A stretch of DNA of 64,000 bases from Haloarcula pelagica (GTDB lineage Archaea > Halobacteriota > Halobacteria > Halobacteriales > Haloarculaceae). Below are positions 1 through 64,000 of the stretch, one piece after another. The translations under genes and the position numbers were made by a program. The notes beneath the pieces were generated by a model. The model was not told the origin of the DNA and searched no databases. It saw only the letters and a list, made by a program, of their open reading frames with translations. The stretch covers positions 992,001-1,056,000 of the forward strand of contig NZ_CP126161.1 of the NCBI RefSeq assembly GCF_030127105.1, given 5' to 3'. The stretch's first letter is position 1. Every line of letters starts with the position of its first letter.

Positions 1-2
1 TG

Positions 3-908
3 TCGCCCGAGGAGATCCGCGAGACCTGCCGGCGGGGCGCCGACGCCGGCTGTACGGAGGCGCTGTTCACGTTCGGCGACGACCCGGACGACCGCTACAC
101 CGCGGTGTACGACCAACTGGCCGAGTGGGGCCACGAGACGATCCACGAGTATCTGCGAGCGGCCTGCGAGATCGCACTGGGGGAAGGGCTGCTCCCCCAC
201 GCGAACCCGGGCGACCAGACCCGCGAGCAGATGGCGACCGTCGCGGGCCTGAACGCCTCGATGGGCGTGATGCTGGAGACGACCGCGGACGTGCAGGCCC
301 ACGGCGGGCCGCGGGCGAAGAACCCCGGCCAGCGCCTGGCGACGATCCGGACCGCCGGCGAACTGGGCGTCCCGTTCACGACCGGCATCCTCGTCGGCAT
401 CGGCGAGGACTGGCGCGACCGAGCCCAGAGCCTGCTGGCGATCCGCGAGCTAGACGAGCGCTACGGCCACGTCCAGGAGGTGATCGTCCAGCCGGTCGCC
501 GAGAACGAGCGCTGGCGGGACGGCTCACCCGACCTGGCGACGATGCGCCGCGTCACCGCGATGGCGCGGGCGGCCCTGCCCGACTCGGTGTCGGTCCAGG
601 TCCCGCCGAACCTCGCACCGGCACGCGAACTGGTCGACTGCGGGATCGACGATCTGGGCGGCGTCTCGCCCGTGACGGTCGACCACATCAACCCCGACTA
701 CGAGTGGCCGGCGCTGGCCGAACTCGACGCTGTCGCCGACCACGCCGGCGTCCCCCTCTCCGAACGACTGCCCGTGTACGACCGCTACGCGACCGACGAG
801 TGGCTCTCCGAACGGATCGAGACGGCGCTGGCCCGCGAGGACGCCCACGGCGAGCGGTTCCGGGCAGTGCTGGAACGCGGCGAGAACCCGGCCGGTCGGC
901 GGGCGTAG
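3..908 (+). CDS. cofG: FO synthase subunit CofG, C-terminal part (5' end outside window)
   Basis: Radical SAM enzyme half of FO (7,8-didemethyl-8-hydroxy-5-deazariboflavin) synthase, which makes the F420 chromophore precursor together with CofH. The reading frame is open from the first base, so the start and the N-terminal CxxxCxxC iron-sulfur cluster lie upstream of the window; 301 residues are visible. Family-typical stretches include RAKNPGQRL, TTGILVGIGE and the C-terminal GGVSPVTVDHINPDYEWP. It converges on cofH with a 44-bp gap, so both FO synthase subunits sit side by side on opposite strands. Partial because of the window edge, not decay. Confidence 0.93.
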   Translation, partial: SPEEIRETCRRGADAGCTEALFTFGDDPDDRYTAVYDQLAEWGHETIHEYLRAACEIALGEGLLPHANPGDQTREQMATVAGLNASMGVMLETTADVQAHGGPRAKNPGQRLATIRTAGELGVPFTTGILVGIGEDWRDRAQSLLAIRELDERYGHVQEVIVQPVAENERWRDGSPDLATMRRVTAMARAALPDSVSVQVPPNLAPARELVDCGIDDLGGVSPVTVDHINPDYEWPALAELDAVADHAGVPLSERLPVYDRYATDEWLSERIETALAREDAHGERFRAVLERGENPAGRRA

Positions 909-952
909 CCGCTCGGCGACCGCCGAGCCGAAGTCGTCGGCGACGCGGCGGC

Positions 953-2299
953 TCACTCCAGCAGCGGCGTCCCGTCGGCCGCTGGTCCGAGTTCCGGGCC
1001 GACAACGTCGGCGTCGGGGTCGACGACACGGCGCTGTTCGTAGTCCGTCGAGCGCTCGACCGGCGTCCGGCCGATCGCCGAGATCATGTCGGCGTACTCG
1101 CGGACCGACCGGAACTCGCCGTACCCCCCGCCGGCGCGTTTCGTGATCTCTTCGGAGAGGATCGTCCCCATGAAGTCGTCGGCGCCACAGGTCAGCATCT
1201 TCAGCCCCTGGGCGTCGCCATATTTGACCCAGGAGGACTGGATGTGGATCACGTTGTCGAGGAACAGCCGCGAGACGGCGATCATCAGTTCGTCCTCGTC
1301 CCGGCTCGCGCCACCCTCGACCAGCCCCCGCTCGTACAGGGGGGTCTCCTCGTGAACGAACGAGAGGGGGACGAACTCCGTGATCGCGCCCGTCCGGTCC
1401 TGGAGCTCTCGAACCCGCTTCAGGTGGAGAAGCCGGTGTTTCGCGTTCTCGACGTGGCCGTACATGATCGTCGCCGTGGTGTCCAGGCCGACGCTTGCGG
1501 CCGCTTCCATCGCGTCGAGCCACTCCCCGGAGTCGATCTTGGCCGGGCAGATGACCTCGCGGACCTCGTCGACGAGGATCTCGGCGGCGGTGCCGGGGAC
1601 GCTGTCCAGGCCGGCCCGCTTCAGCCGGCGGAACACTTCCTCGTAGGACCAGTCGGTCCCCCGGCGGGCGTGGTAGGCCTCCTCGGGCGTCATCGAGTGG
1701 ACGTGGACGCCGCCGACGTTCATGGCCCGAATCTGCTCGCAGTAGGTGCCGGGGTCGACCTCGTACTCGGCCGGCGAGCGGTAGTTCAGGTCTCCTCGGT
1801 CGCTCGCCTCCAGCAGGTCGCGGTGCTCGTCGTCCAGCACGAGCGCCGGGTGGAGCCCGGAGACCGAACAGACCTCGTAGATCCCCCGCTCGACGGCGTC
1901 TGCGACGATCTCGCGGGATTCGGCGGGCGTCTTCGTGAACCCGCCGTGGTCGTCCTGGTAGCTCGTCCGGAACTGCTCGGAGCGGTCCTTGAAGTTACAG
2001 AACAGACAGCCCGTGTTGCAGGCCGTCGTGACGTTGTTGTTGAGGTTGGCGACGAAGGTCACCTCGTCGCCCACGACCTCGGCCCGCCGGCGGTCGGCGG
2101 CCTCTAACACCTGTTCCTTGCGCCGGGGGTCGATCCCGTCGCGGTCGGTCCCGGTCGTGATGAGTTCGACGCCGTCGGCGACGGTCAGCCGGTCCCCGTC
2201 GCGTGCCTTCGCCAGCGCGTTCTCGAAGGACTGGTCGGTGATCGGCTGGTGGGTGAACTCCAGGTCACCCGTCGTGGCGGCGTCGAAGGCGTCGGACAT
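953..2299 (-). CDS. cofH: FO synthase subunit CofH
   Basis: Radical SAM subunit that joins 5-amino-6-(D-ribitylamino)uracil to the tyrosine-derived moiety for CofG to complete FO, the deazaflavin core of F420. The cluster motif C94-x3-C-x2-C (TACNTGCLFCNF) is intact, followed by the SVSGLHP, HVHSMTPEE and GTAAEILVDEVR segments typical of CofH. It is 448 aa from the chosen ATG (MSDAFDAA); an in-frame upstream ATG at 2323 would add eight unlikely residues. It is transcribed towards cofG. Assignment as CofH rather than the menaquinone-pathway MqnC/MqnE rests on the adjacent CofG and overall motif order. Confidence 0.93.
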   Translation of the reverse strand: MSDAFDAATTGDLEFTHQPITDQSFENALAKARDGDRLTVADGVELITTGTDRDGIDPRRKEQVLEAADRRRAEVVGDEVTFVANLNNNVTTACNTGCLFCNFKDRSEQFRTSYQDDHGGFTKTPAESREIVADAVERGIYEVCSVSGLHPALVLDDEHRDLLEASDRGDLNYRSPAEYEVDPGTYCEQIRAMNVGGVHVHSMTPEEAYHARRGTDWSYEEVFRRLKRAGLDSVPGTAAEILVDEVREVICPAKIDSGEWLDAMEAAASVGLDTTATIMYGHVENAKHRLLHLKRVRELQDRTGAITEFVPLSFVHEETPLYERGLVEGGASRDEDELMIAVSRLFLDNVIHIQSSWVKYGDAQGLKMLTCGADDFMGTILSEEITKRAGGGYGEFRSVREYADMISAIGRTPVERSTDYEQRRVVDPDADVVGPELGPAADGTPLLE

Positions 2300-2361
2300 C
2301 TGTCTCCGACTAGGGGCAAGCACTCAAAAGCATGGCGGGACCGGGTGTTCTGGCCAGTATC

Positions 2362-3378
2362 CTAGGCGGGCAGGACGCCGGTGACGAGCCCGAGGGACTC
2401 GACGACGACCCAGCCGACGAAGGCGAGATACGCGCCCAACAGCGCGTATGACTCGACCGTGCTCAACAGCAGGTCGGTCCGGAGCGCGGTGAACAGCAGG
2501 ATCGTCGCGCCCGTCAGGATCGCGAACATCGGGACGGCCATGGCGAAATCGACCGTCCAGGTCCCGGCGATGAGCACGCCCAGGGGGATCGCAACGAGCA
2601 GGTCGAACGTGTTCGAGCCCAGGACGTTCGCCAGCGAGGTGACCCCGCGGTCGTCCTTGGCCGCCCGGAGGCTCACGAGGGTATCGGGGAGCGAGGTCGC
2701 CGCCGCCAGGATCGTCACCCCGAGCAGGAACTCCTGGATACCAGCCGCACGGCCGATGACGCCGACGGAGTGGACCAGACTCTCGACGGCGACCAGGATG
2801 ACGCCAAGCCCCGCGAGCAGGAGGAGCCACTGCCTGCCGACGGCGATGTCGCCACCGTCGTCGGTGGTCTGGTGGTCCGCGGTGTCCTGGTACTGGATGA
2901 AGATGTACAGGCCGTACAGGCCAAGCGGCAGCAGTGCCAGCGGGCGGGTCACGTCGCCCGTCAGCGACGGTCCGCCGGGGTAGTAGATCACCGCCATCGC
3001 GAAGGTGATGAGCAACACCGACACCGCCAGCATGTAGAACTGGGCCTCCTTGTAGACGAGCGTGCGGTTGGACTCGATGTCGTCCTCGGTGGCGATCCCC
3101 GCGACGGCCGGGATCACCAGGATGTTGAAGATCGCCGAGCCCACGATCGCACCGACGCCCAGGGGCATCGATCCCCCGATCGCGGCGACGACGACGGTCG
3201 CCAGTTCGGGGAAACTGGAGCCGACGGCGACGACGATCGCTCCCTGGACGACCTGCGGGAGCCCGTAGTACGTCGAGAGCTGTTCGCTCGACGACTCCAG
3301 CCAGTCGCTGCCTTTCCAGATCGCGAGCGTCGCAGCGACGATGATACCACCCTCGACGAGCAGGTTCGCGGCCATCAT
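2362..3378 (-). CDS. Sodium/calcium exchanger family membrane protein (CaCA)
   Basis: Cation/Ca2+ antiporter of the cytoplasmic membrane with the two inverted alpha repeats of the family. Repeat 1 is around residues 45-95 (GSSFPELATVVVAA then GSAIFNILVIP). Repeat 2 is around residues 215-265 (ATSLPDTLVSL then GSNTFDLLVAIP). The conserved acidic residue is Glu in repeat 1 and Asp in repeat 2. It is 338 aa with about ten hydrophobic segments, the usual YrbG-like size. Two consecutive ATGs leave a one-residue start ambiguity. The ion (Ca2+, or another cation exchanged for Na+) cannot be told from sequence. Confidence 0.9.
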   Translation of the reverse strand: MMAANLLVEGGIIVAATLAIWKGSDWLESSSEQLSTYYGLPQVVQGAIVVAVGSSFPELATVVVAAIGGSMPLGVGAIVGSAIFNILVIPAVAGIATEDDIESNRTLVYKEAQFYMLAVSVLLITFAMAVIYYPGGPSLTGDVTRPLALLPLGLYGLYIFIQYQDTADHQTTDDGGDIAVGRQWLLLLAGLGVILVAVESLVHSVGVIGRAAGIQEFLLGVTILAAATSLPDTLVSLRAAKDDRGVTSLANVLGSNTFDLLVAIPLGVLIAGTWTVDFAMAVPMFAILTGATILLFTALRTDLLLSTVESYALLGAYLAFVGWVVVESLGLVTGVLPA

Positions 3379-3462
3379 CCGAGGCGTCGGCGTGGGCCAC
3401 CAAAACCGTTCGGACCGAGAGTATGAGAAACGTCTTTGTGCCCGCCGCGAAACCCCCCGCCA

Positions 3463-4497
3463 ATGACGAGCGTCAAGGACTTCCGTATCGACGAGCCCGC
3501 GACAACAGCAGACCTGGGCCGCGGGGCCTTCGTCTTCACCGACGACTACTCGGTGTTCGACTGGGGGAAGATGCCCAACCAGATCCCCGAGAAGGGCGCC
3601 ACGCTGTGTACGATGGGCGCGTTCAACTTCCAGTTGCTAGAGGAGAACCACATCCCGACCCACTACGAGGGCGTCCGGCTGCCCGGCCACGAGGGGACAC
3701 TCGACCTCGGAGAGGCCCTCTCGACCGGGACCGCACCCGAAGAGATGGTCATCTCGCTCACCCAGGTTCCCGACCTCCCCTTCGAAGGCAGGAGCTACGA
3801 CTACGACGCCTACCACGCCGACGCCGGCGAGAACTACCTGATCCCCCTGGAGATCGTCTTCCGCAACCGCGTCCCCGTGGGGTCGTCGCTGCGCTCCCGG
3901 ACCGACCCCGCCGACCACGGTCTCGACTCCGAGGCGTGGCCCGACGAGCCAGTCGACCTCGACCGGCCAATCGTCGAGTTCTCGACGAAGTACGAGGAAC
4001 AGGACCGCTATCTCGACCGCGAGGAGGCCGACCGGATCGCCGGCGTCGCCGACATCGACCAGCTGGAAGAGCTGGCCCGGGCGGTGAACCACATCGTCAC
4101 GCGCCAGGCCCAGGAGGCCGATCTGGTCCACGAAGACGGCAAGATCGAGTGTCTCTACCACGATGGCCAGATCCGCATCGCCGACGTGGTCGGCACCTTC
4201 GACGAGAATCGCTTCTCCTACGACGGCCAGCAGGTCTCGAAGGAGGTCGTCCGCCAGTACCACAAGCGGACCCAACCGGAGTGGGTCGCGGCCGTCGGCG
4301 AGGCCAAAGAGCGCGCGAGCGAGGAGGGCGTCGCCGACTGGAAGTCCCTCTGTGAGGTGTCCCCACAGCCGCTGGACCGGTCGGTGATCGACGCGATGCG
4401 GGACCTCTACTGTGCCGGGACGAACGCCTACGTCGACGGGGCGGTCTTCGACGCTCCGTCACTGGACGCCGCCGTCGACGCCGTCCGGGATCTCTGA
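3463..4497 (+). CDS. purC: Phosphoribosylaminoimidazole-succinocarboxamide synthase
   Basis: SAICAR synthetase, the ATP-dependent step joining aspartate to CAIR in purine synthesis. The protein is 344 aa. An N-terminal ATP-grasp-like half contains [21 protein letters not shown] substrate-binding half carries [15 protein letters not shown], where the conserved E-x-V-x-R-N of PurC is recognisable, and [27 protein letters not shown]. The start is the ATG that gives MTSVKDF; an in-frame ATG nine codons upstream reads through low-quality sequence. It is longer than the roughly 240 aa bacterial enzyme, as in other haloarchaea. purS/purQ and purU lie within 5 kb, so the region is a loose purine cluster. 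Confidence 0.92.
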
Positions 4498-4582
4498 ACC
4501 GACAGCCGACCCCAGTCGTCCGGGAGCGGAACTCCCAGCGAACTGCAAACGGTGCGTGACTCATCGGCACGGCAGAGATGCG

Positions 4583-4590
4583 CTTTTATT
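4583..4590 (+). promoter_or_regulatory. TATA-box of the nucleoside phosphorylase gene
   Basis: CTTTTATT lies 23-30 nt before the GTG start at 4613 in otherwise GC-rich sequence. This spacing is that of haloarchaeal leaderless transcripts, and it supports the GTG rather than an upstream in-frame start. Confidence 0.5.
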
Positions 4591-4612
4591 CGCTTCGCGA
4601 AAATCCAGCCCC

Positions 4613-5377
4613 GTGACACTCCCGAACTTCGACGGAAAGCACGACGCTGAGGCGGTGTTTCGGCCCGGCGATCTGCTTCCACCGCCCGAAGAGCGTCCGG
4701 AGTTGCCGCCCGCCCTCGTGCTCTGCTACCAGGATCACTTCTTCGAGCACGTCGTCGAGACGTACACGGACGGAGAGGAGTTGACCGATGTCGGTGGCGT
4801 GAGCGGCCGTATCTACCGAGTGACCGACCAGGTCGCAGTGGCCGGTGACTTCGGCATCGGCTCGGCGGTGACGGCCGGGCTCATAGACGAGAAAGCCGCA
4901 CTCGGAGTCGAGACGGTCTGTATCCTCGGCGGTGCGGGCTGCCTCGATCCGTCGGTCCCGCCCGAGGAAGCGATCCTCCCCACCCGCGCGATCCGTGACG
5001 ACGGCGCGTCCTATCACTATCTCCCGCCCGAGGCCCCCGCAGAGCCGACCCCGGCGCTCGTCGACGAACTCGCGCGAGCCATCGGTGACGCAACGATCCC
5101 CGTCCACCGTGGGCCGACCTGGACGATAGAGGCGTTCTTCCGCGAGACCGTCCCCGAAGTCGAACACTACGCCAGTGAGGGCGTCCTCACCGTCGAGATG
5201 GAGGCCGCGACGCTGTTCGCCGTCGCCGGAGCGCTCGGGATGGACGCCGCTGCCGTCTTCGCGATCGGAGATTACGTCACCGCCACGGAACGCGAGGTAC
5301 CCGACGCGAGTCTCGACCTGCTGCGTGATCTGTTCGAACCGACGGTCGCGGCGCTCTGCGAACACGTCCGAACGTAA
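4613..5377 (+). CDS. Nucleoside phosphorylase (uridine/purine phosphorylase family)
   Basis: Phosphorolysis of a nucleoside to base and ribose-1-phosphate in salvage. The 254-aa protein has the PNP/UDP family pattern: a glycine-rich phosphate site (VAGDFGIGSAV), a central ILGGAGCLDPSV segment, and the ribose/base site TVEMEAATLFAVAGALG, where the VEMEAA motif is diagnostic. The start is GTG (VTLPNFDG), chosen because a TATA-box sits 23-30 nt upstream and the frame further upstream is the tail region of purC. It stands alone between purC and the opposite-strand purU. Base specificity cannot be called. Confidence 0.88.
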   Translation: MTLPNFDGKHDAEAVFRPGDLLPPPEERPELPPALVLCYQDHFFEHVVETYTDGEELTDVGGVSGRIYRVTDQVAVAGDFGIGSAVTAGLIDEKAALGVETVCILGGAGCLDPSVPPEEAILPTRAIRDDGASYHYLPPEAPAEPTPALVDELARAIGDATIPVHRGPTWTIEAFFRETVPEVEHYASEGVLTVEMEAATLFAVAGALGMDAAAVFAIGDYVTATEREVPDASLDLLRDLFEPTVAALCEHVRT

Positions 5378-5431
5378 TCCACGTCTCTCGACACCATCGA
5401 AAATACAGGTCGCCTTCTTCGAGGCTCCGCG

Positions 5432-6409
5432 CTAGTCGTCGGCTTCGGCTTCCGGCTCGTCGTCCTGCTCGGCGACGAAGTCTCCCAGCCCGTCGATAGG
5501 GCGGTCGGGGTTGAGATCGTCGAGGTCCTCGGGTGCGCCAAGCTGGGCCTGGACATCGTCGTCGCGGAGCTTCGTCCGGCCGCGGTGGACGGTGACCTCG
5601 TCGTTGAGATGCAGGCGGATCGCCTCCAGCAGCGCCTCGGCTTCGAGGGGCTGGCCCATCTTCTGGAGGTCCTCCTCGGTGGCGTCGTCGGGCACGTTAA
5701 AGGCCCGCTGGGTGATGATCGGCCCCTGGTCGAGGTCGGTCGTCACGTAGTGGGCGGTGACACCCGCGATGCGGACGCCCTCCTCGATGGCCTGCATGTA
5801 CGCCGACGCGCCGGGGAAGGAGGGGAGCAGGCTCGGGTGGACGTTGATGATCCGGCTCTCGTAGCGGAAGACGACATCGGGCGAGAGGATGCGCATGTAG
5901 CGGGCCAGGACGATGAGGTCGGCGTCGTAGTCCGCCAGCAGGTCCAGCAGTTCGCCCTCGTCTGGCGTCCCCTTCTCGTCGCCGATGTCGTGGAAGGGAA
6001 CGTCGTACTTCTCGGCGAGGGGCTGGAGGTCGCTGTGGTTCCCGATGACGACTTCGATGTCGGCCCCCAGGTCGCCGTTGGCCCAGGACTCGAAGAGGGC
6101 TTCGAGACAGTGAGACTCCTTGGTCACGAGGACGGCGATCGACTGTGTCTCGCGGTCGGCCGGGAACCGGACCTGTACGTCGACACCCAGTTCCTCGCCC
6201 AGTTCGGTGAGATCTTCTCGGAGTTTCTCTTCGGTTGTCACCATCTCGTTGGTGTCGACGTGCATCGTCATCCGGAAGACCCCGTCCCGGACGGCCTGGT
6301 CGAGGTCCTCGATGTTGATGCTGCGTTCGAACAGCAGGCTGGTCACCTCGGCGATGAGACCGGTGTCGTCGTCGCCGACCACCGTGATCTCGGTGAAACC
6401 GCGGGTCAC
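5432..6409 (-). CDS. purU: Formyltetrahydrofolate deformylase (PurU-like)
   Basis: Hydrolyses 10-formyl-THF to formate and THF, supplying formate for purine synthesis. An N-terminal ACT domain (about residues 1-80, EITVVGDDDTGLIAEVTSLL) is followed by a formyltransferase domain. Its catalytic region is visible as RIINVHPSLLPSFPGASAY and GVTAHYVTTDLDQGPII (Asn, His and Asp positions kept). About 45 acidic C-terminal residues (from LRDDDVQ) extend beyond the usual domain. The start is uncertain: GTG at 6409 follows GGAGGTG-like sequence, and other GTGs lie 6 and 12 nt upstream. It is divergent from the GAF gene at 6503. Confidence 0.87.
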   Translation of the reverse strand: MTRGFTEITVVGDDDTGLIAEVTSLLFERSINIEDLDQAVRDGVFRMTMHVDTNEMVTTEEKLREDLTELGEELGVDVQVRFPADRETQSIAVLVTKESHCLEALFESWANGDLGADIEVVIGNHSDLQPLAEKYDVPFHDIGDEKGTPDEGELLDLLADYDADLIVLARYMRILSPDVVFRYESRIINVHPSLLPSFPGASAYMQAIEEGVRIAGVTAHYVTTDLDQGPIITQRAFNVPDDATEEDLQKMGQPLEAEALLEAIRLHLNDEVTVHRGRTKLRDDDVQAQLGAPEDLDDLNPDRPIDGLGDFVAEQDDEPEAEADD

Positions 6410-6502
6410 GGCCACCACCTCCGGACGGATACACTCATTGTCCCGCCTTGGACGGGCGCGGTGCAAAAGCCTTCGTTTTCCGTCGGTCAGTGCGTCACAT
6501 CT

Positions 6503-7411
6503 ATGTGGATCGAGAGCATGCGTGGTCGTGTGAGTGAGGTTTCGCCGGCGGTCATCTGTGCCGACCCTGACGAGAGCGAGCAGTCGGTCACGGTCGATGC
6601 GCTCGCCGACGCCGGGTACGAAGTCGACGCGGTGACGACCGTCTCGGATATCGAGCAGGCCGTCCACGAGTGGACCGACTGTGTCGTGACCGCGGCCGCG
6701 TTCCCGGACGGCGACGCGTTCGACGTTGTCGAGGCGGTCCGCGGAGTGAACCCGGACTGTGTCTGTATCCTGTTTACCGACACCTCTCCCTCCGACCTCC
6801 CGCGGGGACGGCCCGAGCAGGTCGTCGAGTACGTCCCCCGGACCGTCCGGAACGCCCGCGAGCGCCTCGTCGATATCGTCGGATCGACGCTCGGGGGGGC
6901 GGGACAGGCAGCCTATCCGGTCCCCAAGGACGAGGGGGCGCGGATCGCCGCAGTCAGGGAGTACGACATCGACGAACTCCGTGCGGCGGACGCGTTCGAC
7001 CGGGTGACCGAACTCGTCGTGAGCCACTTCGACATCGACGTTGCCTTCGTCGGCCTCGTCGACGCCCACGAGGAGCAGTTCGTCGCCTGCGAGGGGGCAA
7101 ACTGGTCGACGCTGTCGCGCGAAGACACGGTCTGTACCCACACGGTGTTGACCGACGAGGTGATGGTCGTCGAGGACACCCACGAGGACCCGCGGTTCGC
7201 GGCAAACGATCGCCTCGACGAACTCGACATCCGGTCGTACGCCGGGGCGCGGATCACCGACGCGGACGGGAACGCGCTGGGAGCGGTCTGCTGTATCGAC
7301 GGGGAGCCGCGCTCGTACAGCCACACAGAGCGCGCGGACCTCCGGCGGTTCGCCGACGAGGTCGAGGAGCAACTACGGCTCCGGAAGCGACTATCCGGGG
7401 AGGAGATGTGA
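6503..7411 (+). CDS. Receiver-like and GAF domain signalling protein
   Basis: About 302 aa. Residues 10-125 read like a response-regulator receiver fold that may be degenerate (PAVICADPDESEQSVTVDALADAGYEV, then DCVVTAAAFPDGDAFDVV). A GAF domain follows (residues 150-290, RVTELVVSHFDIDVAFVGLVD ... GALGAVCC-type end, seen here as NALGAVCCIDGEPR). There is no kinase or DNA-binding domain. It lies 1 nt before the next gene, so the two are surely co-transcribed. The start could be ATG 6503, ATG 6518 or GTG 6530. It probably senses a small ligand or redox state and acts through the neighbouring RecA-like protein; that link is inference. Confidence 0.72.
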   Translation: MWIESMRGRVSEVSPAVICADPDESEQSVTVDALADAGYEVDAVTTVSDIEQAVHEWTDCVVTAAAFPDGDAFDVVEAVRGVNPDCVCILFTDTSPSDLPRGRPEQVVEYVPRTVRNARERLVDIVGSTLGGAGQAAYPVPKDEGARIAAVREYDIDELRAADAFDRVTELVVSHFDIDVAFVGLVDAHEEQFVACEGANWSTLSREDTVCTHTVLTDEVMVVEDTHEDPRFAANDRLDELDIRSYAGARITDADGNALGAVCCIDGEPRSYSHTERADLRRFADEVEEQLRLRKRLSGEEM

Positions 7412-7412
7412 G

Positions 7413-8066
7413 ATGGACCAACTCGACACGCAGTACGGGTTCGGTGACCTCCCGCTGTCGCCGGTCGGCCCCGGGACGAGCATCCTCGTCGCCGGGCCGA
7501 TACTGGGTGGGACACGCCGGTTCGCGCTCGAAATGCTGACCGCGGGGACCGACGACGGGGTCGTCGTCATCACGGCCGACGTAAGCGCACAGGAAGTCCT
7601 CGCCGGGCTCGACCGGACGGCCGAGGACGCCACGGACGGCCGAATCCGGGTCGTGGACTGCACACAGGATCGTGACGGCGACCTCGGCGAGTTCGTCGCG
7701 TCGGTCGGCACGCCCGCCGACCTCACCGGGGTCGGGATCGAGTACGCCGGCCAGTACGAACAGGTGTACGCCCGCGGCTTCGACGCCGTCCGGACCGGGA
7801 TCTACACGCTGACGCCGCTGCTCGTCTACAGCGACGACGTTCGCCCGGTGTACCGGTTCGTCAACACGGTCGCGAGCCGGATCCGTACCGCCGACGGGTT
7901 CGGCGTCTGTGTCATCGACCCCCGGGCACACGACGAGCGCGTCCTGGGGAGCATCGCCCAGGCGTTCGACGGTCGGATCGACCTCCGGGAGTCCGACACC
8001 GGTCACGAGCTCAAGGTCAGAGGCCTCCCCGGCCAGCCGACGGAGTGGACGCCCGTAGAGGGATAA
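7413..8066 (+). CDS. DUF7504-type degenerate RecA/KaiC-like protein
   Basis: 217 aa, starting 1 nt after the GAF gene's stop. The N-terminus runs PGTSILVAGPILGGTRRFAL, which sits where RadA/KaiC proteins have their Walker A loop but lacks the GKT/S. The pattern VVVITADVSAQEVL resembles the strand after the P-loop, and a late FGVCVIDPRAHDERV resembles a strand with Walker B-like Asp. Such proteins are common in haloarchaea next to sensor proteins and are assumed to be non-hydrolysing signalling relatives of RadA/KaiC. Its exact role is not known. Confidence 0.68.
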   Translation: MDQLDTQYGFGDLPLSPVGPGTSILVAGPILGGTRRFALEMLTAGTDDGVVVITADVSAQEVLAGLDRTAEDATDGRIRVVDCTQDRDGDLGEFVASVGTPADLTGVGIEYAGQYEQVYARGFDAVRTGIYTLTPLLVYSDDVRPVYRFVNTVASRIRTADGFGVCVIDPRAHDERVLGSIAQAFDGRIDLRESDTGHELKVRGLPGQPTEWTPVEG

Positions 8067-8104
8067 CGCAAGCGTTTTCTCCGCCCACCGCACGCTTGCC
8101 ACTA

Positions 8105-8359
8105 ATGACCGCCTACACTGCCACCGTCACCGTTCGGCTCAAGCGGGGCGTCTTAGACCCCGAGGCCGAGACGACACAGCAGGCGCTCGAACGGCTCGGC
8201 TTCGAACTGTCGGACCTGCGTTCGGCAGACGTGTTCGAACTGGATCTCGATGCCGACAGCGCCGACGAGGCCGGCGAGCGCGCCGAGGAGATGACCGAAC
8301 GGCTGCTGGCGAACCCGACCATCCACGACTACGACGTGGAGGTCGCCCAGCGGGAATGA
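8105..8359 (+). CDS. purS: Phosphoribosylformylglycinamidine synthase subunit PurS
   Basis: Small structural subunit of the PurLQS FGAM synthase, in which it bridges PurQ and PurL for ammonia channelling. 84 aa with the family pattern VRLKRGVLDPEAETTQQALERLGF and a C-terminal NPTIHDYDVEV. The start is ATG 8105; the frame is open further upstream but reads into non-PurS residues. It lies 49 nt before purQ, so a purSQ operon; purL is not in the window. Confidence 0.95.
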   Translation: MTAYTATVTVRLKRGVLDPEAETTQQALERLGFELSDLRSADVFELDLDADSADEAGERAEEMTERLLANPTIHDYDVEVAQRE

Positions 8360-8408
8360 CCGTCGCCACGATGACGCCGATCCCCGGTTCCCCCACGGAG
8401 TGGTCACT

Positions 8409-9086
8409 GTGACCGTCGCCGTCATCCAGTTCGGCGGTTCGAACTGCGACCGCGACTCCGTCCAGGCGCTCGAATCGCTGGGCTTCGACGCCGAACTCGT
8501 CTGGCACGAGGACGGCCTGCCCGCCGACGCCGACGGGATCATGCTCCCCGGCGGGTTCTCCTATGGCGACTACCTGCGGGCCGGCGCGATGGCCGCCCGC
8601 TCGCCGATCATGGAGGCTGTCCGGGCGGCCGCTGCCGACGGGACGCCGGTCCTGGGTGTCTGTAACGGCGCCCAGATCGGCTGTGAGTCGTCGCTCACCC
8701 CGGGCGTGTTCACCACGAACGAGAGCGCTCGCTTCCAGTGTGAACACGTCCACCTCCGCGTCGAGAACGCCGAGACGCCCTGGACGAGCCACTACGACGA
8801 GGGCGAAGTCGTCGAACTCCCGATCGCCCACGGCGAAGGCCGGTACGAGATCACCGACGACCGACTCGACGAACTGGAGGCCGAAGACCGCATCCTGTTC
8901 AAATACTGCGACGAGGACGGGGAAGTCACCCCCGAGGCCAACCCCAACGGCTCGAAACACAGCGTCGCCGGTGTCGTCGGCGAGGCCGAGCACGTCGCCG
9001 TGATGATGCCCCACCCAGAGCGGGCCTCACTCGAAGACCTGGGCCGGACCGACGGTCAGGGTGTCCTCGAAGGGTTCGCCCGGTAG
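8409..9086 (+). CDS. purQ: Phosphoribosylformylglycinamidine synthase subunit PurQ (glutaminase)
   Basis: Class I glutamine amidotransferase subunit that releases ammonia from glutamine for FGAM synthase. 225 aa from GTG 8409 (VTVAVIQFGGSNCDRD, the family N-terminus); a GTG three codons upstream is the alternative. The nucleophile elbow is LGVCNGAQIG with Cys85. The catalytic His/Glu lie in AVMMPHPERA near the C-terminus. It follows purS closely. Its last 60 nt overlap the 3' end of the convergent secreted-protein gene, an unusual arrangement. Confidence 0.95.
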   Translation: MTVAVIQFGGSNCDRDSVQALESLGFDAELVWHEDGLPADADGIMLPGGFSYGDYLRAGAMAARSPIMEAVRAAAADGTPVLGVCNGAQIGCESSLTPGVFTTNESARFQCEHVHLRVENAETPWTSHYDEGEVVELPIAHGEGRYEITDDRLDELEAEDRILFKYCDEDGEVTPEANPNGSKHSVAGVVGEAEHVAVMMPHPERASLEDLGRTDGQGVLEGFAR

Positions 9087-9596
9087 CGACGGGCAGGCCA
9101 TCGAGGTCGAGATCGACGTGAACGCGGTCTGGCCGCCCTCCTCGATACGGACCCCGAGCGAGCGGTCGTTGCAGTCGAACGCCGACCGCTCGACCGGGTA
9201 GACTGCAGTCCCCTGTGCTGTGTCGACGGTGACCCGATAGGCGGCGGGCCGGTGGAACACGATCACGGCCGCCGTGTCGGTCGGCATCGATATCGTCCGG
9301 TCGACGATCGTCTCGTTCGTCGGGCGGTGGACGACGGTAAGCGGGACTGACGTGTCTGGGCCGTCGTTCTCGACGACGAACCCGACCGCCTCCGAACCAC
9401 CGCTGGCGGACGCTCCGACGTGGATCGTCTCGTCCGTCCTCGCGCTGTCGTTGAGGAACGGCCAGAGGACCCCGTCGGGCGGTTCGTCGGTGATCCGCAC
9501 GTCGGGCGGTTCCGCGAACGGGCCGACGCCGGCGGTCGCGGCGCCGGCGGTGGCGAGCGCGACTGCGAGGAGGGCGACTGCGAGTGGGCGGCGCAT
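9027..9596 (-). CDS. Secreted protein of unknown function
   Basis: 189 aa with an N-terminal Sec-type signal (MRRPLAVALLAVALATAGAA) and then an acidic, Thr/Val-rich extracellular domain predicted to be beta-rich (FVVENDGPDTSVPLTVVHRP, YRVTVDTAQGTAVYPV). Two late cysteines (FDCNDRS, MACPSLP) might form a disulfide. No enzyme motif is seen. The coding end overlaps purQ by 60 nt in antisense; the codon usage and signal peptide argue that the gene is real. I do not recognise the family. Confidence 0.7.
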   Translation of the reverse strand: MRRPLAVALLAVALATAGAATAGVGPFAEPPDVRITDEPPDGVLWPFLNDSARTDETIHVGASASGGSEAVGFVVENDGPDTSVPLTVVHRPTNETIVDRTISMPTDTAAVIVFHRPAAYRVTVDTAQGTAVYPVERSAFDCNDRSLGVRIEEGGQTAFTSISTSMACPSLPGEPFEDTLTVGPAQVFE

Positions 9597-9860
9597 ACCG
9601 GAGGCTCCGCTACCGTGGGTATGTGTCTTGTGTCGTGCTCCAAAGGGAAAGGGTGGGGTCGCTGGAGCGTGTGACAGGTTCCGGCGGCCCCTATCGACAG
9701 GTATGGACGCCACGCTTATAATGGCCATCCTACCGGAGTGAAAGTGAAAGTGGCCGGAGGGAGCCGTCTGTGTCCCGGTATCGGCTTCCGGGCCCGAATC
9801 GAGACCGAGGCGACCGAGTCCCGACACGAACGGTTTCCCGGAGTGGGGCGAGAGACCGAT

Positions 9861-10296
9861 ATGGACGCCCGGTCGACGCGACGGCGGGCGACAGCCTGGA
9901 GTGGGCTCGGGGCTGTCGTCGTCGACCGCGGTGGCCGCCTGTCTCGGGTCGCACTCGACGCGAGGCTCGTTCCGGTGCCGGCCACCGGCGAGGACCCCGC
10001 CGGCCGCCTCCGAACGTGGCTCACGCTCGCCGGCTACGCTCCTCACTGGCGGGACGGGGGCCGTCGGCGCGGTGCTCGGACGCCTCGCGACGCCACCGCG
10101 AGTCACGGCCGCGCTGTGCCTGCTCGCCCCCGTTGCCGTCGTCGGACTCCTGCTGTTCGACGCCGTCCTCCCGCTGTCGGTACGGCGCCTCGTGGTTCGG
10201 ACGGCCGGGTTTCTGGTTCCGGTCGGGGCGGCCTGGATCACGGTCGGTGCGTTCGTGTGGCGCCGCGGTCGTCACCGCGCCAGCGGCAGCGAGTAA
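9861..10296 (+). pseudogene. Small membrane protein with probable frameshift near 10038
   Basis: Two frames appear to make one protein. From ATG 9861, MDARSTRRRATAW ... RLRTWLTLAGYA has normal haloarchaeal composition. The other frame continues LLTGGTGAVGAVLGRL and three or four hydrophobic segments (ALCLLAPVAVVGLLLF, TAGFLVPVGAAWITVGAFVW) to a stop at 10296. A one-base change within about 10036-10040 would join them. The intact alternative is a shorter protein from GTG/ATG near 9901 with an atypical Ser/Arg/Pro-rich start. The end overlaps RaSEA by 25 nt. This is either a true lesion or a sequence error; the function is unknown. Confidence 0.4.
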
Positions 10297-11348
10297 CTGC
10301 GCTCGCGTTCCAGGACGGCCTCCCAGGTCGCTTCGCACTCACACTCGACCTGCTCGAAGACGGTCGGGTCCTGGCGCAGGTCGAAGTCCTTGATCGCCCG
10401 CTGGACCCGGTCGTCACACTCCCCGCAGTTGTGCGGGCCGCGGTCGCTGCCGTGGCCCACCGGATCGGAGACGACGATCACGTCCTCGTCCGCGGTCGCC
10501 TCCAGTACCTCGGCGACCGACCAGAGCCACGGCGGGCGGTAGCCGCCGTCGTGGTACAGCTCCTCGACCATCGTGTACCGCTGGACGTTACAGGGGTTCA
10601 TCGAGACGGTGTGACAACCCTCGACGCCGGCACAGCGACGGACCGAGGAGATCATGTCGTCCAGTGCCTCCCCCTCGGACAGGAAGGGCGGCTTCATCAG
10701 GAGGTAGGCTTTGATGCCCGCTCCGGCGTCGCGGGCGGCCGTGCAGGCGTCCTCGAAGTCCGCGAAGTCGAAGTACTTGTTCACGCAGTCGTGGCGCACG
10801 CGGTCGGTCGCGGTCTCTAGGCCGACCGCCACGTCGGTCTCCAGGCCGGCGTCGACGAAGTCGCTCACCCGCTCGTGTTCGACGAAATCGGGCAGCGACT
10901 CGACGACGATCCGCTCCCGGTCGCTGAAGGTGTCGGCGATGGCCTTGCGGGTCTCGGCGGGCACCTCGCGCTCGTCGAGGAAGCTCCCCGAGGTGTAGAT
11001 CTTGATGAGGCCGCTCTCCTCGTCGGCCTCCTCGGCCTCGTGGTCGAGACAGTGGTCGATCTGTGCCATCAGGTCCTCGTGGGCGACGCTGCCGCCCTCG
11101 ACGCTCTCGGCGACGTAGCCACACATCGTACAGCCGCCGGCGCGCGCCCACCGGCAGCCGCCGGTGTTCAAGATGATCGTCAGGCTCTGGTAGACGCCGT
11201 CGGGAGTGTTGTCCTCGTCGATCCACACCCGGGTCGGCTCGCGGGGGTCGTAGGTGGAGTCGTTGCGGGACCGAACCTCCCGCATCACGGCGTTGTGGGC
11301 GTCCATGCCCTTGCCCTGCTCGTAGACCTCGGGACTGGGCTTGCTCAT
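10272..11348 (-). CDS. Archaeosine biosynthesis radical SAM protein RaSEA
   Basis: Radical SAM lyase that works with ArcS: ArcS attaches lysine to preQ0 at tRNA position 15, and RaSEA cleaves the adduct to leave the archaeosine formamidine. 358 aa, with the cysteines in the family's unusual spacing C-x7-C-x2-C (GGCRWARAGGCTMCGY, about residues 60-72). These are followed by IKIYTSGSFLDE, VAVGLETATDRVR and SMNPCNVQRYTMVEELY. A second Cys group sits near the C-terminus (HNCGECDDRV ... CECEATW). It lies upstream on the same strand as arcS and tgtA, which makes a compact archaeosine locus. Confidence 0.92.
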   Translation of the reverse strand: MSKPSPEVYEQGKGMDAHNAVMREVRSRNDSTYDPREPTRVWIDEDNTPDGVYQSLTIILNTGGCRWARAGGCTMCGYVAESVEGGSVAHEDLMAQIDHCLDHEAEEADEESGLIKIYTSGSFLDEREVPAETRKAIADTFSDRERIVVESLPDFVEHERVSDFVDAGLETDVAVGLETATDRVRHDCVNKYFDFADFEDACTAARDAGAGIKAYLLMKPPFLSEGEALDDMISSVRRCAGVEGCHTVSMNPCNVQRYTMVEELYHDGGYRPPWLWSVAEVLEATADEDVIVVSDPVGHGSDRGPHNCGECDDRVQRAIKDFDLRQDPTVFEQVECECEATWEAVLERERSYSLPLAR

Positions 11349-11386
11349 TGGGGCGGGGTAGCCGACGGGGGCGTAAATCTCCTGCG

Positions 11387-11770
11387 TTAGTCGGCCTGGC
11401 CGAGGTGACGGCGGACGACGAGCCACGCCACACAGGCGAGGAGCGCGCCCGTGGTGTTTGCCACGAAGTCGGCGCCGCTCGTCCCGCGGGAGGAGAGCAG
11501 CCCCTGGAGGAGTTCGATGCCGCCGCCGTAGGCGACGACCGCGACGGTCAGCGCGACCGCCGGGCCGGCAGTCCGGGGGTTCCGGGCCCACGCGAGCACG
11601 CCCGTCAACGCCGCGTACCCGACCGCGTGGACCCACTTGTCCAGCGCCAGTCCGAACAGGGTCGGGACCCGGTCGCCGGCGCTCTCGGGTACCGGAACCA
11701 GCGAGGCGGCGAGGATCAACAGGGCCAGGATCGCCGCCGGGAGGTGCCGCCGGCGCCGGGACGGTTCCAT
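11387..11770 (-). CDS. VanZ-like membrane protein
   Basis: 127 aa with four hydrophobic segments: LPAAILALLILAASLVPV, VHAVGYAALTGVLAWA, AVALTVAVVAYGGGIELLQGL and FVANTTGALLACVAWLVV. The pattern DKWVHAVGYAAL and the GIELLQ...RGTSGADFVANTTGALLA segment are the VanZ-family signature. It sits between arcS and RaSEA on their strand, 38 nt from RaSEA, and may share their transcript, though no link to archaeosine is known. Confidence 0.82.
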   Translation of the reverse strand: MEPSRRRRHLPAAILALLILAASLVPVPESAGDRVPTLFGLALDKWVHAVGYAALTGVLAWARNPRTAGPAVALTVAVVAYGGGIELLQGLLSSRGTSGADFVANTTGALLACVAWLVVRRHLGQAD

Positions 11771-11818
11771 GGCGTCCCGTTCGCCCCGTCGGCCGATAAG
11801 TCGCGCGGTCCGGTCCAG

Positions 11819-13606
11819 TTAGCGCTCGTCGGTGTGGCGCATCTGGACCGCGATCCCCCTCGTCGAGGACTGCATCTCCGGGCCGCTCATCTCGGCGCGG
11901 CCGACGCCGAAGGCCGCGTCGCCCCGGACGACCACGTCGTCGCCGACACGGATGTCGTCGCTGGCGTCGACGATCCCCGGCGCCAGCACGGAGCCGTGCG
12001 GGACGAACGGCTCGATCTCGACGGTCTTGGTCGGCACGTCGCTGTCGACCCAGTGGCGCGCCCCCGCGGTCGTCAGCGACAGCGTGCCGTACTGCTGGGC
12101 CAGCGCCGCCAGTTGCTCGCCGTCGGCGTCGTCGGCCCTGAGCTGTGGGTACCGCCCCTGCGTCGAGAGGTCGTCGAACAGTTCGTCGCCCGCGCCGGCA
12201 CCGAACTGGTAGTCCGCGACCGCCCGGATCGTGTTGTGCTCGCGTTCGCGCTTGGGGTACTTGCCCCAGCCCTCCAGTTCGGCCGCGAGGTTCCCGAGCG
12301 AGTCGGCCGTCGTGGGGTGGTCCGTGACGGTGTAGGTAAACTCCCGGTCCAGCGCGTCCTCGACGCGCTCGCAGATCTCGCGGTACCCCTCGCCGGGGAC
12401 GTGGGCGATGATCTCCGGGTAGTCGGCGTCTTCGAGGTACCGTTCGAGGACCTGACTGACGAACTCGATCTCGTTGGCGCTCCAGGTGCCCGTCACCACC
12501 GAATCGTAGTGTTGCGCGGGGTAGGTCAGTTCCAGTTCCTGGGGGACGACGCCGATGGGGGAGGTCATCGAGACGACGTGGGCGCGCCACTGGATCGCGT
12601 CGTGGTACTGCTTGTGACTCTGTGAGTCGCTGTAGGGCTTGCGTGCCGAGCACGGGACCAACACGAGCGGCCGGTCGTCGAACCGGGGTCGGTATCGCTC
12701 GGTGACCCGCTGGGCGAACCGCTGGATCTCGACGCGGCGGATGGCGTCCTCGGTGGCGGCCGCGAGTTGTGCCCGCCGGACCAGCGGCGTGCGCTCCTCG
12801 ACGTAGCCGTACCCCTGATCCAGCCGCCGGACCGTCGCCGTCAGCCAGTTGTCCTGGCGGGCCTGTCCCTCGACGTAGTCCCGAAGCCGGCCGTCCCTGA
12901 TCCGGCGGCGGACCCGCCGGAGTTCCGCGGCCAGCGCGTAGACGTTGTGGGCCACGCAGTCCTGGCGGTCGAACTCGTCACGGGGCGTCTGGCAGGCCGG
13001 ACACGCACAGGGGAGTTCGTCCAGGTCCTCCAGGAAGTACGCCTCGTCTGTCGTGAGGTAGCGCCCCTCGGTCCCCCGGATGACGGCGCGGTGGGGGTCG
13101 ACCAGGTCGACACCGGCGTACACCAGCGTGGCGACGTTGCGCGGCGTGGCGACGCCGGGCAGATACAGCGCCGTGTCGGCCGGGACCGCCTCGCGGACGG
13201 TCGTCACCGCGTCGACGAACGCGGCGGCGTGGCCGACGACGCCGGGCGCCCCCGAGAGGACGTAGGCGTCGGTGCCGTGGTCGGTGGCAGTGTCGGGCGC
13301 GACGACGGCGGCGCTGGGAAAGTCGACGGACTGGGGGTCGGCGGCGAAGGCCTCGCTCACCTCGTCGGGGGTCCCCGCGGGGAGTCCCCGGTGGGGGAGG
13401 ACGGTCAGCGTCGACTCGTCGCCCTCGGGCGGATCGGGGTCGCTCGTCCAGCGACTCCCGGCGTCGGCGAGGATCCGGTGGGGCTCGCCCGGCGTGTCCG
13501 CGTCGGCGTCGTCCACCAGCGCCGGCGTCGTCACGGACTCGGCGAGGCGAAGCTCGCCCAGTCGCGCGGCGGCGTCGCGCTCGTGGACCTCGAAGTAGTC
13601 GGTCAT
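11819..13606 (-). CDS. arcS: Archaeosine synthase subunit alpha ArcS
   Basis: TGT-paralogue that modifies preQ0-15 in tRNA, adding lysine so that RaSEA can release archaeosine. 595 aa with a TGT-like N-terminal half in which the zinc-type cluster (ELPCACPACQTP ... CVAHN) is present. The ArcS core motif VPCSARKPYSDSQSHKQYH has Cys319. A C-terminal PUA domain follows (TVEIEPFVPHGSVLAPGIVDA ... VVVRGDAAFGVGRAEMSG). The core motif with its PCSxxKPYxxSxSH pattern separates it from TgtA. It lies 48 nt upstream of the VanZ-like gene. Confidence 0.94.
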   Translation of the reverse strand: MTDYFEVHERDAAARLGELRLAESVTTPALVDDADADTPGEPHRILADAGSRWTSDPDPPEGDESTLTVLPHRGLPAGTPDEVSEAFAADPQSVDFPSAAVVAPDTATDHGTDAYVLSGAPGVVGHAAAFVDAVTTVREAVPADTALYLPGVATPRNVATLVYAGVDLVDPHRAVIRGTEGRYLTTDEAYFLEDLDELPCACPACQTPRDEFDRQDCVAHNVYALAAELRRVRRRIRDGRLRDYVEGQARQDNWLTATVRRLDQGYGYVEERTPLVRRAQLAAATEDAIRRVEIQRFAQRVTERYRPRFDDRPLVLVPCSARKPYSDSQSHKQYHDAIQWRAHVVSMTSPIGVVPQELELTYPAQHYDSVVTGTWSANEIEFVSQVLERYLEDADYPEIIAHVPGEGYREICERVEDALDREFTYTVTDHPTTADSLGNLAAELEGWGKYPKREREHNTIRAVADYQFGAGAGDELFDDLSTQGRYPQLRADDADGEQLAALAQQYGTLSLTTAGARHWVDSDVPTKTVEIEPFVPHGSVLAPGIVDASDDIRVGDDVVVRGDAAFGVGRAEMSGPEMQSSTRGIAVQMRHTDER

Positions 13607-13729
13607 GTCCTCCCGTCCGCCACGGGCGAGTAACTATCTTGCTCTTCGGAGCCCGCTCGGATGCGGGCGGTGGCGTCCGCGTGCCCGCGTCGTGCGTGGG
13701 CTTTTCGGCGTCGCCAGCGTAGGCAGGCT

Positions 13730-13990
13730 ATGGTCGGCTCCCGAGCCGCGACGGCCGCCGTCGGGGTAGCCCTGAGTCTCCTGGTGACGGCGGCGCTGTG
13801 GTGGTACTTCGACACGCTGTTGGTCTTCCTGTTGGTCCCGTTCGTCCCGTTCCTGTTCCGACGACTCGGCGACGACGGTCCGACGGTCGTCCAGGAGTGT
13901 CCCCACTGTGGGTTCCAGGCGACCGTCGAGTCGTACGACTACTGCCCGCGGGACGGGAGCCGGTTGGAGCCACGCGACGGCGCTAACTAA
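13730..13990 (+). CDS. Small membrane protein with C-terminal zinc ribbon
   Basis: 86 aa. Two adjacent hydrophobic segments (AVGVALSLLVTAALWWYF, LLVFLLVPFVPFLF) form a membrane hairpin. A cytoplasmic zinc ribbon CPHCGF ... YDYCPRDG follows, with Cys pairs separated by about 17 residues. The start is ATG 13730; 23 upstream in-frame residues look non-coding. Its stop overlaps the stop of the convergent vapC by 4 nt. The function is unknown; the layout suits a membrane-tethered binding protein. Confidence 0.7.
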   Translation: MVGSRAATAAVGVALSLLVTAALWWYFDTLLVFLLVPFVPFLFRRLGDDGPTVVQECPHCGFQATVESYDYCPRDGSRLEPRDGAN

Positions 13991-14427
13991 CGGTCGGCAA
14001 CGGACGACGGATCGAGGCGGTCGACGATACCGTCGAAATCGTCGTCGAAACTCAGTACGGCATCGATATCGTGGTGATCGATCATCGCAACGGTCATCGC
14101 ATCGGTGAAACTGAGTTCGTGATCGGCGTACGTTTCGTGTGTGGCCACAGCATCGTCGAAGAGTGACGGCGAGCTATACAGGAGGTCGATCGCGGACGGA
14201 TAACCGTCCCCTCGGAGACGCCGTCCGACCGCCTGTCCGGCAGCGGTGTTCCCAGTCCGCCGATGGGTGAGTGTCACCACCTCGTCGTACACGTATTCGC
14301 TTGTCAGTACCTGGCCGTAGGATGCCTGGCGAAGGACTTCGTTCAATGCCGCAACACCGACAGCATGACGGCTGGCGTCCGTGTCGTGGTGGGCGTAGAA
14401 GACGCCAGTGTCGACGAAGACACTCAT
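13987..14427 (-). CDS. vapC: PIN-domain toxin VapC
   Basis: Putative endoribonuclease toxin, 146 aa. PIN acidic residues are visible: Asp near residue 6 (SVFVDTGVFYA), Glu in YVYDEVVTLTHRR, Asp in LSFTDAMTVAMI and the final Asp group in VLSFDDDFDGI. The ATG overlaps the antitoxin stop by 4 nt (ATGA), typical translational coupling of vapBC. It lies between arcS and tgtA. Confidence 0.87.
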   Translation of the reverse strand: MSVFVDTGVFYAHHDTDASRHAVGVAALNEVLRQASYGQVLTSEYVYDEVVTLTHRRTGNTAAGQAVGRRLRGDGYPSAIDLLYSSPSLFDDAVATHETYADHELSFTDAMTVAMIDHHDIDAVLSFDDDFDGIVDRLDPSSVADR

Positions 14428-14699
14428 CCGTACAGGATGTCGTCGATGTCCGCCTCGGTAGTCTCGACACCCGAAGAGATCATCCCGCCGTTGAATCGTT
14501 CGAGTTCGTCGGCATCGAGTGAGGTGGTTCCCTCGCGGAACGAGTCGATGAATTCGGCTCGAGAGTCGATCGCTGACTCGACAAGTCGTGCGAGAATATC
14601 CTGTTGTGTGACCTTCTTTCCGGTTTTTAGCTTTATCTCGGCTTGTAGCTCTTCGAGTTTTGATTTGGTGTCCTCGTCCATCTTGACAGCCGTCGCCAT
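14424..14699 (-). CDS. vapB: Antitoxin VapB-like
   Basis: 91 aa, acidic, partner of the downstream VapC by 4-nt overlap. The N-terminus (MATAVKMDEDTKSKLEELQAEI, then GKKVTQQDILARLVESAI) has the shape of a ribbon-helix-helix DNA-binding domain. The acidic C-terminal tail would wrap the toxin. Expected to autorepress; an AT-rich stretch (14700-14745) before its start is the likely operator. Confidence 0.8.
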   Translation of the reverse strand: MATAVKMDEDTKSKLEELQAEIKLKTGKKVTQQDILARLVESAIDSRAEFIDSFREGTTSLDADELERFNGGMISSGVETTEADIDDILYG

Positions 14700-14866
14700 A
14701 CCTGTGAGTTTCGTCTACAACTGGGTTAACGTTACTATTCGTCACGGTGCCGGCCATCCTCGGGGAAAACTGGTTCCAGCGTACCGCTCGCTGGCAGACG
14801 GCGTTAGACCGGATAGGGACTCCCCAGCACAAACATCAATACCCCTGGCCGTCGTTTGGTGGGTCC

Positions 14867-15238
14867 ATGGGAGACGACCGAACGCTCGTAAAAGACATCA
14901 TGACGACGCCGCTGGAACGCATCTCGCCGGACGCCGAGATCGTCGAGGCGGCGGCTGTCATGCGTGACAAGGACATCAGCGCCCTGCTCGTCACGACCGC
15001 ACCGCCCTCGATCATCACCAGCACGGACATCCTCGACGCCGTCGCCCAGGAACGAGACACCGCCGATCTGCTGGTCTCGGACCTGATGACCGAATCCGTC
15101 GAGACGGTCCCCCCGGAGTTGCCCCTGACGGAGACGGCGGCGATGATGACGAACTTCGGGATCAACCACCTCCCGGTGGTCGACGACGACTACATCGGGA
15201 TGGTCTCCTCGTCGGACATCACCGGTGAGATGCACTGA
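14867..15238 (+). CDS. CBS-pair domain protein
   Basis: 123 aa consisting of two CBS motifs (VKDIMTTPLERISPDAEIVEAAAVM, then VSDLMTESVETVPPELPLTETAAMM ... INHLPVVDDDYIGMVSSSDI). CBS pairs usually bind adenosyl ligands and regulate partner enzymes or channels. No other domain is present. The start is ATG 14867 (MGDDRTLV), since upstream in-frame residues are not CBS-like. It converges on tgtA. Confidence 0.88.
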   Translation: MGDDRTLVKDIMTTPLERISPDAEIVEAAAVMRDKDISALLVTTAPPSIITSTDILDAVAQERDTADLLVSDLMTESVETVPPELPLTETAAMMTNFGINHLPVVDDDYIGMVSSSDITGEMH

Positions 15239-15253
15239 GCGGGGAGAACTCAC

Positions 15254-16726
15254 TTACGCTCTGGCGTGGAGATCCCGAAGCCGGACCCGGTCGGGGACCC
15301 GTTCGAGCGCCGTCGCCGGCCAGTCGTCGTGGACGAGCGTGAACGACGTATCGGGGTGGAGGGAGACGAGCCGCGCGACCCCGTCCGCGGCCGTCTCGTA
15401 CGCCGCCCGGTCGGTCCGGTCGGGTACCTCGGCGGTCAGCGGATACGTCTCGGAGAGTTCCCGCGGATACGGGCCGAAGGGCGGGACGACGCCCCAGGTC
15501 TCGTCGTAGTCGCTGTTGGAACTCCCCTCGGTCAGGAGCACGTCCGCGCCGGCGAGTTCGAACCGGTCGAGCCGTTGCTGGTGACGCAGGACTTCGGGCC
15601 GGCGGGCGCTCTCGGTCGAGGTGTGGAAGAACGCGTCCTTCGAGACCCGATCGGTCCGTTCGAGTTGCGCCGCGTAGTCGAGCAGCGTCCGGTAGCCGTC
15701 GAGCATCGTCGGGTGGCCCCGAGCACGGGAGTCGACCAGTTCGAGGAGGTTCCCGCTCCGGATCGCCTGCCGGACGGTCCGGATCTCGCCGTAGGTGACG
15801 TGGAGGTTGTGCCGGGCAAGCAGTTCCTCCCGGTCGTCGTCGGCCAGCGACCGGACCGCCTCGGGGTCGTGTGCGGTACAGACCGGACACTGACAGGGGA
15901 AGTAGTCCAGTTCGTCCAGTTGCTCGGTCCCGCGGACCGTCAGGTAGCGGTCGTCGCGGGCGTACAGCGCGTAGGCCGCCGAGTCGAACAGGTCACAGCC
16001 GAGCGCGGCCGCCAGCGCGAACATCATCGGGTGGCCGGCGCCGAAGAGGTGGACCGGCCCGCGCTCGCCCAGCCCGCGCTTGCACGCGGCGACGACATCG
16101 ACCAGGTCGTCGTAGCGGTACTCGTTCATCAGCGGGACGACCGCGCCGATGGGGAACACGTCCAGCCCGGTCGCGGCGGCATCCTGTGCCGCTCGCTCGC
16201 GGAGGTCGGGGTACGTCGCGCCCTGGACCGGCGCGGTGACGAGCATCTCGCCGGTGTCGACTTCGGTCGCCCGCTCCAGGCGCTTCTGTGTCGTTTCCTG
16301 CTCCTCGGTCGCCTGCTCGCGGGACACGTCCGGCGGCGTCGGGATGTCGACCGGCGTCCCGATGTCCGACCCAATCTCGTGCTGGAACCCGAGGATCTCC
16401 TCGGTGGTGACATCGATCTCGCCGTACTCGGCCAGTTGGAAGGAACCGGAGTCGGTCATGATCGCGCCCGAGAAGTCGAGCAGGTCGTGCAGGCCCTGCT
16501 CCAGTGCCGGCTCCCGGAGTTCGTCGGACCCGTGGAGGATGTAGCTGTTGGTGATGAGGATCTCCGCGCCGAACTCGGATTCGAGCGTCGACGGCGCGAC
16601 CGTCTGGACGTGGGGGTTGACCACCGGCATCAGCGTCGGGGTCTCGACGGTGACTCCGGCTCTGGGCACCGTCAGTTCCCCCACCCGACCTGCGGCGTCG
16701 TAGGTCCTGACCTCGAAGTTGCTCAT
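15254..16726 (-). CDS. tgtA: tRNA-guanine(15) transglycosylase
   Basis: Exchanges guanine for preQ0 at position 15 of archaeal tRNA, the first step of archaeosine formation. 490 aa. The catalytic segment MTDSGSFQ has Asp92. The zinc site CQCPVC ... RHNLH follows the catalytic domain at around residues 275-315. It has the catalytic and zinc domains but ends where full-length archaeal TgtA would continue into PUA-type domains, as usual for haloarchaeal split forms. The same locus holds arcS and RaSEA, so all three late archaeosine steps are within 6.5 kb. Confidence 0.93.
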
Positions 16727-16780
16727 TACCTCCGGTGGACGGGGCGCGTGCCTAAGGGTTGTGTTGTCGGGCGCCGCCGA

Positions 16781-17326
16781 CTACCGCTCGAACAGCGCGT
16801 AGTACATGATCCCGACCGCCGACCGACCGTCCCGAATATCGCCGGTTCGGACGCGTTCGAGCAGCTCCTCGAAAGTCGTCGTGTCGACACGGATCGACTC
16901 GTTGAAGTCCAAGTCCTGCTGGCCCGTCGGCGTACAGTCCGTCGCCAGGAAGTAGTGGAACACGGAGTCGGCGTAGCCGTTGGCCGGCTCCGCCGTGTAG
17001 AGAAAGTCGACACCGCCGGTCTCGTAGCCGGTCTCCTCGCGGAGTTCACGGTCGACGGCCGCCCGCGGGTCGGCGTCGTCGTCCTCCAGACTGCCGGCGG
17101 GGAGCCCACAGTTGACGCGGCCGACCGCCTGGCGCCACTCCTCGATGACGACGACATCGCCCTCCCCGGTAAAGGGGAGCACGACGACGCTGTCGCCCTC
17201 CCGGAGGTAGTCGAAGTCCGTCTCGGTGCCGTCGGGGAGGCGCACGTCCTCGTGGACCACGTCGAACCCCGGACAGTCGTAGGCGGTCTCGGCGGACAGC
17301 GTCTCCCAGGCGAGGTCGTCTGGCAT
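16781..17326 (-). CDS. Nudix hydrolase (ADP-ribose pyrophosphatase-like)
   Basis: 181 aa. The Nudix region reads GRVNCGLPAGSLEDDDADPRAAVDRELREETGY, which keeps the leading PAG and the catalytic RELREETG, while the usual spaced Glu in the first half is changed. Upstream VVIEEWRQAVGR is typical of ADP-ribose pyrophosphatases. The start is ATG 17326 (MPDDLAWETL); 17 further residues to 17377 look non-native. The substrate is not certain. Confidence 0.83.
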   Translation of the reverse strand: MPDDLAWETLSAETAYDCPGFDVVHEDVRLPDGTETDFDYLREGDSVVVLPFTGEGDVVVIEEWRQAVGRVNCGLPAGSLEDDDADPRAAVDRELREETGYETGGVDFLYTAEPANGYADSVFHYFLATDCTPTGQQDLDFNESIRVDTTTFEELLERVRTGDIRDGRSAVGIMYYALFER

Positions 17327-17412
17327 GACTCGCTCTGGGGACGCCGCCGGCAAACCCGTGACGGTCGGTGGTGCCACAAGACGTACCCCTGTGGCGACGG
17401 AACTGTCGGTGC

Positions 17413-17538
17413 ATGAGAATATCGACGACGGTCATGCTGGTCGGTATCGGTCTGTTCGTCCTCCCGCTTCCGGGGACGTTCATCACTGGCGCGCTCGTGG
17501 TTCTCGCGGGCGCGCTGGCCCGCTGGCTCGGCGTGTAG
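17413..17538 (+). CDS. 41-aa single-span membrane microprotein
   Basis: ATG 17413 to TAG 17538 encodes 41 residues that are almost one membrane hairpin: MRISTTVMLVGIGLFVLPLP, then GTFITGALVVLAGALARWLG. I recognise the MLVGIGLFxLPxPGTFI pattern as recurring in haloarchaeal genomes; the function is unknown. It lies in the divergent gap after the Nudix gene and stops 5 nt before the end of the lipoprotein gene on the other strand. Confidence 0.6.
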   Translation: MRISTTVMLVGIGLFVLPLPGTFITGALVVLAGALARWLGV

Positions 17539-17542
17539 GCCC

Positions 17543-19699
17543 CTAGAGCTTCGTCTGTTGCTGGGCTTGCTCGGCGCGGCGCGTCGCTTCTTCGAGCCGT
17601 CTGTCGGCGGCGTTGACGATGGCGTCGGGGAGCGCCGAGCGCGCGATCGACAGCCGTTCCCCGACCTGTTCGAGCGCGTTCGCGACGCCCCTGAGCTGTT
17701 TGTCCGCCCCGGATCGGTTGCCCGATTCTGCCCTGTTCGCCGCTTTCTGCGCCCCCGAGGCGACCGCCGAGAGCGCCTGTGTGAGCCCGCGGACGGCGTT
17801 TGCCTGGCCCGTCACGTCCCCGCCGGAGACGGCGTCGCCGACGGCGTCTACCACGTCGCCGGTGTCGATATCGCCGCTCTCGATGTCGGTCGCCGCGACG
17901 ATGTCCGTCTGTGTCTCCTCGGCGATCGCCGCCAGGAACCGGGCCAGCGACGCCTTCCCGGTGGTGAGTTGCTCGACAGCGACCGCGGTGGCGTCCGCCG
18001 CCGGGTTCACGCGGGCGGCACCGACGGCGCCGTCGGCGTCGCGGACCTCGGTGGTGTAGGCGCCGCCGCTGTGGACGTAGACGGCGTCCGGGCCGGTCAG
18101 CGGCGCGTCGTACAGCCGGCCGCCGAAGTCGTCGGCGATCGCCAGCTCGGTCAGTTCGCTGTCTGCCTGCGAGGGGTCGACGGTGACCTTCGTCGCGTCG
18201 GCGTTTGCCACGAGGGGGATTTCCCCGTCGACGCCGGCCACGGTCGGTTCCCCGCCTTCGCTGACGGTGAGTGGCTCGCTGTGGGGGGCGGTCCCGGCGG
18301 CGTTGACCGTCAGGCGGTGCTCTCCCGGAGGCACGTCCCGGAGGACCGCCGTCCCGGCGAAGGTCGGAACTGCCTCGGGGTCGCTCTCGAGGAGTGCGAC
18401 CGCCTCGTACGAGGTCGATTCGGTCGTGACGCCGGAGCCCTCCGGCGCGTCCGGCGAGGTCACGGTCTCCGCGACCGTCCCGAAGACGACCGTCCCGGGC
18501 GCGGGTGCCCCGATCGCGTCGTACCGCTCCGACAGCGCCTGCCGGTGGTTCGGTTCCGTGATGTCGGCCGCCGGGTTCTCGTAGCGCGGCTGGTTCCACG
18601 GCGCGCCCGTCGTCGTGATGTGGCCGGCGATCGCGTCCTCGGCAGCCTGTGGGACCGAGAACTCGAAGCTGAGCTGTGGCCCGGTGAAGTCGGTGATGTG
18701 TTCCAGCTCAGTCGTCGATACCAGGTCGTAGTCGATATCGGCCGACGACGCCCGCTCGCTGTAGTCGAAGACGAGTCCGTTCTCCCGCCGTGGCAGCTCC
18801 GACGGTGGCTCCGAGAGATCGGCAAACGAGCGGACGGTCAGTTCCGACGGGACCAGTGCCGACCGGTCGACGTTCGGGAGTCGGTCGTGCTCGTACAGCG
18901 GTTCGCCGTCGAGTTCCGGGATCACGTACGGCAGTCGGGAGCCCTCGTCCCGGGGGAGTCCGTAGGCGATCGGGACCGACGCGACATCTTCGATGCCTTC
19001 GAGGGCACTGTTCGTGATATCGGCGAAGCTGCCGTCGGTGGGAAGCCGCTGAAACTGGTCCGGCACGTCGTTGACCGACAGCGCACTGGAGTGTGAACCC
19101 AGCTCCGAGAGGACGCGGGGGACTTGCTCGGGCTCCGGGTCGAGGAACTCGTTGTTCGGCACCCGTCGGGAGTGTGAACTCGCGACGTGGAGCTGTGGCT
19201 CGCCGCTCTCCGTGTCGACGAGGACGTGTAACACCTCCCAGTCGTGCCAGTGGAAGTTCGTCGTGAACTGGTCGAACGCCGAGTAGAACCAGTACTGGAC
19301 CGCTACGAGCGGCGACTCCTCGTAGGCGACGACGTTGTAGAAGACGGTCGGTGCGGGCGGGTCGTCCGCCTCGTAGTCGCGGTGATAGCCGTCGAGCGCG
19401 TCGAAGCCGTCGACGACCGTCTCGCCGTCGCGCTCGCTCGTGTACGGTCGCGGATCGGTCGGGAACCACCGCTCGTCGGTGTCGAAGTACAGCGTCGGCG
19501 CGTACGTCCTGACGAGGTCCAGATACGGGTCGGGCTCGTCGGTCTGTGTCCCCGTCCCGTCGCCGTCGGTCACCTGGACCGTCGGGCCGTCGGGCTCCGG
19601 TGCGGTCCCGGGACAGCCCGCCAGCGCCGCCCCACCGACACCCGCGACCGTCCGCAGCAGGGTCCGGCGGTCGATCGAGCCAGCGGGCTCGGGGGTCAT
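17543..19699 (-). CDS. Large secreted lipoprotein with Vps62-like domain
   Basis: 718 aa. A twin-arginine signal and lipobox (RRTLLRTVAGVGGAALAGC) predict Tat export and lipid anchoring at Cys28 or so. Residues 60-200 (YAPTLYFDTDERWFPTDPRPY, QYWFYSAFDQ, FHWHDWEVLHVLVD) resemble the Vps62/DUF946 fold with its H-x-x-D-W-E core. A beta-sandwich stretch resembling carboxypeptidase-regulatory domains follows (GTAVLRDVPPGEHRLTV). The last 110 residues are Ala/Gln-rich and helical, probably coiled coil (LEEATRRAEQAQQQTKL). No catalytic residues are identified. It is the only gene between trmY and the Nudix gene on this strand. Confidence 0.72.
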   Translation of the reverse strand: MTPEPAGSIDRRTLLRTVAGVGGAALAGCPGTAPEPDGPTVQVTDGDGTGTQTDEPDPYLDLVRTYAPTLYFDTDERWFPTDPRPYTSERDGETVVDGFDALDGYHRDYEADDPPAPTVFYNVVAYEESPLVAVQYWFYSAFDQFTTNFHWHDWEVLHVLVDTESGEPQLHVASSHSRRVPNNEFLDPEPEQVPRVLSELGSHSSALSVNDVPDQFQRLPTDGSFADITNSALEGIEDVASVPIAYGLPRDEGSRLPYVIPELDGEPLYEHDRLPNVDRSALVPSELTVRSFADLSEPPSELPRRENGLVFDYSERASSADIDYDLVSTTELEHITDFTGPQLSFEFSVPQAAEDAIAGHITTTGAPWNQPRYENPAADITEPNHRQALSERYDAIGAPAPGTVVFGTVAETVTSPDAPEGSGVTTESTSYEAVALLESDPEAVPTFAGTAVLRDVPPGEHRLTVNAAGTAPHSEPLTVSEGGEPTVAGVDGEIPLVANADATKVTVDPSQADSELTELAIADDFGGRLYDAPLTGPDAVYVHSGGAYTTEVRDADGAVGAARVNPAADATAVAVEQLTTGKASLARFLAAIAEETQTDIVAATDIESGDIDTGDVVDAVGDAVSGGDVTGQANAVRGLTQALSAVASGAQKAANRAESGNRSGADKQLRGVANALEQVGERLSIARSALPDAIVNAADRRLEEATRRAEQAQQQTKL

Positions 19700-19798
19700 C
19701 GTTCCCGCCTCACACGAGAGCCGTCACGACAGGGGGCAGAGCGAATCGACATACCGGCCACCTATCGGTAGGGCTGCATATGTCTTCCGGCCCGGTCG

Positions 19799-20395
19799 TC
19801 AGTACGTCGTGAACCCCTCGGTGTCGAGGTAGTTGTGTGCGACGGTGATCGCGTGGTCCGCGTGGAGCCGTTCGGGGCCGAGCGAGACACGCTCGTCGGC
19901 GTACTCCGCGAGCAGCGCCGCCTCCTCCTCGCGGAAGTCGTGGTGGTCCGACAGCACGAACACGGGGTCGGTCGGCGTCGGTACGTCGACGACGGGGTCG
20001 CCGTCGCCGTGGAGTTGGACGACCGTCCCCGACTCGGCGACGGCCTCCAGCAGTCCCGCGAACCCGCGCCGCGTGAGCGAGACGCCCGGCGAGGTCTCGA
20101 CCGGAACGTGACCGATGGCTTCCTCGCGTTCTTCGAGCGCGTTCCGGACGAGCGCCGCCGTCGAGCGCTCGTCGGGGTTGAGTCGCCGCAGATCGGTCCC
20201 GTCGAAGGTGATCGTGTACTCGTCGCCAAGCACCAGATGCGTCCTGACTGTCTCCCGGATCGCGTGGCTCAGGAAGAAGGCGCTGGTGACACACCGACAG
20301 AGGACATCGAGGCGGCCGGCACCGCCCGCGAGGTCGTCGAGCGAGAAATCGGGCGTGGTCGGCGCGTCGTGGCCGACGACGACGAACTGGCGCAT
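19799..20395 (-). CDS. trmY: tRNA (pseudouridine(54)-N1)-methyltransferase TrmY
   Basis: SPOUT-class enzyme that methylates pseudouridine 54 in the T-loop of archaeal tRNA, giving m1-pseudouridine in place of ribothymidine. 198 aa, from [22 protein letters not shown] (family N-terminus), with [17 protein letters not shown] in the middle. The SPOUT knot is formed by [19 protein letters not shown] and [23 protein letters not shown]. The sequence matches the expected length. Confidence 0.93.
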
Positions 20396-20460
20396 ACCGA
20401 GCCGTCGGTCAGCACCGCCTTACGTGCATCGACACCGACCGCAACACCTGTTCACAGGCT

Positions 20461-20470
20461 AATCTTTAAC
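20461..20470 (+). promoter_or_regulatory. TATA-like element before the 35-aa zinc protein
   Basis: AATCTTTAAC lies 26-35 nt before ATG 20496, the distance seen for leaderless haloarchaeal transcripts. The surrounding sequence is more AT-rich than neighbouring genes. Confidence 0.45.
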
Positions 20471-20495
20471 TACCGTGCTAACACATCACTAGCCG

Positions 20496-20603
20496 ATGGC
20501 GACGAAAACCGAGTTCTGCGCACACTGCAACGGCGAACAGCCAGTCCACGAGGACAAACCCTGGCTGCCGACAGTCTGTCTCTCCTGCGGCCGTGATGTC
20601 TGA
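20496..20603 (+). CDS. 35-aa zinc-binding microprotein
   Basis: ATG 20496 to TGA 20603. The sequence begins MATKTEFCAHCNGEQPVHED and ends TVCLSCGRDV: two CxxC knuckles 20 residues apart, enough for one zinc ribbon. It has its own TATA-like element and good haloarchaeal codon usage. Such tiny two-CxxC proteins are widespread in haloarchaea; the role is unknown. Confidence 0.65.
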   Translation: MATKTEFCAHCNGEQPVHEDKPWLPTVCLSCGRDV

Positions 20604-20850
20604 TGGCGGGCGGCCCGTGACCCCGTTCCCGTGATACAGGCGGAAAGGCACGTCACGTGTCCGGGTTCGCGTTCGAGTCGCGAGACGCGGGTCTCACAGA
20701 CTGGGTCCCGGGCTGGCCCCGTGACGGCCACGCGACGCCGTCCCGAATCGTGACACCCGGATAACGTATCTCACGGCACTGCTCCCGCCCAATTTTTGAT
20801 TCTGATACGAGGAGAGACACAGCTAAATGTGACTCCGGTAGATCACGGAT

Positions 20851-22737
20851 ATGGGCACGGACCTGGGGAGCGGGGAACAAGCTCTCGGCGGTATCAGACA
20901 GCGATTGGCGTTCATCCCGGACGGGAGGACGATCCCGGACGAGGTCTGGGAGACACGTCACAAGTACTTCGTTCTCCTGGTGTTGGGGCACGTCCCGTTT
21001 CTCGTGGTGCTGGGCCTGTTCGAGGGCACCGAGACGACCGTGACCGGCATAACGCTGCCGTCGATCCCGCTGGGGATGCTCCTTCTGCAGAACGGGGTCA
21101 TCGCGGCGTTCGCGCTGGCCGCTGCGGTCCCGCGGCTGAACCGCCGGCTCCGGACGGTCCTTGCCGTCACCGGGCTGGCATTCACTTCCGGAACGCTCGT
21201 CTACGTCACTGGGGGCTACATCGAGGCGCACTTCCACTTCTTCGTCGCTATCGGGATCGCCGCGATCTACGAGGACTGGCTCCCGTTCGGCATCGGGATC
21301 GCATACGTCGTGCTCACCCACGGCATCTTCGGGACGATCGACCCGTCCAGAGTGTACAACCACACCGCGGCACAGATGCACCCGTGGGTCTGGGGGCTGA
21401 TCCACGGCGCGTTCGTCGCCATGCTGGCGGCTGCCCTCACCGTCCACCTGAGTTCGATCGAACAGTCCCGACGCAACGCACAACACGAACTCGAACGGGC
21501 ACGGGAGCGCGCGACGGAGATCGAGAACCTCGAAAAGCGACAGGCCGAGATCGAGGAGGAGAAACAGGAGGCCCAACGGCTCAAAGCCGAGGCAGAGCGA
21601 GAGCGCGCCGAGGTCGAGGAGTTGAACGACCACCTCCAGACGAAGGCCGAAGCGTACCAACACGCCATGGAACAGGTCGCTGCCGGCGACCTGACCGTCC
21701 GCGTCGACTCCGAGAGCGACAGCGACGCGATGGTCGGGATCGGGGAGACGTTCAACGGGATGGTCGGGGACATCGAGACGACCATCGCACAGATACAGTC
21801 TTTCGCCGAGGTCGTTCAGGAACAGACGGACGCCGCCGATACGAGCACTCGGCAGGCCGCAGCGGCCAGCGATAGCGTGAGCACGTCCGTCCAGGAGATG
21901 GCCACGGCGACCGAGGACCAACGACAGATGCTCGACGAGGTCGCCGGGGAGATGTCGGACCTCTCGGCGACCGTCGAGGAGGTCGCCGCCTCGGCACAGG
22001 AAGTCACACAGGTGTCCGCGGAGACGACCGAGATCGCGACCGACGGGCAGGCGTTGGCCGACGACATGATCGCGGACGCGGAACAGGTCCAGGCGTCCAT
22101 CGAGACGGCAGCCGAGACCGTCGCGGAGCTAGAGACACAGATGGACGAGATCGCGGAGATAACCGATGTCATCGCCGACATCGCGGAACAGACCAACATG
22201 CTCGCGCTCAACGCCAACATCGAGGCCGCGCGGGCGACCGGTAACGGGGCCGAAGGGGCCGCCGAAGGCTTCGATGTCGTCGCGGCCGAGGTCAAGCAGT
22301 TGGCCGAGGAGACCCAGGACTCGGCCGGCGACATCCAGACGCGGATCGAGGAGACACAGGCCAAGACCGGCGAGGTCGTCTCACAGGTCAGGGGAGCGAG
22401 CGAGCGGATGGCCGACGAGATCGAGGCGGTCAACGAGGTCGCCGACGCGTTCCAGCGGGTCGGCACCAACGCGGACCAGACGGACGCCGGCGTCCGGGAG
22501 ATCAGCCAAACCACGGACGAGCAGGCGGCAAGCAGCGAGGAGGTCGTCTCCATGATCGACGAGGTCACGGCGATCAGCGAACAGTCGGCTGCCGAGGCCG
22601 AAAGCGTCTCCGCGGCCGTCGAGGAACAGACCGCGTCGATGACCGAGGTGAGCAACAACGTCTCGCGGGTCGCCGAACAGGCCAGCGAACTGGAGGAACT
22701 GTTGACGACCTTCAGCGTCATCCACAGGGCCGACTGA
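20851..22737 (+). CDS. Methyl-accepting chemotaxis transducer with six-helix membrane sensor
   Basis: 628 aa membrane receptor feeding the CheA/CheW chemotaxis pathway. Residues 35-200 hold about six hydrophobic segments with EAHFHFFVAIGIAAIYEDWLPFGIGIAYVVLTHGIFG, a sensor region also seen before histidine kinases. A short linker/HAMP-like stretch follows (MEQVAAGDLTVRVDSESDSD). A long coiled-coil signalling domain comes next, with the conserved hairpin tip IAEQTNMLALNANIEAARA. There is no periplasmic domain, so it may sense a membrane or intracellular cue. It is the last clearly core gene before the accessory region. Confidence 0.9.
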   Translation: MGTDLGSGEQALGGIRQRLAFIPDGRTIPDEVWETRHKYFVLLVLGHVPFLVVLGLFEGTETTVTGITLPSIPLGMLLLQNGVIAAFALAAAVPRLNRRLRTVLAVTGLAFTSGTLVYVTGGYIEAHFHFFVAIGIAAIYEDWLPFGIGIAYVVLTHGIFGTIDPSRVYNHTAAQMHPWVWGLIHGAFVAMLAAALTVHLSSIEQSRRNAQHELERARERATEIENLEKRQAEIEEEKQEAQRLKAEAERERAEVEELNDHLQTKAEAYQHAMEQVAAGDLTVRVDSESDSDAMVGIGETFNGMVGDIETTIAQIQSFAEVVQEQTDAADTSTRQAAAASDSVSTSVQEMATATEDQRQMLDEVAGEMSDLSATVEEVAASAQEVTQVSAETTEIATDGQALADDMIADAEQVQASIETAAETVAELETQMDEIAEITDVIADIAEQTNMLALNANIEAARATGNGAEGAAEGFDVVAAEVKQLAEETQDSAGDIQTRIEETQAKTGEVVSQVRGASERMADEIEAVNEVADAFQRVGTNADQTDAGVREISQTTDEQAASSEEVVSMIDEVTAISEQSAAEAESVSAAVEEQTASMTEVSNNVSRVAEQASELEELLTTFSVIHRAD

Positions 22738-22746
22738 CCCGCCCGA

Positions 22747-22911
22747 TCGCTTCGGCTCGTTCAGGACCACCAAGACGAGCTTCCCGAGGGATGGGTATAG
22801 TAGATCTACAGCTGTGTGATACGGAAACCGCCTGTACTGAGCGATCGAGGCGATGAACTCATCAACTGTTGATGATTTCAACAATCCCGACAGTCCTATT
22901 CTCAGCAGTAT
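22747..22911 (-). pseudogene. Transposase N-terminal remnant
   Basis: On the minus strand the residues STVDEFIASIAQYRRFPYHT then AVDLLYPSLG ... VVLNEPKR read like the beginning of a haloarchaeal IS transposase (the IAQYRxFPYHxAVDLLYP pattern is familiar from such enzymes). Only about 55 residues survive and they run into the tail of the chemotaxis gene. It marks the left edge of the accessory region. Family assignment is from memory of the motif only. Confidence 0.42.
22860..22874. repeat. Perfect 7-bp dyad CATCAAC-T-GTTGATG
   Basis: Perfect inverted repeat with a 1-nt centre at the accessory-region edge. It overlaps the transposase remnant, so it may be a chance feature of that remnant or a binding site. 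Confidence 0.3.
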
Positions 22912-22945
22912 CAACCACTTGCCCCCGACACCACGCCACTGTCGG

Positions 22946-23242
22946 TTAATATCGACCACCAGACACCCCTGTCAGAATGCGGAAAGCCCGCGAATACGGC
23001 ACCGCCGACAGCCACTCGACCAGCTCGTCGGGCTGCTCCCGCAAGACTTCGAAGAAGTGGACCAGGTCCTCGTCGAGGTCGTTGTACACCTCCACCGTAC
23101 TCCGCTCGGTGTCCTTGTTCACCAACACACCCGCGGCGCCGCCGAACACCTCGACGAAACACTCGTGCTCGGGCACCTCCTGCAAAATCCACGACGCGAG
23201 GCGACTCTTCCCACCGGGGAACGGAAAGACGGCATCGCCCAC
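22946..23242 (-). pseudogene. Truncated D12-class adenine-specific DNA methyltransferase
   Basis: 98 aa from GTG 23242. The N-terminus FPFPGGKSRLASWILQEVP and VEVFGGAAGVLVNKD match the AdoMet-binding motifs X and I of Dam-like (MethyltransfD12) enzymes, and VYNDLDEDLVHFFEVLRE fits the following helix. The protein stops soon after LVEWLSAVPYSR, where a full enzyme would continue for about 170 residues to the DPPY catalytic motif, which is absent. The downstream sequence encodes an unrelated transposase remnant, so an insertion or deletion removed the catalytic half. It begins 2 nt before the end of the upstream hypothetical gene's frame, as in an operon. Confidence 0.65.
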
Positions 23243-23244
23243 GA

Positions 23245-23523
23245 TCAGACCTCCTCCACGCCCTCGACGTAGATCCCGTCGAACGCCACTAACAGGTCCA
23301 GGACCCACTCGGGTGGGTCGACATCGACGGCCAACTCCGCGGTCGCGGTCGTCGTCAACAGTCGTGCCACGCCCTCGGCGTCGACGCCAAAGGCCCACGA
23401 CTCGTCGGCTTCGATCTCAACCCGGCCAGCAAAGTCCGGGTCCGAGCGGAACAGTCGAACGACGACGCGCTCCCCATCGATTCGCTCGGTAACAGTGCGG
23501 TGTGGCTGCTGTGTTCGTGCCAT
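23245..23523 (-). CDS. Hypothetical protein upstream of the truncated methylase
   Basis: 92 aa from ATG 23523 (MARTQQPHRTVTE). Acidic with a beta-strand-rich middle (ERVVVRLFRSDPDFAGRVEIEADESWAFGVD) and a C-terminal DPPEWVLDLLVAFDGIYVEGVEEV. I do not recognise it. Its stop is 2 nt before the GTG of the truncated methyltransferase, so they were one transcription unit. Confidence 0.62.
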   Translation of the reverse strand: MARTQQPHRTVTERIDGERVVVRLFRSDPDFAGRVEIEADESWAFGVDAEGVARLLTTTATAELAVDVDPPEWVLDLLVAFDGIYVEGVEEV

Positions 23524-23694
23524 GCAGTCGGGTCGACTAGACCCGGGGGAATAACGCTGAGGCGGGCGCGTAACCGGGAGCCACAGAGCGGTAAATTCGT
23601 CACCCAGATCAGCCCACATACTGCCCACAACACCCACGAACGGCCGATGACTGGGACGTAACCGGGAGTGACTGGAGACGCCGCCCTCGGGCGG

Positions 23695-24690
23695 TTACGG
23701 AAGTGACCGGTAGATAGTCGCGGAGCCGGTCCCCTCGGTTTCGATGAGGTCGTACCGGCCCAGGCTCCGAAGATATCGTCGCCGACTCGATCGGGATTTC
23801 GGCGCGTCCGACCGGGCTTCGTAGCGGGCATGCAACGTCCCGGCATCGAGTTCGCCAGCCTCGTCGATGATCCGGTACAACGACCGGGGGTGGGTCCCAA
23901 GCGAACGGACCCGTAGCTCGCGAATCTCGGCCTCAGCGTCTTCGATCACAGCAGCGACCACGTCGGGTGTCAACCGTCGTCGATCAGTCGATTCGACATG
24001 GTCGGCCGCCGGGCGAAGGATCGCGATCGCCCGGCGGGCGTCACCGGCGGCACTGTCGGCGATCGCCTCGACAGCGGCGTCCTCGACGCGAGACTTCAGG
24101 AGCCCGTGTGCGACGCGACTGTCGAGGATATCACACAGCTCGGCGTGGCTGTACCGGTCCAGTCGAACGGTGGCCGCGCTCTGCATCCGGGACGTTGCCT
24201 GTGCGCTGAGGTCGGCGAACCACTCGTCCTCCTGGAGCGTGATACAGATGAGCGAGACGTTGGGCAGGCCCCAGAGTGCCAGCAGGGGTTGCTCCGCCAA
24301 CACGGAAACCTCGTCGAGGACAGCGATAATCTGGTCGTCACACTCCCGGAGCCGGTCGATTGCGTGAGCGGTCGACATACCCTCACGTGGGAGGTCGGCA
24401 CCGACTCCCACCTCCCGTACCAGCCGATGCAACACCGCCGCGGGGGTGGTGTCGGCCGTACAGTCGACGTAACCCCACCGCAACTCCAAGAGCTCGCGTT
24501 CCAGCCGGGAGAGCGTATACTTCGCGATAGTCGTCTTTCCGGCCCCGCTCGGACCGAAGATGCACACGTCCTCGGCCCGATCCAGCGCCGTCGGCGCCAG
24601 CGCTGCGGAGAGGTGGTCGATCTGGCCATCACGGTGATGCAGATCGCGCGGGACGAAGTCGGGTTTCAGGGCGCGAGCGTCAGTGATCAT
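23695..24690 (-). CDS. Orc1/Cdc6-family AAA+ protein (divergent copy 1)
   Basis: 331-aa relative of the archaeal replication initiator. AAA+ domain with Walker A GPSGAGKTT (residues 46-54), Walker B VLDE (Asp126, Glu127), and the sensor-2 region AAGDARRAIAILR. A winged-helix domain follows at the C-terminus (SLYRIIDEAGELDAGTLHARY ... YLRSLGRYDLIETEG). It is shorter than main chromosomal Orc1 (400-570 aa), like the small accessory Orc proteins of plasmids and secondary origins. It is divergent from the next orc across a 500-bp repeat-rich gap. Confidence 0.87.
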   Translation of the reverse strand: MITDARALKPDFVPRDLHHRDGQIDHLSAALAPTALDRAEDVCIFGPSGAGKTTIAKYTLSRLERELLELRWGYVDCTADTTPAAVLHRLVREVGVGADLPREGMSTAHAIDRLRECDDQIIAVLDEVSVLAEQPLLALWGLPNVSLICITLQEDEWFADLSAQATSRMQSAATVRLDRYSHAELCDILDSRVAHGLLKSRVEDAAVEAIADSAAGDARRAIAILRPAADHVESTDRRRLTPDVVAAVIEDAEAEIRELRVRSLGTHPRSLYRIIDEAGELDAGTLHARYEARSDAPKSRSSRRRYLRSLGRYDLIETEGTGSATIYRSLP

Positions 24691-24900
24691 TGGTCGTGTG
24701 GGCAGCGGATTCGCCAGGTCGTCGCCAGCAGATCGCCGATGCGCTCGGTATCTGAACCGGAGTCACTGTCGGTCATCCGATCACCCGCGGCCGCGAGGGC
24801 AGCCATCGGCTATTCGTCCATTCGAGTCGGCGACAGTCACCAACAGTCAGCGGGACCATACCAGTCCATCTGCAGAGACGGATATACGCGTCGGCGTGTC

Positions 24901-25146
24901 GTTTCCGGGTTTCCGGAACGGCCCCTTCCTGCGGTTTGCCCGGGTTCCGGAATGACTGACGCCGGCAGAACCCACAGAGAGCCGGGCCGTCGCTCCCGAG
25001 TTCCGGACCCAGCCTCGTCGACAGCTTGGTCGGGTGGCCGTTTCCGGAAAGCGAGTCGAGAGACACGACCGAATTCGCCCCGAGAGCGCCTCACACCCCG
25101 CTCACCAGCCACAACACACGATAGCCACCGACTGTTTCCGGAAACA
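24901..25146. repeat. TTTCCGGAAA-type repeats (putative Orc-binding boxes)
   Basis: Copies are: GTTTCCGGGTTTCCGGAAC at 24901-24919 (tandem); TTCCGGAA at 24945-24952; TTCCGGA at 25001-25007; TTTCCGGAAA at 25041-25050; TGTTTCCGGAAACA at 25133-25146. Spacings vary from 26 to 83 nt. A further copy lies at 27107-27125, ahead of the recA-like/polB operon. Confidence 0.6.
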
Positions 25147-25156
25147 TCCCGGCCAC

Positions 25157-25165
25157 GGTTATATG
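25157..25165 (+). promoter_or_regulatory. TATA-box of orc copy 2
   Basis: GGTTATATG sits 28-36 nt before ATG 25193 and directly downstream of the last palindromic repeat (25133-25146). The palindrome therefore occupies the usual BRE/upstream position and could control this promoter. Confidence 0.55.
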
Positions 25166-25192
25166 CCGGCGCCACGAACGGATCGATAACAG

Positions 25193-26230
25193 ATGATCCG
25201 CGATGCTCGCGTGCTCCGAGCCGGGTTCGTCCCGTCCGAAGTCGAGCATCGGGATGCGGAAGTCAATCACCTCTCGACCGTGCTCCAACCCATCACGGAC
25301 GGCGAGCCGGCCGACACGGCCGTCGTCACGGGTCCCAGCGGCGTTGGCAAGACCTGCATCTCGAAGTTCGTCACCGAACGCCTCCGCGAGGAAGTCCTCG
25401 ATGTCGAGTCCACGTACGTCAACTGCTGGCGGAACTTCACCCGCTACCGCACGCTGTACCAGATCCTCGACGACCTGGGCCAGACGATCAACATCCACCG
25501 CCAGTCCACACCCCACGACGAACTGGTCGATCGCCTCCAGCAGTACGACGGGCCGCGAGCGGTCGTCATCCTCGACGAAGTCGACCAACTCGAAGATCCG
25601 AACCTCATCTACGACCTCCATAGCCTCCCGCAGTTCGCGCTGATCTGCATCGCCAACAGGGAGCAGGACCTGTTCAACAGCGTCGACGAACGGCTCGTGA
25701 GTCGCCTCCGGGCCAGCGAACACGTCCGCCTGGAGCGCTATCACGACCCGGAACTCTACGACATTCTCGGGGCCCGTGCGAAGCGCGGGCTCGACCCGGA
25801 CGTGATCAGCGACGACCAACTCTACCGGATCGCCGACGCCGCCGCCGGCGACGCGCGGCTGGCCATCGGGATGCTCCGGTCGGCCGCCAGCCGCGCCGAC
25901 CGGGAGAGTAAGGATACGATCACCGACAGTATGCTCCTGGACGCGGCCGAAGACGCCCGGACACAGATCAAACAGAAGAGCATCGACTCGCTGACGCCCC
26001 ACCAGCGACTCGTCTACGACATCGTGCGCGAACAGGGGCCGCTCACGCCAAGCGATATCTACGAGCAGTATAGTGAGCAGGCCGACGACCCACGCACCGC
26101 ACGAACCTGTCGGACCTACCTCTCGAAGATGGAGCAGTACAACCTGATCGAGGGAGACGGCACCAGCCGGGATCGAACCTACTCGGTCGTCGATTCGACG
26201 AAGACCTCCGACATCTTCGAGACGGGGTGA
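25193..26230 (+). CDS. Orc1/Cdc6-family AAA+ protein (copy 2)
   Basis: 345 aa. Walker A GPSGVGKT (residues 47-54), Walker B VILDEVDQL (Asp128, Glu129), sensor-2 AAGDARLAIGMLRSA, and a C-terminal winged helix (HQRLVYDIVREQGPLTPSDIYEQY ... YLSKMEQYNLIEGDG). The opening MIRDARVLRAGFVPSEVEHR parallels copy 1 (MITDARALKPDFVPRDLHHR), so the two are paralogues. They share the same N-terminal pattern but have diverged strongly in the middle. It probably binds the neighbouring TTTCCGGAAA boxes. Confidence 0.9.
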   Translation: MIRDARVLRAGFVPSEVEHRDAEVNHLSTVLQPITDGEPADTAVVTGPSGVGKTCISKFVTERLREEVLDVESTYVNCWRNFTRYRTLYQILDDLGQTINIHRQSTPHDELVDRLQQYDGPRAVVILDEVDQLEDPNLIYDLHSLPQFALICIANREQDLFNSVDERLVSRLRASEHVRLERYHDPELYDILGARAKRGLDPDVISDDQLYRIADAAAGDARLAIGMLRSAASRADRESKDTITDSMLLDAAEDARTQIKQKSIDSLTPHQRLVYDIVREQGPLTPSDIYEQYSEQADDPRTARTCRTYLSKMEQYNLIEGDGTSRDRTYSVVDSTKTSDIFETG

Positions 26231-26467
26231 GCGGGTTGGGGCGGTCGTGGGCCACGTAGTCTCGTCCGATTCGGTCCGCAGGGCACACTGTGGTCGGTGA
26301 TCGGTTAATCCGCGGTGATACGGACAGAGCGTAGATGCACCACACGCGCCTCGCTTCCAGGCTAAAATCGACGAACTAACCATTCGGCAGCCATGCGAAC
26401 TATACTATATCTCTGCCTCTGAAACACCGATCTGGGCTTAATAAGTGGTGAGTGACAGAAATGGAAT

Positions 26468-26896
26468 ATGGAAAAGCATCCGCAACCGCAACGAGGGACG
26501 AACGGAGATGTGATCTGGCACCGGGTCGGAGCATTCTTTGTCGACTCGATCCTCATGGGGCTACTCTGGCTTCCAGTTATCGTCGCCGGGGCAGCCCTCG
26601 GCGATATCGGTTCCCTCGTGCTGATGTTCATAGGGCTGGCTGTAACACTCGTGTACGGGTTTCTACTCGAGGGACTGTACGGCTACACGCCGGGGAAATA
26701 CCTACTTGGATTAGTCGTTATCAAGTCCGACGGTTCAAACTGTACGATTGGCGCGTCAGTACTACGGAACCTGTTATGGATCGTTGACTCATTTCCGACG
26801 TTCAATCTCGTCGCAATGGTCTCAATACTGCTTACAGACGACAATCAACGGGTCGGTGACCTCGTTGCGGATACAGTCGTCGTCAAGCAACAGTAA
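26468..26896 (+). CDS. RDD-family membrane protein
   Basis: 142 aa with two or three membrane spans. The family motif is seen as HRVGAFFVDSILMGLLWLP (Arg-Asp pair in the first span), GYTPGKYLLGLVVI and QRVGDLVADTVVV. The GC content and third-position bias are lower than in neighbours, which suggests recent arrival. AT-rich DNA (about 26395-26460, with ACTATACTATATC) precedes it and could serve as promoter or duplex-unwinding element. The transported substrate, if any, is unknown. Confidence 0.8.
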   Translation: MEKHPQPQRGTNGDVIWHRVGAFFVDSILMGLLWLPVIVAGAALGDIGSLVLMFIGLAVTLVYGFLLEGLYGYTPGKYLLGLVVIKSDGSNCTIGASVLRNLLWIVDSFPTFNLVAMVSILLTDDNQRVGDLVADTVVVKQQ

Positions 26897-27106
26897 TCCG
26901 AACGGATCATCTCTGTTTGCCCTGTACTGACCGATTCGCCTGCCTGAAATCTGGACATGGTACAGTGCGCGCCCTGTTTACCACCTACGTCTCGCAACGA
27001 CCGCGAGTTCCACCAAAACCCTCGATTCAGGAACCGGGGCTGGAAACGCATAGCGAAGCGGCACAAACCCCCTGACGGCAGCAGGCTACACCACGACTCC
27101 CGGCGC

Positions 27107-27125
27107 TTTCTGGAAATCCGGAAAC
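27107..27125. repeat. Isolated TTTCCGGAAA-type box ahead of the recA-like/polB operon
   Basis: TTTCTGGAAATCCGGAAAC combines a near-complete TTTC-TGGAAA and a CCGGAAAC half, the same element as in the orc intergenic region. It lies 43 nt before the recA-like gene, so the Orc proteins could regulate that operon or the box could belong to the origin. Confidence 0.5.
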
Positions 27126-27167
27126 GACACGCCTCGCCTTACGGAACCGGCCTGTCTCTATGTGAGT

Positions 27168-28079
27168 ATGGATCGATCGTTGGCGCCGGACCAACCGACG
27201 CGAAACGCTGCGACGAACCGCTCGATAGTCGACGACCAAGACATCCTCCTGCCCTCGCTGGATCCAGGGCTCACACTGTTGGAAATCGACGGTGGCCGAG
27301 GCGTACCAGTGCTGCAATCCCTGGTCCTGGACCGCCTCCTGATGCGCGAGGGCCACGTGTTCTGGGCCGACGCACAGGGGTACGCGACGACGACCGCGCT
27401 GGCCAGGTTGGCACCCAGTCGTCGACTCCTCGATCGGATCCACGTCGCACGTGCCTTCACAGCCTACCAGCACTACAGCATCGTCCAGGATCTCGACCGG
27501 GCCGTGGCCGACCACATCCAGACCGAAACCACGCGCGACCCCATCGAAACGGTTCGTGACCGCCGCATAGACGGCCCCGACACCGACGGCGAGCGCGGCC
27601 ACATCGAGCCGACACTCGTCGTTGCCCCGGCCCTGGATACGTTCTACCGGGCGAACGAGACCCTCGGTGATGAGCGAGCCAAGACCCTCCAGACGAGGGG
27701 GCTCGCAGCACTCGCACGGTACGCCGACGGCTACGACGTGCCGGTACTCGTTACCCGCTCGGCCGACGACGCGTTCGCCGCACCGATCGCCCAGCGGGCG
27801 AACACCCGACTCCAGTGTGAACTGACCGACCTCGGGCCACGCTTCGTCGGCGAGGAGTTCGAGACGACCGTCTATCCGGTCAGCGACGGGGCCTACCAGA
27901 CGACCTTGGCCTACTGGCGCGACATTCTCGCCCACCGGGCCGACCAGGCCGGCATCGAACCCAGCGACACCTCCACGAAAGACGACGAGCCGTCGATCGG
28001 GACCGCCGACGGTGGCGTCACGATGCGCACCGACCCGGTCGCGGACGCACTCAGTGAATCGTCCGCGGGAGGGTGGTGA
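27168..28079 (+). CDS. Degenerate RecA/RadA-like protein of the polB cassette
   Basis: 303 aa. LTLLEIDGGRGVPVLQSLVL occupies the place of the RadA P-loop strand, but the GKT/S is absent. TLVVAPALDTFYR sits where Walker B is expected, with its Asp shifted. GHVFWADAQGYATTTALARLA and VPVLVTRSADDAF also follow the RecA-fold order. The last 45 residues are low-complexity and acidic. It overlaps the next gene by 1 nt (TGATG), so it forms an operon with the small protein and the polymerase. A GTG at 27162 is an alternative start. Probably a non-ATPase accessory factor; the function is inferred from context only. Confidence 0.68.
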   Translation: MDRSLAPDQPTRNAATNRSIVDDQDILLPSLDPGLTLLEIDGGRGVPVLQSLVLDRLLMREGHVFWADAQGYATTTALARLAPSRRLLDRIHVARAFTAYQHYSIVQDLDRAVADHIQTETTRDPIETVRDRRIDGPDTDGERGHIEPTLVVAPALDTFYRANETLGDERAKTLQTRGLAALARYADGYDVPVLVTRSADDAFAAPIAQRANTRLQCELTDLGPRFVGEEFETTVYPVSDGAYQTTLAYWRDILAHRADQAGIEPSDTSTKDDEPSIGTADGGVTMRTDPVADALSESSAGGW

Positions 28080-28369
28080 TGGGCCGCACGAACCCGACCT
28101 TTCGCGATGCGCTTCGGGCCATCGAGGAGCGCTGGCAGGACTACCGACGAGCGCTCCGCAACCGTGACCAGCCCTACTTCGACCAGTTGTTCGGCTACGC
28201 CCGGGAGCATGCGGATGCGGCCGGGCTGTTGAACCACTCGACCCCGCATCTTCCGGCACTCCTGTCGATCGATCTGGAGCAAGAACGCCGGCTCGACGAA
28301 CACGACGAGCGGCTGACCGAACTGGAGGCCACACTCACCGACGGTGGAGCCACCGACCGGGAGGAGTAG
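28079..28369 (+). CDS. Small helical protein between recA-like and polB genes
   Basis: 96 aa, charged and predicted almost wholly helical (FRDALRAIEERWQDYRRALR, then a C-terminal coiled-coil stretch QERRLDEHDERLTELEATL). There are no catalytic motifs. Its ATG overlaps the upstream stop, and its TAG is 1 nt before the polymerase GTG. Position suggests a bridging or scaffolding subunit of the recA-like/polymerase pair. Confidence 0.72.
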   Translation: MGRTNPTFRDALRAIEERWQDYRRALRNRDQPYFDQLFGYAREHADAAGLLNHSTPHLPALLSIDLEQERRLDEHDERLTELEATLTDGGATDREE

Positions 28370-28370
28370 C

Positions 28371-30566
28371 GTGGTGTTCACGCTCGATTACCTCGATGAT
28401 GGGCGCGTCATCGAGTGGACCGTCACCGACGATGGGCCTGAATCACGCGTCCGGACCGGGTACACGCCGCGGTTCTACGTCGCACCGCGGACCGCCGAGT
28501 CGGACGGCGACGTGTCGGCGGTCGAGTCGGCGTATCGACGACACCCCGAGGTCGTCCAGACGAAACTCGTCGAGCGACGGCCTGGCTTCCGCCGGGACCG
28601 TGAACAGGTCCTAGCCGTCGATGTCGCACATATCGACCGCGTCCGGCCGCTGGCGAGCAACGTCCACGAGCAACCGGAGACGCCGGTGGGCGATCTCGCC
28701 TGCTTCAACGTCGATTTCTCCCGGCAGTTCCGCTACTGCCTGGAGGAGGGCATCGACCCCACGCCGGCCGGCTCGCTCTCGACGCTTCGGCTGGGCGTTC
28801 CAATGGCCGAGCGTGGCGCGGAATCGTACGACCAGCTCGTCGTCGACGGGGAGACAGTCTCCGCCCCGCCGGGTGACATCGTCGACAGGGTCACAACGGC
28901 GGTCGCCACCATCGACCCCGACGTACTGCTCTGCTCGACGGCGGAGCTCGTCCCGACACTGTCCGAGATGGCTGCCGAGGCCGGACGCCCCGAGTTTTCG
29001 CTGAGCCGGTGGCCCGATGCCGACTATCAACAGCTCGCCAGTCGGTCGACCTACGCCAGCTACGGCCGTGTCGGGCACTCGCCGGCCCGGTACAACGTGC
29101 CCGGCCGGGTGCTCATCGACGAGTCGAACACGTTCTTCCACAGCGAGACCAACTTGGATGGCATGATCGACCTGGTCGGTCGGTCACGGAAGCCACTGCA
29201 GGAACTCAGTTGGGCGTCGATCGGGAACGTCCTCACCGCGATCCAGATCTGCGAAGCGGACCGTCGTGACGTGCTGACGCCCTGGAACTCCTGGCGCCAC
29301 GAATTCTTCAAGCCGATGGGGACGCTCCACGATGCCGACCGCGGCGGGTTCATCTTCTCGCCGGAAGTCGGCGTCCACGAGAACGTCCACGAACTCGACT
29401 TCGCGAGTCTCTACCCCAACATCATCTGTACCCGGAACGTCTCGCCGGATGTCATCCGATGTGACTGCCACAGCGACCGGGCCGACGTTCCCGAGATGGG
29501 GTATTCGATCTGTGACGAGCGCGGCTACCTCGTCGACGTACTCGAGCCGCTCATCAGCGACCGACGGGAGATCAAGGCCAAAATCGAGCGCGAGGCAGCG
29601 AAGGCCGACCCCGACGAGGCCCGGATCGCCGAACTCGAGGGGCGGTCCGGCGCGATCAAGTGGATCCTCGTCTCCTGTTTTGGGTACCAGGGCTTCTCGA
29701 ACGCGAAGTTCGGGCGGATCGAGTGCCACGAGGCGATCAACGCCTACGCTCGCGACATCCTGCTCACGGCCAAGCAACGGCTGGAAGCCGGTGGCTGGCG
29801 CGTCGTCCACGGGATCGTCGATTCAATCTGGGTGACCCCCGACCCGGACGTTTCCGAGGCCGACCGCCAAGAACTCACGACGATCGCGAGCGAACTCACC
29901 GAGGAGATCGGCATTCGACTGGAGTACGAGGCCCACTACGACTGGGTAGCCTTTGTCCCACAGCGCACCAGCGAGGCAGGGGCGCTCACGAAGTACTTCG
30001 GGAAAGTAAGTGACGCCGAGGAATTCAAGCTCCGGGGAATCGAGGCCCGACAGCGCTCAACACCGCCGTTTATTGAGAAGGTCCAGCGTGACTGTCTCGA
30101 ACGGTTCGACGCGACGCGGGATCCCGATGTAGTGATCGAGCGCCTAGAGCGGGCGATCCGCGCGCTCCAGCACGGCGCCGTCGACCCGTCCACGCTCGTC
30201 GAACGGAATCGTGTCTCGAAACCACGCGAGGGGTACACGCAGTATACACAGAACGTCGCAGCGCTGGAGCGAGCCAGTGACCAGGGGATCGCGATTCATC
30301 CCGGCCAGGATGTCGAATACGTCGTCGTCGACGACGCGAAATCCTCCCGCGAACGTGTCGCGCTCGCCCACGAGGCACCGGAGTGCTACGATGCCGACTA
30401 CTACGAGACGCAGTTGCGCCGGGCGATCGAGAGTGTCCTGTCGCCGGTGGGTTGGGATCGAGACGACATCTCGGACGCCCTCTCGGACGTACAGACGATG
30501 ACGATTCCAGACTACACGTACGCCTCGCCGGACTGGGTCGGGACCTGTGCGACAGATGGAGAGTGA
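28371..30566 (+). CDS. B-family DNA polymerase, PolB2-like with altered active sites
   Basis: 731 aa from GTG 28371. Palm motif A is DFASLYPNII (Asp343), motif B is KWILVSCFGYQGFSNAKFG (Lys430), and motif C reads HGIVDSIWV (Asp484), where the canonical YGDTDS first Asp is replaced by Ile. In the N-terminal exonuclease-like region none of the usual DxE, NxxxFD or YxxxD motifs is visible, so proofreading should be absent. Archaeal PolB2 proteins are described as an inactivated or specialised (possibly translesion) lineage, and this fits them. Cys residues around RCDCHSDRADVPEMGYSICDERG lie in the insertion after motif A. The gene ends an operon with the recA-like and small genes. Confidence 0.85.
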   Translation: MVFTLDYLDDGRVIEWTVTDDGPESRVRTGYTPRFYVAPRTAESDGDVSAVESAYRRHPEVVQTKLVERRPGFRRDREQVLAVDVAHIDRVRPLASNVHEQPETPVGDLACFNVDFSRQFRYCLEEGIDPTPAGSLSTLRLGVPMAERGAESYDQLVVDGETVSAPPGDIVDRVTTAVATIDPDVLLCSTAELVPTLSEMAAEAGRPEFSLSRWPDADYQQLASRSTYASYGRVGHSPARYNVPGRVLIDESNTFFHSETNLDGMIDLVGRSRKPLQELSWASIGNVLTAIQICEADRRDVLTPWNSWRHEFFKPMGTLHDADRGGFIFSPEVGVHENVHELDFASLYPNIICTRNVSPDVIRCDCHSDRADVPEMGYSICDERGYLVDVLEPLISDRREIKAKIEREAAKADPDEARIAELEGRSGAIKWILVSCFGYQGFSNAKFGRIECHEAINAYARDILLTAKQRLEAGGWRVVHGIVDSIWVTPDPDVSEADRQELTTIASELTEEIGIRLEYEAHYDWVAFVPQRTSEAGALTKYFGKVSDAEEFKLRGIEARQRSTPPFIEKVQRDCLERFDATRDPDVVIERLERAIRALQHGAVDPSTLVERNRVSKPREGYTQYTQNVAALERASDQGIAIHPGQDVEYVVVDDAKSSRERVALAHEAPECYDADYYETQLRRAIESVLSPVGWDRDDISDALSDVQTMTIPDYTYASPDWVGTCATDGE

Positions 30567-31069
30567 GTTCAGCACAGCCAGCCAACCCCGCTTTCGCTTG
30601 TGGTCCCGCCGGTGTATTGTAACACGGTCACGAACGAGTGGTCGGGCGCTGAACAGGCTCCAGAGTCGCATCTGGGAGGTAGTTTTCACGCTTCAGGCCG
30701 AAATATCACGTTGGATAATCACAGTGAGAGTTATCGGTGAGACATCGGCGATTTTAGTGGTTTGAACCGGCTTTCAAGACGTACTTGAATCTGCGTCAGA
30801 TAGCTTGTGCCCGGAATACATCCTGTTAGTGGGAACATAAATTCCGCCAGTCATTTCAATACGAAGATGATACACCATGTCGCGGGCAGATGCCCGAATC
30901 CCGGATAATACGGCACTACCGGGCGCTGAACACGCCCTGAGATCCATTACAGGGGTGCGTTTGCACCCTTTCAGCATCGTGCTGAGACCGTCAAGGCAGA
31001 CTTGAGACAGCTTCTCTGCATGAAACGTAGTATTACTTTATTATACCAGATGGATATTGGAAGGGTGTA
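30567..31069. other. 500-bp AT-richer gap with four tandem hairpins
   Basis: No convincing protein gene. Four short inverted repeats lie within 103 nt: CGGGCA-GA-TGCCCG at 30883-30896; GGGCG/CGCCC at 30921-30936; GGGTGC-GTTT-GCACCC at 30953-30968; TCAGCA-TCG-TGCTGA at 30971-30985. The pilin promoter follows at 31036. A structured non-coding RNA or 5' regulatory region is possible. Confidence 0.4.
31036..31044 (+). promoter_or_regulatory. TATA-box of the pilin gene
   Basis: TTTATTATA lies 26-34 nt before ATG 31070, which also has a GGAAGGGTG ribosome-binding-like stretch just before it. Both leaderless and leadered translation are conceivable. Confidence 0.5.
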
Positions 31070-31576
31070 ATGCAGCTCAAGCAACTGTTCAATGACGATG
31101 ACGCCGTGTCGCCGGTTATCGGCGTCATCCTGATGGTCGCGATTACGGTGATTCTCGCCGCCGTGATTGCATCGTTCGTCCTCGGACTCGGGGACCAGAC
31201 ACAGAATGCTACGCCGCAGGCCAGCTTCTCGTTCGATTACCAAGCGAATAGCAACATCGCCTCTAATCTCGGTACTGGCAACGTCTCGAATACGGACGGC
31301 AACCTGACCATTACGCACGACGGGGGTGATTCAATCGCTGCCGACGAAGTGTATGTACGGGGTGAATTTGACTCGGGCGCGAGCGGAAATTGGGGCACGA
31401 ATGGGAACTGGACGAACGCGGCAATCACCAGCAGTCCCGGCCCGACCAGCGATATCAGGGCGGGCAACAACGCGAAGGTGCCTGTCGGCTCTGCCTATGA
31501 CATCCGCGTCATCTACGAAGCTGCTGAGGGCGACAGCTCGGCCACACTCGGCCAAGACACCGGTCCCGACGCGTAA
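31070..31576 (+). CDS. Type IV pilin (haloarchaeal PilA-like)
   Basis: 168-aa secreted pilin. A short charged leader (MQLKQLFNDDDAVSPVIG) precedes a hydrophobic helix VILMVAITVILAAVIASFVLG, the class III signal and assembly domain of haloarchaeal pilins, processed by PibD. The mature domain is Ser/Asn/Thr/Gly-rich with many N-x-S/T sequons (for example NATPQ, NVSNT), suited to N-glycosylation. GC is lower than in core genes. No pilus motor genes are nearby, so it would depend on machinery elsewhere. Confidence 0.85.
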   Translation: MQLKQLFNDDDAVSPVIGVILMVAITVILAAVIASFVLGLGDQTQNATPQASFSFDYQANSNIASNLGTGNVSNTDGNLTITHDGGDSIAADEVYVRGEFDSGASGNWGTNGNWTNAAITSSPGPTSDIRAGNNAKVPVGSAYDIRVIYEAAEGDSSATLGQDTGPDA

Positions 31577-31621
31577 CTGACTCACCACTTTTCCGGTTTA
31601 TCGATCTTAACCAGTCACAAC

Positions 31622-31897
31622 TCACCCGCGGTCGACGCCGACCGCCTCGTCGACCTCGAACTCTAACCCACGCACGGACACAGCTGCCGCAATCTCCTGC
31701 TTCTGCGCGATCGTCAAATCCTCACGCTCCAGCACCTCCTCGATCGCGTCGACCAGCGCGGGCACGTTGTCACACGCAAACGCCACTGCGTCCGATCGAT
31801 TGCACCCGTAGAACTCGGCGGCCTCTTCGACGGCATGGTACCGATGCGCGTTCTCCTCGCCACAGCGAATCCGGATCGACCCTGGAACGTCACCCAT
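31622..31897 (-). CDS. Small hypothetical protein (DUF7692-like)
   Basis: 91 aa from ATG 31897 (MGDVPGSIRIRCGEENAHRY). The segment HAVEEAAEFYGCNRSDAVAFACDNVP is a helix-rich region that looks like a ribbon-helix-helix or similar small DNA-binding fold, followed by an acidic C-terminus. Comparable short proteins are scattered in haloarchaeal plasmids and integrated elements. The upstream frame to 31978 looks non-coding. Confidence 0.6.
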   Translation of the reverse strand: MGDVPGSIRIRCGEENAHRYHAVEEAAEFYGCNRSDAVAFACDNVPALVDAIEEVLEREDLTIAQKQEIAAAVSVRGLEFEVDEAVGVDRG

Positions 31898-32248
31898 GCT
31901 CGTGAACACGACCCCGAGAATCCTAGTTTTTTCGCCCTCCTGGGACCCTCCAGAACACTCGAAACACCGGGGAACCACTCACCTATCTGAGACAACACCG
32001 CCCGCGAACCACGCCCACCCACTGAATATGAACACATCGATGGCGGGGTTCGTGTTCATATTGGCTCGATCGCTCACGTCGACGCACAACCGCCGGCGGT
32101 CGCGGTCGATCCGTGTTCCCGACGTGTATTCGAATTCAGCAGCACTCTCGTTCGATGGGTAGTCGAACCGGAAACCAGATGAGGTGGGGAAAAATCTCAC
32201 AAACACGGGAATACTTTTGCTCTGTCCCGTACAAGATCTGATTATCTC
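31898..32248. other. 350-bp gap with a perfect 11-bp inverted repeat
   Basis: I see no supported gene. It contains the long inverted repeat at 32025-32062. A likely promoter for the downstream vapBC pair is AATACTTTT at about 32210, roughly 30-39 nt before ATG 32249. Confidence 0.35.
32025..32062. repeat. Inverted repeat AATATGAACAC / GTGTTCATATT
   Basis: Perfect 11-bp arms at 32025-32035 and 32052-32062 around a 16-nt centre. It is AT-rich in a GC-rich genome and about 190 nt upstream of the vapB start. It may be an operator, an element end, or a terminator-type hairpin for the minus-strand side. Confidence 0.45.
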
Positions 32249-32515
32249 ATGTCCAAGTCAACAGACGAACGCGGACGGATCTACCTCCCGAAAGATGTTC
32301 GTGAGCGGTTCGGTGACCAGTATCGAATCGTCGAACTCCCAAGCCATGTCGCGCTCTTCCCCGTCGACGAGGATCCGCTGGAGGGGCTTCGAGCGGCTGT
32401 TGGAGATGCCTTTGCAGAGACGGATGCCGGCGAGTTGAAGACACAAGCACGCGAGGCAATCTCACGAGAGGTTCGAACGGAAGCAGAAAGCCGGACACAG
32501 GACAGCGAGGAGTAA
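32249..32515 (+). CDS. vapB: AbrB/SpoVT-type antitoxin
   Basis: 88 aa. The N-terminal half is a swapped-hairpin AbrB domain: MSKSTDERGRIYLPKDVRERFG then YRIVELPSHVALFPVDEDP. The C-terminal half is acidic/helical (TQAREAISREVRTEAES) and fits toxin binding. It lies 3 nt before the PIN toxin, so this is a second vapBC pair in the window, of a different antitoxin class from the one at 14.4 kb. Confidence 0.83.
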   Translation: MSKSTDERGRIYLPKDVRERFGDQYRIVELPSHVALFPVDEDPLEGLRAAVGDAFAETDAGELKTQAREAISREVRTEAESRTQDSEE

Positions 32516-32518
32516 GCT

Positions 32519-32920
32519 GTGTACGTCGAGACCGACTTTCTCATTGTACTGGTGAAAGACGACGACTGGCTACAGGACGCCGCGATCACCGCTCTCGAAG
32601 AGCACGACGATATCCATACCTCGATACTCGCGTACGCCGAGGTTCTCGTGTTGTTCTACGACCGCGAAGCCGCCGAATATGATATCGATGCGCCGCGCGC
32701 GATCACCAATCTACTCGAACTGGTCCCGATCGTACCGGAAGAGCATGAGGATGCGGTCTTGGCCGCCGCAGCGTTTCTCGACGAGTACGACCTCACTCCG
32801 TTCGATGCGCTCCACGCCGGACTCGTCACGACCGGGGAAGAGCGTGTCCTCTCGACCGAGCAGGACTACGACACTGTCGGCCTGGATCGTCTCCCCTTGG
32901 ATCCTGAATCCCCTGACTGA
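32519..32920 (+). CDS. vapC: PIN-domain toxin VapC
   Basis: 133 aa from GTG 32519. PIN residues are visible: Asp5 in VETDFLIVL, Glu in AYAEVLVLFYDR, Asp in LTPFDALHAGLV and Asp in STEQDYDTVG. The start is 3 nt after the antitoxin stop. Putative ribonuclease; the target is unknown. Confidence 0.83.
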   Translation: MYVETDFLIVLVKDDDWLQDAAITALEEHDDIHTSILAYAEVLVLFYDREAAEYDIDAPRAITNLLELVPIVPEEHEDAVLAAAAFLDEYDLTPFDALHAGLVTTGEERVLSTEQDYDTVGLDRLPLDPESPD

Positions 32921-33007
32921 ACGATCTGTGGGCGCCTGTACCGAATGGTTCGGTTCGTTCACTCAGTCGTCAGCTGGACCACCGTACACGTCATCGGTGA
33001 GCAACTG

Positions 33008-33229
33008 CTAGGCCGCGACACGCTGGATCGCGTCACACTCGGCCAGTTCGGGGAGGTCGCCACGCTCGTCACACACACGGAGGATATAGGCGCCCGAATC
33101 GAGCCGTTCGACCGAGACCACTCGATCCTCTGGATTCCCGTCTTCGGTGAGGAGACCGTCCCGGTCAAGGAAGTCTTTCGGGATCGTCACCAGCCCTGAA
33201 CCGTTCTTGTTCTGTAGCTTCTGCGGCAT
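33008..33229 (-). CDS. AbrB-like DNA-binding protein
   Basis: 73 aa from ATG 33229 (MPQKLQNKNGSGLVTIPKDF). The N-terminus GLVTIPKDFLDRDGLL and a later strand DRVVSVERLDSGAYILRV match the swapped-hairpin AbrB fold. It has no linked toxin on the same strand. It is likely a small transcription regulator of the accessory element. An upstream in-frame extension to 33505 looks non-native. Confidence 0.68.
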   Translation of the reverse strand: MPQKLQNKNGSGLVTIPKDFLDRDGLLTEDGNPEDRVVSVERLDSGAYILRVCDERGDLPELAECDAIQRVAA

Positions 33230-33383
33230 ATCAGCATTACCCGACTGTTGGATAATAAATGACCCCAACGGTACCATATCTTGGGGAGCTTTTGGCCAAG
33301 AAATGGTGCTGAGCGGCGCGTCTTTTGCGGACCCCAGAAACACGCGCTCATCCCGCGGGCAGTCCGCGGGCAGGACTACACGA

Positions 33384-33581
33384 ATGCCACCGACCCCGTC
33401 CGGCGAGACAGACCCGCCGGACAGCGCGGTCAACACCGCGTCTCGACCCTGGCGCATCGACTTCCGCAACCTCGACGAGCGACGGCGCGCCCGAGCCCGG
33501 GCCACCGCGGCTGGTGCCAGCCGCGACCTCCCGCCTACTGACGTGTCGCCGGACTCGCCACCGACTCCTCAGAGAACATGA
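33384..33581 (+). CDS. Small hypothetical protein, first of an overlapping chain
   Basis: 65 aa (MPPTPSGETDPPDSAVNTAS, then FRNLDERRRARARATAAGAS and a Pro/Ser tail). Its TGA overlaps the ATG of the next ORF by 4 nt (ATGA). I do not recognise it. The Arg-rich middle could bind nucleic acid. The chained overlaps are the main reason to accept it. Confidence 0.45.
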   Translation: MPPTPSGETDPPDSAVNTASRPWRIDFRNLDERRRARARATAAGASRDLPPTDVSPDSPPTPQRT

Positions 33582-33646
33582 GCTACCACCACGCAGCCCG
33601 ATCCGCACCGACCACCAACCCGACCCGACCCGGAGGCTCGGAATGA
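33578..33646 (+). CDS. 22-aa ORF coupled between two genes
   Basis: ATG 33578 to TGA 33646 encodes MSYHHAARSAPTTNPTRPGG plus two residues. It overlaps both the upstream stop and the downstream ATG by 4 nt (ATGA each). It may be a real microprotein or only a leader that carries ribosomes to the next start. Support is only positional. Confidence 0.35.
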   Translation: MSYHHAARSAPTTNPTRPGGSE

Positions 33647-34020
33647 GTCTCCGCGAGACACTCGGCATCCTCACCGTCGCGCTGACCGTCCTGATGCTGG
33701 TCGCCCAGCCCGTCGCCGCCGCCGAGACCCCGCTCAACCCCAACTCCGACAGCTACGACGGCGTCGTCATCGAGGCCAACACCACAAAGGCGACGCACAT
33801 GATGGGCTGGGACACCGTCCAGTACGAGAACGACGCCGGCGAGATCACGCGCTTGCCCGGTGTCGTCAACGACTCCGCCGACAACCCCTATCGGTTCACC
33901 GTCACGGACATCAACTTCTCCGACGCCGGTGAGTTCCCGCGGAGGGACTGCTCGGTGATCTCTTCGCGTGGTCTCACTATACACGAGGCCGAACCGGCTC
34001 CGCTACTCAGGACCTGCTGA
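33643..34020 (+). pseudogene. Truncated secreted surface protein
   Basis: 125 aa with a clear signal peptide (GILTVALTVLMLVAQPVAAAE) and the start of an extracellular domain (DSYDGVVIEANTTKATHMMG ... PYRFTVTDINFSDAGEFPR). After about residue 100 the sequence changes character (RDCSVISSRGLTIHEAEPAP) and stops. I recall longer haloarchaeal virus/integrative-element envelope-like proteins that begin this way, so this looks like the stub of one cut by a rearrangement near 33935. Confidence 0.5.
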
Positions 34021-34114
34021 CGTAAGATCAGATTCCAGACAATAAAATGACAATTTCACACATAGAGACGGTAGTTCCGGTTTGATTTATCGTTCGAGCA
34101 AACTCTCTCGAACG

Positions 34115-34708
34115 ATGGACACTCCACAACGATACGAGACTGCTGCTCTCGGTCTCTCTGGTACTCGATATACCGTCGAACAGACGGGAACGGACAAGAA
34201 CTTTCGTCCAGAGTACGAAGCCAGAGATGTTTCTGGCGACACGATATTCCGATGTACCTATAATATGTACGAGGGGAACGATACTTTCCCCTTCATCGAT
34301 ACTGACGGTACGGAACTGTTCACAGTCGAAGCGAGCGGTAACTGGAATATCGCTGGCGATTACTTGCTTACAGATAGCCAGACTGGTGAAGAACTCGTTG
34401 TTTTAGATAACGACCTGTCACTGTTCCAAGACACCTGGCGGATTCGGGATGCTGAAGATGGGTCTCTCCTCGCTGAAATCAATTCACGTGGGACGCCCTT
34501 TACTGTCGGACGAAAGCTCTTGCCAGTTGGACAGTGGATCGGACACAAATTCGAGATAACCGATGCCGAAGGCGATTCTGTTGGCACTATTAAGAGTGAC
34601 TTTGCTGTCTTTGATGAATACGAAATCACGATTAATGACAGCAGTTCAGTCCCGGTTGATCCGATTGTGGCAGGAACAGCTGTGATCGACGCGATCCAGG
34701 GGAATTGA
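34115..34708 (+). CDS. LURP-one-related (Tubby-C-like) protein
   Basis: 197 aa from ATG 34115 (MDTPQRYETAALGLSGTRYT). The repeated strand pattern (FRCTYNMYEGNDTFPFIDTDG, LFTVEASGNWNIAGDYLLTD, SLFQDTWRIRDAEDG, KFEITDAEGDSVGTIKSDF) matches the LOR/Tubby-like barrel. There is no catalytic motif; such proteins may bind membrane lipid. Base composition is clearly more AT-rich than in core genes (many AGA, ATA and TTA codons), which indicates horizontal origin. Confidence 0.68.
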   Translation: MDTPQRYETAALGLSGTRYTVEQTGTDKNFRPEYEARDVSGDTIFRCTYNMYEGNDTFPFIDTDGTELFTVEASGNWNIAGDYLLTDSQTGEELVVLDNDLSLFQDTWRIRDAEDGSLLAEINSRGTPFTVGRKLLPVGQWIGHKFEITDAEGDSVGTIKSDFAVFDEYEITINDSSSVPVDPIVAGTAVIDAIQGN

Positions 34709-35155
34709 CTCTGGTCGCATCCTCACTAAACGAACCTGAGGGGGTACTCGTACCGCTGTCCCAGCAATGAGTTAATCTCGATTGCTTGCTCCATACACGA
34801 CCTCTCTATGTAGCACGCTGTCTCTACCAGCCGCGGATCAGTCAACGTACTGAATCCCTCTTCGTTTCTCCTCGTCCCACTCACGGCGGTGCGGTAGCGG
34901 TAGTATTGCGGGTTTTGCGGTGCGGTCCCCGGCCCGAGCGCCAGCGAGGGCCCGGGGTATTTGGATTGTGTGGCCTTTGCCACACAACCTAAGGGACCTG
35001 TGCCCAGCCGGCGGGAAACGCGCCAGCCGACACCCCACCATCGAAGTGAAACGAAGGAGTCAGCAGAATAATTTATAGGACCAACATCGATGCAACGCGG
35101 ATAGTATATAAAGGAACGACGCCGCTCGATAGCGTTGCCACTCTGCCGGAGCCGC
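34709..35155. other. Structured non-coding stretch with TATA-like boxes
   Basis: 447 bp with no convincing gene. It holds a GC-rich inverted repeat (CCCCGGCCC at 34927 and GGGCCCGGGG at 34948-34957), a perfect hairpin at 34966-34987, and two TATA-like sites that read well on the minus strand (35068-35077 TATAAATT; 35104-35113 TTTATATACT). A minus-strand transcript starting near 35041 would contain both stem-loops. Confidence 0.35.
34966..34987. repeat. Perfect hairpin TTGTGTGGC-CTTT-GCCACACAA
   Basis: Nine base pairs with a 4-nt loop. It lies downstream of the minus-strand operon that ends at 35156. It could be its terminator, part of a non-coding RNA, or a replication-origin hairpin of the integrated element. 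Confidence 0.5.
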
Positions 35156-36811
35156 CTACCAGATCGGCCGGTCCATGTTGTGCCGACCGAGCAACCGCCG
35201 GTTCACGACGACCCGCTCGCCCTTGTGCCGGGTGCTGTCGGGTTCCTTCCACGTGATCTGAGCGTCCTCGAACCGACGGGTGAGCATCGGGGACGCTTCG
35301 GCAGCGTCGGGGCCGGCCCGGACGATCTTCAACATCTCCTGGAGACTGACCGGCCGCGACAGCTCCATCTCGATCCCATCCGTAGCGTCCCGAACCGCGA
35401 TCCCATGCCGATTCACCCACCGCTCCAGCGCCGAGGGCTCACCCTCCTCACCTCGCGACAGCGGCGTCGCCCGATCGGCGACGTTCCGTAACGACTCGAC
35501 GGCCGCGTCCTTCGTCGAACCGAACCACTCGGCGACCTGCTCGATCTGGTCGCGAACGATGCCGTCCCGAAACCGGATCTCGCCGCCGTCCACGGCTAAG
35601 ATATCGTCGAACTGCTCGACGGCCCGATACACCGTCGACGTACTCCGACCGGCGTCGTCGGCGAGCTCGTCGTAGCGCCGCGAACCGCCGTCGGTCATGG
35701 CCTCCAGCATGTCCCACTCGGCGGCCGTCGTCTCGGGACGCATCAACTGGTCGCGAGCGCTGGCCTGTTCTTGCTCTTCGAGATCGGGCATCGGGTTCGA
35801 GTGGACCTCGTAACTGCGTTCGCCCTGCTCGACATCGAAATACGGGTCCGCGACCCACGTCTCGGTGGTCGGCGAGAACTCGACGCCGGCCCAGTTCAGC
35901 GCGTTCACGATCGTCTCGCCCAACTCCTGGACCGCACTGTCGTACCCATCCCAGCGAAGCGAGTCGTCGCCGTCGGGATAGTAGCCTTTCCAGTACTGAC
36001 ACTCGATCTTGTGGTGGTAGAGCGGATCGTCCTCACCGTCGGACCGAACCCACTCGGGCTGGTAACACTTCAGCCGCTTCGCGAGCCCCTGGCCGTCGAT
36101 CAACCGCGCCCAGTTGGCCGGGCTGAGCGAGACGGCCTCGTAGTGACCGACGATCTCCTCGTGGTCCCACTTGTACGCGCCACGCCCACGTCCGTTCGAG
36201 AACTGGGCGATATGCTCCAGAACACCACCCTTCCCGGCGACCTTGCCGGTCGCGACCGCTCGACGGATGCGGCCGTACACCTCCAGCCCGTAGATCGACG
36301 ACCACTCGTGGGGCGTCGCGAAGTACTCGGCGTTGATCCCGAGGTGCTCGGCCAGCGATTGTAACAGCCCCAGAATCTCCCGCTGTTCGAGATTCGTCGC
36401 TTCGACCTGCACGCGGATCGATTCGGGACACTGCGTGGGCATCCCCTGGATCATGTCGCCGGTCTCGACGTGTTTCGCCTCGGGAAAGCCCGGGCGAAAG
36501 GTGAAATCGGCGCCGCGTTCGTCGTGCTCGTCATCGTCGGCGTACACACTCAGCTTGTACTCGTTCAGGGCGCCGTCGAACCCGAAATACGCATCGTCGG
36601 ATTCGATCTTCCCCTCCCAGTGGACGGAGTTCGTGATACCCCACTCACGACCGTCGAACCCGAACGTCTCCTCACGCTCGTCGAGGTCGGGTTCGTACTG
36701 CCCGACGACTGCGTGATACGGCGACAACCCGGCGTCGTCGAACAGCAGGTTCGCGGCGACGCGATGGGGGCGAAGTGCGACCACGTCCTCGATCGTCGAG
36801 GCAACGGTCAC
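35156..36811 (-). CDS. Winged-helix protein of integrated element (DUF7845-like)
   Basis: 551 aa from GTG 36811. The first ~320 residues form an unrecognised domain rich in Trp/Tyr (YHAVVGQYEPDLDEREETF, HWEGKIESDDAYFGFDG, YHHKIECQYWKGYYPDG). A winged helix follows (EWDMLEAMTDGGSRRYDELADDAGRSTSTVYRAVEQFDDI). The last 150 residues are helical and basic. The gene is last in a six-gene minus-strand operon, with its GTG overlapping the upstream stop by 4 nt (GTGA). Similar proteins recur in haloarchaeal integrated elements; a replication-control or regulatory role is inferred. The HHK around residue 265 is not a convincing HUH motif. Confidence 0.65.
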   Translation of the reverse strand: MTVASTIEDVVALRPHRVAANLLFDDAGLSPYHAVVGQYEPDLDEREETFGFDGREWGITNSVHWEGKIESDDAYFGFDGALNEYKLSVYADDDEHDERGADFTFRPGFPEAKHVETGDMIQGMPTQCPESIRVQVEATNLEQREILGLLQSLAEHLGINAEYFATPHEWSSIYGLEVYGRIRRAVATGKVAGKGGVLEHIAQFSNGRGRGAYKWDHEEIVGHYEAVSLSPANWARLIDGQGLAKRLKCYQPEWVRSDGEDDPLYHHKIECQYWKGYYPDGDDSLRWDGYDSAVQELGETIVNALNWAGVEFSPTTETWVADPYFDVEQGERSYEVHSNPMPDLEEQEQASARDQLMRPETTAAEWDMLEAMTDGGSRRYDELADDAGRSTSTVYRAVEQFDDILAVDGGEIRFRDGIVRDQIEQVAEWFGSTKDAAVESLRNVADRATPLSRGEEGEPSALERWVNRHGIAVRDATDGIEMELSRPVSLQEMLKIVRAGPDAAEASPMLTRRFEDAQITWKEPDSTRHKGERVVVNRRLLGRHNMDRPIW

Positions 36812-37339
36812 TCGGGCTCACCCCCGTCAGTCGCGAACGCACCAAGCATCGCCTCCTCGGTCTGTGCGCTGGTCTCGTCGGTGTCGACGCCGTCGGGACT
36901 GTACCCTTCGACGAGCCGCCAAGCGTCGTCCTCGGCGCGTGCCCGCAGGTCGGCGGCGGTCACTCCCGACTCGCCGTCACAGCACTCACACGGCCGGCGT
37001 GGGCCGAGTGGCAGCCGCTCGGGGCGCTCGCCGTGCAACTCCAGCCACTCCTCGCGCTTGTCGAGGCGCTGGATGATCTTCGCCCGCGGCTCCTCCAGCG
37101 GATTCCGCGGCGTGTCCGTCGACTGTGGGTTCGCCAGCCGGAACTCACAGGCTCGCCAGGCACGAACGCGCTCGATCGAGTCCATGCCGTCGATGAGCGT
37201 GAGGACGATGTTGCGGCGGGCTGGCCTTGGTGACGAGTTCCTGATCGAGCCAGCGGGCGGGATCTTCGCCGATGCGCTTGCGAGTCTTCGGACAGCGCAG
37301 CCGCTCGTCGTGGTCGCCCGATTGAACTTCTGACGGCAT
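36808..37339 (-). pseudogene. Element protein with frameshift near 37222
   Basis: Two frames join naturally. MPSEVQSGDHDERLRCPKTR ... WLDQELVTKA starts at ATG 37339. The next frame continues ARRNIVLTLIDGMDSIERVR ... LDKREEWLELHGERPERLPL, then PCECCDGESGVTAADLRARA to a stop at 36808. One extra base at about 37222 (GGCC-A-GCCCGCC on the coding strand) explains the break. The alternative long frame (from 37368) starts with atypical residues. The intact product would be about 176 aa with a Cys cluster (RCPKT, CECCDGE). It is a member of the minus-strand operon; the function is unknown. Confidence 0.55.
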
Positions 37340-37392
37340 CGGTCACCGCTCACCTCTCGAAGAGACACCGGCGGTGGATGACCAGCAGACCC

Positions 37393-38085
37393 TTACCGGA
37401 CGGCAGTCGTACTGGGCGAGTGATGGTCCTCCAACTCCTCCTGCCAGCTCTCGTCGGGTTCGTGTTCGTGATGGGTGCAGCCTATGCCGGGACGCTCCGG
37501 GCACTGAACGTCTACTTCGACCCGGACCGTCAGAGCGTCTTCTTGCCCGACGACCACGAGCCCCCACACCGACGGTAGCCATCTACACCGCACCCCCGAC
37601 GAGCGTCCCCAACACGTGCGGCAGGGCAGTTGTGCCAGCGTCCCTTCGGACCGCTCGGTCGTTCGCCAGTGGCCACGCAGGTGCTCGTCGACCAGCGTCG
37701 CCGGGATTACGGCGATCGCGACCAGCCGGCGTGGGTCGTCCTCGTAGACTGCCAGCGCGTACACGGATGCCGCCTCAAGTAGCGCGGCGTGCTGGCCGTC
37801 ATCCCGACCTTTCAGCGTCCAGCGGCCACGCGTCTCTCGCGAGCCGTTCGAGACGAACCGCTTGCACGCCTTGATCTCCACGTGGGTTCCGACTTCGACA
37901 AGCGGCGTGCCGGCGAACACGACGGGCACGTCGGCGGTCTGGAGGGAGGGGGCCAGGAGCCCCGTCACGACGGCGTCGTGACGGGCGTCGTCCCGGTCGA
38001 CGGCGTCGACCGAATCGAACTGCGAGACGACCAGCGCCTCGATGTCCAGCCCGATCGCCTTCGGGTCGGCGAACGCCTGGCTCAT
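37393..38085 (-). CDS. Nuclease-like protein of integrated element, probable frameshifted C-terminus
   Basis: 230 aa as an open frame from ATG 38085. Residues 15-130 (FDSVDAVDRDDARHDAVVTG, then VEIKACKRFVSNGSRETRGRW) have the D...E-x-K order of restriction-endonuclease-like nucleases (Holliday-resolvase type). After GTLAQLP the visible frame turns Trp/Arg/Cys-rich. A neighbouring frame reads ALPHVLGTLVGGAV then stops at 37583, which looks like the native end. A single-base lesion near 37620 is therefore likely. It starts 4 nt inside the previous gene's stop (ATGA). Confidence 0.6.
   Translation of the reverse strand: MSQAFADPKAIGLDIEALVVSQFDSVDAVDRDDARHDAVVTGLLAPSLQTADVPVVFAGTPLVEVGTHVEIKACKRFVSNGSRETRGRWTLKGRDDGQHAALLEAASVYALAVYEDDPRRLVAIAVIPATLVDEHLRGHWRTTERSEGTLAQLPCRTCWGRSSGVRCRWLPSVWGLVVVGQEDALTVRVEVDVQCPERPGIGCTHHEHEPDESWQEELEDHHSPSTTAVR
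37423..37578 (+). CDS. 51-aa membrane microprotein
   Basis: ATG 37423 to TAG 37578. One hydrophobic span (VLQLLLPALVGFVFVMGAAY) is followed by an acidic tail (FDPDRQSVFLPDDHEPPHRR). Third-position GC is high, as in genuine genes. It lies on the opposite strand inside the minus-strand operon, in the gap left if the nuclease-like gene really ends at 37583. The function is unknown. Confidence 0.42.
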   Translation: MVLQLLLPALVGFVFVMGAAYAGTLRALNVYFDPDRQSVFLPDDHEPPHRR

Positions 38086-38636
38086 CGGGCGACCTCCTGG
38101 TCAGCAGTGCAGCCACATGGCTCGGGCTCGCCGTGTTCCTGGTACTGGTCCGACCGGTTCGAGATAGAGCGCTCGCGCCCACACTCGGTACAGCGATACT
38201 CCTCGCTGTGTGCCCAGCGGTTCCCCAGGTGTTTCCAGGACGAGCCGCCGTCACACCGCACATCTGGGTCGGTCTCGACGACGAACTCGACCGGGTCCTC
38301 ACCCCGGGGTTTGATCGTCAGGCGATCAGGAGCCAGGCCGGGGTTCTGGGCGTCGCGGAACTGGTCGGGATCACCGAAGTCGCCGGGCTCGACCATGCCG
38401 TAGTAGGCGTCCAGATCGGTCGACCCGAAGTGCTGGATCGTCGACCGCGGCGTCCGAAAGACGACCTGCCCCTCGAACTCCCGAAGGTCCGACGGGACGA
38501 ACAGTCCGGACTCACCGATGTGGGTCTCGCGACAGCCGCCGTCGGTGATAAGTCGCGTCTGTCTCCAGTCGAACTCACGGGGTTCGCTGGCCTCGGCGTC
38601 GTACAGTCGCGAGGCCCGGACGAACTCACGCTGCAT
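38082..38636 (-). CDS. Hypothetical element protein with C-terminal zinc finger
   Basis: 184 aa from ATG 38636 (MQREFVRASRLYDAEASEPR). The middle is LFVPSDLREFEGQVVFRTPRSTIQHFG. The last 45 residues contain RCDGGSSWKHLGNRW, YRCTECGRERSISNRS and EPCGCTADQ, with four to six cysteines likely binding zinc. It overlaps the upstream gene by 11 nt and the downstream one by 4 nt. I do not recognise the family. Confidence 0.62.
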   Translation of the reverse strand: MQREFVRASRLYDAEASEPREFDWRQTRLITDGGCRETHIGESGLFVPSDLREFEGQVVFRTPRSTIQHFGSTDLDAYYGMVEPGDFGDPDQFRDAQNPGLAPDRLTIKPRGEDPVEFVVETDPDVRCDGGSSWKHLGNRWAHSEEYRCTECGRERSISNRSDQYQEHGEPEPCGCTADQEVAR

Positions 38637-38856
38637 CGGCCACCTCTGTGTCGACGTGGGGCGCGTGCTCGACGTAGGTCCCGCCGCTGGGCAAGTCCGC
38701 TGGCCGGTCGGGACAGCCGGTACAGTGGCCGTACTCGATGCCGGTCGAGGAACTCCGAGTACAGCGAGCGCGACACGATTCACACCGGAACTCGCCAGGG
38801 CCGTCGGCGGTGAGGCTCCCCCTGTTGGAGTTGCTCAGGTCGGTCACGCCTGGCAC
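38626..38856 (-). CDS. Zinc-finger microprotein
   Basis: 76 aa from GTG 38856. Cys pairs occur as FRCESCRARC and YGHCTGCPDRP, fitting one zinc ribbon. The tail is acidic and Ala/Asp-rich. It overlaps the neighbours on both sides (13 and 11 nt), as expected for a tightly coupled phage- or plasmid-type operon. Confidence 0.58.
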   Translation of the reverse strand: MPGVTDLSNSNRGSLTADGPGEFRCESCRARCTRSSSTGIEYGHCTGCPDRPADLPSGGTYVEHAPHVDTEVADAA

Positions 38857-38963
38857 ACCCCCTCATCCAGTGACCGACAGGACTGCCCAGGCTCGTTGAT
38901 ATACTCGCCACACCACCGACAGATCGGCCGATCCGACTCGGTGGATCGACTCACAGCGACCAC
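38844..38963 (-). CDS. Zinc-finger microprotein, first gene of the operon
   Basis: About 39 aa from GTG 38963 (or 36 aa from GTG 38954). It reads RPICRWCGEYINEPGQSCRS then LDEGVCQA: ICRWC plus two later cysteines make a small zinc site. Its TGA overlaps the next gene's start region by 13 nt. A TATA-box (39005-39014, minus strand) lies about 45 nt upstream. Confidence 0.5.
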   Translation of the reverse strand: MVAVSRSTESDRPICRWCGEYINEPGQSCRSLDEGVCQA

Positions 38964-39004
38964 CCCGGAGAGCGGCCGCTAATTATCAGGAAACCCGGGA
39001 AAAG

Positions 39005-39014
39005 GGTTTATATG
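39005..39014 (-). promoter_or_regulatory. TATA-box of the minus-strand element operon
   Basis: CATATAAACC on the minus strand, in AT-rich sequence about 42-51 nt before the first GTG. Transcription would start near 38985 and run through all six genes to the hairpin at about 34970. It abuts the duplicated tRNA end at 39017. Confidence 0.45.
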
Positions 39015-39016
39015 GT

Positions 39017-39031
39017 ATGGGCCGGCGCGAA
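39017..39031. repeat. Partial duplicate of the tRNA-Pro 3' end (att-like)
   Basis: ATGGGCCGGCGCGAA is identical to 39158-39172, which covers the discriminator, acceptor 3' strand and start of the T-arm of tRNA-Pro. Duplicated tRNA 3' ends are the standard scar of tyrosine-recombinase integration. The two copies are only 141 bp apart, so this may be the remnant of a nested or earlier event. Confidence 0.55.
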
Positions 39032-39158
39032 CATCGAACACGGGAAGACGGTCGCTCGCTTCGCTCGCGCTGCGACTTCCCTGCTCGAATTCGCTTGGGT
39101 TCGTTTGACACTCACTACGGACGCCTCGCTACGCTCGGCGTTGCGAAGTGAGGTAAAA

Positions 39159-39231
39159 TGGGCCGGCGCGAATTCGAATCGCGGTTACGGCCACCCGAAG
39201 GCCGAAGGATACCAGGCTACCCCACCGGCCC
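39159..39231 (-). tRNA. tRNA-Pro (anticodon CGG)
   Basis: 73-nt cloverleaf on the minus strand. Acceptor arms are GGGCCGG and CCGGCCC with discriminator A; the D-arm is GGGT-AGCCTGGT-ATCC; the anticodon stem CGGCC/GGCCG encloses loop TTCGGGT (anticodon CGG); the T-arm CGCGA/TCGCG encloses TTCGAAT. CCA is not encoded and a TTTT run follows directly as terminator. It is the boundary of the accessory region. Confidence 0.93.
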
Positions 39232-39260
39232 GTGCGATAGCATTTGAGCAAACGCCGGTG

Positions 39261-39270
39261 ATATTTTTAA
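39261..39270 (-). promoter_or_regulatory. TATA-box of tRNA-Pro
   Basis: TTAAAAATAT on the minus strand, 30-39 nt upstream of the tRNA 5' end at 39231. AT-rich in a GC-rich surrounding. Confidence 0.6.
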
Positions 39271-39340
39271 CCCTTCCGGAACGGCGAGACGGTCCGTGCG
39301 AAAGCGTAACAGCTAATCGGGTTCCTCGGCACCGTCCGGT

Positions 39341-39844
39341 GTGAAACTGACGGCCGTCCGTCGGGTAGGGTTGCTCGTCGTCCTCGCCGGACTGGTGTTC
39401 GGGATGGGGTTGCACGCGGGGACAGAACGACCCTACGACCAGCAGCACTCGCCGTACCCGGACGGTGAGGATCTCGCGGCCGACTACGACCGGTTCGTCG
39501 GGAGCGAGACGCGCCTCTGGGGGACAGTCCAGCGTGTCGATCCAGCCGCCGAGACGGCTGTGATTACCGTCGACTACGGCAGTGGCACACTGGACTTCAC
39601 CGTCACCGGGTTCGACGCCGTCGTCGACCCGGGTGGGGCCGTCCAGGTGTACGGAACGGTCGAACGGGACGCCACCATCGACGCGACCAACGTCGTCGTC
39701 GTCAACCCGGCAGGGGCGTCGGCAACCGTGAAATACGCCGTCTCGGCCGTCGGTGCGCTGCTCGTGCTCGCGGCCTTTTTCCGCCGCTGGCGGCCCGACG
39801 TTCGAGAGTGGGCGTTCGTCCCGCGGGAGGACACGGATGGCTGA
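39341..39844 (+). CDS. Membrane-anchored OB-fold-like protein
   Basis: 167 aa from GTG 39341. It has an N-terminal hydrophobic anchor (GLLVVLAGLVFGMGLHAG), then a beta domain of OB type (ETRLWGTVQRVDPAAETAVI ... VQVYGTVERDATIDATNVVVV), then a second span near the C-terminus (YAVSAVGALLVLAAFF). It is probably an extracytoplasmic domain tethered at both ends. It overlaps the next gene by 8 nt, so they are translated together. Confidence 0.7.
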   Translation: MKLTAVRRVGLLVVLAGLVFGMGLHAGTERPYDQQHSPYPDGEDLAADYDRFVGSETRLWGTVQRVDPAAETAVITVDYGSGTLDFTVTGFDAVVDPGGAVQVYGTVERDATIDATNVVVVNPAGASATVKYAVSAVGALLVLAAFFRRWRPDVREWAFVPREDTDG

Positions 39845-40343
39845 GTTGCTTACCCACGTTCTCGTCCCGTACGTCGTGTTGACGGCCCTCGGGTGGCGCG
39901 TCGAGTTCGATCGGCGATGGGTTCCGGTCGCGATGGGCGGGGCCGCGATCCCGGACCTGAGCAAGGTCGATCTCGTGGTAGGTGCCGAGGCGGTCGAGTC
40001 ACTCGTCGGCCACGGGTTCGCCTGGTCACCGATCAGTTCGCTTGGCGGCGTGGTGGTCATCGGCGCCGCGATCGCCCTGCTGTTCGGTGACGGCCTCAGA
40101 CGCCGTGCGTACGCGGCCCTGCTGGTCGGCGGCACCAGCGCGCTCGTCGTCGACGGGTTACGGGCGTTCGCCGACGGTCGGAGCGACTTCTGGCTCTATC
40201 CGATCTACTGGCGGCCGCCGACGCCGAGCCTCTACGTCACGGCCGACAGCCGCGTCACCGTCCTCTCGGTCGGCGTCGCGGTCGCGGTCTTCCTGCTGGA
40301 CCGGTACGCGCTGGGACGCCACGAGGACACATCGGCGGCGTGA
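39837..40343 (+). CDS. Membrane-bound metal-dependent hydrolase-like protein (YdjM family)
   Basis: 168 aa from ATG 39837. It starts MAELLTHVLVPYVVLTALGW and has IPDLSKVDLVVG. His10 and Asp46-like positions fit the LexA-regulated YdjM type, followed by four hydrophobic segments. It is coupled to the preceding OB-type gene. Enzymatic activity for this family is not established. Confidence 0.7.
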   Translation: MAELLTHVLVPYVVLTALGWRVEFDRRWVPVAMGGAAIPDLSKVDLVVGAEAVESLVGHGFAWSPISSLGGVVVIGAAIALLFGDGLRRRAYAALLVGGTSALVVDGLRAFADGRSDFWLYPIYWRPPTPSLYVTADSRVTVLSVGVAVAVFLLDRYALGRHEDTSAA

Positions 40344-40358
40344 GTCCGCTTCCGTCAG

Positions 40359-41666
40359 CTACCAGGTCAGCCCTTCGTAGGTAATTCCCTCACGCGGTTC
40401 GACGATCCGGCGGCCGTCGACGACGACCGGGTCGGCCATCACATCGAACTCCGTATCGAGGGCGGCGAACTCGTCCCAGTCGGTGACGACCACCGCGCCC
40501 GACGCGCCCTTCAGGGCCGCCGCCGCCGAGTCGGCGTACTCGATGTCGGGGTAGCGGTCGCGCATGTTCTCGGTCGCGACGGGGTCGTAGGCGACCACTT
40601 CGGCCCCGCGGTCGAGCAGTCCCTCGATGACCGGGACCGCCCGCGTGTTCCGGATATCGTCGGTCCCGGGTTTGAACGCCAGGCCGAGGACGGCCACGCG
40701 CTTGCCCGCGACATCGACGTGGTCGTCGAGCAGGGCGAGCAGGCGGCCGGGCTGGGCGTCGTTCAGTTCGACGGCCGCCGAGAGGACCGCCGGGTCGTAG
40801 CCGCGCTCGCGGGCCGCGGCGATGATCGCGTTCGTGTCTTTCGGGAAACAGGAGCCGCCCCAGCCGACGCCGCTGCGGAGGAACTGCGCGCCGATGCGGT
40901 CGTCCAGCCCGATGGCGTCGGCGACCTCGTAAGCGTCGACGCCGAACACCTTGCAGATGTTCCCGATGTCGTTGATCAGACTGACCTTGCTCGCGAGGAA
41001 GGTGTTGTTGGCGTACTTGATCATCTCGGCCTCGGCGATGCCGGTCTCGACGATCGGGACCTCGTCGTCGGCGGCCGCGACCAGCGGCGCGTAGAGGTCC
41101 CGCAGGGCCGCGAACGAACGCTCGTCGTCGGCACCGAAGACGAGTTTGTCGGGGTTCAGGAAGTCCTCGACGGCGGTGCCCTCCCGCTGGAACTCGGGGT
41201 TCGAGGCGACCAGGAAGTCGGTCCCGCGGTCGAGTCCGGCGTCGGCGATCGCCGGCGCGAGTCGCTGTTCGGTCGTCGTCGGGACGACCGTCGACTTCGT
41301 GACGACGAGGTGAGGGTCGTCGGTGTCGGATGCCGCGGCGGCCAACGCTTCGCCGACGGACTCGGCGCCGGCTTCCATGTACGCCAGGTCGATGCTGCCG
41401 TCGTCGTTGGAGGGGGTCGGGAGCGCGAGCATCGTCAGGTCGGTCTCGGGGACGACGCCGTAGTCGGTCGTCGCCCGAAGGCGGTCGCCGCCGTGGTCGG
41501 CGACCAACTCGTCCAGACCCGGTTCGTGGATCGGCGACTCGCCGTCGTTGATGGCGGCGACAATGTCCTCGTCGATGTCGACGTTCGTGACCTCGTGGCC
41601 CAGGTCCGCGAGACAAGCGGCGACCGTCGTCCCGACGTAGCCGCTGCCGACGATGCTGACGTGCAT
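40359..41666 (-). CDS. aglM: UDP-glucose/GDP-mannose 6-dehydrogenase
   Basis: Oxidises a nucleotide sugar to its uronate for glycan synthesis. 435 aa: an N-terminal Rossmann fold ([19 protein letters not shown]), a central domain with [16 protein letters not shown] and the catalytic [11 protein letters not shown] (Cys273), and a C-terminal NDP-sugar domain ([21 protein letters not shown]). The haloarchaeal AglM homologue serves S-layer N-glycosylation; whether this paralogue does so is inference, since no other agl genes are nearby. Confidence 0.9.
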
Positions 41667-41710
41667 TGTCGAAGGGTTGGCCGCCGGGTTTCTTGAGAAT
41701 TCGGGTTGCG

Positions 41711-42361
41711 CTACTCGCGGGCGGCCTCGACGGCCTCGACGAACTCGGCGGCGCTCTCGCGGACCTGGTCCATGTCGTCGTTCTCGATGGCCTCGTAGTC
41801 GACCAGCGCGGAGCCGGCGCCGACCGCGACCGCGCCGGCGTCGAAGTACTCCGCGACGTTCTCGGTCGAGACGCCGCCGGTCGGCATGATCGGCACGTCG
41901 CCGAGCGGCCCCTGGAGCGCGCCGATGTGGCCCGGGCCCACGGTCGAGGCAGGGAACATCTTGAGGATGTCCGCGCCGGCCTCCATCGCCTGGGCGGCCT
42001 CGGTCGGTGTCATCACGCCGGGAATGCAGACGACGCCCTCGCGGTTGCAGACATCGATGACATCCTCGTTGAGGTTGGGCGCGAGGACGAACTCCGCGCC
42101 GGCCTCGATGACGTTGCGGGCCGCGGCGGCGTCCATCACGGTGCCGGCGCCGATGACGGCGTCCGTGTCGTCGAGTGCCTTGTCGACGGCGGCGATCATG
42201 TCCGAACACCGCTTGGCGTCGGCGGTGAGTTCGAGCGCGGTGACTCCGCCCTCGTGGATCGCCGTCGCCACGTCGACCATCTGTTCTTCGGGGATACCAC
42301 GGAGGACGGCCGTGACGCCGCTGTCTACGAGTTGCTGCTGGACCGCCTGTTTGCTCGTCAT
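41711..42361 (-). CDS. 2-dehydro-3-deoxy-6-phosphogluconate (KDPG) aldolase
   Basis: Cleaves KDPG to pyruvate and glyceraldehyde 3-phosphate in the semi-phosphorylative Entner-Doudoroff pathway of haloarchaea. 216 aa of the bacterial Eda type: Glu44 in [10 protein letters not shown], Arg21 in VLRG, Schiff-base Lys134 in ILKMFPAS, and the phosphate site [14 protein letters not shown]. The start is ATG 42361 (MTSKQAVQ). Confidence 0.9.
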
Positions 42362-42406
42362 GGCTGGGCGTGCGCGGGGAGGGGGCAAAAACGTATGTGG
42401 AAGCCG

Positions 42407-42784
42407 TCAGTCCCCGTCGGGATCGTACGGGAGGGCGATGTCCGTCTTCGGAGCGCCGACGCCCAGGACCCGCACCTGCTCGTCGGCGTCCGCGGGGTTG
42501 TACGCCCGGTGTGGGCTCTCCGGTTCGGCGACGAACACCTCGTCGGCGGGGACGACAAACTCCCCGTCGGGCGTCTCGACGTACAGCGTCCCCGAGCGGA
42601 CGTAGAACAGTTCCTCGCGTTGCTTGTGGTAGTGGTACGTGCGCGGGAGTTGTTCGCCGGGCGCCATCGTGTACGTGGCGGCGTGGAGCGCGTGTAACTC
42701 GGCGGCCTCGGAGAGTCCACGCCGATCACAGGGGTAGTCCTCGGTCTCGGGCAGGGCGTCGGGGTCGAGGTGGTGGTAGGCCAT
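42407..42784 (-). CDS. Cupin-domain protein
   Basis: 125 aa single-domain cupin. The metal site motif 1 is [20 protein letters not shown] (His, His, Glu), and motif 2 is [16 protein letters not shown] (His). Probably a small metal-dependent enzyme or sugar-binding protein. It lies 45 nt from the KDPG aldolase gene on the same strand, so a link with sugar metabolism is plausible but not shown. Confidence 0.85.
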
Positions 42785-42824
42785 ACCCGGCGTTGCCGGC
42801 GGCCGGGGAAACCAGTTGCCCCGG

Positions 42825-43736
42825 TCATCCCAGCATGAGGATGAGGACGAACGACGTTCCGACCGAGGCGAGCGTCGTCGCGAAGACGTTCACCGAGGCG
42901 AACTCGGCGTCCCCGCCCAGTTCCGTCGCGTAGACGAACGTCGAGACGGCCGTGGGCATCCCCAGCATGAGGACGCTGGCGGTGAACACGGCCGGGTCGA
43001 CCCCCAGCGTCGAGAAGGTGAGCCACGCCACGAGGGGCATCCAGCCGAGTTTGAGCGCGACGACGCTCGCGGTCGCCGTCGGGTCGACGACCGACTGGTC
43101 GAGGTCCAGCGCCGAGCCGACGAGGATCAGCGCGACCGGCAGCGCCAGTTCGCCCGCAAGCGAGAGGGGAGTCACGACGGCGGCGGGAACGCCGAGACCG
43201 AACCACGCGACGACGACGCCAAGCGCCAGCGCGATCAGCACGGGGTTGGTGAGCAGTTCGCGCACCTGGTCAAGCACCGACACCTCGGCGTCGGCGACGG
43301 TGACGAGCACCCAGACGGTGACCGGGATCTGCGTGAGCGTCACCAGTCCCAGCAGGAGGCCGGCGGTCGCGGTGGCGTCGGGGCCGAACGTCGCCGCCAC
43401 GAGCGGTAACCCGAGATAGCCCAGGTTCGAGTGGTACGACTGGACGACCGCGACGCCGCGGCGGTCGGCCCGGCTCTGTCGGCGGTGGATCACCCAGGCC
43501 ATCCCGACGGTGGCGAAGACGACGATCAGGACGCCGACGACGAGTTCGGGCGACAGCAGCGTCGCCAGCGCCCGGTCGTACGTCGAGACGAAGATGAGCG
43601 ACGGGAGGACGACGTAGAAGGCGACGGCGTTGAGCCGGTCGCGCCGGTGTTCGTCGAGGAGCCCGGTGTAGCGGGCGCCGAGGCCCACCGCGAGCATCCC
43701 CAGGAGATAGGCGAACCGGCCGACAGCTCCCTCCAT
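42825..43736 (-). CDS. AEC-family permease (auxin efflux carrier-like)
   Basis: 303 aa, about ten hydrophobic segments in two five-helix halves. The signatures YHSNLGYLGLPLVAATFG and MLGMPTAVSTFVYATELGG correspond to the N-x-x-x-x-G-x-P-type crossover loops of AEC/BASS transporters. The substrate is unknown (malate and similar organic anions in other members). Confidence 0.85.
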   Translation of the reverse strand: MEGAVGRFAYLLGMLAVGLGARYTGLLDEHRRDRLNAVAFYVVLPSLIFVSTYDRALATLLSPELVVGVLIVVFATVGMAWVIHRRQSRADRRGVAVVQSYHSNLGYLGLPLVAATFGPDATATAGLLLGLVTLTQIPVTVWVLVTVADAEVSVLDQVRELLTNPVLIALALGVVVAWFGLGVPAAVVTPLSLAGELALPVALILVGSALDLDQSVVDPTATASVVALKLGWMPLVAWLTFSTLGVDPAVFTASVLMLGMPTAVSTFVYATELGGDAEFASVNVFATTLASVGTSFVLILMLG

Positions 43737-43840
43737 GTTCCGCCCTGGTGGAGTGGCGGGCTTGAGCCTTCGGAAACCGACCGTGTCCGTTCCCGGCGTG
43801 ACAACAAGCCTTTACCGGTGCGGTCGCGTACCCAGCACAA

Positions 43841-45244
43841 ATGGTACTCGATAATCTCGGCAGTTCACTCAGGGGGACCTTAGACGACCTCCGGGGGAAG
43901 TCGCGGCTCTCCGAGGAGGACATCGAGGACATCGTCAAGGAGATCCAGCGCTCGCTGCTCCAGGCAGATGTCGACGTGGGCCTCGTCCAGGAGCTCTCGG
44001 ACAACATCGAGAGCCGGGCGTTAGACGAGGAACCGCCGGCCGGTACGACGCCCCGCGACTGGGTCCTGCGGATCGTCTACGAGGAACTGGTCGAACTCGT
44101 CGGGGAGTCGACGGATCTCCCGCTCGAAGAACAGACCATCATGCTCGCCGGCCTCTACGGGTCGGGGAAGACGACCACCGCCGCCAAGATGGCGTGGTGG
44201 TTCTCGACGAAGGGGCTGCGACCGGCGATCATCCAGACCGACACCGACCGACCCGGCGCCTACGACCAGTCGAAGGAGATGGCCGACCGCGCCGAGGTCG
44301 ACTTCTACGGCGACCCCGACGAGGACGACCCCGTCGAGATCGCCCGTGCGGGGCTGGAAGCGACCCAGGACGCCGACGTTCGGATCGTCGACACGGCCGG
44401 TCGTGACGGTCTCAATCAGGAACTCATCGACCAGATCGAGCGCATCGAGCAGGAAGTGAACCCGGACCGGAACCTGCTCGTGCTGGACGCCGCGATGGGG
44501 CAAAGCGCCAAGAGCCAGGCCGCCGACTTCGAGGCCTCCATCGGCATCGACGGCGTCGTCATCACCAAACTCGACGGGACGGCGAAAGGTGGGGGCGCGC
44601 TGGCGGCGGTCAACGAGACCGACTCGACGATCGCCTTCCTCGGGTCGGGGGAGACGGTCAAGGACATCGAGCGCTTCGAGCCCTCCGGGTTCATTTCCCG
44701 CCTGCTGGGGATGGGCGACCTGAAGCAGTTGACCGAGCGCGTCGAGCGGGCGATGGAAGAGACGGGCGAGGACGAGGACGACTGGGACCCCGAGGACATG
44801 ATGGAGGGGCCGTTCACCCTCAAGGACATGCGAAAGCAGATGCAGACGATGAACAACATGGGGCCGCTGGACCAGGTGATGGACATGATCCCCGGCCTGG
44901 GCGGCGGGCTCATGGACCAGCTTCCCGACGACGCGATGGACGTGACCCAGGAGCGGATGCAGGACTTCGATGTCATCATGGACTCGATGACCGAGGAGGA
45001 GCTGGAGAACCCCCGCGTCGTCGGCCAGTCCCGGACCGAGCGCATCGCCCAGGGGGCGGGCAAGCCCAAAGAGCGGGTGCGCGAACTGCTCGAACAGCAC
45101 CGCCAGATGGAGCAGATGTTGAAGCAGTTCCAGGGGATGGGCGACGGCGACATGGAACGGATGATGAAACAGATGCAACAGCAGGGCGGCGGCGGCGGTG
45201 GCGGGATGGGCGGCATGGGCGGTCCCGGCGGTCCGTTCGGGTGA
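43841..45244 (+). CDS. srp54: Signal recognition particle protein SRP54
   Basis: GTPase that binds signal sequences and 7S RNA for co-translational targeting. 467 aa: N domain (residues 1-90), G domain with [32 protein letters not shown] and [10 protein letters not shown], and an M domain rich in Met from about residue 300 ([23 protein letters not shown]-like). It ends in a Gly/Met tail ([14 protein letters not shown]). CCTTTACC, 25-33 nt before the ATG, is the likely promoter. Confidence 0.96.
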
Positions 45245-45250
45245 GCGCCA

Positions 45251-45565
45251 TCACTCCCGCCGGGCGAGGACGATCGCGTAGAGGATCAGGCACATCCCGA
45301 CCAGCTGTGTGAGTCCGTCAAGCAGGGGAAAGATCCCCGAGAGAAGTGCCGGACTGAACAGACGGGCGGCGAGTAGCGTCGTCACGAAGCTCACGACCGT
45401 CAGCGTGGCGATGCCGCCGCCGAGAAACAGCATCGACGTGCTCCGGTTTCGCCGGTAGCCGGCGACCGCGAGCGCGACGATCGAGAGCCCGACGAGCGCC
45501 GAGAGCCACCAGATCGCCTGGCCGATCCGTGCCCAGGTCCGCAGGTCGAGCCCGGCGATCTCCAT
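45251..45565 (-). CDS. Three- to four-span membrane protein (DUF7521-like)
   Basis: 104 aa from ATG 45565, which overlaps the stop of the winged-helix gene (TGATG). Hydrophobic segments are WWLSALVGLSIVALAVAGY, GGGIATLTVVSFVTTLL and LTQLVGMCLILYAIVLA. Pairs of a winged-helix regulator and such a small membrane protein recur in haloarchaea, so it probably acts as its membrane partner; the function is unproved. Confidence 0.72.
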   Translation of the reverse strand: MEIAGLDLRTWARIGQAIWWLSALVGLSIVALAVAGYRRNRSTSMLFLGGGIATLTVVSFVTTLLAARLFSPALLSGIFPLLDGLTQLVGMCLILYAIVLARRE

Positions 45566-45915
45566 CACAGTCCCTCCCAGAGGTCGGTGAAGGCGTCGGC
45601 GAACTCCGCCGTCGTCGAGGTCGTCGAGAGGCTGACCCCGAAGCTCCCGTCTTCCAGGGTGACGAGGAGTTCGTCCAGTTGGGCCTCGTAGGTCTTGGTG
45701 TGGTCGCCGTCGGGATCGGGGACCGTCTCGGCCGCGACCAGCCCGCAGGTTTCGAGCTGGTCGAGCCGTCGATACACTGTCGAGAGCGACATCTCACACT
45801 GGTCGCTGAGTTCGGGTGCTGTCATGGGTTCGTGACTCGTGGCGGCGAGCAGCGAGCGCGCGTACTCGTCGTCGAGGAGGGCGAACACGGCAGCGGGGTC
45901 ACAGTCACCGGCCAC
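45565..45915 (-). CDS. Winged-helix transcription regulator (ArsR-like)
   Basis: 116 aa from GTG 45915. The helix-turn-helix region is YARSLLAATSHEPMTAPELSDQCEMSLSTVYRRLDQLETCGLV, followed by a wing (DHTKTYEAQLDELLVTLEDG). It probably regulates itself and the coupled membrane protein gene. Confidence 0.82.
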   Translation of the reverse strand: MAGDCDPAAVFALLDDEYARSLLAATSHEPMTAPELSDQCEMSLSTVYRRLDQLETCGLVAAETVPDPDGDHTKTYEAQLDELLVTLEDGSFGVSLSTTSTTAEFADAFTDLWEGL

Positions 45916-45980
45916 GCCCGACGCTACCGGCCCCCGTCAGTAAAAGGGGGTGGCGCGTTCGCTGGGTCGGCGAACGCGGG

Positions 45981-47030
45981 TCAGTCCTCGCGGTCACCGC
46001 CGTCTGGCCACCAGCGTAGCGTCAGTCCGACGGAGTTGTCCAGGCCGAAGACGGCCGTCGAGCGGTCGACACTCGCCGTCTGTGGCCGTTCGAGCGTGAC
46101 CGTCCGGCCGTCGAGTTCGATCCGGACGGGCTCGCCCCGTCGGCGGAGCTGTTCCGAGAGGTCGTCTAGCTCGGCCACGAGCGTCTCGCGGTCGACTGCC
46201 GCCTCGCGCTGGCCCCTGCGCCGCGGGACCCCGCCGACGACGGGCTCGATGTCCACGTCTTTCGAGCGGTTCGAGAGGACGGCGTTGATGACCACGCCAA
46301 GGAGGATCACCAGGCCGACGACGTAGAGCCAGGTGAGCAACACGAGGATGCTGGCGACGAGGTTCCCGCCGGCGCTCCCGGACTTGAACGCCGTGAACAC
46401 GACCTGTGCGACGGCGATGCCGACCGCCGCGAAGGCGGTCCCCGGGACCACCTCGACGAACGAGCAGTCGGCGTCCGGGAAGATGTAGTACATCGGGTAG
46501 AAGACCAGAAAGAGCCCGACGATCGTGACGGCCCCCCGGAGCAGCCCCGCCAGTGGCCCGTCGCCCTCGACCGTGAACAGATCGCCCAGGACGCTGGCGG
46601 CGACGATAGCCAGCGCGACGGTCACGAGCAGGAGGAGGCCGTCGGCGAGCTGGTCGACGAAGGTGTTGGCCCGCTCGGTCTCGTAGATGTCCGAGAAGGC
46701 GGTGTCGAGCCCGCGGAAGATCCGCAGGGCACCCCAGACGAGGATCGCCACCCCGAGCAGCGACACGGAGGTGTCGGCCTGTGCCAGCCCCTCCTGGATC
46801 ACGTCGCTGGCCTGGCTCGTCAACACGAGTTGCATGATCCGGACGATCGAATCACGCAGCGCGACCGACTGTGCCTGCTGGAGGATCGCAAGCAACAACA
46901 ACAATAGCGGCAGGATCGAGAGGAAGGCGTGATACGCGATCGACCCGGCGAGAAACGTGATCTTCTCGGTCCTGACCTCGTGGACGATCGCCAACCCCAC
47001 CGTTCTGACCCGGTCCCGACTGACCTGCAT
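45981..47030 (-). CDS. YihY/BrkB-family membrane protein
   Basis: 349 aa with six hydrophobic segments. The first contains the family pattern ITFLAGSIAYHAFLSILPLLLLLLAI and the later ones RIFRGLDTAFSDIYE, YYIFPDADCSFVEVVPGTAFAAVG and LLTWLYVVGLVILLGVVINAVL. About 85 cytoplasmic residues extend past the domain. The start is ATG 47030; an in-frame GTG/ATG nine codons earlier is possible. A transport function is not established for the family. Confidence 0.85.
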   Translation of the reverse strand: MQVSRDRVRTVGLAIVHEVRTEKITFLAGSIAYHAFLSILPLLLLLLAILQQAQSVALRDSIVRIMQLVLTSQASDVIQEGLAQADTSVSLLGVAILVWGALRIFRGLDTAFSDIYETERANTFVDQLADGLLLLVTVALAIVAASVLGDLFTVEGDGPLAGLLRGAVTIVGLFLVFYPMYYIFPDADCSFVEVVPGTAFAAVGIAVAQVVFTAFKSGSAGGNLVASILVLLTWLYVVGLVILLGVVINAVLSNRSKDVDIEPVVGGVPRRRGQREAAVDRETLVAELDDLSEQLRRRGEPVRIELDGRTVTLERPQTASVDRSTAVFGLDNSVGLTLRWWPDGGDRED

Positions 47031-47069
47031 GGGGAGGAGTTCAGCGGGGACCGACAAATACCCGGTCGC

Positions 47070-47288
47070 TCAGTCCCCGTCGCTCGTCGTGTCGAGTCCG
47101 AGCGCGGCGTTGAGTCCACAGAAACAGGTGGTCGCATTGAACCCGGCGCCGAGCGCGCCCAGGCCGGCCAGCAGGCCGACGGTTCGGCGCCCGCTCGTGA
47201 GCGCGCCCAGCGCGACGACGGTCAGGACAACTGCGAGCAGTGCGCGGCCGAGGCGGTCGATGCCGCCGACGTTCCGGTCGAGTGCCAT
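47070..47288 (-). CDS. Small inner-membrane protein (DUF2892, YgaP-like)
   Basis: 72 aa with two hydrophobic helices. MALDRNVGGIDRLGRALLAV is the DUF2892 N-terminus and FNATTCFCGLNAALGLDT the end. The two cysteines (CFC) are conserved in this family. Function unknown; in bacteria the domain is often tied to rhodanese. Confidence 0.78.
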   Translation of the reverse strand: MALDRNVGGIDRLGRALLAVVLTVVALGALTSGRRTVGLLAGLGALGAGFNATTCFCGLNAALGLDTTSDGD

Positions 47289-47315
47289 ACCCGCGCTACG
47301 GTCGCCAGCCCCTAA

Positions 47316-48206
47316 TCAGTTCTCTCCGGCCCGGCGGCGGGCGGCCTCGTTCTCGTTGAACCCCTCGACCAGCGCGTCCAGGGCGGGGTCCGCGACCTCC
47401 GAGGCGGGGACCGACAGCGGCGAGACGCTGATCTCGCCGTCGACCAGCGCCCGGCGGTCGCTCCCGACCGGGTAGCGGTCGTCGAGAGCGGCGTCGGTCC
47501 CGAAGGGGTTCTCCCAGCCGACGGTGTCGGGCCAGACCACGTCCCGGAGCGCGATGTCGCCGGTGTCGCCGTCGGCGCCGACGGCCGTCGAGGCGTCGCT
47601 GTCCCCGCCTTCCTCGGCGGGTTCGTGGTCGACGACCAGGTCGTAGTCGTGGTGGGGATCGGTCAGGCGCATCGCCGGATCGGCTACGTCGACGGGGACG
47701 TTGACGTTGAGGATGTCCGCGCTGTCGAAGGCAGTCTCCGAGAGCGCCCGGACGACCACTTCGCGGGTGACGCGGGCCGGCCGGTCGAAGTCGTACGACT
47801 CCGCGGGCGAGACGAAGAAGTCCTCGCCGTGGTACGCCGAGACGGCGATCCCCGGCGTGCCGAGGAAGGCCGCCTCGATACAGGCGCCGACGGTGCCAGA
47901 GCGCCCGACGAGGTAGTTCCCGGCGTTTGGCCCGTGGTTACAGCCCGAGACGACCAGGTCGAAGTCGGTCTCTACCCCCCGGAGCCCGTAGGCGACACAG
48001 TCGGCTGGCGTCCCGGCCAGCGCGTACCCCCAGGGGTGTGACTCCCGGGCGGTCCGGTGGCTGCGGGTCCGCCCGACGCCGCTCTGGTTCTCCATTGGAG
48101 CGACGACGGTGACATCCGCGACCGCCGACAGTTCCTCGTAGACGCTCGCCAGCCCCGGCGCGTCGATCCCGTCGTCGTTGGTCAGCAGGACCTGTGGCTC
48201 GGCCAT
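47316..48206 (-). CDS. surE: 5'-nucleotidase SurE
   Basis: Metal-dependent nucleoside monophosphate phosphatase. 296 aa. Metal ligands are the Asp pair in LLTNDDGIDAPG (residues 10-11), then VVAPMENQSGVGRT with the conserved Ser/Asn, and VVSGCNHGPNAGNYLVGRSGTVGACIEAA. The protein is about 40 residues longer than bacterial SurE because of an acidic insertion (DHEPAEEGGDSDAST). Confidence 0.92.
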   Translation of the reverse strand: MAEPQVLLTNDDGIDAPGLASVYEELSAVADVTVVAPMENQSGVGRTRSHRTARESHPWGYALAGTPADCVAYGLRGVETDFDLVVSGCNHGPNAGNYLVGRSGTVGACIEAAFLGTPGIAVSAYHGEDFFVSPAESYDFDRPARVTREVVVRALSETAFDSADILNVNVPVDVADPAMRLTDPHHDYDLVVDHEPAEEGGDSDASTAVGADGDTGDIALRDVVWPDTVGWENPFGTDAALDDRYPVGSDRRALVDGEISVSPLSVPASEVADPALDALVEGFNENEAARRRAGEN

Positions 48207-48298
48207 CGTCTCCCAGTCGGGGAGCGGGCCGGGTCAACGCTTCGGTCCCGACGCCAGTGACCAGTAGTATGAGGAGGGAGCGGACCCACGATCCAGAT

Positions 48299-48697
48299 AT
48301 GTACGAGATCGTCATCGGCATCGACGACAACGAGAACCGGGCTCGCATCCAGGCCGAGGAGGTGCTCGATATGCCCTTCGCGGACGAGACGGTCCACGTG
48401 ACGCTGCAACACACCTTCCAGGACGCCGGGGAGGACCACGACATCGAGGACGTGGCCGCGGTCCAGCAGGCCCGCGAGACGCTGACCGGCGGCGGGCTCG
48501 ACGTGTCGCTGGCCTCGTCGACGGGCAACCCCGCCGACGGGATCCTCGATACGGCCGACGAGCGGGACGCCGACCTCATCGTCGTCGCCGGCCGCAAACG
48601 CACGCCCACCGGGAAGGTGCTGTTCGGCAGCGTCACCCAGCGGGTCGTCCTCGACACCGACCGGCCCGTGCTGGTCTGTAGCGGTCGGGACACCTGA
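48299..48697 (+). CDS. Universal stress protein (UspA family)
   Basis: 132 aa single Usp domain. The N-terminus IVIGIDDNENRARIQAEEVL and the late G-x2-G-x9-G(S/T)-type nucleotide motif GRKRTPTGKVLFGSVTQRVV suggest ATP binding. The start is ATG 48299 (MYEIVIG). Divergent from surE. Confidence 0.87.
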   Translation: MYEIVIGIDDNENRARIQAEEVLDMPFADETVHVTLQHTFQDAGEDHDIEDVAAVQQARETLTGGGLDVSLASSTGNPADGILDTADERDADLIVVAGRKRTPTGKVLFGSVTQRVVLDTDRPVLVCSGRDT

Positions 48698-48764
48698 CGT
48701 GTCGATCCCGCGGTGACCGAGGCATCGCGGGCCTTTTTGCCGATGGGAGAAGTTGCGTCCGACA

Positions 48765-49343
48765 ATGACCGTCCGCGAGGTCGCCGTCGAGGCCTACCGG
48801 GAGGCCCTACCCGTGCTCGGGCTCAGTGCCGTCGGCGGCCTCTTCGCCGGCGTCGTCCTCGGCGGGATGGACGCCGAACTGGAGCAGGTCGCCGGTCTCC
48901 TCGTGTTGGTCCCCGCACTGCTTGCGACCCGTGGCAACGTCTACGGCTCCCTGGGGGCCCGCCTGGGCTCTGCGCTCCACCAGGGGCTGATCGATCCGCG
49001 GTTCTCGACCGGCGACTACCGGGTCAACGCGGCCGTCTCGGCGGCGCTGGCAAACGGCGTCCTCGTCAGCGGGCTGGCCGCGGTGATGACCGTCGCCCTG
49101 CTGGCGGTCCTGGGCCGGCCGTCGGCGCCGCTCGCGACACTCGTCGGGATCGCCCTGATCGCCGGCCTCGTCTCCGGCCTGTTGCTCACCGTCGCGGTCG
49201 TCTCGGTCGTCTTCGTCGGCTACCGGCGGGGACTGAACCCCGACACGCTCGCGGGGCCGGTCGTGACCACCACCGGCGACGTGGTCGGTATCGCGACGCT
49301 CCTGCTTGCGACCCGGCTGGTGCTGGCGCTGGGAGGGGGCTGA
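48765..49343 (+). CDS. MgtE-like membrane protein, first half
   Basis: 192 aa with five hydrophobic segments. The segment VLVPALLATRGNVYGSLGARLGSALHQGLI and the C-terminal PVVTTTGDVVGIATLLLATRL match the membrane domain of MgtE/SLC41 magnesium channels. There is no N-domain and no CBS domain. The next gene starts 2 nt after its stop and is a homologous copy, so they form a heterodimeric channel. Confidence 0.85.
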   Translation: MTVREVAVEAYREALPVLGLSAVGGLFAGVVLGGMDAELEQVAGLLVLVPALLATRGNVYGSLGARLGSALHQGLIDPRFSTGDYRVNAAVSAALANGVLVSGLAAVMTVALLAVLGRPSAPLATLVGIALIAGLVSGLLLTVAVVSVVFVGYRRGLNPDTLAGPVVTTTGDVVGIATLLLATRLVLALGGG

Positions 49344-49344
49344 C

Positions 49345-49911
49345 GTGGCCGGCTACGAGACACAGTGGTCGGTCCGTGGTATCGTCCGGACGATGCTCCC
49401 CGTCCTGATCGTCCTGACGGCCATCGAACTGGGGAGCGGGCTGGTGTTGGACACCTTCGAGACGACGCTGTTGCAGTACCCGTCGCTGCTCGTGTTGGTC
49501 CCGGTGACCATCGGGATGGCCGGGAACCTCGGGAGTATCCTCGCCGCCCGGCTCTCGACGGCGGTCCACCTGGGCCTGGTCTCCTTCTCGCCGGCCGACG
49601 ACCGACTGGGCGGGAACGCCGTCGCCACCGTCGGACTGGCCCTGACCGTCTTCCCGCTCGTGGGTGCCGGCGCATGGCTGGTACAGACGCTGCTTGGCGG
49701 GGCGCGCCTCGACCTTCGGACCGTCGTGGCGGTCGCCACCCTCAGCGGTGTCGTCCTCGCCGTGCTGGCGGTCGTCGTCACGACGGCGACGACCTACGCC
49801 GCCTATCGGTTCGAACTCGACCCCGACGACGTGGTGATCCCCGTGGTGACGAACCTCTGTGACGTGCTGGGCGTGCTGGTCCTCTTCGGCGTCGTTCGAT
49901 TACTCGTCTGA
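49345..49911 (+). CDS. MgtE-like membrane protein, second half
   Basis: 188 aa from GTG 49345, again the five-helix MgtE domain: LVLVPVTIGMAGNLGSILAARLSTAVHLGLV and DVVIPVVTNLCDVLGVLVLFGVV. The parallel N-x-G-S-x-x-A-R-L motif in both genes shows that they are paralogues, and the 2-nt gap shows coupling. SLC41 proteins hold both halves in one chain; here they are separate subunits. Probably transports Mg2+ or another divalent cation. Confidence 0.85.
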   Translation: MAGYETQWSVRGIVRTMLPVLIVLTAIELGSGLVLDTFETTLLQYPSLLVLVPVTIGMAGNLGSILAARLSTAVHLGLVSFSPADDRLGGNAVATVGLALTVFPLVGAGAWLVQTLLGGARLDLRTVVAVATLSGVVLAVLAVVVTTATTYAAYRFELDPDDVVIPVVTNLCDVLGVLVLFGVVRLLV

Positions 49912-49912
49912 G

Positions 49913-52048
49913 TCACTCGGCCGTCGGGAAGGCGAGTTCGACGGTGGTACCGCCGCCCTCGCTGGGGACCGCGACCCGGCCACCCGAGGCCGCGACGATC
50001 CAGTTGACGAGCCACAGCCCCAGTCCGGTGCCGTGTTCGAGCGGGGTCTCGCTCTCGCCCAGTAGCGCTGCCCGCTCGTGGTCCGGGAGTCCCGGCCCGT
50101 CGTCGGCGACCACCGCCCGCGTCGTCTCCTCGCCGACGCTGACGTGGATCTGTACCGTGGGATCCGAGACGTGCGTGAGCGCGTTCTCCAGCAGTTCGGC
50201 GACGGCCGTCTCGACGATCGGCGTCGCCACGACCGGCGCCGTCTCCGGGAGCACCAGATCGACGCTGTCGGGGTCGGCCGCCGCGTGGTCGCGTCCGGCC
50301 CGGACCTGCTCGACCAGATCGACCCGCTGTTTCGTCGGCCGATCCCGGAGCAGCGTCTCGGCGCGGTGTGCCTGTTCGGCGGCGCGCTGGAGGTTCGAGC
50401 CGGCCCGCTGGATGCGTTCGGCCCCCTCACGCGAGGCGGGGCTGTCGGCCGTCTCGACGATGTGTTCGGCCTGGGCGAGCACGACCGTGAGCCTGTTGCG
50501 GACGTTGTGCCGGAGGACACGCGAGAGCACCGAGAGCCGCTGTTCGCGCAGCGTCTCCATGGCGATGTCCCGGCCGATCCCCGTCAGGCCGATGACCTCG
50601 CCGTCGGCGTCGGTGAGTTGGCTCCCAGTGAACTCGTAGGGGATGCGGTCGCCCTGTTTTGTCAGCAGCGCCGAGCGTGGCGTCCGGTCGGCGTCCTCGG
50701 AGACGACGGCGTGGATGTTCTCGGCGATGTGCTCCCGATCCTCCGGTGGGATGACGTTCAGCGCCGGCATCCCGTCGAGTTCCTCGTCGGTGTAGCCGGT
50801 CACCTCCGCCATCCGGTCGTTCCACTCGGTGAAACAGCCGTCGGTGTCGAGGACGTAGAAGACATCCTGTAGCGTGTCGATGACGGTCCGGACGAACTGG
50901 CGTTCCGATTCGAGTTCCCGGCGGCGCTGTACCCGGTCGGTGATGTCGCGGACGATACAGACCAGCGCGTCCTCGTCGAGGCGTGTCAGCGACAGTTCCT
51001 GAGGGAACGGCGAGCCGTCGGCCCGCCGACCCTGTGCTTCCCCGCGCCACTCGCCCTCGCGCTCGACCACGGGCATGATCTCGTCGCGGAACCGTTCGGT
51101 CTCGTCCTCGTCGTACAGCATCGACCAGTGTTCGCCGACGAGGTCGTCCGCGTCGCAGCCGTAGATGTCGGCGTGGGCCTCGTTGACCGAGACGTACTCC
51201 CCGTCCTCGTTCAGCAGTGCGACTCCGTCCATCGACTCCTCCATCGCCGTCGCCAGTCGGTCGAGTCGCTCGACGCGGTCGCGCTGCTCGGAGATGTCCC
51301 GGATGACGGCCGTGAACCGGTGGCCGTCGGGAGCATCGCGCTCGCCGAAGGAGACACCCAGCGGGATCTCCGTCCCGTCGCGGTGACAGCCGGGGAGTTC
51401 GATCCAGTCCCACGCCAGCGCGCGCTCGCCCGTCGTGAGGTACTCCGAGACGGCCGCGTGATGGGCGTCGTGGAACCGCTCGGGCATGATCGCGGTGAGC
51501 GATTCGCCGACGAGTTCCGCGGGCGCGTACCCGAAGAGGTCGTCGACGGCCTCGCTGGCGTACTGGACCGTACTCTCCTCGTCGATCGTCACGACGGCGA
51601 AACTCGTGTTCTGTGTCAGTGACTCGAAGCGGGCGGCGTCGGCGCGGGTTTCGCGTGCCACCTGGCCGTCCTCGACGGCCGACCGGATTCGGTGCGGGAG
51701 CAGTGCCCGCAGGTCCGCGCCCTCGGCGACCACACAGTCGGTCGCGCCGGCGTCGAGCGCGGCGTCGGAGAGGCCGGCAGCCCCGTTCGTGACCACGAGT
51801 CGCGGGACTTCGGGGGCGGTCGAACTCGCCGCCTCGACGAGCGCGAGCGAGCCGTCGTCGACCGCCCGGCAGACGACGACCAGACAATCGACGGCGCCGT
51901 CCGCGAGGGCCGCAAGCGCCCGGTCGGCGTCGACGGCCGTCGAACGCTCGATCCGGTCGCTCCCGAAGGGCGGTTCGACAGCCGACGCCACCGACGGTCG
52001 GAGATCGACGTAACACACATCGATCACCGCGGACGACCCGTCGTCCAT
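49913..52048 (-). CDS. Multi-PAS sensor histidine kinase
   Basis: 711 aa, no membrane spans. A receiver-like N-terminal domain (VIDVCYVDLRPSVASAV ... ATDCVVAEGADLRALLP) precedes three PAS domains (about residues 145-270, 275-395 and 400-510, the last with DVFYVLDTDGCFTEWNDRMAEVTGYTDEEL). The kinase core follows, with the H-box VLSRVLRHNVRNRL and ATP-binding N/G boxes ELLENALTHV, VVADDGPGLP and GTGLGLWLV. MSSLWAMDDG at 52066 is an alternative start. A cytoplasmic sensor, probably of redox or light cues; no response regulator is adjacent. Confidence 0.88.
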   Translation of the reverse strand: MDDGSSAVIDVCYVDLRPSVASAVEPPFGSDRIERSTAVDADRALAALADGAVDCLVVVCRAVDDGSLALVEAASSTAPEVPRLVVTNGAAGLSDAALDAGATDCVVAEGADLRALLPHRIRSAVEDGQVARETRADAARFESLTQNTSFAVVTIDEESTVQYASEAVDDLFGYAPAELVGESLTAIMPERFHDAHHAAVSEYLTTGERALAWDWIELPGCHRDGTEIPLGVSFGERDAPDGHRFTAVIRDISEQRDRVERLDRLATAMEESMDGVALLNEDGEYVSVNEAHADIYGCDADDLVGEHWSMLYDEDETERFRDEIMPVVEREGEWRGEAQGRRADGSPFPQELSLTRLDEDALVCIVRDITDRVQRRRELESERQFVRTVIDTLQDVFYVLDTDGCFTEWNDRMAEVTGYTDEELDGMPALNVIPPEDREHIAENIHAVVSEDADRTPRSALLTKQGDRIPYEFTGSQLTDADGEVIGLTGIGRDIAMETLREQRLSVLSRVLRHNVRNRLTVVLAQAEHIVETADSPASREGAERIQRAGSNLQRAAEQAHRAETLLRDRPTKQRVDLVEQVRAGRDHAAADPDSVDLVLPETAPVVATPIVETAVAELLENALTHVSDPTVQIHVSVGEETTRAVVADDGPGLPDHERAALLGESETPLEHGTGLGLWLVNWIVAASGGRVAVPSEGGGTTVELAFPTAE

Positions 52049-52130
52049 AGCCCACAGAGACGACATCGAGCCCGGAAAACGTTCCGGTCGAACCGACGCT
52101 CCTTTGCGCCCGCCGGGCGTACGCTCGCGT

Positions 52131-53159
52131 GTGCCCGTGCTGGTCGACCTGCTGACCGATGTCGCCGTCCGCGTCCTGCGGATCACGGTCTTCCTCTCGC
52201 TCGGGGTGTTCCTGGCGAACCTGGCGGTCGCGTTCGGTCTCGTCGAGAAAATCGCCGTCGTCTCCCAGTATCTCACCGCGCCAGCCAACCTCCCGGACGA
52301 GGTCGGGACCGCCATCCTGACGACGACGGCCTCGCCGACCGCTGGCTACGGGATGCTCGCGGACTTCCGCGAATCCGGGACCTTGGACGACCGGGCGACG
52401 CTGGTGGCCGTGACCATCAACACGTTCTTCGGGTTCGCCCAGCACATCGTCACCTTCTACGCGCCGATCCTGATCCCGATCCTCGGGCTCCGGGTCGGCC
52501 TGCTGTACGTCACGATGCGCGGCTTGGTCGCGTTGGCGATCACGCTCACCGGAATCGCCGCCGGCCGCGTCCTGCTCGCCCGCTCGACAGTCGAGACAGC
52601 CGCCAGCGCGACCGCTCCAGACGGCGGTCACGGCGACCGGGACGCGCTCGACGACCGGCCCGAGGGCCACGAGGCGGCCGTCCGGGAAGCGCTCGGCGAG
52701 ACCCGCGAGAAGGTCCGGGAGATCCTCCCCAGATTGGCGGCCATCTACGTCGTCGTCTCGATGCTCGTCGCCTATGCGGATCCGATCATGGCGGCGCTGG
52801 GACAGGGCGGGACGACGGTGACGACCGCCGCCGACGGCCTGGCGAGCCTGCTCGGACTGCCCGGGGCGGCGATTCCCGTGGTAGCGGCGTTCGCCCTCGA
52901 CACCACCAGCGGCGCGACGGTGCTCTCGCCGCTGGTCCGGGACGGCACTTTCACCGCACGGACCGCCGTGGCGACGATGCTGGTCGGCGGAATCGTCTCC
53001 TTCGCCGTCTCGACGTTCAAGCGGTCGATCCCGTTCCAGTACGGCATCTGGGGCCGGGAGTTCGGTTCGAAGGTCATCGTCGTCAACACGGGGCTGAAGA
53101 TCGTCTGGATCGCGCTGGCGCTTGCGGTGTTGCTCGTCCCCGATTACTCGATCTGGTAG
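52131..53159 (+). CDS. Nucleoside-recognition (GATE domain) membrane protein
   Basis: 342 aa from GTG 52131 with about eight hydrophobic segments. Two GATE-type halves are visible: AVRVLRITVFLSLGVFLANLAVAFGLVEKI plus TASPTAGYGMLADF, and LAAIYVVVSMLVAYADPIMAAL plus FALDTTSGATVLSPLVRDG. A polar linker (residues 155-200) lies between the halves. Related to spore-maturation and nucleoside-transporter gate proteins; the substrate is unknown. It overlaps the GNAT gene end by 16 nt. Confidence 0.8.
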   Translation: MPVLVDLLTDVAVRVLRITVFLSLGVFLANLAVAFGLVEKIAVVSQYLTAPANLPDEVGTAILTTTASPTAGYGMLADFRESGTLDDRATLVAVTINTFFGFAQHIVTFYAPILIPILGLRVGLLYVTMRGLVALAITLTGIAAGRVLLARSTVETAASATAPDGGHGDRDALDDRPEGHEAAVREALGETREKVREILPRLAAIYVVVSMLVAYADPIMAALGQGGTTVTTAADGLASLLGLPGAAIPVVAAFALDTTSGATVLSPLVRDGTFTARTAVATMLVGGIVSFAVSTFKRSIPFQYGIWGREFGSKVIVVNTGLKIVWIALALAVLLVPDYSIW

Positions 53160-53911
53160 GCCATCATCACCTCGTCGACGAGGTCGCCGTCGATGGTGTA
53201 GTGGTCCTTGCGGATGCCCTCGGTGTGCCAGCCGTGGTCGTCCAGAAAGGAGAGCGCCCGCTCGGAGCGCAGCGGGACGCTGTTGTACAGTTTCCGGTAG
53301 CCGTTGGCTCGCGCCCAGTCGGTCCCGCGTTCGAGCAGTTGGCTGCCGATCCCCTGGCCGCGGGCGTCACGGGCGACCCCGACGGTCAACTGGGCGGTCC
53401 CGCGCATGGTCTCGACCTGCGGGAGGTCCAGGTGACACCAACCGACGATCTCGCCGTCCATCGTCGCCACGAAGAAGACGCGGGACTCGACGGTGTTGTG
53501 GCGCGTGATCGCGTCCTCGTACAGCAGTTGCTCGGCGATGCTCTCGGCGATGACGTAGGTCCCGTCGGCCGAGACCTCCCGGATCAGTTCGACCAATCCC
53601 TCGAAGTCCTCGGGTCGGGACGGCCGGATGACGTACGTCTCCATCCCGGTGGTGTGTGACTCGACGGCGCCGATATCGAGCGCGAGCGACAGCGTCCCGC
53701 CCTGTTCCTGGAGGTACCCCTTCGCCAGGAGATGCTCCAGGGTCTCCTCGAACTCCCCTGGCGGGAGCCGCGTCGCCTCCTGGACCCGCTCCCGTGTCGC
53801 CGTCCCGTGGCGCTCGACGTACTGGTACAGCTCGCTGGCCGCGTTCGTCTCGAACGTCGGCCGTTCGATCGTGTCCATGCGCGTGCCATCGACTCGCACC
53901 CGCATAATCAT
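53144..53911 (-). CDS. GNAT acetyltransferase with N-terminal winged helix
   Basis: 255 aa. Residues 15-75 are a winged helix (ASELYQYVERHGTATRERVQEATRLPPGEFEETLEHLLAKGYLQE). Residues 90-255 are a GNAT domain with the acetyl-CoA loop VARDARGQGIGSQLLERGTDWAR (R/Q-x-x-G-x-G) and FFVATMDGEIVGWCHLDLP. The start may be MIMRVRV at 53911 or MDTIERP at 53878. It probably acetylates a small molecule or protein and may bind DNA. Confidence 0.85.
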   Translation of the reverse strand: MIMRVRVDGTRMDTIERPTFETNAASELYQYVERHGTATRERVQEATRLPPGEFEETLEHLLAKGYLQEQGGTLSLALDIGAVESHTTGMETYVIRPSRPEDFEGLVELIREVSADGTYVIAESIAEQLLYEDAITRHNTVESRVFFVATMDGEIVGWCHLDLPQVETMRGTAQLTVGVARDARGQGIGSQLLERGTDWARANGYRKLYNSVPLRSERALSFLDDHGWHTEGIRKDHYTIDGDLVDEVMMAYQIE

Positions 53912-53950
53912 TGTCGTTTGTTAACAAGAGGAGTCGCCCGGGCCGGGGAA

Positions 53951-54844
53951 TCAGGCGGACTCGGGGATGGGATCGGAGATGACGACCGCGGTCCCCTCGA
54001 CGACGCTGTTGCCCTCGCTGTCGTCGACCGCGGTCGTCAGCCGGAAGCGGTCGTCGGTGATCTGTTCGACGACCTCACAGTGGGCGGTGACGCGCTCGCC
54101 GATGTCGACGGGGCCGCGGTAACTGACCTCCTGGGAGATGTAGATGGTCAGCCCCGGGAGCCGGGCCAGCGCGGCGCTGATGATGCCCGAGACGAGCGTC
54201 CCGTGGACGATCCGCCGGCCGAAGCGGGTCCCCTCGGCGAACGTGTCGTCGAGGTGGAGGCGGTTGGTGTCCCCGCTGGCTTCGGCGAAGGCCTCGACAT
54301 CGTCCTGATCGAGGGTCTTGCTGAACCGGACGTGATCGCCCACGTCGATGCCGTCGGCGACGCCGTAGCTCTCGAACTCCCAGCCGTCGCGCTCGTAACT
54401 GGTGTCGGGCCGTCTGAAGCGGGTCCGCTGGGTCTGGGCCTCCGTGGTCGGCCGTGGGTGCGCGAAGTGTGGCAGGTAGTTCGAGATGTCCGTCGTCGTC
54501 ACGACGCCGACCAGCGCCCCGTCCCCGACGACGGGGAGTTTCTTGATCCCGTGGGTTCGCAGTCGCTCGACGGCGTCCTCGACGGTGGCGTCGGGGCCGA
54601 TCGTGACCAGCGCCGTCGACATCACGTCGCCGACGGTCAGCGCCCGGGTGTCGCCCTCCGCGGCGGTGACCGCGACGATGTCGCTCTCGGTGATGATTCC
54701 GACGGTCTCGCCGCCGGACTGGACGACGAGCGAGCCGATCCCCTCGTCCCGAAGCCGTGCGGCGGCGTCGACGATCGCTGTCTCGGCGGTGACGGTCCGG
54801 GCGGGCGTGTTCATCACGTCCCGGACGGGCAGGTCGACGAGCAT
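53951..54844 (-). CDS. CBS-pair fused to MaoC-like hot-dog dehydratase
   Basis: 297 aa. Residues 1-130 are two CBS motifs (VRDVMNTPARTVTAETAIVDAAARL and VGDVMSTALVTIGPDATVEDAVERL ... KKLPVVGDGALVGVVTTTDI). Residues 155-297 are a MaoC/R-hydratase hot-dog domain with catalytic EAFAEASGDTNRLHLDD and FGRRIVHGTLVSGIISAALARLPG. CBS motifs normally bind adenylates, so the enoyl-CoA hydratase-like half is probably regulated by energy charge or AdoMet. Fusion of these two domains is uncommon. Confidence 0.88.
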   Translation of the reverse strand: MLVDLPVRDVMNTPARTVTAETAIVDAAARLRDEGIGSLVVQSGGETVGIITESDIVAVTAAEGDTRALTVGDVMSTALVTIGPDATVEDAVERLRTHGIKKLPVVGDGALVGVVTTTDISNYLPHFAHPRPTTEAQTQRTRFRRPDTSYERDGWEFESYGVADGIDVGDHVRFSKTLDQDDVEAFAEASGDTNRLHLDDTFAEGTRFGRRIVHGTLVSGIISAALARLPGLTIYISQEVSYRGPVDIGERVTAHCEVVEQITDDRFRLTTAVDDSEGNSVVEGTAVVISDPIPESA

Positions 54845-54935
54845 GGTACCGGACACCACACAGCCGAGCGGTATAACTCTCGGCCCGGCGACGGCGCCCG
54901 GCAGACTTGTGGTCGTGGCCCTCCTCGACCCGGCA

Positions 54936-55916
54936 ATGCGAGTCCCCGCCGTCCTGTGCTGTCTCGTGCTCGTCGTCGCCGGCTGTGGCGGGCTCTCGAC
55001 ACCGGCCGAGCCCACGCTAGCGGACGACACCACGCCGACGGCCGAGCCGGTGGGACCAACGGTGGGTACCGTGACCGATGTCCCGCCGCCCCGACCCGCC
55101 GTCGAGGTGTCCGTGACGGCCGTCGTCGACGGCGACACCATCCGTGTCGAGTACGCGAACGGGACCAGAGACACCGTTCGGCTCGTCGGCGTCGACACGC
55201 CCGAGGTCCACGCCGAGAACGACCCGCCGGAGTTCGAGGGGGTCCCGGACACGACAGCGGGCGCGACCTGTCTCCGCGAGGCCGGAATCGACGCCTCGAA
55301 CCTGGCGAAAGACCGGCTGCTGGGCCGGACGGTCGGGCTGGCGTTCGACCCGAACCTCGACCGACGGGGCTACTACGACCGGCTGCTCGCCTACGTCGTC
55401 GTCGAGGACCGGCTGTTCAACTACGGACTCGTCCGCTCGGGTCACGCCCGGGTGTACGACAGCGACTTCACCCGGAAGACTGCCTTCGACCGGGCCGAGA
55501 GCGAGGCCAGAGAAGCGGGGCGTGGCCTGTGGCAGTGTGCCGACGGTGCGACCGCCGTTGCGGACGGCGGCACCGTCACGGCCGGCGCGTCGGGGCTGGC
55601 GATCACCGCAATCGATTACGACGCGCCCGGCAACGACAACGAGAACCTGAACGCCGAGTCGGTGACGCTCACGAACCGCGGCGACGAAGCGCTCTCACTC
55701 GCCGGCTGGACGGTCAGCGACGACGCGGACCACCGCTACACGTTCGGCGACCTGACGCTGACACCGGGCGCGTCGGTCACGCTACACACCGGCAGCGGCA
55801 CCGACACCGACAGCGATGTCTACTGGGGGCGTGAGGGCGCGGTCTGGAACAACGGCGGGGACACGGTAACCGTGCGGGACGCCGGTGGCACGGTGGTCGT
55901 CGAACGGTCCTACTGA
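54936..55916 (+). CDS. Secreted thermonuclease with lamin-tail domain
   Basis: 326 aa lipoprotein. Lipobox signal MRVPAVLCCLVLVVAGC, then a Thr/Pro-rich linker. The staphylococcal-nuclease domain (residues 60-210) has VTAVVDGDTIRVEYANGTRD and RLVGVDTPEVHAEND; the catalytic region GRTVGLAFDPNLDRRGYYDRLLAYVVVEDRLFNYGLVRSG is well kept. A lamin-tail domain (about residues 225-325, AITAIDYDAPGNDNENLNAESVTLTNRGDEALSLAGWTVSD) follows. Both are extracellular, so it likely degrades DNA or RNA at the cell surface. Confidence 0.87.
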   Translation: MRVPAVLCCLVLVVAGCGGLSTPAEPTLADDTTPTAEPVGPTVGTVTDVPPPRPAVEVSVTAVVDGDTIRVEYANGTRDTVRLVGVDTPEVHAENDPPEFEGVPDTTAGATCLREAGIDASNLAKDRLLGRTVGLAFDPNLDRRGYYDRLLAYVVVEDRLFNYGLVRSGHARVYDSDFTRKTAFDRAESEAREAGRGLWQCADGATAVADGGTVTAGASGLAITAIDYDAPGNDNENLNAESVTLTNRGDEALSLAGWTVSDDADHRYTFGDLTLTPGASVTLHTGSGTDTDSDVYWGREGAVWNNGGDTVTVRDAGGTVVVERSY

Positions 55917-55928
55917 GCAAGAGCGGGA

Positions 55929-56147
55929 TCAGCCGCGCGTGGTCAGCAGCGGCGACGGCCGTGCGCGCAGCCACCGGGTGACGCCGCCGGCCAGCGCCGA
56001 CGCCATCACCGCAAACAGCGCCAGCAGGGAGAACGCGGCCCCGGCGGCGCCAACGGTCGTGAGGACCCCGTTACCGAGGAGGTCGCCGGCGAGCGTCAGC
56101 GCGAGCGCGAGGAGGTGTGCTTCGAGCAATCGAATCTGTGTCGTCAT
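55929..56147 (-). CDS. Small two-span membrane protein
   Basis: 72 aa. Hydrophobic stretches LLALALTLAGDLLGNGVLTTVGAAG and FSLLALFAVMASALAGGVTRWL. No known motif. It is divergent from the molybdopterin enzyme gene. Confidence 0.6.
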   Translation of the reverse strand: MTTQIRLLEAHLLALALTLAGDLLGNGVLTTVGAAGAAFSLLALFAVMASALAGGVTRWLRARPSPLLTTRG

Positions 56148-56263
56148 TTCCTAGGGGAGACAGGGGCCCCAGGCGGGTAAGCAGCGCGCGAGCCGTGCCG
56201 ACAGGGGACTGAGTGACACGCTCGCGACCCGCAGTATTTGTCCGTCCAGCGCCAACGAGGGGC

Positions 56264-57319
56264 ATGGACTACCGGCAGTTGACTCCCGCGCCGCGAGCCG
56301 TCGACTGGGGCCTGCTGGTCTCGGTCGCCACGCTGCTTGCGACTGGCGTGGCGACCATGTTCACCGGGACACCGGCGACCGCCTGGGTCATCGACCTCCA
56401 CGCCATCGCGGGCGTCGTCCTGATCGCGCTTCTCCCGATGAAGCTCTGGCGGGTGCGCCACCGCGTGACGCCCGACCGCCTGACCGCGCCGCGGGCGCTC
56501 TCGGTCGTGCTGGCGGTCGACGCGACGGCGGCGCTCGTGACCGGCGTCTGGTGGATCTTCGGCGGGACGCTTGACCTGGGGCCGTGGGGACTGTTTCACC
56601 TCCACGTCGGGCTCGGACTGCTGGTCCCGCCGCTCTTGCTGTGGCACCTCCGCTATCGGTTCCACACGCCGACCCGGCGGACGATCGGCGGCCGGCGAAA
56701 CGTCCTGGCCTACGCCGGCGTCCTCACCGCGGGGGCGCTGGTCTGGCGCGTCCAGCAACCGGTCAACGAGTTGCTGGACACTGCGGGCGCCGACCGGCGG
56801 TTCACCGGCTCGCGCGAGGACGGCAGCCGGCAGGGCAACCGCTTCCCGGTGACCAGTTGGGTGGCCGACGACCCCGACCCGGTCGATCCGGCCGACTGGA
56901 CGCTCGCGGTCACCGGCCGGGTCGGGAACCCGAGCGAGTACGCCGCCGACGAGATCGGCCCCGCCGACAGCGAGGACGCCCTGCTCGACTGTACGAGCGG
57001 GTGGTACTCCGAGCACGAGTGGCGCGGCGTCCGCGTGGGGAATCTGCTCGACGCCGCCGAGACCGACGACGCCGCTGCCTGGGTCCAGTTTCGCTCGGTG
57101 ACGGGCTACCGCTGGAGTCTGCCGATCGAGGAGGCCAGGGACGCGCTGCTCGCCACGCACGTCGACGACGAACGGCTTTCCCACGGCCACGGCTTCCCGC
57201 TGCGGCTGGTCGCGCCCGACCGCCGGGGGTTCCAGTGGGTGAAGTGGGTCACCGAAGTCCGGGTGAGCAAGCGCCGAGAGATCGGCGAGTGGCTGGCGAT
57301 CTTCGTCAGCGGGTTCTGA
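56264..57319 (+). CDS. Molybdopterin-dependent oxidoreductase with membrane cytochrome-like half
   Basis: 351 aa. The first 150 residues hold four or five hydrophobic segments with histidines suited to heme (DLHAIAGVVLIALLP, GLFHLHVGLGLLVPPLLLWHLRY), like a cytochrome b561-type electron partner. Residues 185-351 form a sulfite-oxidase/YedY-type Moco domain: FPVTSWVADDPDPVDPADWTLAVTGRV, ligand Cys243 in LLDCTSGWYSEHEWRGV, and PLRLVAPDRRGFQWVKWVTEV. One chain thus combines catalytic and electron-carrying parts; the substrate is unknown (sulfite or oxidised methionine in relatives). Confidence 0.86.
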   Translation: MDYRQLTPAPRAVDWGLLVSVATLLATGVATMFTGTPATAWVIDLHAIAGVVLIALLPMKLWRVRHRVTPDRLTAPRALSVVLAVDATAALVTGVWWIFGGTLDLGPWGLFHLHVGLGLLVPPLLLWHLRYRFHTPTRRTIGGRRNVLAYAGVLTAGALVWRVQQPVNELLDTAGADRRFTGSREDGSRQGNRFPVTSWVADDPDPVDPADWTLAVTGRVGNPSEYAADEIGPADSEDALLDCTSGWYSEHEWRGVRVGNLLDAAETDDAAAWVQFRSVTGYRWSLPIEEARDALLATHVDDERLSHGHGFPLRLVAPDRRGFQWVKWVTEVRVSKRREIGEWLAIFVSGF

Positions 57320-57337
57320 CTGGACGGCTCGCGGCCG

Positions 57338-57955
57338 CTACACCATCGCCCGGAGCGTCTGCCAGAAGGAGGGGCCGTCCTCGTCCTCGTAGTGGATCGG
57401 GACGAAGCCCGCCGACCGAGCGCCCTCCACGTCGCCCTCGTAGTCGTTGCCGACCATGACGTACTCCTCGGCGTCGATGCGTTCCCGCAGGCGGTCGAAC
57501 GGCGCCGGGTCGGGCTTGTGGGCGCCCGCCTCGTAGGAGGCGACGATGGCCTCGAAGTACTCGGCCAGGCCGTGGTGGGCGAGTTTCCGGCGTTGCCAGT
57601 CGGGTTCGCCGTTGGTGATCACGCCAAGCGGGCCGTCCTCGGCGAGGGCGTCGAGACAGTCGACGGTCCCCTCCCGGACCGTCGAGTGCTCGCATTCGTA
57701 CTCCAGAAGCGTCCGGACCATCGCGTCGGGGTCGGCGTCCGCGCCGGCGTCCTCGACGACGGCGGCCATCGCTGCCCGCTGTGGGTTCGGCTCCAGGGCG
57801 TCGAAGGCAGTCCGAAAGGCCTCACGGCCCGCGTCGTGGCGTGCCGGGTCGCGGTCGATCCCGTGGGCCGCGAACACGTCGGCGACGATCTCGTCGTACG
57901 GGCGGTCGAAGTGGATCAGCGTCCCGTCGAGATCGAAACAGACCGCGGTCGTCAT
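57338..57955 (-). CDS. HAD-superfamily hydrolase
   Basis: 205 aa, phosphatase fold. Motif I is CFDLDGTLIHFD (Asp8, Asp10), motif II is GVITNGEPDWQRRKL, and motif III/IV is HKPDPAPFDRL plus MVGNDYEGDVEGARSAGF. It overlaps the UPF0201 gene by 4 nt, so a three-gene operon with UPF0200. Probably a phosphoglycolate phosphatase-type enzyme; the substrate is unknown. Confidence 0.9.
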   Translation of the reverse strand: MTTAVCFDLDGTLIHFDRPYDEIVADVFAAHGIDRDPARHDAGREAFRTAFDALEPNPQRAAMAAVVEDAGADADPDAMVRTLLEYECEHSTVREGTVDCLDALAEDGPLGVITNGEPDWQRRKLAHHGLAEYFEAIVASYEAGAHKPDPAPFDRLRERIDAEEYVMVGNDYEGDVEGARSAGFVPIHYEDEDGPSFWQTLRAMV

Positions 57956-58368
57956 TCGGTGTCGACGGGCGTGCCGTCCTCGGTCGGCGGCGCGACGTAG
58001 TCGATGTACGACTCGGCGTCGGGGTCGCGGACGATCACCTCGACGTGGATGTCGCCCAGCTCAGAGGGCTCGCCGACGGCGAAGTTGATCCGGCCCTCGA
58101 AGGCCGCCTGCTTCTTCAGGTCGAAGGCGAACCGGTCGTCCGAAAGGGAGTCGAAGAACACGGAGCGGGCGGTGTCGAGGATCTCGTACTCGTGGAGCAA
58201 CTGGGAGAACCCGTCCAGCGTGTGGACCTCGGCGGCCAGTTCGCCGGGCCGCTGCTCGGGGTCGGCCTCGGGGAAGAGGTTCCGGACGGCGTCGGCGACC
58301 CGCTCGGTCACCTCGGTGTCGTTGACCGGCGCGACGATGCGAACGTCGACACTGTAGACGGCGCTCAT
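57952..58368 (-). CDS. UPF0201 RNA-binding-like protein
   Basis: 138 aa. SVDVRIVAPVNDTEVTERVADAVRNLFPEAD and FFDSLSDDRFAFDLKKQAAFEGRINF match UPF0201 (COG1325), considered an RNA-binding protein of archaea. It overlaps both neighbours by 4 nt (HAD gene downstream, UPF0200 ATPase upstream). Confidence 0.87.
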   Translation of the reverse strand: MSAVYSVDVRIVAPVNDTEVTERVADAVRNLFPEADPEQRPGELAAEVHTLDGFSQLLHEYEILDTARSVFFDSLSDDRFAFDLKKQAAFEGRINFAVGEPSELGDIHVEVIVRDPDAESYIDYVAPPTEDGTPVDTE

Positions 58369-58925
58369 TCCAGCCCCTCCGGCCCCTCACGCAGGAGCGT
58401 CCGCACTTTCCGCTGGAAGGCCGCCAGCGTCTCGGTGTTCTCGATCGTGCGGTCCGCCATCTCGATGGCCGCGCCCATCCCGAAGCCCAGTTCCCGCTCA
58501 TCGCGCTCTTCGAGGGACTCGCCGCCGTCGGCCGCGCCGGCGTCCCGGCCCCGCAGGTCCAGGCGCTCTGCGCGCAACTCGAAGGGGGCGTCGATCTCGA
58601 CGAGGACGAACGCCTCGCCGAAGGCCTCCCGGAACGCTTCGACCTCGGTGTCGGATCGGATACCGTCGACCAGCACCGTGTCGGCGTCGTCGAGGTTGTC
58701 CTCGATGATCGGGAGCGACCGCTCGGCGATGGCTCCCGGCCCGTTCTCCTCGCGCAGCGCCTTCGCGACGGCCCCGTGTTCGGTCGCGGGATCGAGCCCC
58801 CGCTCGCGACACTCCGCGCGGATCACGTCGCCCATCGTCACGACGGGAACCCCCTGGTCGGCGGCGACGTTGGCCGCCTCGCTCTTGCCGCTGCCGGGCA
58901 GTCCGACGATACCGATAACTGTCAT
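58365..58925 (-). CDS. UPF0200 AAA/adenylate-kinase-like ATPase
   Basis: 186 aa from ATG 58925 (MTVIGIVGLPGSGKSEAANVA). Walker A GLPGSGKS; a distal VLVDGIRSDTEVEAFREAFG resembles the Asp-containing strand of dephospho-CoA kinase-type kinases; FELRAERLDLRGR is next. It is a recurrent neighbour of UPF0201, and here their ends overlap by 4 nt. The function is unresolved. Confidence 0.88.
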   Translation of the reverse strand: MTVIGIVGLPGSGKSEAANVAADQGVPVVTMGDVIRAECRERGLDPATEHGAVAKALREENGPGAIAERSLPIIEDNLDDADTVLVDGIRSDTEVEAFREAFGEAFVLVEIDAPFELRAERLDLRGRDAGAADGGESLEERDERELGFGMGAAIEMADRTIENTETLAAFQRKVRTLLREGPEGLE

Positions 58926-58957
58926 TGCCGAGCGTTGGCCAGCGGCGGGCAAAAGCC

Positions 58958-59800
58958 CTAGCGTTCTCGCACGACGACGAACTCCGCGAGGTCCTTCAGA
59001 TACTCCAGGGACTGCGAGTCCGGCGCGTCGACGGTCGAGAGCGCCTCCAGGGCGGCGTCGGACTCCCCGCGAGCGCGCTCGTTTGCCTCCTCGGTCGACA
59101 GTTCGGTCACCTCGACCAGGGACGGTCGCTCCATCTCGGCGTCGTGTCCCGTCGGCTTGCCGAGGGTCTCCGCGTCGGCGGTCGCGTCGAGCACGTCGTC
59201 GCGCATCTGGAAGGCGACGCCGACCCGCTCGGCGTACTCGCCCATCGCCTCGACCGTGTAGGCGTCGGCGTCGGCGGCGATCGCGCCCAGTTCGGCGGCC
59301 GCCCGGAACAGTGCGCCGGTCTTTCGCCGGGCCAGTTCCATGTATTCGGCCTCGTTCGTGGGCTGGGCGACCAGTTCGGTCGCCTCGCCCTCGCCGAGTT
59401 CGACCATCGACTCCGCGACGGTCTGCATCGCTCGCTCGTCCGCCGAAAAGAGGGCAAAGGCCTCGCCGAGCAGGCCGTCGGAGGCGATGATCGCCGGGCC
59501 GTGGCCGTACTCGGCCCAGGCCGCCGGCGTCCCGCGGCGGAGTTCGGACTCGTCGATGATGTCGTCGATGACCAGCGAGGCGTTGTGGACGAGTTCGATG
59601 CCGACGGCGTAGTCGACGGCGTCGGCAGGGTCACCGCCCAGGGCTTCACAGACCAGCACCGTGACCGTCGGTCGGACGCGCTTCCCGCCCGAGAGCGCGA
59701 CGTGACGGACCTGCGCTGCCAGTTCCGTCGGCTCGATGTCGTCGAGGACGGCCCGTAACCGGTCCTCGACGCGGTCACGTCGCTGCTCTAGATACTCCAT
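58958..59800 (-). CDS. Polyprenyl (geranylgeranyl-type) diphosphate synthase
   Basis: 280 aa, chain-elongating isoprenyl transferase feeding archaeal lipid synthesis. The first Asp-rich motif is DDIIDE (Asp79, Asp80, Asp83), preceded by GGKRVRPTVTVLVCEALGG. The second motif is QMRDDVLDATADAE (DDxxD). The residue before the first motif is Leu-Val-Ile, and product length (C15, C20 or longer) cannot be called. It is shorter than typical GGPS (330 aa) by an N-terminal segment. It lies 32 nt upstream of the UPF0200 gene, on the same strand. Confidence 0.88.
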   Translation of the reverse strand: MEYLEQRRDRVEDRLRAVLDDIEPTELAAQVRHVALSGGKRVRPTVTVLVCEALGGDPADAVDYAVGIELVHNASLVIDDIIDESELRRGTPAAWAEYGHGPAIIASDGLLGEAFALFSADERAMQTVAESMVELGEGEATELVAQPTNEAEYMELARRKTGALFRAAAELGAIAADADAYTVEAMGEYAERVGVAFQMRDDVLDATADAETLGKPTGHDAEMERPSLVEVTELSTEEANERARGESDAALEALSTVDAPDSQSLEYLKDLAEFVVVRER

Positions 59801-59916
59801 CACCTCCCGCTTAGGACCACCCCGAAAAGTACCTGACGACACATCCCGCCGGCGCCGTGGCCCGGACTCGGCGGTGGCAGCACGGGCGGACGCCGTGACA
59901 GCGCGTCGAGAACGGG

Positions 59917-61029
59917 CTACTCGTCGAAGTCGGTGATGTCCTCGTCGGGGAACGAGATGAGGTTCTCCCGCCCGATCCGGAGCTTGTCGATCCGGTCGTC
60001 CTCGTCCATCGAGGACAGGAGTTGCGAGACCTTCGCGTTCGACCAGCCGGTCTCTTTGACGATGCGGGCCTGTTTCATCCGCCCGCCGTTCTGTTCGAGC
60101 AGGCGCTCGACCCGCTCCTCGTCGCTGAGGAGTTCGGTGTCGATCTCCTCGGTCGGCTCCTCGGTCTCGTCGGCGCTTGCCGCCGCCGCCCCGCTTCCGC
60201 CGTCGTCGGGCCCGCTCTCGGTCGGCGCGGCGGGTTCGCCGGCGCTTCCCTGCCGGGTCATGTAGCCGACGACTGCCACGACGCCGACGACGATGACGGC
60301 GACGCCGAACCACAGCGGGACACCGCCGGCGAAGGGCTGTTCGGGGGTCGCCGTCGGTGTCGGCGTCGGCGTGGCCTGATCGCCCGTGTAGACGATTCGG
60401 AGCGTCCCCGGCTCGAACGTCCGTGGCCCCTCGAAGCGGAGGCGACCGTTCTCGACGCCGATGGGGGCGCTGTCGACGCCGTAGCCCGTCGGCGGCGAGA
60501 TGATGAACGTATCGTTCTCTCCGAGACTCCGGAACCAGGTCCCGTCGGTCGTGTTGAACGCGTCGTCGATGACGAGCCGGTCGCTCTCAGTGACCGCGAA
60601 GTCGGTCCACGTAAACGACAGCGTGAGCGTCCCGCGGTTCCCGTCGACATCGTACGCGCGGTCGATGTCGGTGATGTTCATCTGGCGGCCGGTCGCTTCG
60701 ATCGCTTCCTGGTTAGCGGCTCGAAACGCCGCCAGCTGGCCGGTTCCGGTCTCGCCAGCGACGTAGTCTTCACCGAGCGATCGGAACGTCTCGACTTCGG
60801 TCGAACTCTCCAGGGCGTAGGTCTGTGTGACGGTCCAGCGTGCGTCCCCGTCGGGCCTGAGCTGGAGCTCGATCGTCGCGGCCTCGGAGACCGCTCCGTC
60901 GGTCGCCGTCGGCGTCGACTGTTGGGGGGCGGTCGGTGCCGCGCTCGTAGCCATCGCTGTGGCCGCCGGAGCCAGCAACAGTGACGCGAGCAGGAGGGCA
61001 AAGAGGGAACCGGATAGCCGCAGGGACAT
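59917..61029 (-). CDS. Membrane-anchored surface protein with cytoplasmic winged helix
   Basis: 370 aa. Signal peptide (SLFALLLASLLLAPAATAMA), an extracellular beta domain of ~200 residues (IELQLRPDGDARWTVTQTYAL ... GTLTLSFTWTDF), and a Thr/Pro linker (TPTPTPTATPEQP). One membrane span (VPLWFGVAVIVVGVVAVVGYM) precedes a cytoplasmic winged helix (RVERLLEQNGGRMKQARIVKETGWSNAKVSQLLSSMDEDDRIDKLRIGREN). It is a one-component surface-to-DNA signalling protein by layout. Divergent from the 61186 gene. Confidence 0.82.
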   Translation of the reverse strand: MSLRLSGSLFALLLASLLLAPAATAMATSAAPTAPQQSTPTATDGAVSEAATIELQLRPDGDARWTVTQTYALESSTEVETFRSLGEDYVAGETGTGQLAAFRAANQEAIEATGRQMNITDIDRAYDVDGNRGTLTLSFTWTDFAVTESDRLVIDDAFNTTDGTWFRSLGENDTFIISPPTGYGVDSAPIGVENGRLRFEGPRTFEPGTLRIVYTGDQATPTPTPTATPEQPFAGGVPLWFGVAVIVVGVVAVVGYMTRQGSAGEPAAPTESGPDDGGSGAAAASADETEEPTEEIDTELLSDEERVERLLEQNGGRMKQARIVKETGWSNAKVSQLLSSMDEDDRIDKLRIGRENLISFPDEDITDFDE

Positions 61030-61185
61030 TTTCCAGCCGTGAGTCCACAGCCCGTGGGGAAAACGCTTTCCATCCGGGAATAAAACTTCAACGCCCCGCG
61101 TGAAACGTCTCGACGCCTCTCGGAGCAGGATATCCAGTGTGCGAATGTGGGGCATTTTTGTATTCCGGCGGTCTATCCGGGACTG

Positions 61186-62424
61186 ATGCGACGCCTCCCC
61201 GCCCTCCTGGGTGTCCTCCTCGTCGTGGTCGCGCTCGCCGCCCCGGCTACCTCGGGGGTGGCAGCCACGCAGACCTCGACACCCACAGACGGAGATCGGT
61301 TCCCCCGCGTGACGACAGTCGAGAACCTCACGAACCACCTCACGATCCCCGAAGAGAACGTCCGGCAGGCCGAGTACGGGACGACGGGGATCGATGTCGG
61401 TGCGGCCGTCTCGCTCAGCACACAACGGCTCCACCGCGAGCACGACGCGCGATCGTTCGAACGAGCGTTCTTCAGGGCGAACAACGAGTCGGCCAGAACC
61501 CGCCTGATCCGGGCGGAACTCGACAGTATCGAACAGCGCCAGGCGGCCCTCGCCGAGCGCCAGCAACGCCAGCTCCAGCAGTACGCGAGCGGCTCGGTGT
61601 CCGTCGACTCGCTCGTCCGGACCCGCGCAGTGGTCGACGCCGAGGCGCGCGAACTGGCCCAGACACTCGATACGGTCGATCGAGTCGAGCGCAGCGAGCC
61701 CGCCTTCACGATGGCCAGCGGGCAGCGGACCCGCCTGGAGAACATCAGAGGGCAGCTCCGGGTGCTCCGGGGGCCGGTCGGCGACCGCCTCGGCCGGTCG
61801 TTCACCGGTGAGATACCTCCGAACGCGGTGTACGTGATGGCCTCCGACCAGGACTACATGCTCGCGACCACCGCCGGTCAGGCGTACATCCGGGAGACCC
61901 ACCTGGCGAGCGCGCGTGACCCGACGGCGAGCGACCAGTTCGTCACGAGCGACACCGACCCCCTCCGGGCGGCGAACACCCGTGCCGAGGACCTCTACCC
62001 GTGGCTCTACTCCCAGCAACTCCCCAGCGTCAACACCTACGGGACCAGCAGTATCTACCGGCTGACCGCCAACCACCCCAGCGGGCAGTTGACGACTTAC
62101 ATCGACGGCGGCACGACGGACGTGTTCCACGAGTCACAGCGGCTCCAGCTCTCGACGATCAGGGCCAGTGAGACCCGCGTGACGATCAACGACTCCGTCC
62201 GGGTCGAAGTGACACGGACCTACGAGACCGGACCGGTCCGCGTCTCGGTCCGGAACAACGACACCGGCGCCCCGATGGCCGGAACGGTCGCCGTCAGCGG
62301 CCGGGAGGTCGGGACGACCGGCGACGACGGCACGCTCTGGACAGTCGAACCACGCGGGAGCTACTCCGTCGAGGTACGGACACGGAGCGGGACGAACACG
62401 ACCGTCGCGGTGCTTGGGACGTAG
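61186..62424 (+). CDS. Secreted coiled-coil surface protein
   Basis: 412 aa from ATG 61186. Signal peptide RLPALLGVLLVVVALAAPAT; then a region with helical heptads (NESARTRLIRAELDSIEQRQAALAERQQRQLQQYASG ... RELAQTLDTVDRVER); then a beta-rich C-terminal domain (VRVEVTRTYETGPVRVSVRNNDTGAPMAGTVAVSGREVG), which resembles a carboxypeptidase-regulatory or Ig-like module. There is no membrane anchor at the end. The promoter is shared with the divergent gene. Function unknown. Confidence 0.75.
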   Translation: MRRLPALLGVLLVVVALAAPATSGVAATQTSTPTDGDRFPRVTTVENLTNHLTIPEENVRQAEYGTTGIDVGAAVSLSTQRLHREHDARSFERAFFRANNESARTRLIRAELDSIEQRQAALAERQQRQLQQYASGSVSVDSLVRTRAVVDAEARELAQTLDTVDRVERSEPAFTMASGQRTRLENIRGQLRVLRGPVGDRLGRSFTGEIPPNAVYVMASDQDYMLATTAGQAYIRETHLASARDPTASDQFVTSDTDPLRAANTRAEDLYPWLYSQQLPSVNTYGTSSIYRLTANHPSGQLTTYIDGGTTDVFHESQRLQLSTIRASETRVTINDSVRVEVTRTYETGPVRVSVRNNDTGAPMAGTVAVSGREVGTTGDDGTLWTVEPRGSYSVEVRTRSGTNTTVAVLGT

Positions 62425-62470
62425 GCGACGCGTAACTTTTTGCGGCGGCGAGACGATAGCCGAGCCACTG

Positions 62471-62827
62471 GTGGGGTCCGATCGCTCGTGGATCGACAGC
62501 GTCCGACGACGAGTGCCGAACCAGCGCCAGCTCTCGGAGAACCACGCCGTCCTCTGGACGGTCGTCATCCTGGCCTCGCTGTTCGACGTGGTGACGACGA
62601 TGGTCGGCCTGGAACTGGGTCTGACCGAGGGCAACGCCGTCGCTCGCGCCTTTATCGCGACCTACGGGACGCCGGGGATCGGCCTGCTGAAGTTCAGCGC
62701 GCTGGTGCTCGTGGTCACGCTCTGGGCGATGTTCGACGACCACCGAGCGACCGTGGTGCTTGCCGTCTTCGCCGTCGTCTCGCTGGCCGTCGTGGCGCTG
62801 AACGCCCTGACCCTCGCGAGCGTGTAG
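62471..62827 (+). CDS. DUF5658-like membrane protein
   Basis: 118 aa from GTG 62471 (start uncertain). Three hydrophobic segments: AVLWTVVILASLFDVVTTMVGLELGLTEGN, FIATYGTPGIGLLKFSALVLVVTLWAMF and TVVLAVFAVVSLAVVALNALTL. The D-x-x-T-T...EGN arrangement in span 1 recurs in the family. Function unknown. Confidence 0.68.
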   Translation: MGSDRSWIDSVRRRVPNQRQLSENHAVLWTVVILASLFDVVTTMVGLELGLTEGNAVARAFIATYGTPGIGLLKFSALVLVVTLWAMFDDHRATVVLAVFAVVSLAVVALNALTLASV

Positions 62828-62947
62828 CTACTCCGCGGCCGGGTTGGAGATGATGTCGCCGCCACACTCGGGGCAGAACGCCCGGAGCACGTCCGTTCCG
62901 TAGTCACACTTCCGGCAGACGAACGGCTGCTGTGCCGTCTGTGCCAT
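62828..62947 (-). CDS. 39-aa zinc microprotein
   Basis: ATG 62947 to TAG 62828. Sequence MAQTAQQPFVCRKCDYGTDV then LRAFCPECGGDIISNPAAE: CxxC ... CxxC separated by 13 residues, a minimal zinc ribbon. It is on the strand opposite both neighbours. Unknown function. Confidence 0.65.
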   Translation of the reverse strand: MAQTAQQPFVCRKCDYGTDVLRAFCPECGGDIISNPAAE

Positions 62948-63028
62948 ACCGGCGCTTCGCCCCCCGTCGTGTTAACTATTGTCACCACTTCCGGACGGTT
63001 TTAGCTATTTCGGGCCGACAGCCACAGT

Positions 63029-63190
63029 ATGGGCACTACGCATCGGTGTGTCTGCGGGAAGACCCTCCGATACAGGCAGGACCTCGCAATCGACCGGAGC
63101 GGGACCACCCGGACCTGGAAGTGCACCGACTGTGGGACGCCGGTGCCCGGCGGCGTCGCCGAGCGCATCGGCCACCAACATCCGTCGTGA
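63029..63190 (+). CDS. 53-aa zinc microprotein
   Basis: ATG 63029 to TGA 63190. Sequence MGTTHRCVCGKTLRYRQDLA, IDRSGTTRTWKCTDCGTPVPGGVAERIG: CVCG and CTDC pairs with 24 residues between. Good third-position GC and a start after an AT-rich stretch (GTTAACTATTG). Unknown function. Confidence 0.6.
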   Translation: MGTTHRCVCGKTLRYRQDLAIDRSGTTRTWKCTDCGTPVPGGVAERIGHQHPS

Positions 63191-63504
63191 GCGGGAGCGC
63201 CTGGGGAGGACCGGGTGCGGTGCTGTGCGGTCGGCCGGGAGGCCGCTCCGTCGGCCGACCCGGGGACGGGCGGGGCCGCTGGAGCGCATACCGCGCCGCA
63301 GGAGCGGTTTCCCCGGAAGGGCAGCGAAGCCGCGCCTTCCGGCATGGCGAGCGGCGTCGCCGTCTCGAACCATCTCGTTCGCTCCGCCCACGAAAACCAC
63401 GTTTTTCGAAGAGTGGTTCGAGCCCGCCGACAGCGCGACTCGAACCCGACGACGAAAAAGGTGGAAGGGGAAGATACTTCCCTGCCCTGCTCACACCAGA
63501 AGGT
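63191..63504. other. Structured gap before the ribosomal gene, candidate ncRNA
   Basis: 314 bp without a supported gene. Inverted repeats are CCGGAAGG/CCTTCCGG (63313-63342, 14-nt loop); GGCGA/TCGCC (63346-63361); and an outer stem CTCGAACCA/TGGTTCGAG (63364-63422) that encloses CGAAAA/TTTTCG (63391-63408). This is more paired potential than in typical intergenic DNA here. Confidence 0.4.
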
Positions 63505-63678
63505 ATGAGCACGTACACTGTTCGCGGCAGTTTCCCGGCCCGAGACGGGCCCCAGGAGTTCGAGAAGGAGGTCGAGGCGCCAAACGAGAAAGTTGCCGAG
63601 GAGCGCGTCTACAGCAACTTCGGCTCCCAGCACAACCTCAAGCGCACACAGATCACCATCGACGAGGTGGCAGCATGA
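63505..63678 (+). CDS. rpl18a: Ribosomal protein L18Ae/LX
   Basis: 57-aa archaeal LX (eL20-type) protein of the large subunit. STYTVRGSFPARDGPQEFEK then EKVAEERVYSNFGSQHNLKR fits the family length and pattern exactly. The ATG is the first in frame. It overlaps the prefoldin gene by 4 nt (ATGA), a pair that recurs in haloarchaea. Confidence 0.93.
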   Translation: MSTYTVRGSFPARDGPQEFEKEVEAPNEKVAEERVYSNFGSQHNLKRTQITIDEVAA

Positions 63679-64000
63679 TGGGCGGTGGCGGCGGTGGCGG
63701 CGGCGGCCAGATGCAGCAGCTGTCCCAGGAGATCGAGCAGATGGAGCAGGAAGTCCAGGCCATCGACGACGAGATCGAGCGCCTGCGCGACAAGAAAGTC
63801 GACATCGACGACGCCATCGAGGCCATCGAGACGCTGGAAACTGGCTCGACGGTCCAGGTCCCGGTCGGCGGCGACGCCTACATCCGCGCGACGGTCGACG
63901 ACATCGACCAGGTTGTCGTCTCCCTGGGTGGCGGCTACGCCGCCGAGCGCGACCAGAACGGCGCCATCAGCACGCTGGAGACCAAACAGGAGACGCTGGA
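63675..64000 (+). CDS. pfdA: Prefoldin alpha subunit (partial, 3' end outside window)
   Basis: Chaperone subunit that captures unfolded protein for the thermosome. The visible 108 residues begin MMGGGGGGGGGQMQQLSQEI, with a Gly-rich N-terminus and then a coiled coil (EIEQMEQEVQAIDDEIERLR, IEAIETLETGSTVQVPVGGDA) and the hairpin strand [20 protein letters not shown]. Cut by the window end. Its ATG overlaps the stop of rpl18a. Confidence 0.92.
   Translation, partial: MMGGGGGGGGGQMQQLSQEIEQMEQEVQAIDDEIERLRDKKVDIDDAIEAIETLETGSTVQVPVGGDAYIRATVDDIDQVVVSLGGGYAAERDQNGAISTLETKQETL

Follow-up and report, generated by a model that had tools for sequence, protein, structure and literature searches.

A promoter element common to orc1/cdc6 genes and the PolB2 mutasome of haloarchaea suggests transcriptional control by an Orc-type protein

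RESULTS

Two orc genes and a PolB2 operon

The DNA analyzed here, referred to as the window, is a 64-kb stretch (C1:992001-1056000) of a haloarchaeal genome of 4.46 Mb in total. Two divergent orc1/cdc6 genes, OrcM and OrcP, are separated by a gap of 502 bp (Table 1). The preliminary description had recognized them as paired orc genes, and both indeed carry AAA and Cdc6-lid domains, with 35% identity between them. OrcP has conserved Walker A and B motifs (GPSGxGKT and LDExD) as well as a basic C-terminal winged-helix segment, and it is matched by 16 stretches of this genome. The orc genes and the next operon had been taken as one unit; the genes are real, but they are not contiguous, as a gene for an unrelated RDD-family membrane protein intervenes.

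Table 1. Genes and promoter elements of the orc-PolB2 region (window coordinates)
Feature	Position	Strand	Evidence or remark
OrcM, orc1/cdc6 paralogue	23695-24690	-	331 aa; AAA_22 and Cdc6_lid domains
OrcM operator and TATA-like box, GTTCCGGAAACCCGGAAACGACACGCCGACGCGTATA	24883-24919	-	PWM 38.4 bits; R1 E 2e-5, own genome
Degenerate extra copy TTCCGGAA, orc-orc gap	24946-24953	+	Sequence; TATA at fixed spacing absent
Exact TTTCCGGAAA, extra gap copy	25041-25050	+	TATA at fixed spacing absent
OrcP promoter operator with TTTCCGGAAAC (25135-25145) and TTATA	25127-25163	+	PWM 16.2 bits; R1 E 0.001
OrcP, Orc1/Cdc6-family ATPase, proposed regulator	25193-26230	+	AAA and Cdc6-lid domains
RDD-family membrane gene	26468-26896		Between OrcP and iRadA
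Mutasome operon operator and TATA-like box, TTTCTGGAAATCCGGAAACGACACGCCTCGCCTTACG	27107-27143	+	PWM 41.2 bits; R1 E 8.9e-6
iRadA, RadA paralogue without Walker A	27168-28079	+	Profile match and homologue check
PPB2, small PolB2 partner protein	28079-28369	+	Kept in 58/62 loci
PolB2, exonuclease-dead B-family polymerase, VxD in motif C	28374-30566	+	

The first gene of the operon had been described as coding for a RecA-like protein lacking Walker A. This proved correct: a profile search with iRadA matched RadA structures (E 5e-11), and the motif (GKT/S) was present in none of 12 iRadA homologues. The structure model of iRadA is of low confidence (pLDDT 67), and PPB2 matched no Pfam family. Likewise, the B-family polymerase lacks proofreading motifs, as had been proposed. 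The Exo I motif DxE was not found in PolB2, and the exonuclease motifs are gone; the first Asp of the catalytic DxD is also replaced (VxD, with HGIVDSIW instead of the DTD motif), while the second Asp is invariant. The gene order, whose conservation elsewhere had been put forward for checking, is widespread: of 62 loci with PolB2, 58 also contain iRadA and PPB2, and an OrcP-type gene frequently lies upstream in the same orientation. Judged by this conservation, iRadA, PPB2, and PolB2 are one conserved unit.

The operon has been described before as the translesion "mutasome" of PolB2 (PolB2/Dpo2, PPB2, and iRadA) (PMC4104785, PMC11791011, PMC8764526), so the suggestion of a translesion module was right and is already in the literature. 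It has the same order iRadA-PPB2-PolB2, an inactive RadA, orc1/cdc6 genes nearby, and an exonuclease-dead PolB2 in which the first Asp of DxD is replaced. Published work on Sulfolobus presents PolB2/Dpo2 as a translesion polymerase and extender that is induced by damage (PMC7390963, PMC8764526). That orc1/cdc6 genes adjoin archaeal polB2 has been reported in comparative studies (PMC4104785, PMC11791011), and for Halobacterium NRC-1 a 2007 study had already pointed out an orc gene next to polB2 (PMC1906834). Hence, neither the module nor its orc neighborhood is new.

A TATA-linked operator

An operator of about 37 bp lies before OrcM, OrcP, and the mutasome operon. It consists of two GGAA units 8 to 9 bp apart and CGACMC, followed at a fixed distance by a TATA-like box. 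Motif discovery on the 62 polB2 loci yielded a 37-bp element of 29 bits with the consensus TTTCCGGAAATCCGGAAACGACCCGCCTCCGCTTATC. As read from the sequence, GGAAAC stands 13 nt from the TATA-like box at the OrcM, OrcP, and iRadA promoters; the exact pattern GGAAAC-N13-TTATA occurs three times in the genome, the OrcP promoter being among them. The OrcM operator is 157 bp from the OrcM start codon. The preliminary description held that the same box precedes both the orc genes and the operon. A longer shared element is indeed present, including a 26-nt inverted repeat with 24 of 26 positions matching (24893-24918 against 27108-27133), but the boxes are not identical: exact TTTCCGGAAA is found only twice in the window, at 25041 and 25135, both inside the orc-orc gap, and the operon carries TTTCTGGAAA at 27107. 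When up to one mismatch was allowed, TTTCCGGAAA had five matches in the window, where 0.41 would be expected; none of 100 shuffles gave as many.

A search of the whole genome with a sequence-only covariance model returned exactly six sites at E<0.01, with the next match at E 0.12. Three precede OrcM, OrcP, and iRadA of this locus, the mutasome operon operator being the top match, and three precede the orc, iRadA, and polB2 genes of a second locus on C4. The predicted targets in this genome are thus limited to orc genes and the mutasome. The shared element is found upstream of the OrcP gene and of polB2-bearing transcription units, with OrcP as its predicted reader. What is new here is a promoter switch common to orc genes and the mutasome across haloarchaea, which suggests that OrcP regulates transcription.

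The repeats in the gap had previously been read as origin-like, within a replication cassette. An origin of this kind, equipped with origin-recognition boxes (ORBs) and with the operon included in the cassette, would be in keeping with the haloarchaeal orc genes that adjoin origins, beside a repeat-bearing intergenic gap (PMC3936714), and with the presence of several GGAA boxes within one gap. However, the AT content is 36.5% in the gap and 33.1% in the window, the most AT-rich 50 bp of the gap (48% AT) stay below the window's 99th percentile (56%), and an AT-rich unwinding element, sought in the gap by composition, was not found. Furthermore, unlike the repeats of ORB origins (PMC3936714), the sites are locked to TATA boxes and also occur, as single copies, at non-orc promoters, namely those of unlinked iRadA and polB2 genes. 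On the basis of gap composition and promoter locking, the origin hypothesis was rejected as very improbable; the gap repeats are, by their placement, promoter elements.

Operator across haloarchaea

To assess breadth, 80 named loci (1.05 Mb) from Halorubrum, Haloarcula, Halobacterium, Natrinema, and many other genera were scanned with the matrix, giving 124 sites, whereas the same matrix reversed and five shuffled versions of it gave 0. Some genomes overlap the discovery set, so that the scan gauges breadth and is not a fully independent test. Of these sites, 116 lie directly before target genes (iRadA, 59; PolB2, 41; OrcP, 16) at a near-constant distance, and eight precede nothing recognized. 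The arrangement of polB2 is informative: the gene had a box of its own in 0 of 82 cases where it is contiguous with PPB2, in 33 of 38 where the two are split by other genes, and in 16 of 22 where PPB2 was not found upstream. Therefore, the box indicates where transcription units start, and this pattern makes it appear to be retained by selection. In Halobacterium NRC-1, boxes lie upstream of both the OrcP orthologue (VNG_RS10865) and polB2 (VNG_RS11805). This orthologue is present on pNRC100 as well as pNRC200 and is therefore probably orc9, of which a deletion has been published (PMC1906834). No PolB2 relatives were found in viral contigs; the strict operator pattern occurs in one viral contig and the other operator form in none.

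A stand-alone exonuclease

Elsewhere, box matches precede a stand-alone exonuclease of about 214 residues (loci L157, L161, and L264), and the same exonuclease is located upstream of PPB2-split polB2 in 23 loci. Its DEDD residues are invariant, its structure model is good (pLDDT 86), and all 50 among the PDB matches listed for the model are B-family polymerases, from E 6e-10. The family is not universal, being present in 37 of 116 genomes, this one included, and no box was seen near the copy in this genome (C1:2790448). Going by these sites, the exonuclease probably belongs to the box regulon in some genomes. Conceivably, it could edit in trans for the exonuclease-dead PolB2, in which case some haloarchaea have added a stand-alone PolB-type exonuclease as a partner, a difference from the mutasome as published. 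Separately, several tyrosine integrases were seen downstream of box-like sites. A boxed radical SAM gene in one genome (G086) was considered as a spore photoproduct lyase and rejected, as the NCBIfam assignments were weak radical SAM matches for the gene and TcmP for its neighbor.

Which protein reads the box

Across 116 genomes, the box was present in 65 of 71 genomes with OrcP and in 11 of 45 without, an association that, like the other OrcP associations given here, is correlational, partly post hoc, and phylogenetically non-independent. It holds among PolB2-positive genomes (58/63 versus 7/20; p 8e-7) and also among those that lack PolB2 (7/8 versus 4/25; p 5e-4), whereas in OrcP-less genomes the box was not predicted by PolB2 (p 0.18). 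Of 20 sampled OrcP genes distant from polB2, about 13 retained the box. By these counts, the box goes with the OrcP-type orc and not with polB2.

The operator also comes in dialects that are common to the orc and iRadA promoters of one genome, as seen in two genomes with altered units, the TTCTGGCAC repeats of G159 and the TCTGGAC repeats of G023. For OrcP genes that have a site (40 in all), one position of the winged-helix RTxRxYL segment is an Asp in 5 of 6 with CTGG operators and in 0 of 34 others (Fisher p 9e-6, post hoc, the best of 1,577 column-residue tests), and this occurs at no fewer than two places in the tree. Box association, dialects, and helix covariation are all correlational and all point to OrcP.

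Another conserved transcription factor might instead read the box, with the orc gene merely one of its targets. This would account for the seven PolB2-positive genomes that have the box and lack an OrcP orthologue, which count against OrcP as the reader. It would leave unexplained, however, why the box accompanies OrcP even where PolB2 is missing and why the operator dialects covary with a residue of the OrcP winged helix; moreover, no further gene was seen traveling with the box. We consider such a factor unlikely.

The element could also be a core-promoter feature, a specialized BRE for a particular TFB, that functions without a dedicated regulator. Haloarchaea have many TFB paralogues, and the conserved sequence does extend to the TATA-like box at fixed spacing. 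Yet the repeated GGAA units, which vary in concert, extend to some 30 bp upstream of that TATA-like box, and the box is associated with the presence of OrcP, making this explanation decidedly improbable.

DISCUSSION

We favor, with a probability of roughly 0.6, the reading in which OrcP serves the mutasome as an Orc-type transcription factor, regulates its own gene too, and is not an initiator, with a damage signal switching the polymerase on. In comparative terms, the operator sits just upstream of the TATA-like box and travels and covaries with OrcP. The OrcP ATPase would bind it through its winged helix and, by acting at the TFB/TBP site, would control its own gene and the mutasome promoters, as either an activator or a repressor. 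A DNA damage signal, perhaps conveyed by the ATP state of OrcP, might then turn the error-prone polymerase on, so that the mutasome would be damage inducible. OrcP would then act in transcriptional control and not in initiation. Several observations count against this: OrcP is also similar to initiator Orc1 proteins, the box differs from the ANTTTC element of Sulfolobus, and two Halobacterium NRC-1 UV array reports leave polB2 and the orc genes unmentioned. The earlier proposal that the module is governed by its own Orc proteins thus survives in part, as transcriptional control by the plus-strand orc suggested by comparative evidence; it applies to one of the two orc genes only.

This arrangement is reminiscent of Orc1-2 of Sulfolobus, which acts at its own and other damage promoters via its ATPase, ISM, and winged-helix parts (PMC9738581). 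In both cases, an Orc1/Cdc6-type ATPase with a winged helix has an element on its own promoter; the Orc1-2 element is also found on promoters of DNA damage genes, and PolB2/Dpo2 is among the damage-inducible genes (PMC9738581). Orc1-2, however, uses ANTTTC (DDRE) and targets damage genes, whereas here the element is a GGAA direct repeat with a period of 8 to 9 bp and the predicted targets in this genome are the orc genes and the mutasome only. By inspection, ANTTTC is absent from the operators of the window. Since that box is not used here, OrcP is proposed to work like Orc1-2 without being a member of that system. We infer that it may be the haloarchaeal counterpart of Orc1-2, with an operator of its own.

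In bacteria, PolB2 operons with lexA are LexA-controlled mutasomes (PMC11791011). They, too, combine an error-prone polymerase, a RecA-like partner, and an adjacent regulator gene, but the regulator proposed here is an Orc-type ATPase. The mutasome papers cited above (PMC4104785, PMC11791011, PMC8764526) deduce regulation from gene neighborhood only; the present analysis adds an operator, the list of its targets, and a candidate for the protein that reads it.

Possibly, some of the surplus haloarchaeal orc1/cdc6 genes code for SOS-like transcription factors, each with its own repeat operator, the mutasome under their control being damage inducible and optionally proofread in trans by a detached B-family exonuclease. 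We put this wider picture forward tentatively and regard it as rather doubtful in its entirety. Haloarchaea carry many orc1/cdc6 genes, most of which have, to our knowledge, no known job; likewise, we know of no established regulator of the haloarchaeal DNA damage response. With the operator defined, a candidate regulator named, and only a few targets to consider, both questions can be put to the test. If OrcP is indeed such a regulator, Orc-type transcriptional control of mutagenic polymerases extends from Crenarchaeota to haloarchaea, in parallel to bacterial LexA.

A second circuit may exist alongside. The UV-B motif of Halobacterium, TTTCACTTTCA (radA1, top6B, vng17, and vng280; PMC2556686), differs in sequence from the GGAA box and is present at some orc and iRadA promoters without that box, and it may therefore represent a parallel circuit. 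Control of further orc families by this motif is a lead: TTTCACTTTCA was found at 4 of 20 of their promoters, versus 0.5 expected.

A candidate proofreader for PolB2

A stand-alone DEDD exonuclease, whose nearest fold, judged from its predicted structure, is that of the exonuclease domains of B-family polymerases, is a candidate in-trans proofreader for the exonuclease-dead PolB2. Its genes, at the four loci tabulated and at further ones, either carry the GGAA box (the operator) or lie inside a split mutasome (iRadA-PPB2-PolB2) operon. At the second polB2 locus of the source genome, on contig C4, PPB2 and polB2 are separated by an unrelated minus-strand gene, and polB2 has a box of its own.

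Positions of additional features (L, loci outside the window)
Feature	Position	Strand	Remark
Truncated N-terminal piece of DNA adenine methylase, apparent	window 22946-23398	-	FPFPGGKS...FVEVFGG, by eye only
Type IV pilin-like N-terminus and AbrB-like/PIN-like gene pair	window 31070-31576 and 32249-32920		by eye only
Second orc/iRadA/PPB2/polB2 locus, source genome	L037:11648-16738 (C4)		
Stand-alone DEDD exonuclease gene	L157:4057-4701		
Stand-alone DEDD exonuclease gene	L161:3342-3986		
Stand-alone DEDD exonuclease gene	L264:390-1088		
Stand-alone DEDD exonuclease gene	L189:1586-2227		

Other promoters and neighboring genes

The UV-B motif of Halobacterium radA1, TTTCACTTTCA, or near matches to it are found at promoters that lack the GGAA box, both of orc genes (L072, L084, and L315) and of iRadA (L092, L090, and L097). 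Within this motif lies ACTTTC, in agreement with the Sulfolobus ANTTTC element. Possibly, these promoters constitute a second circuit.

Box-like sites also lie 5' of tyrosine recombinase genes of a single type (L154, L263, L266, L267, L270, and L272), several of these sites ending in CTAAG in place of the TATA-like box; these recombinases may represent integrative elements linked to the mutasome/orc switch. In another genome (G086), a radical SAM gene (L158:1014 onward) has a box on its 5' side and is followed by a gene for TcmP (three-Cys-motif partner). The pilin-like N-terminus and the AbrB-like/PIN-like pair of the window are situated downstream of polB2.
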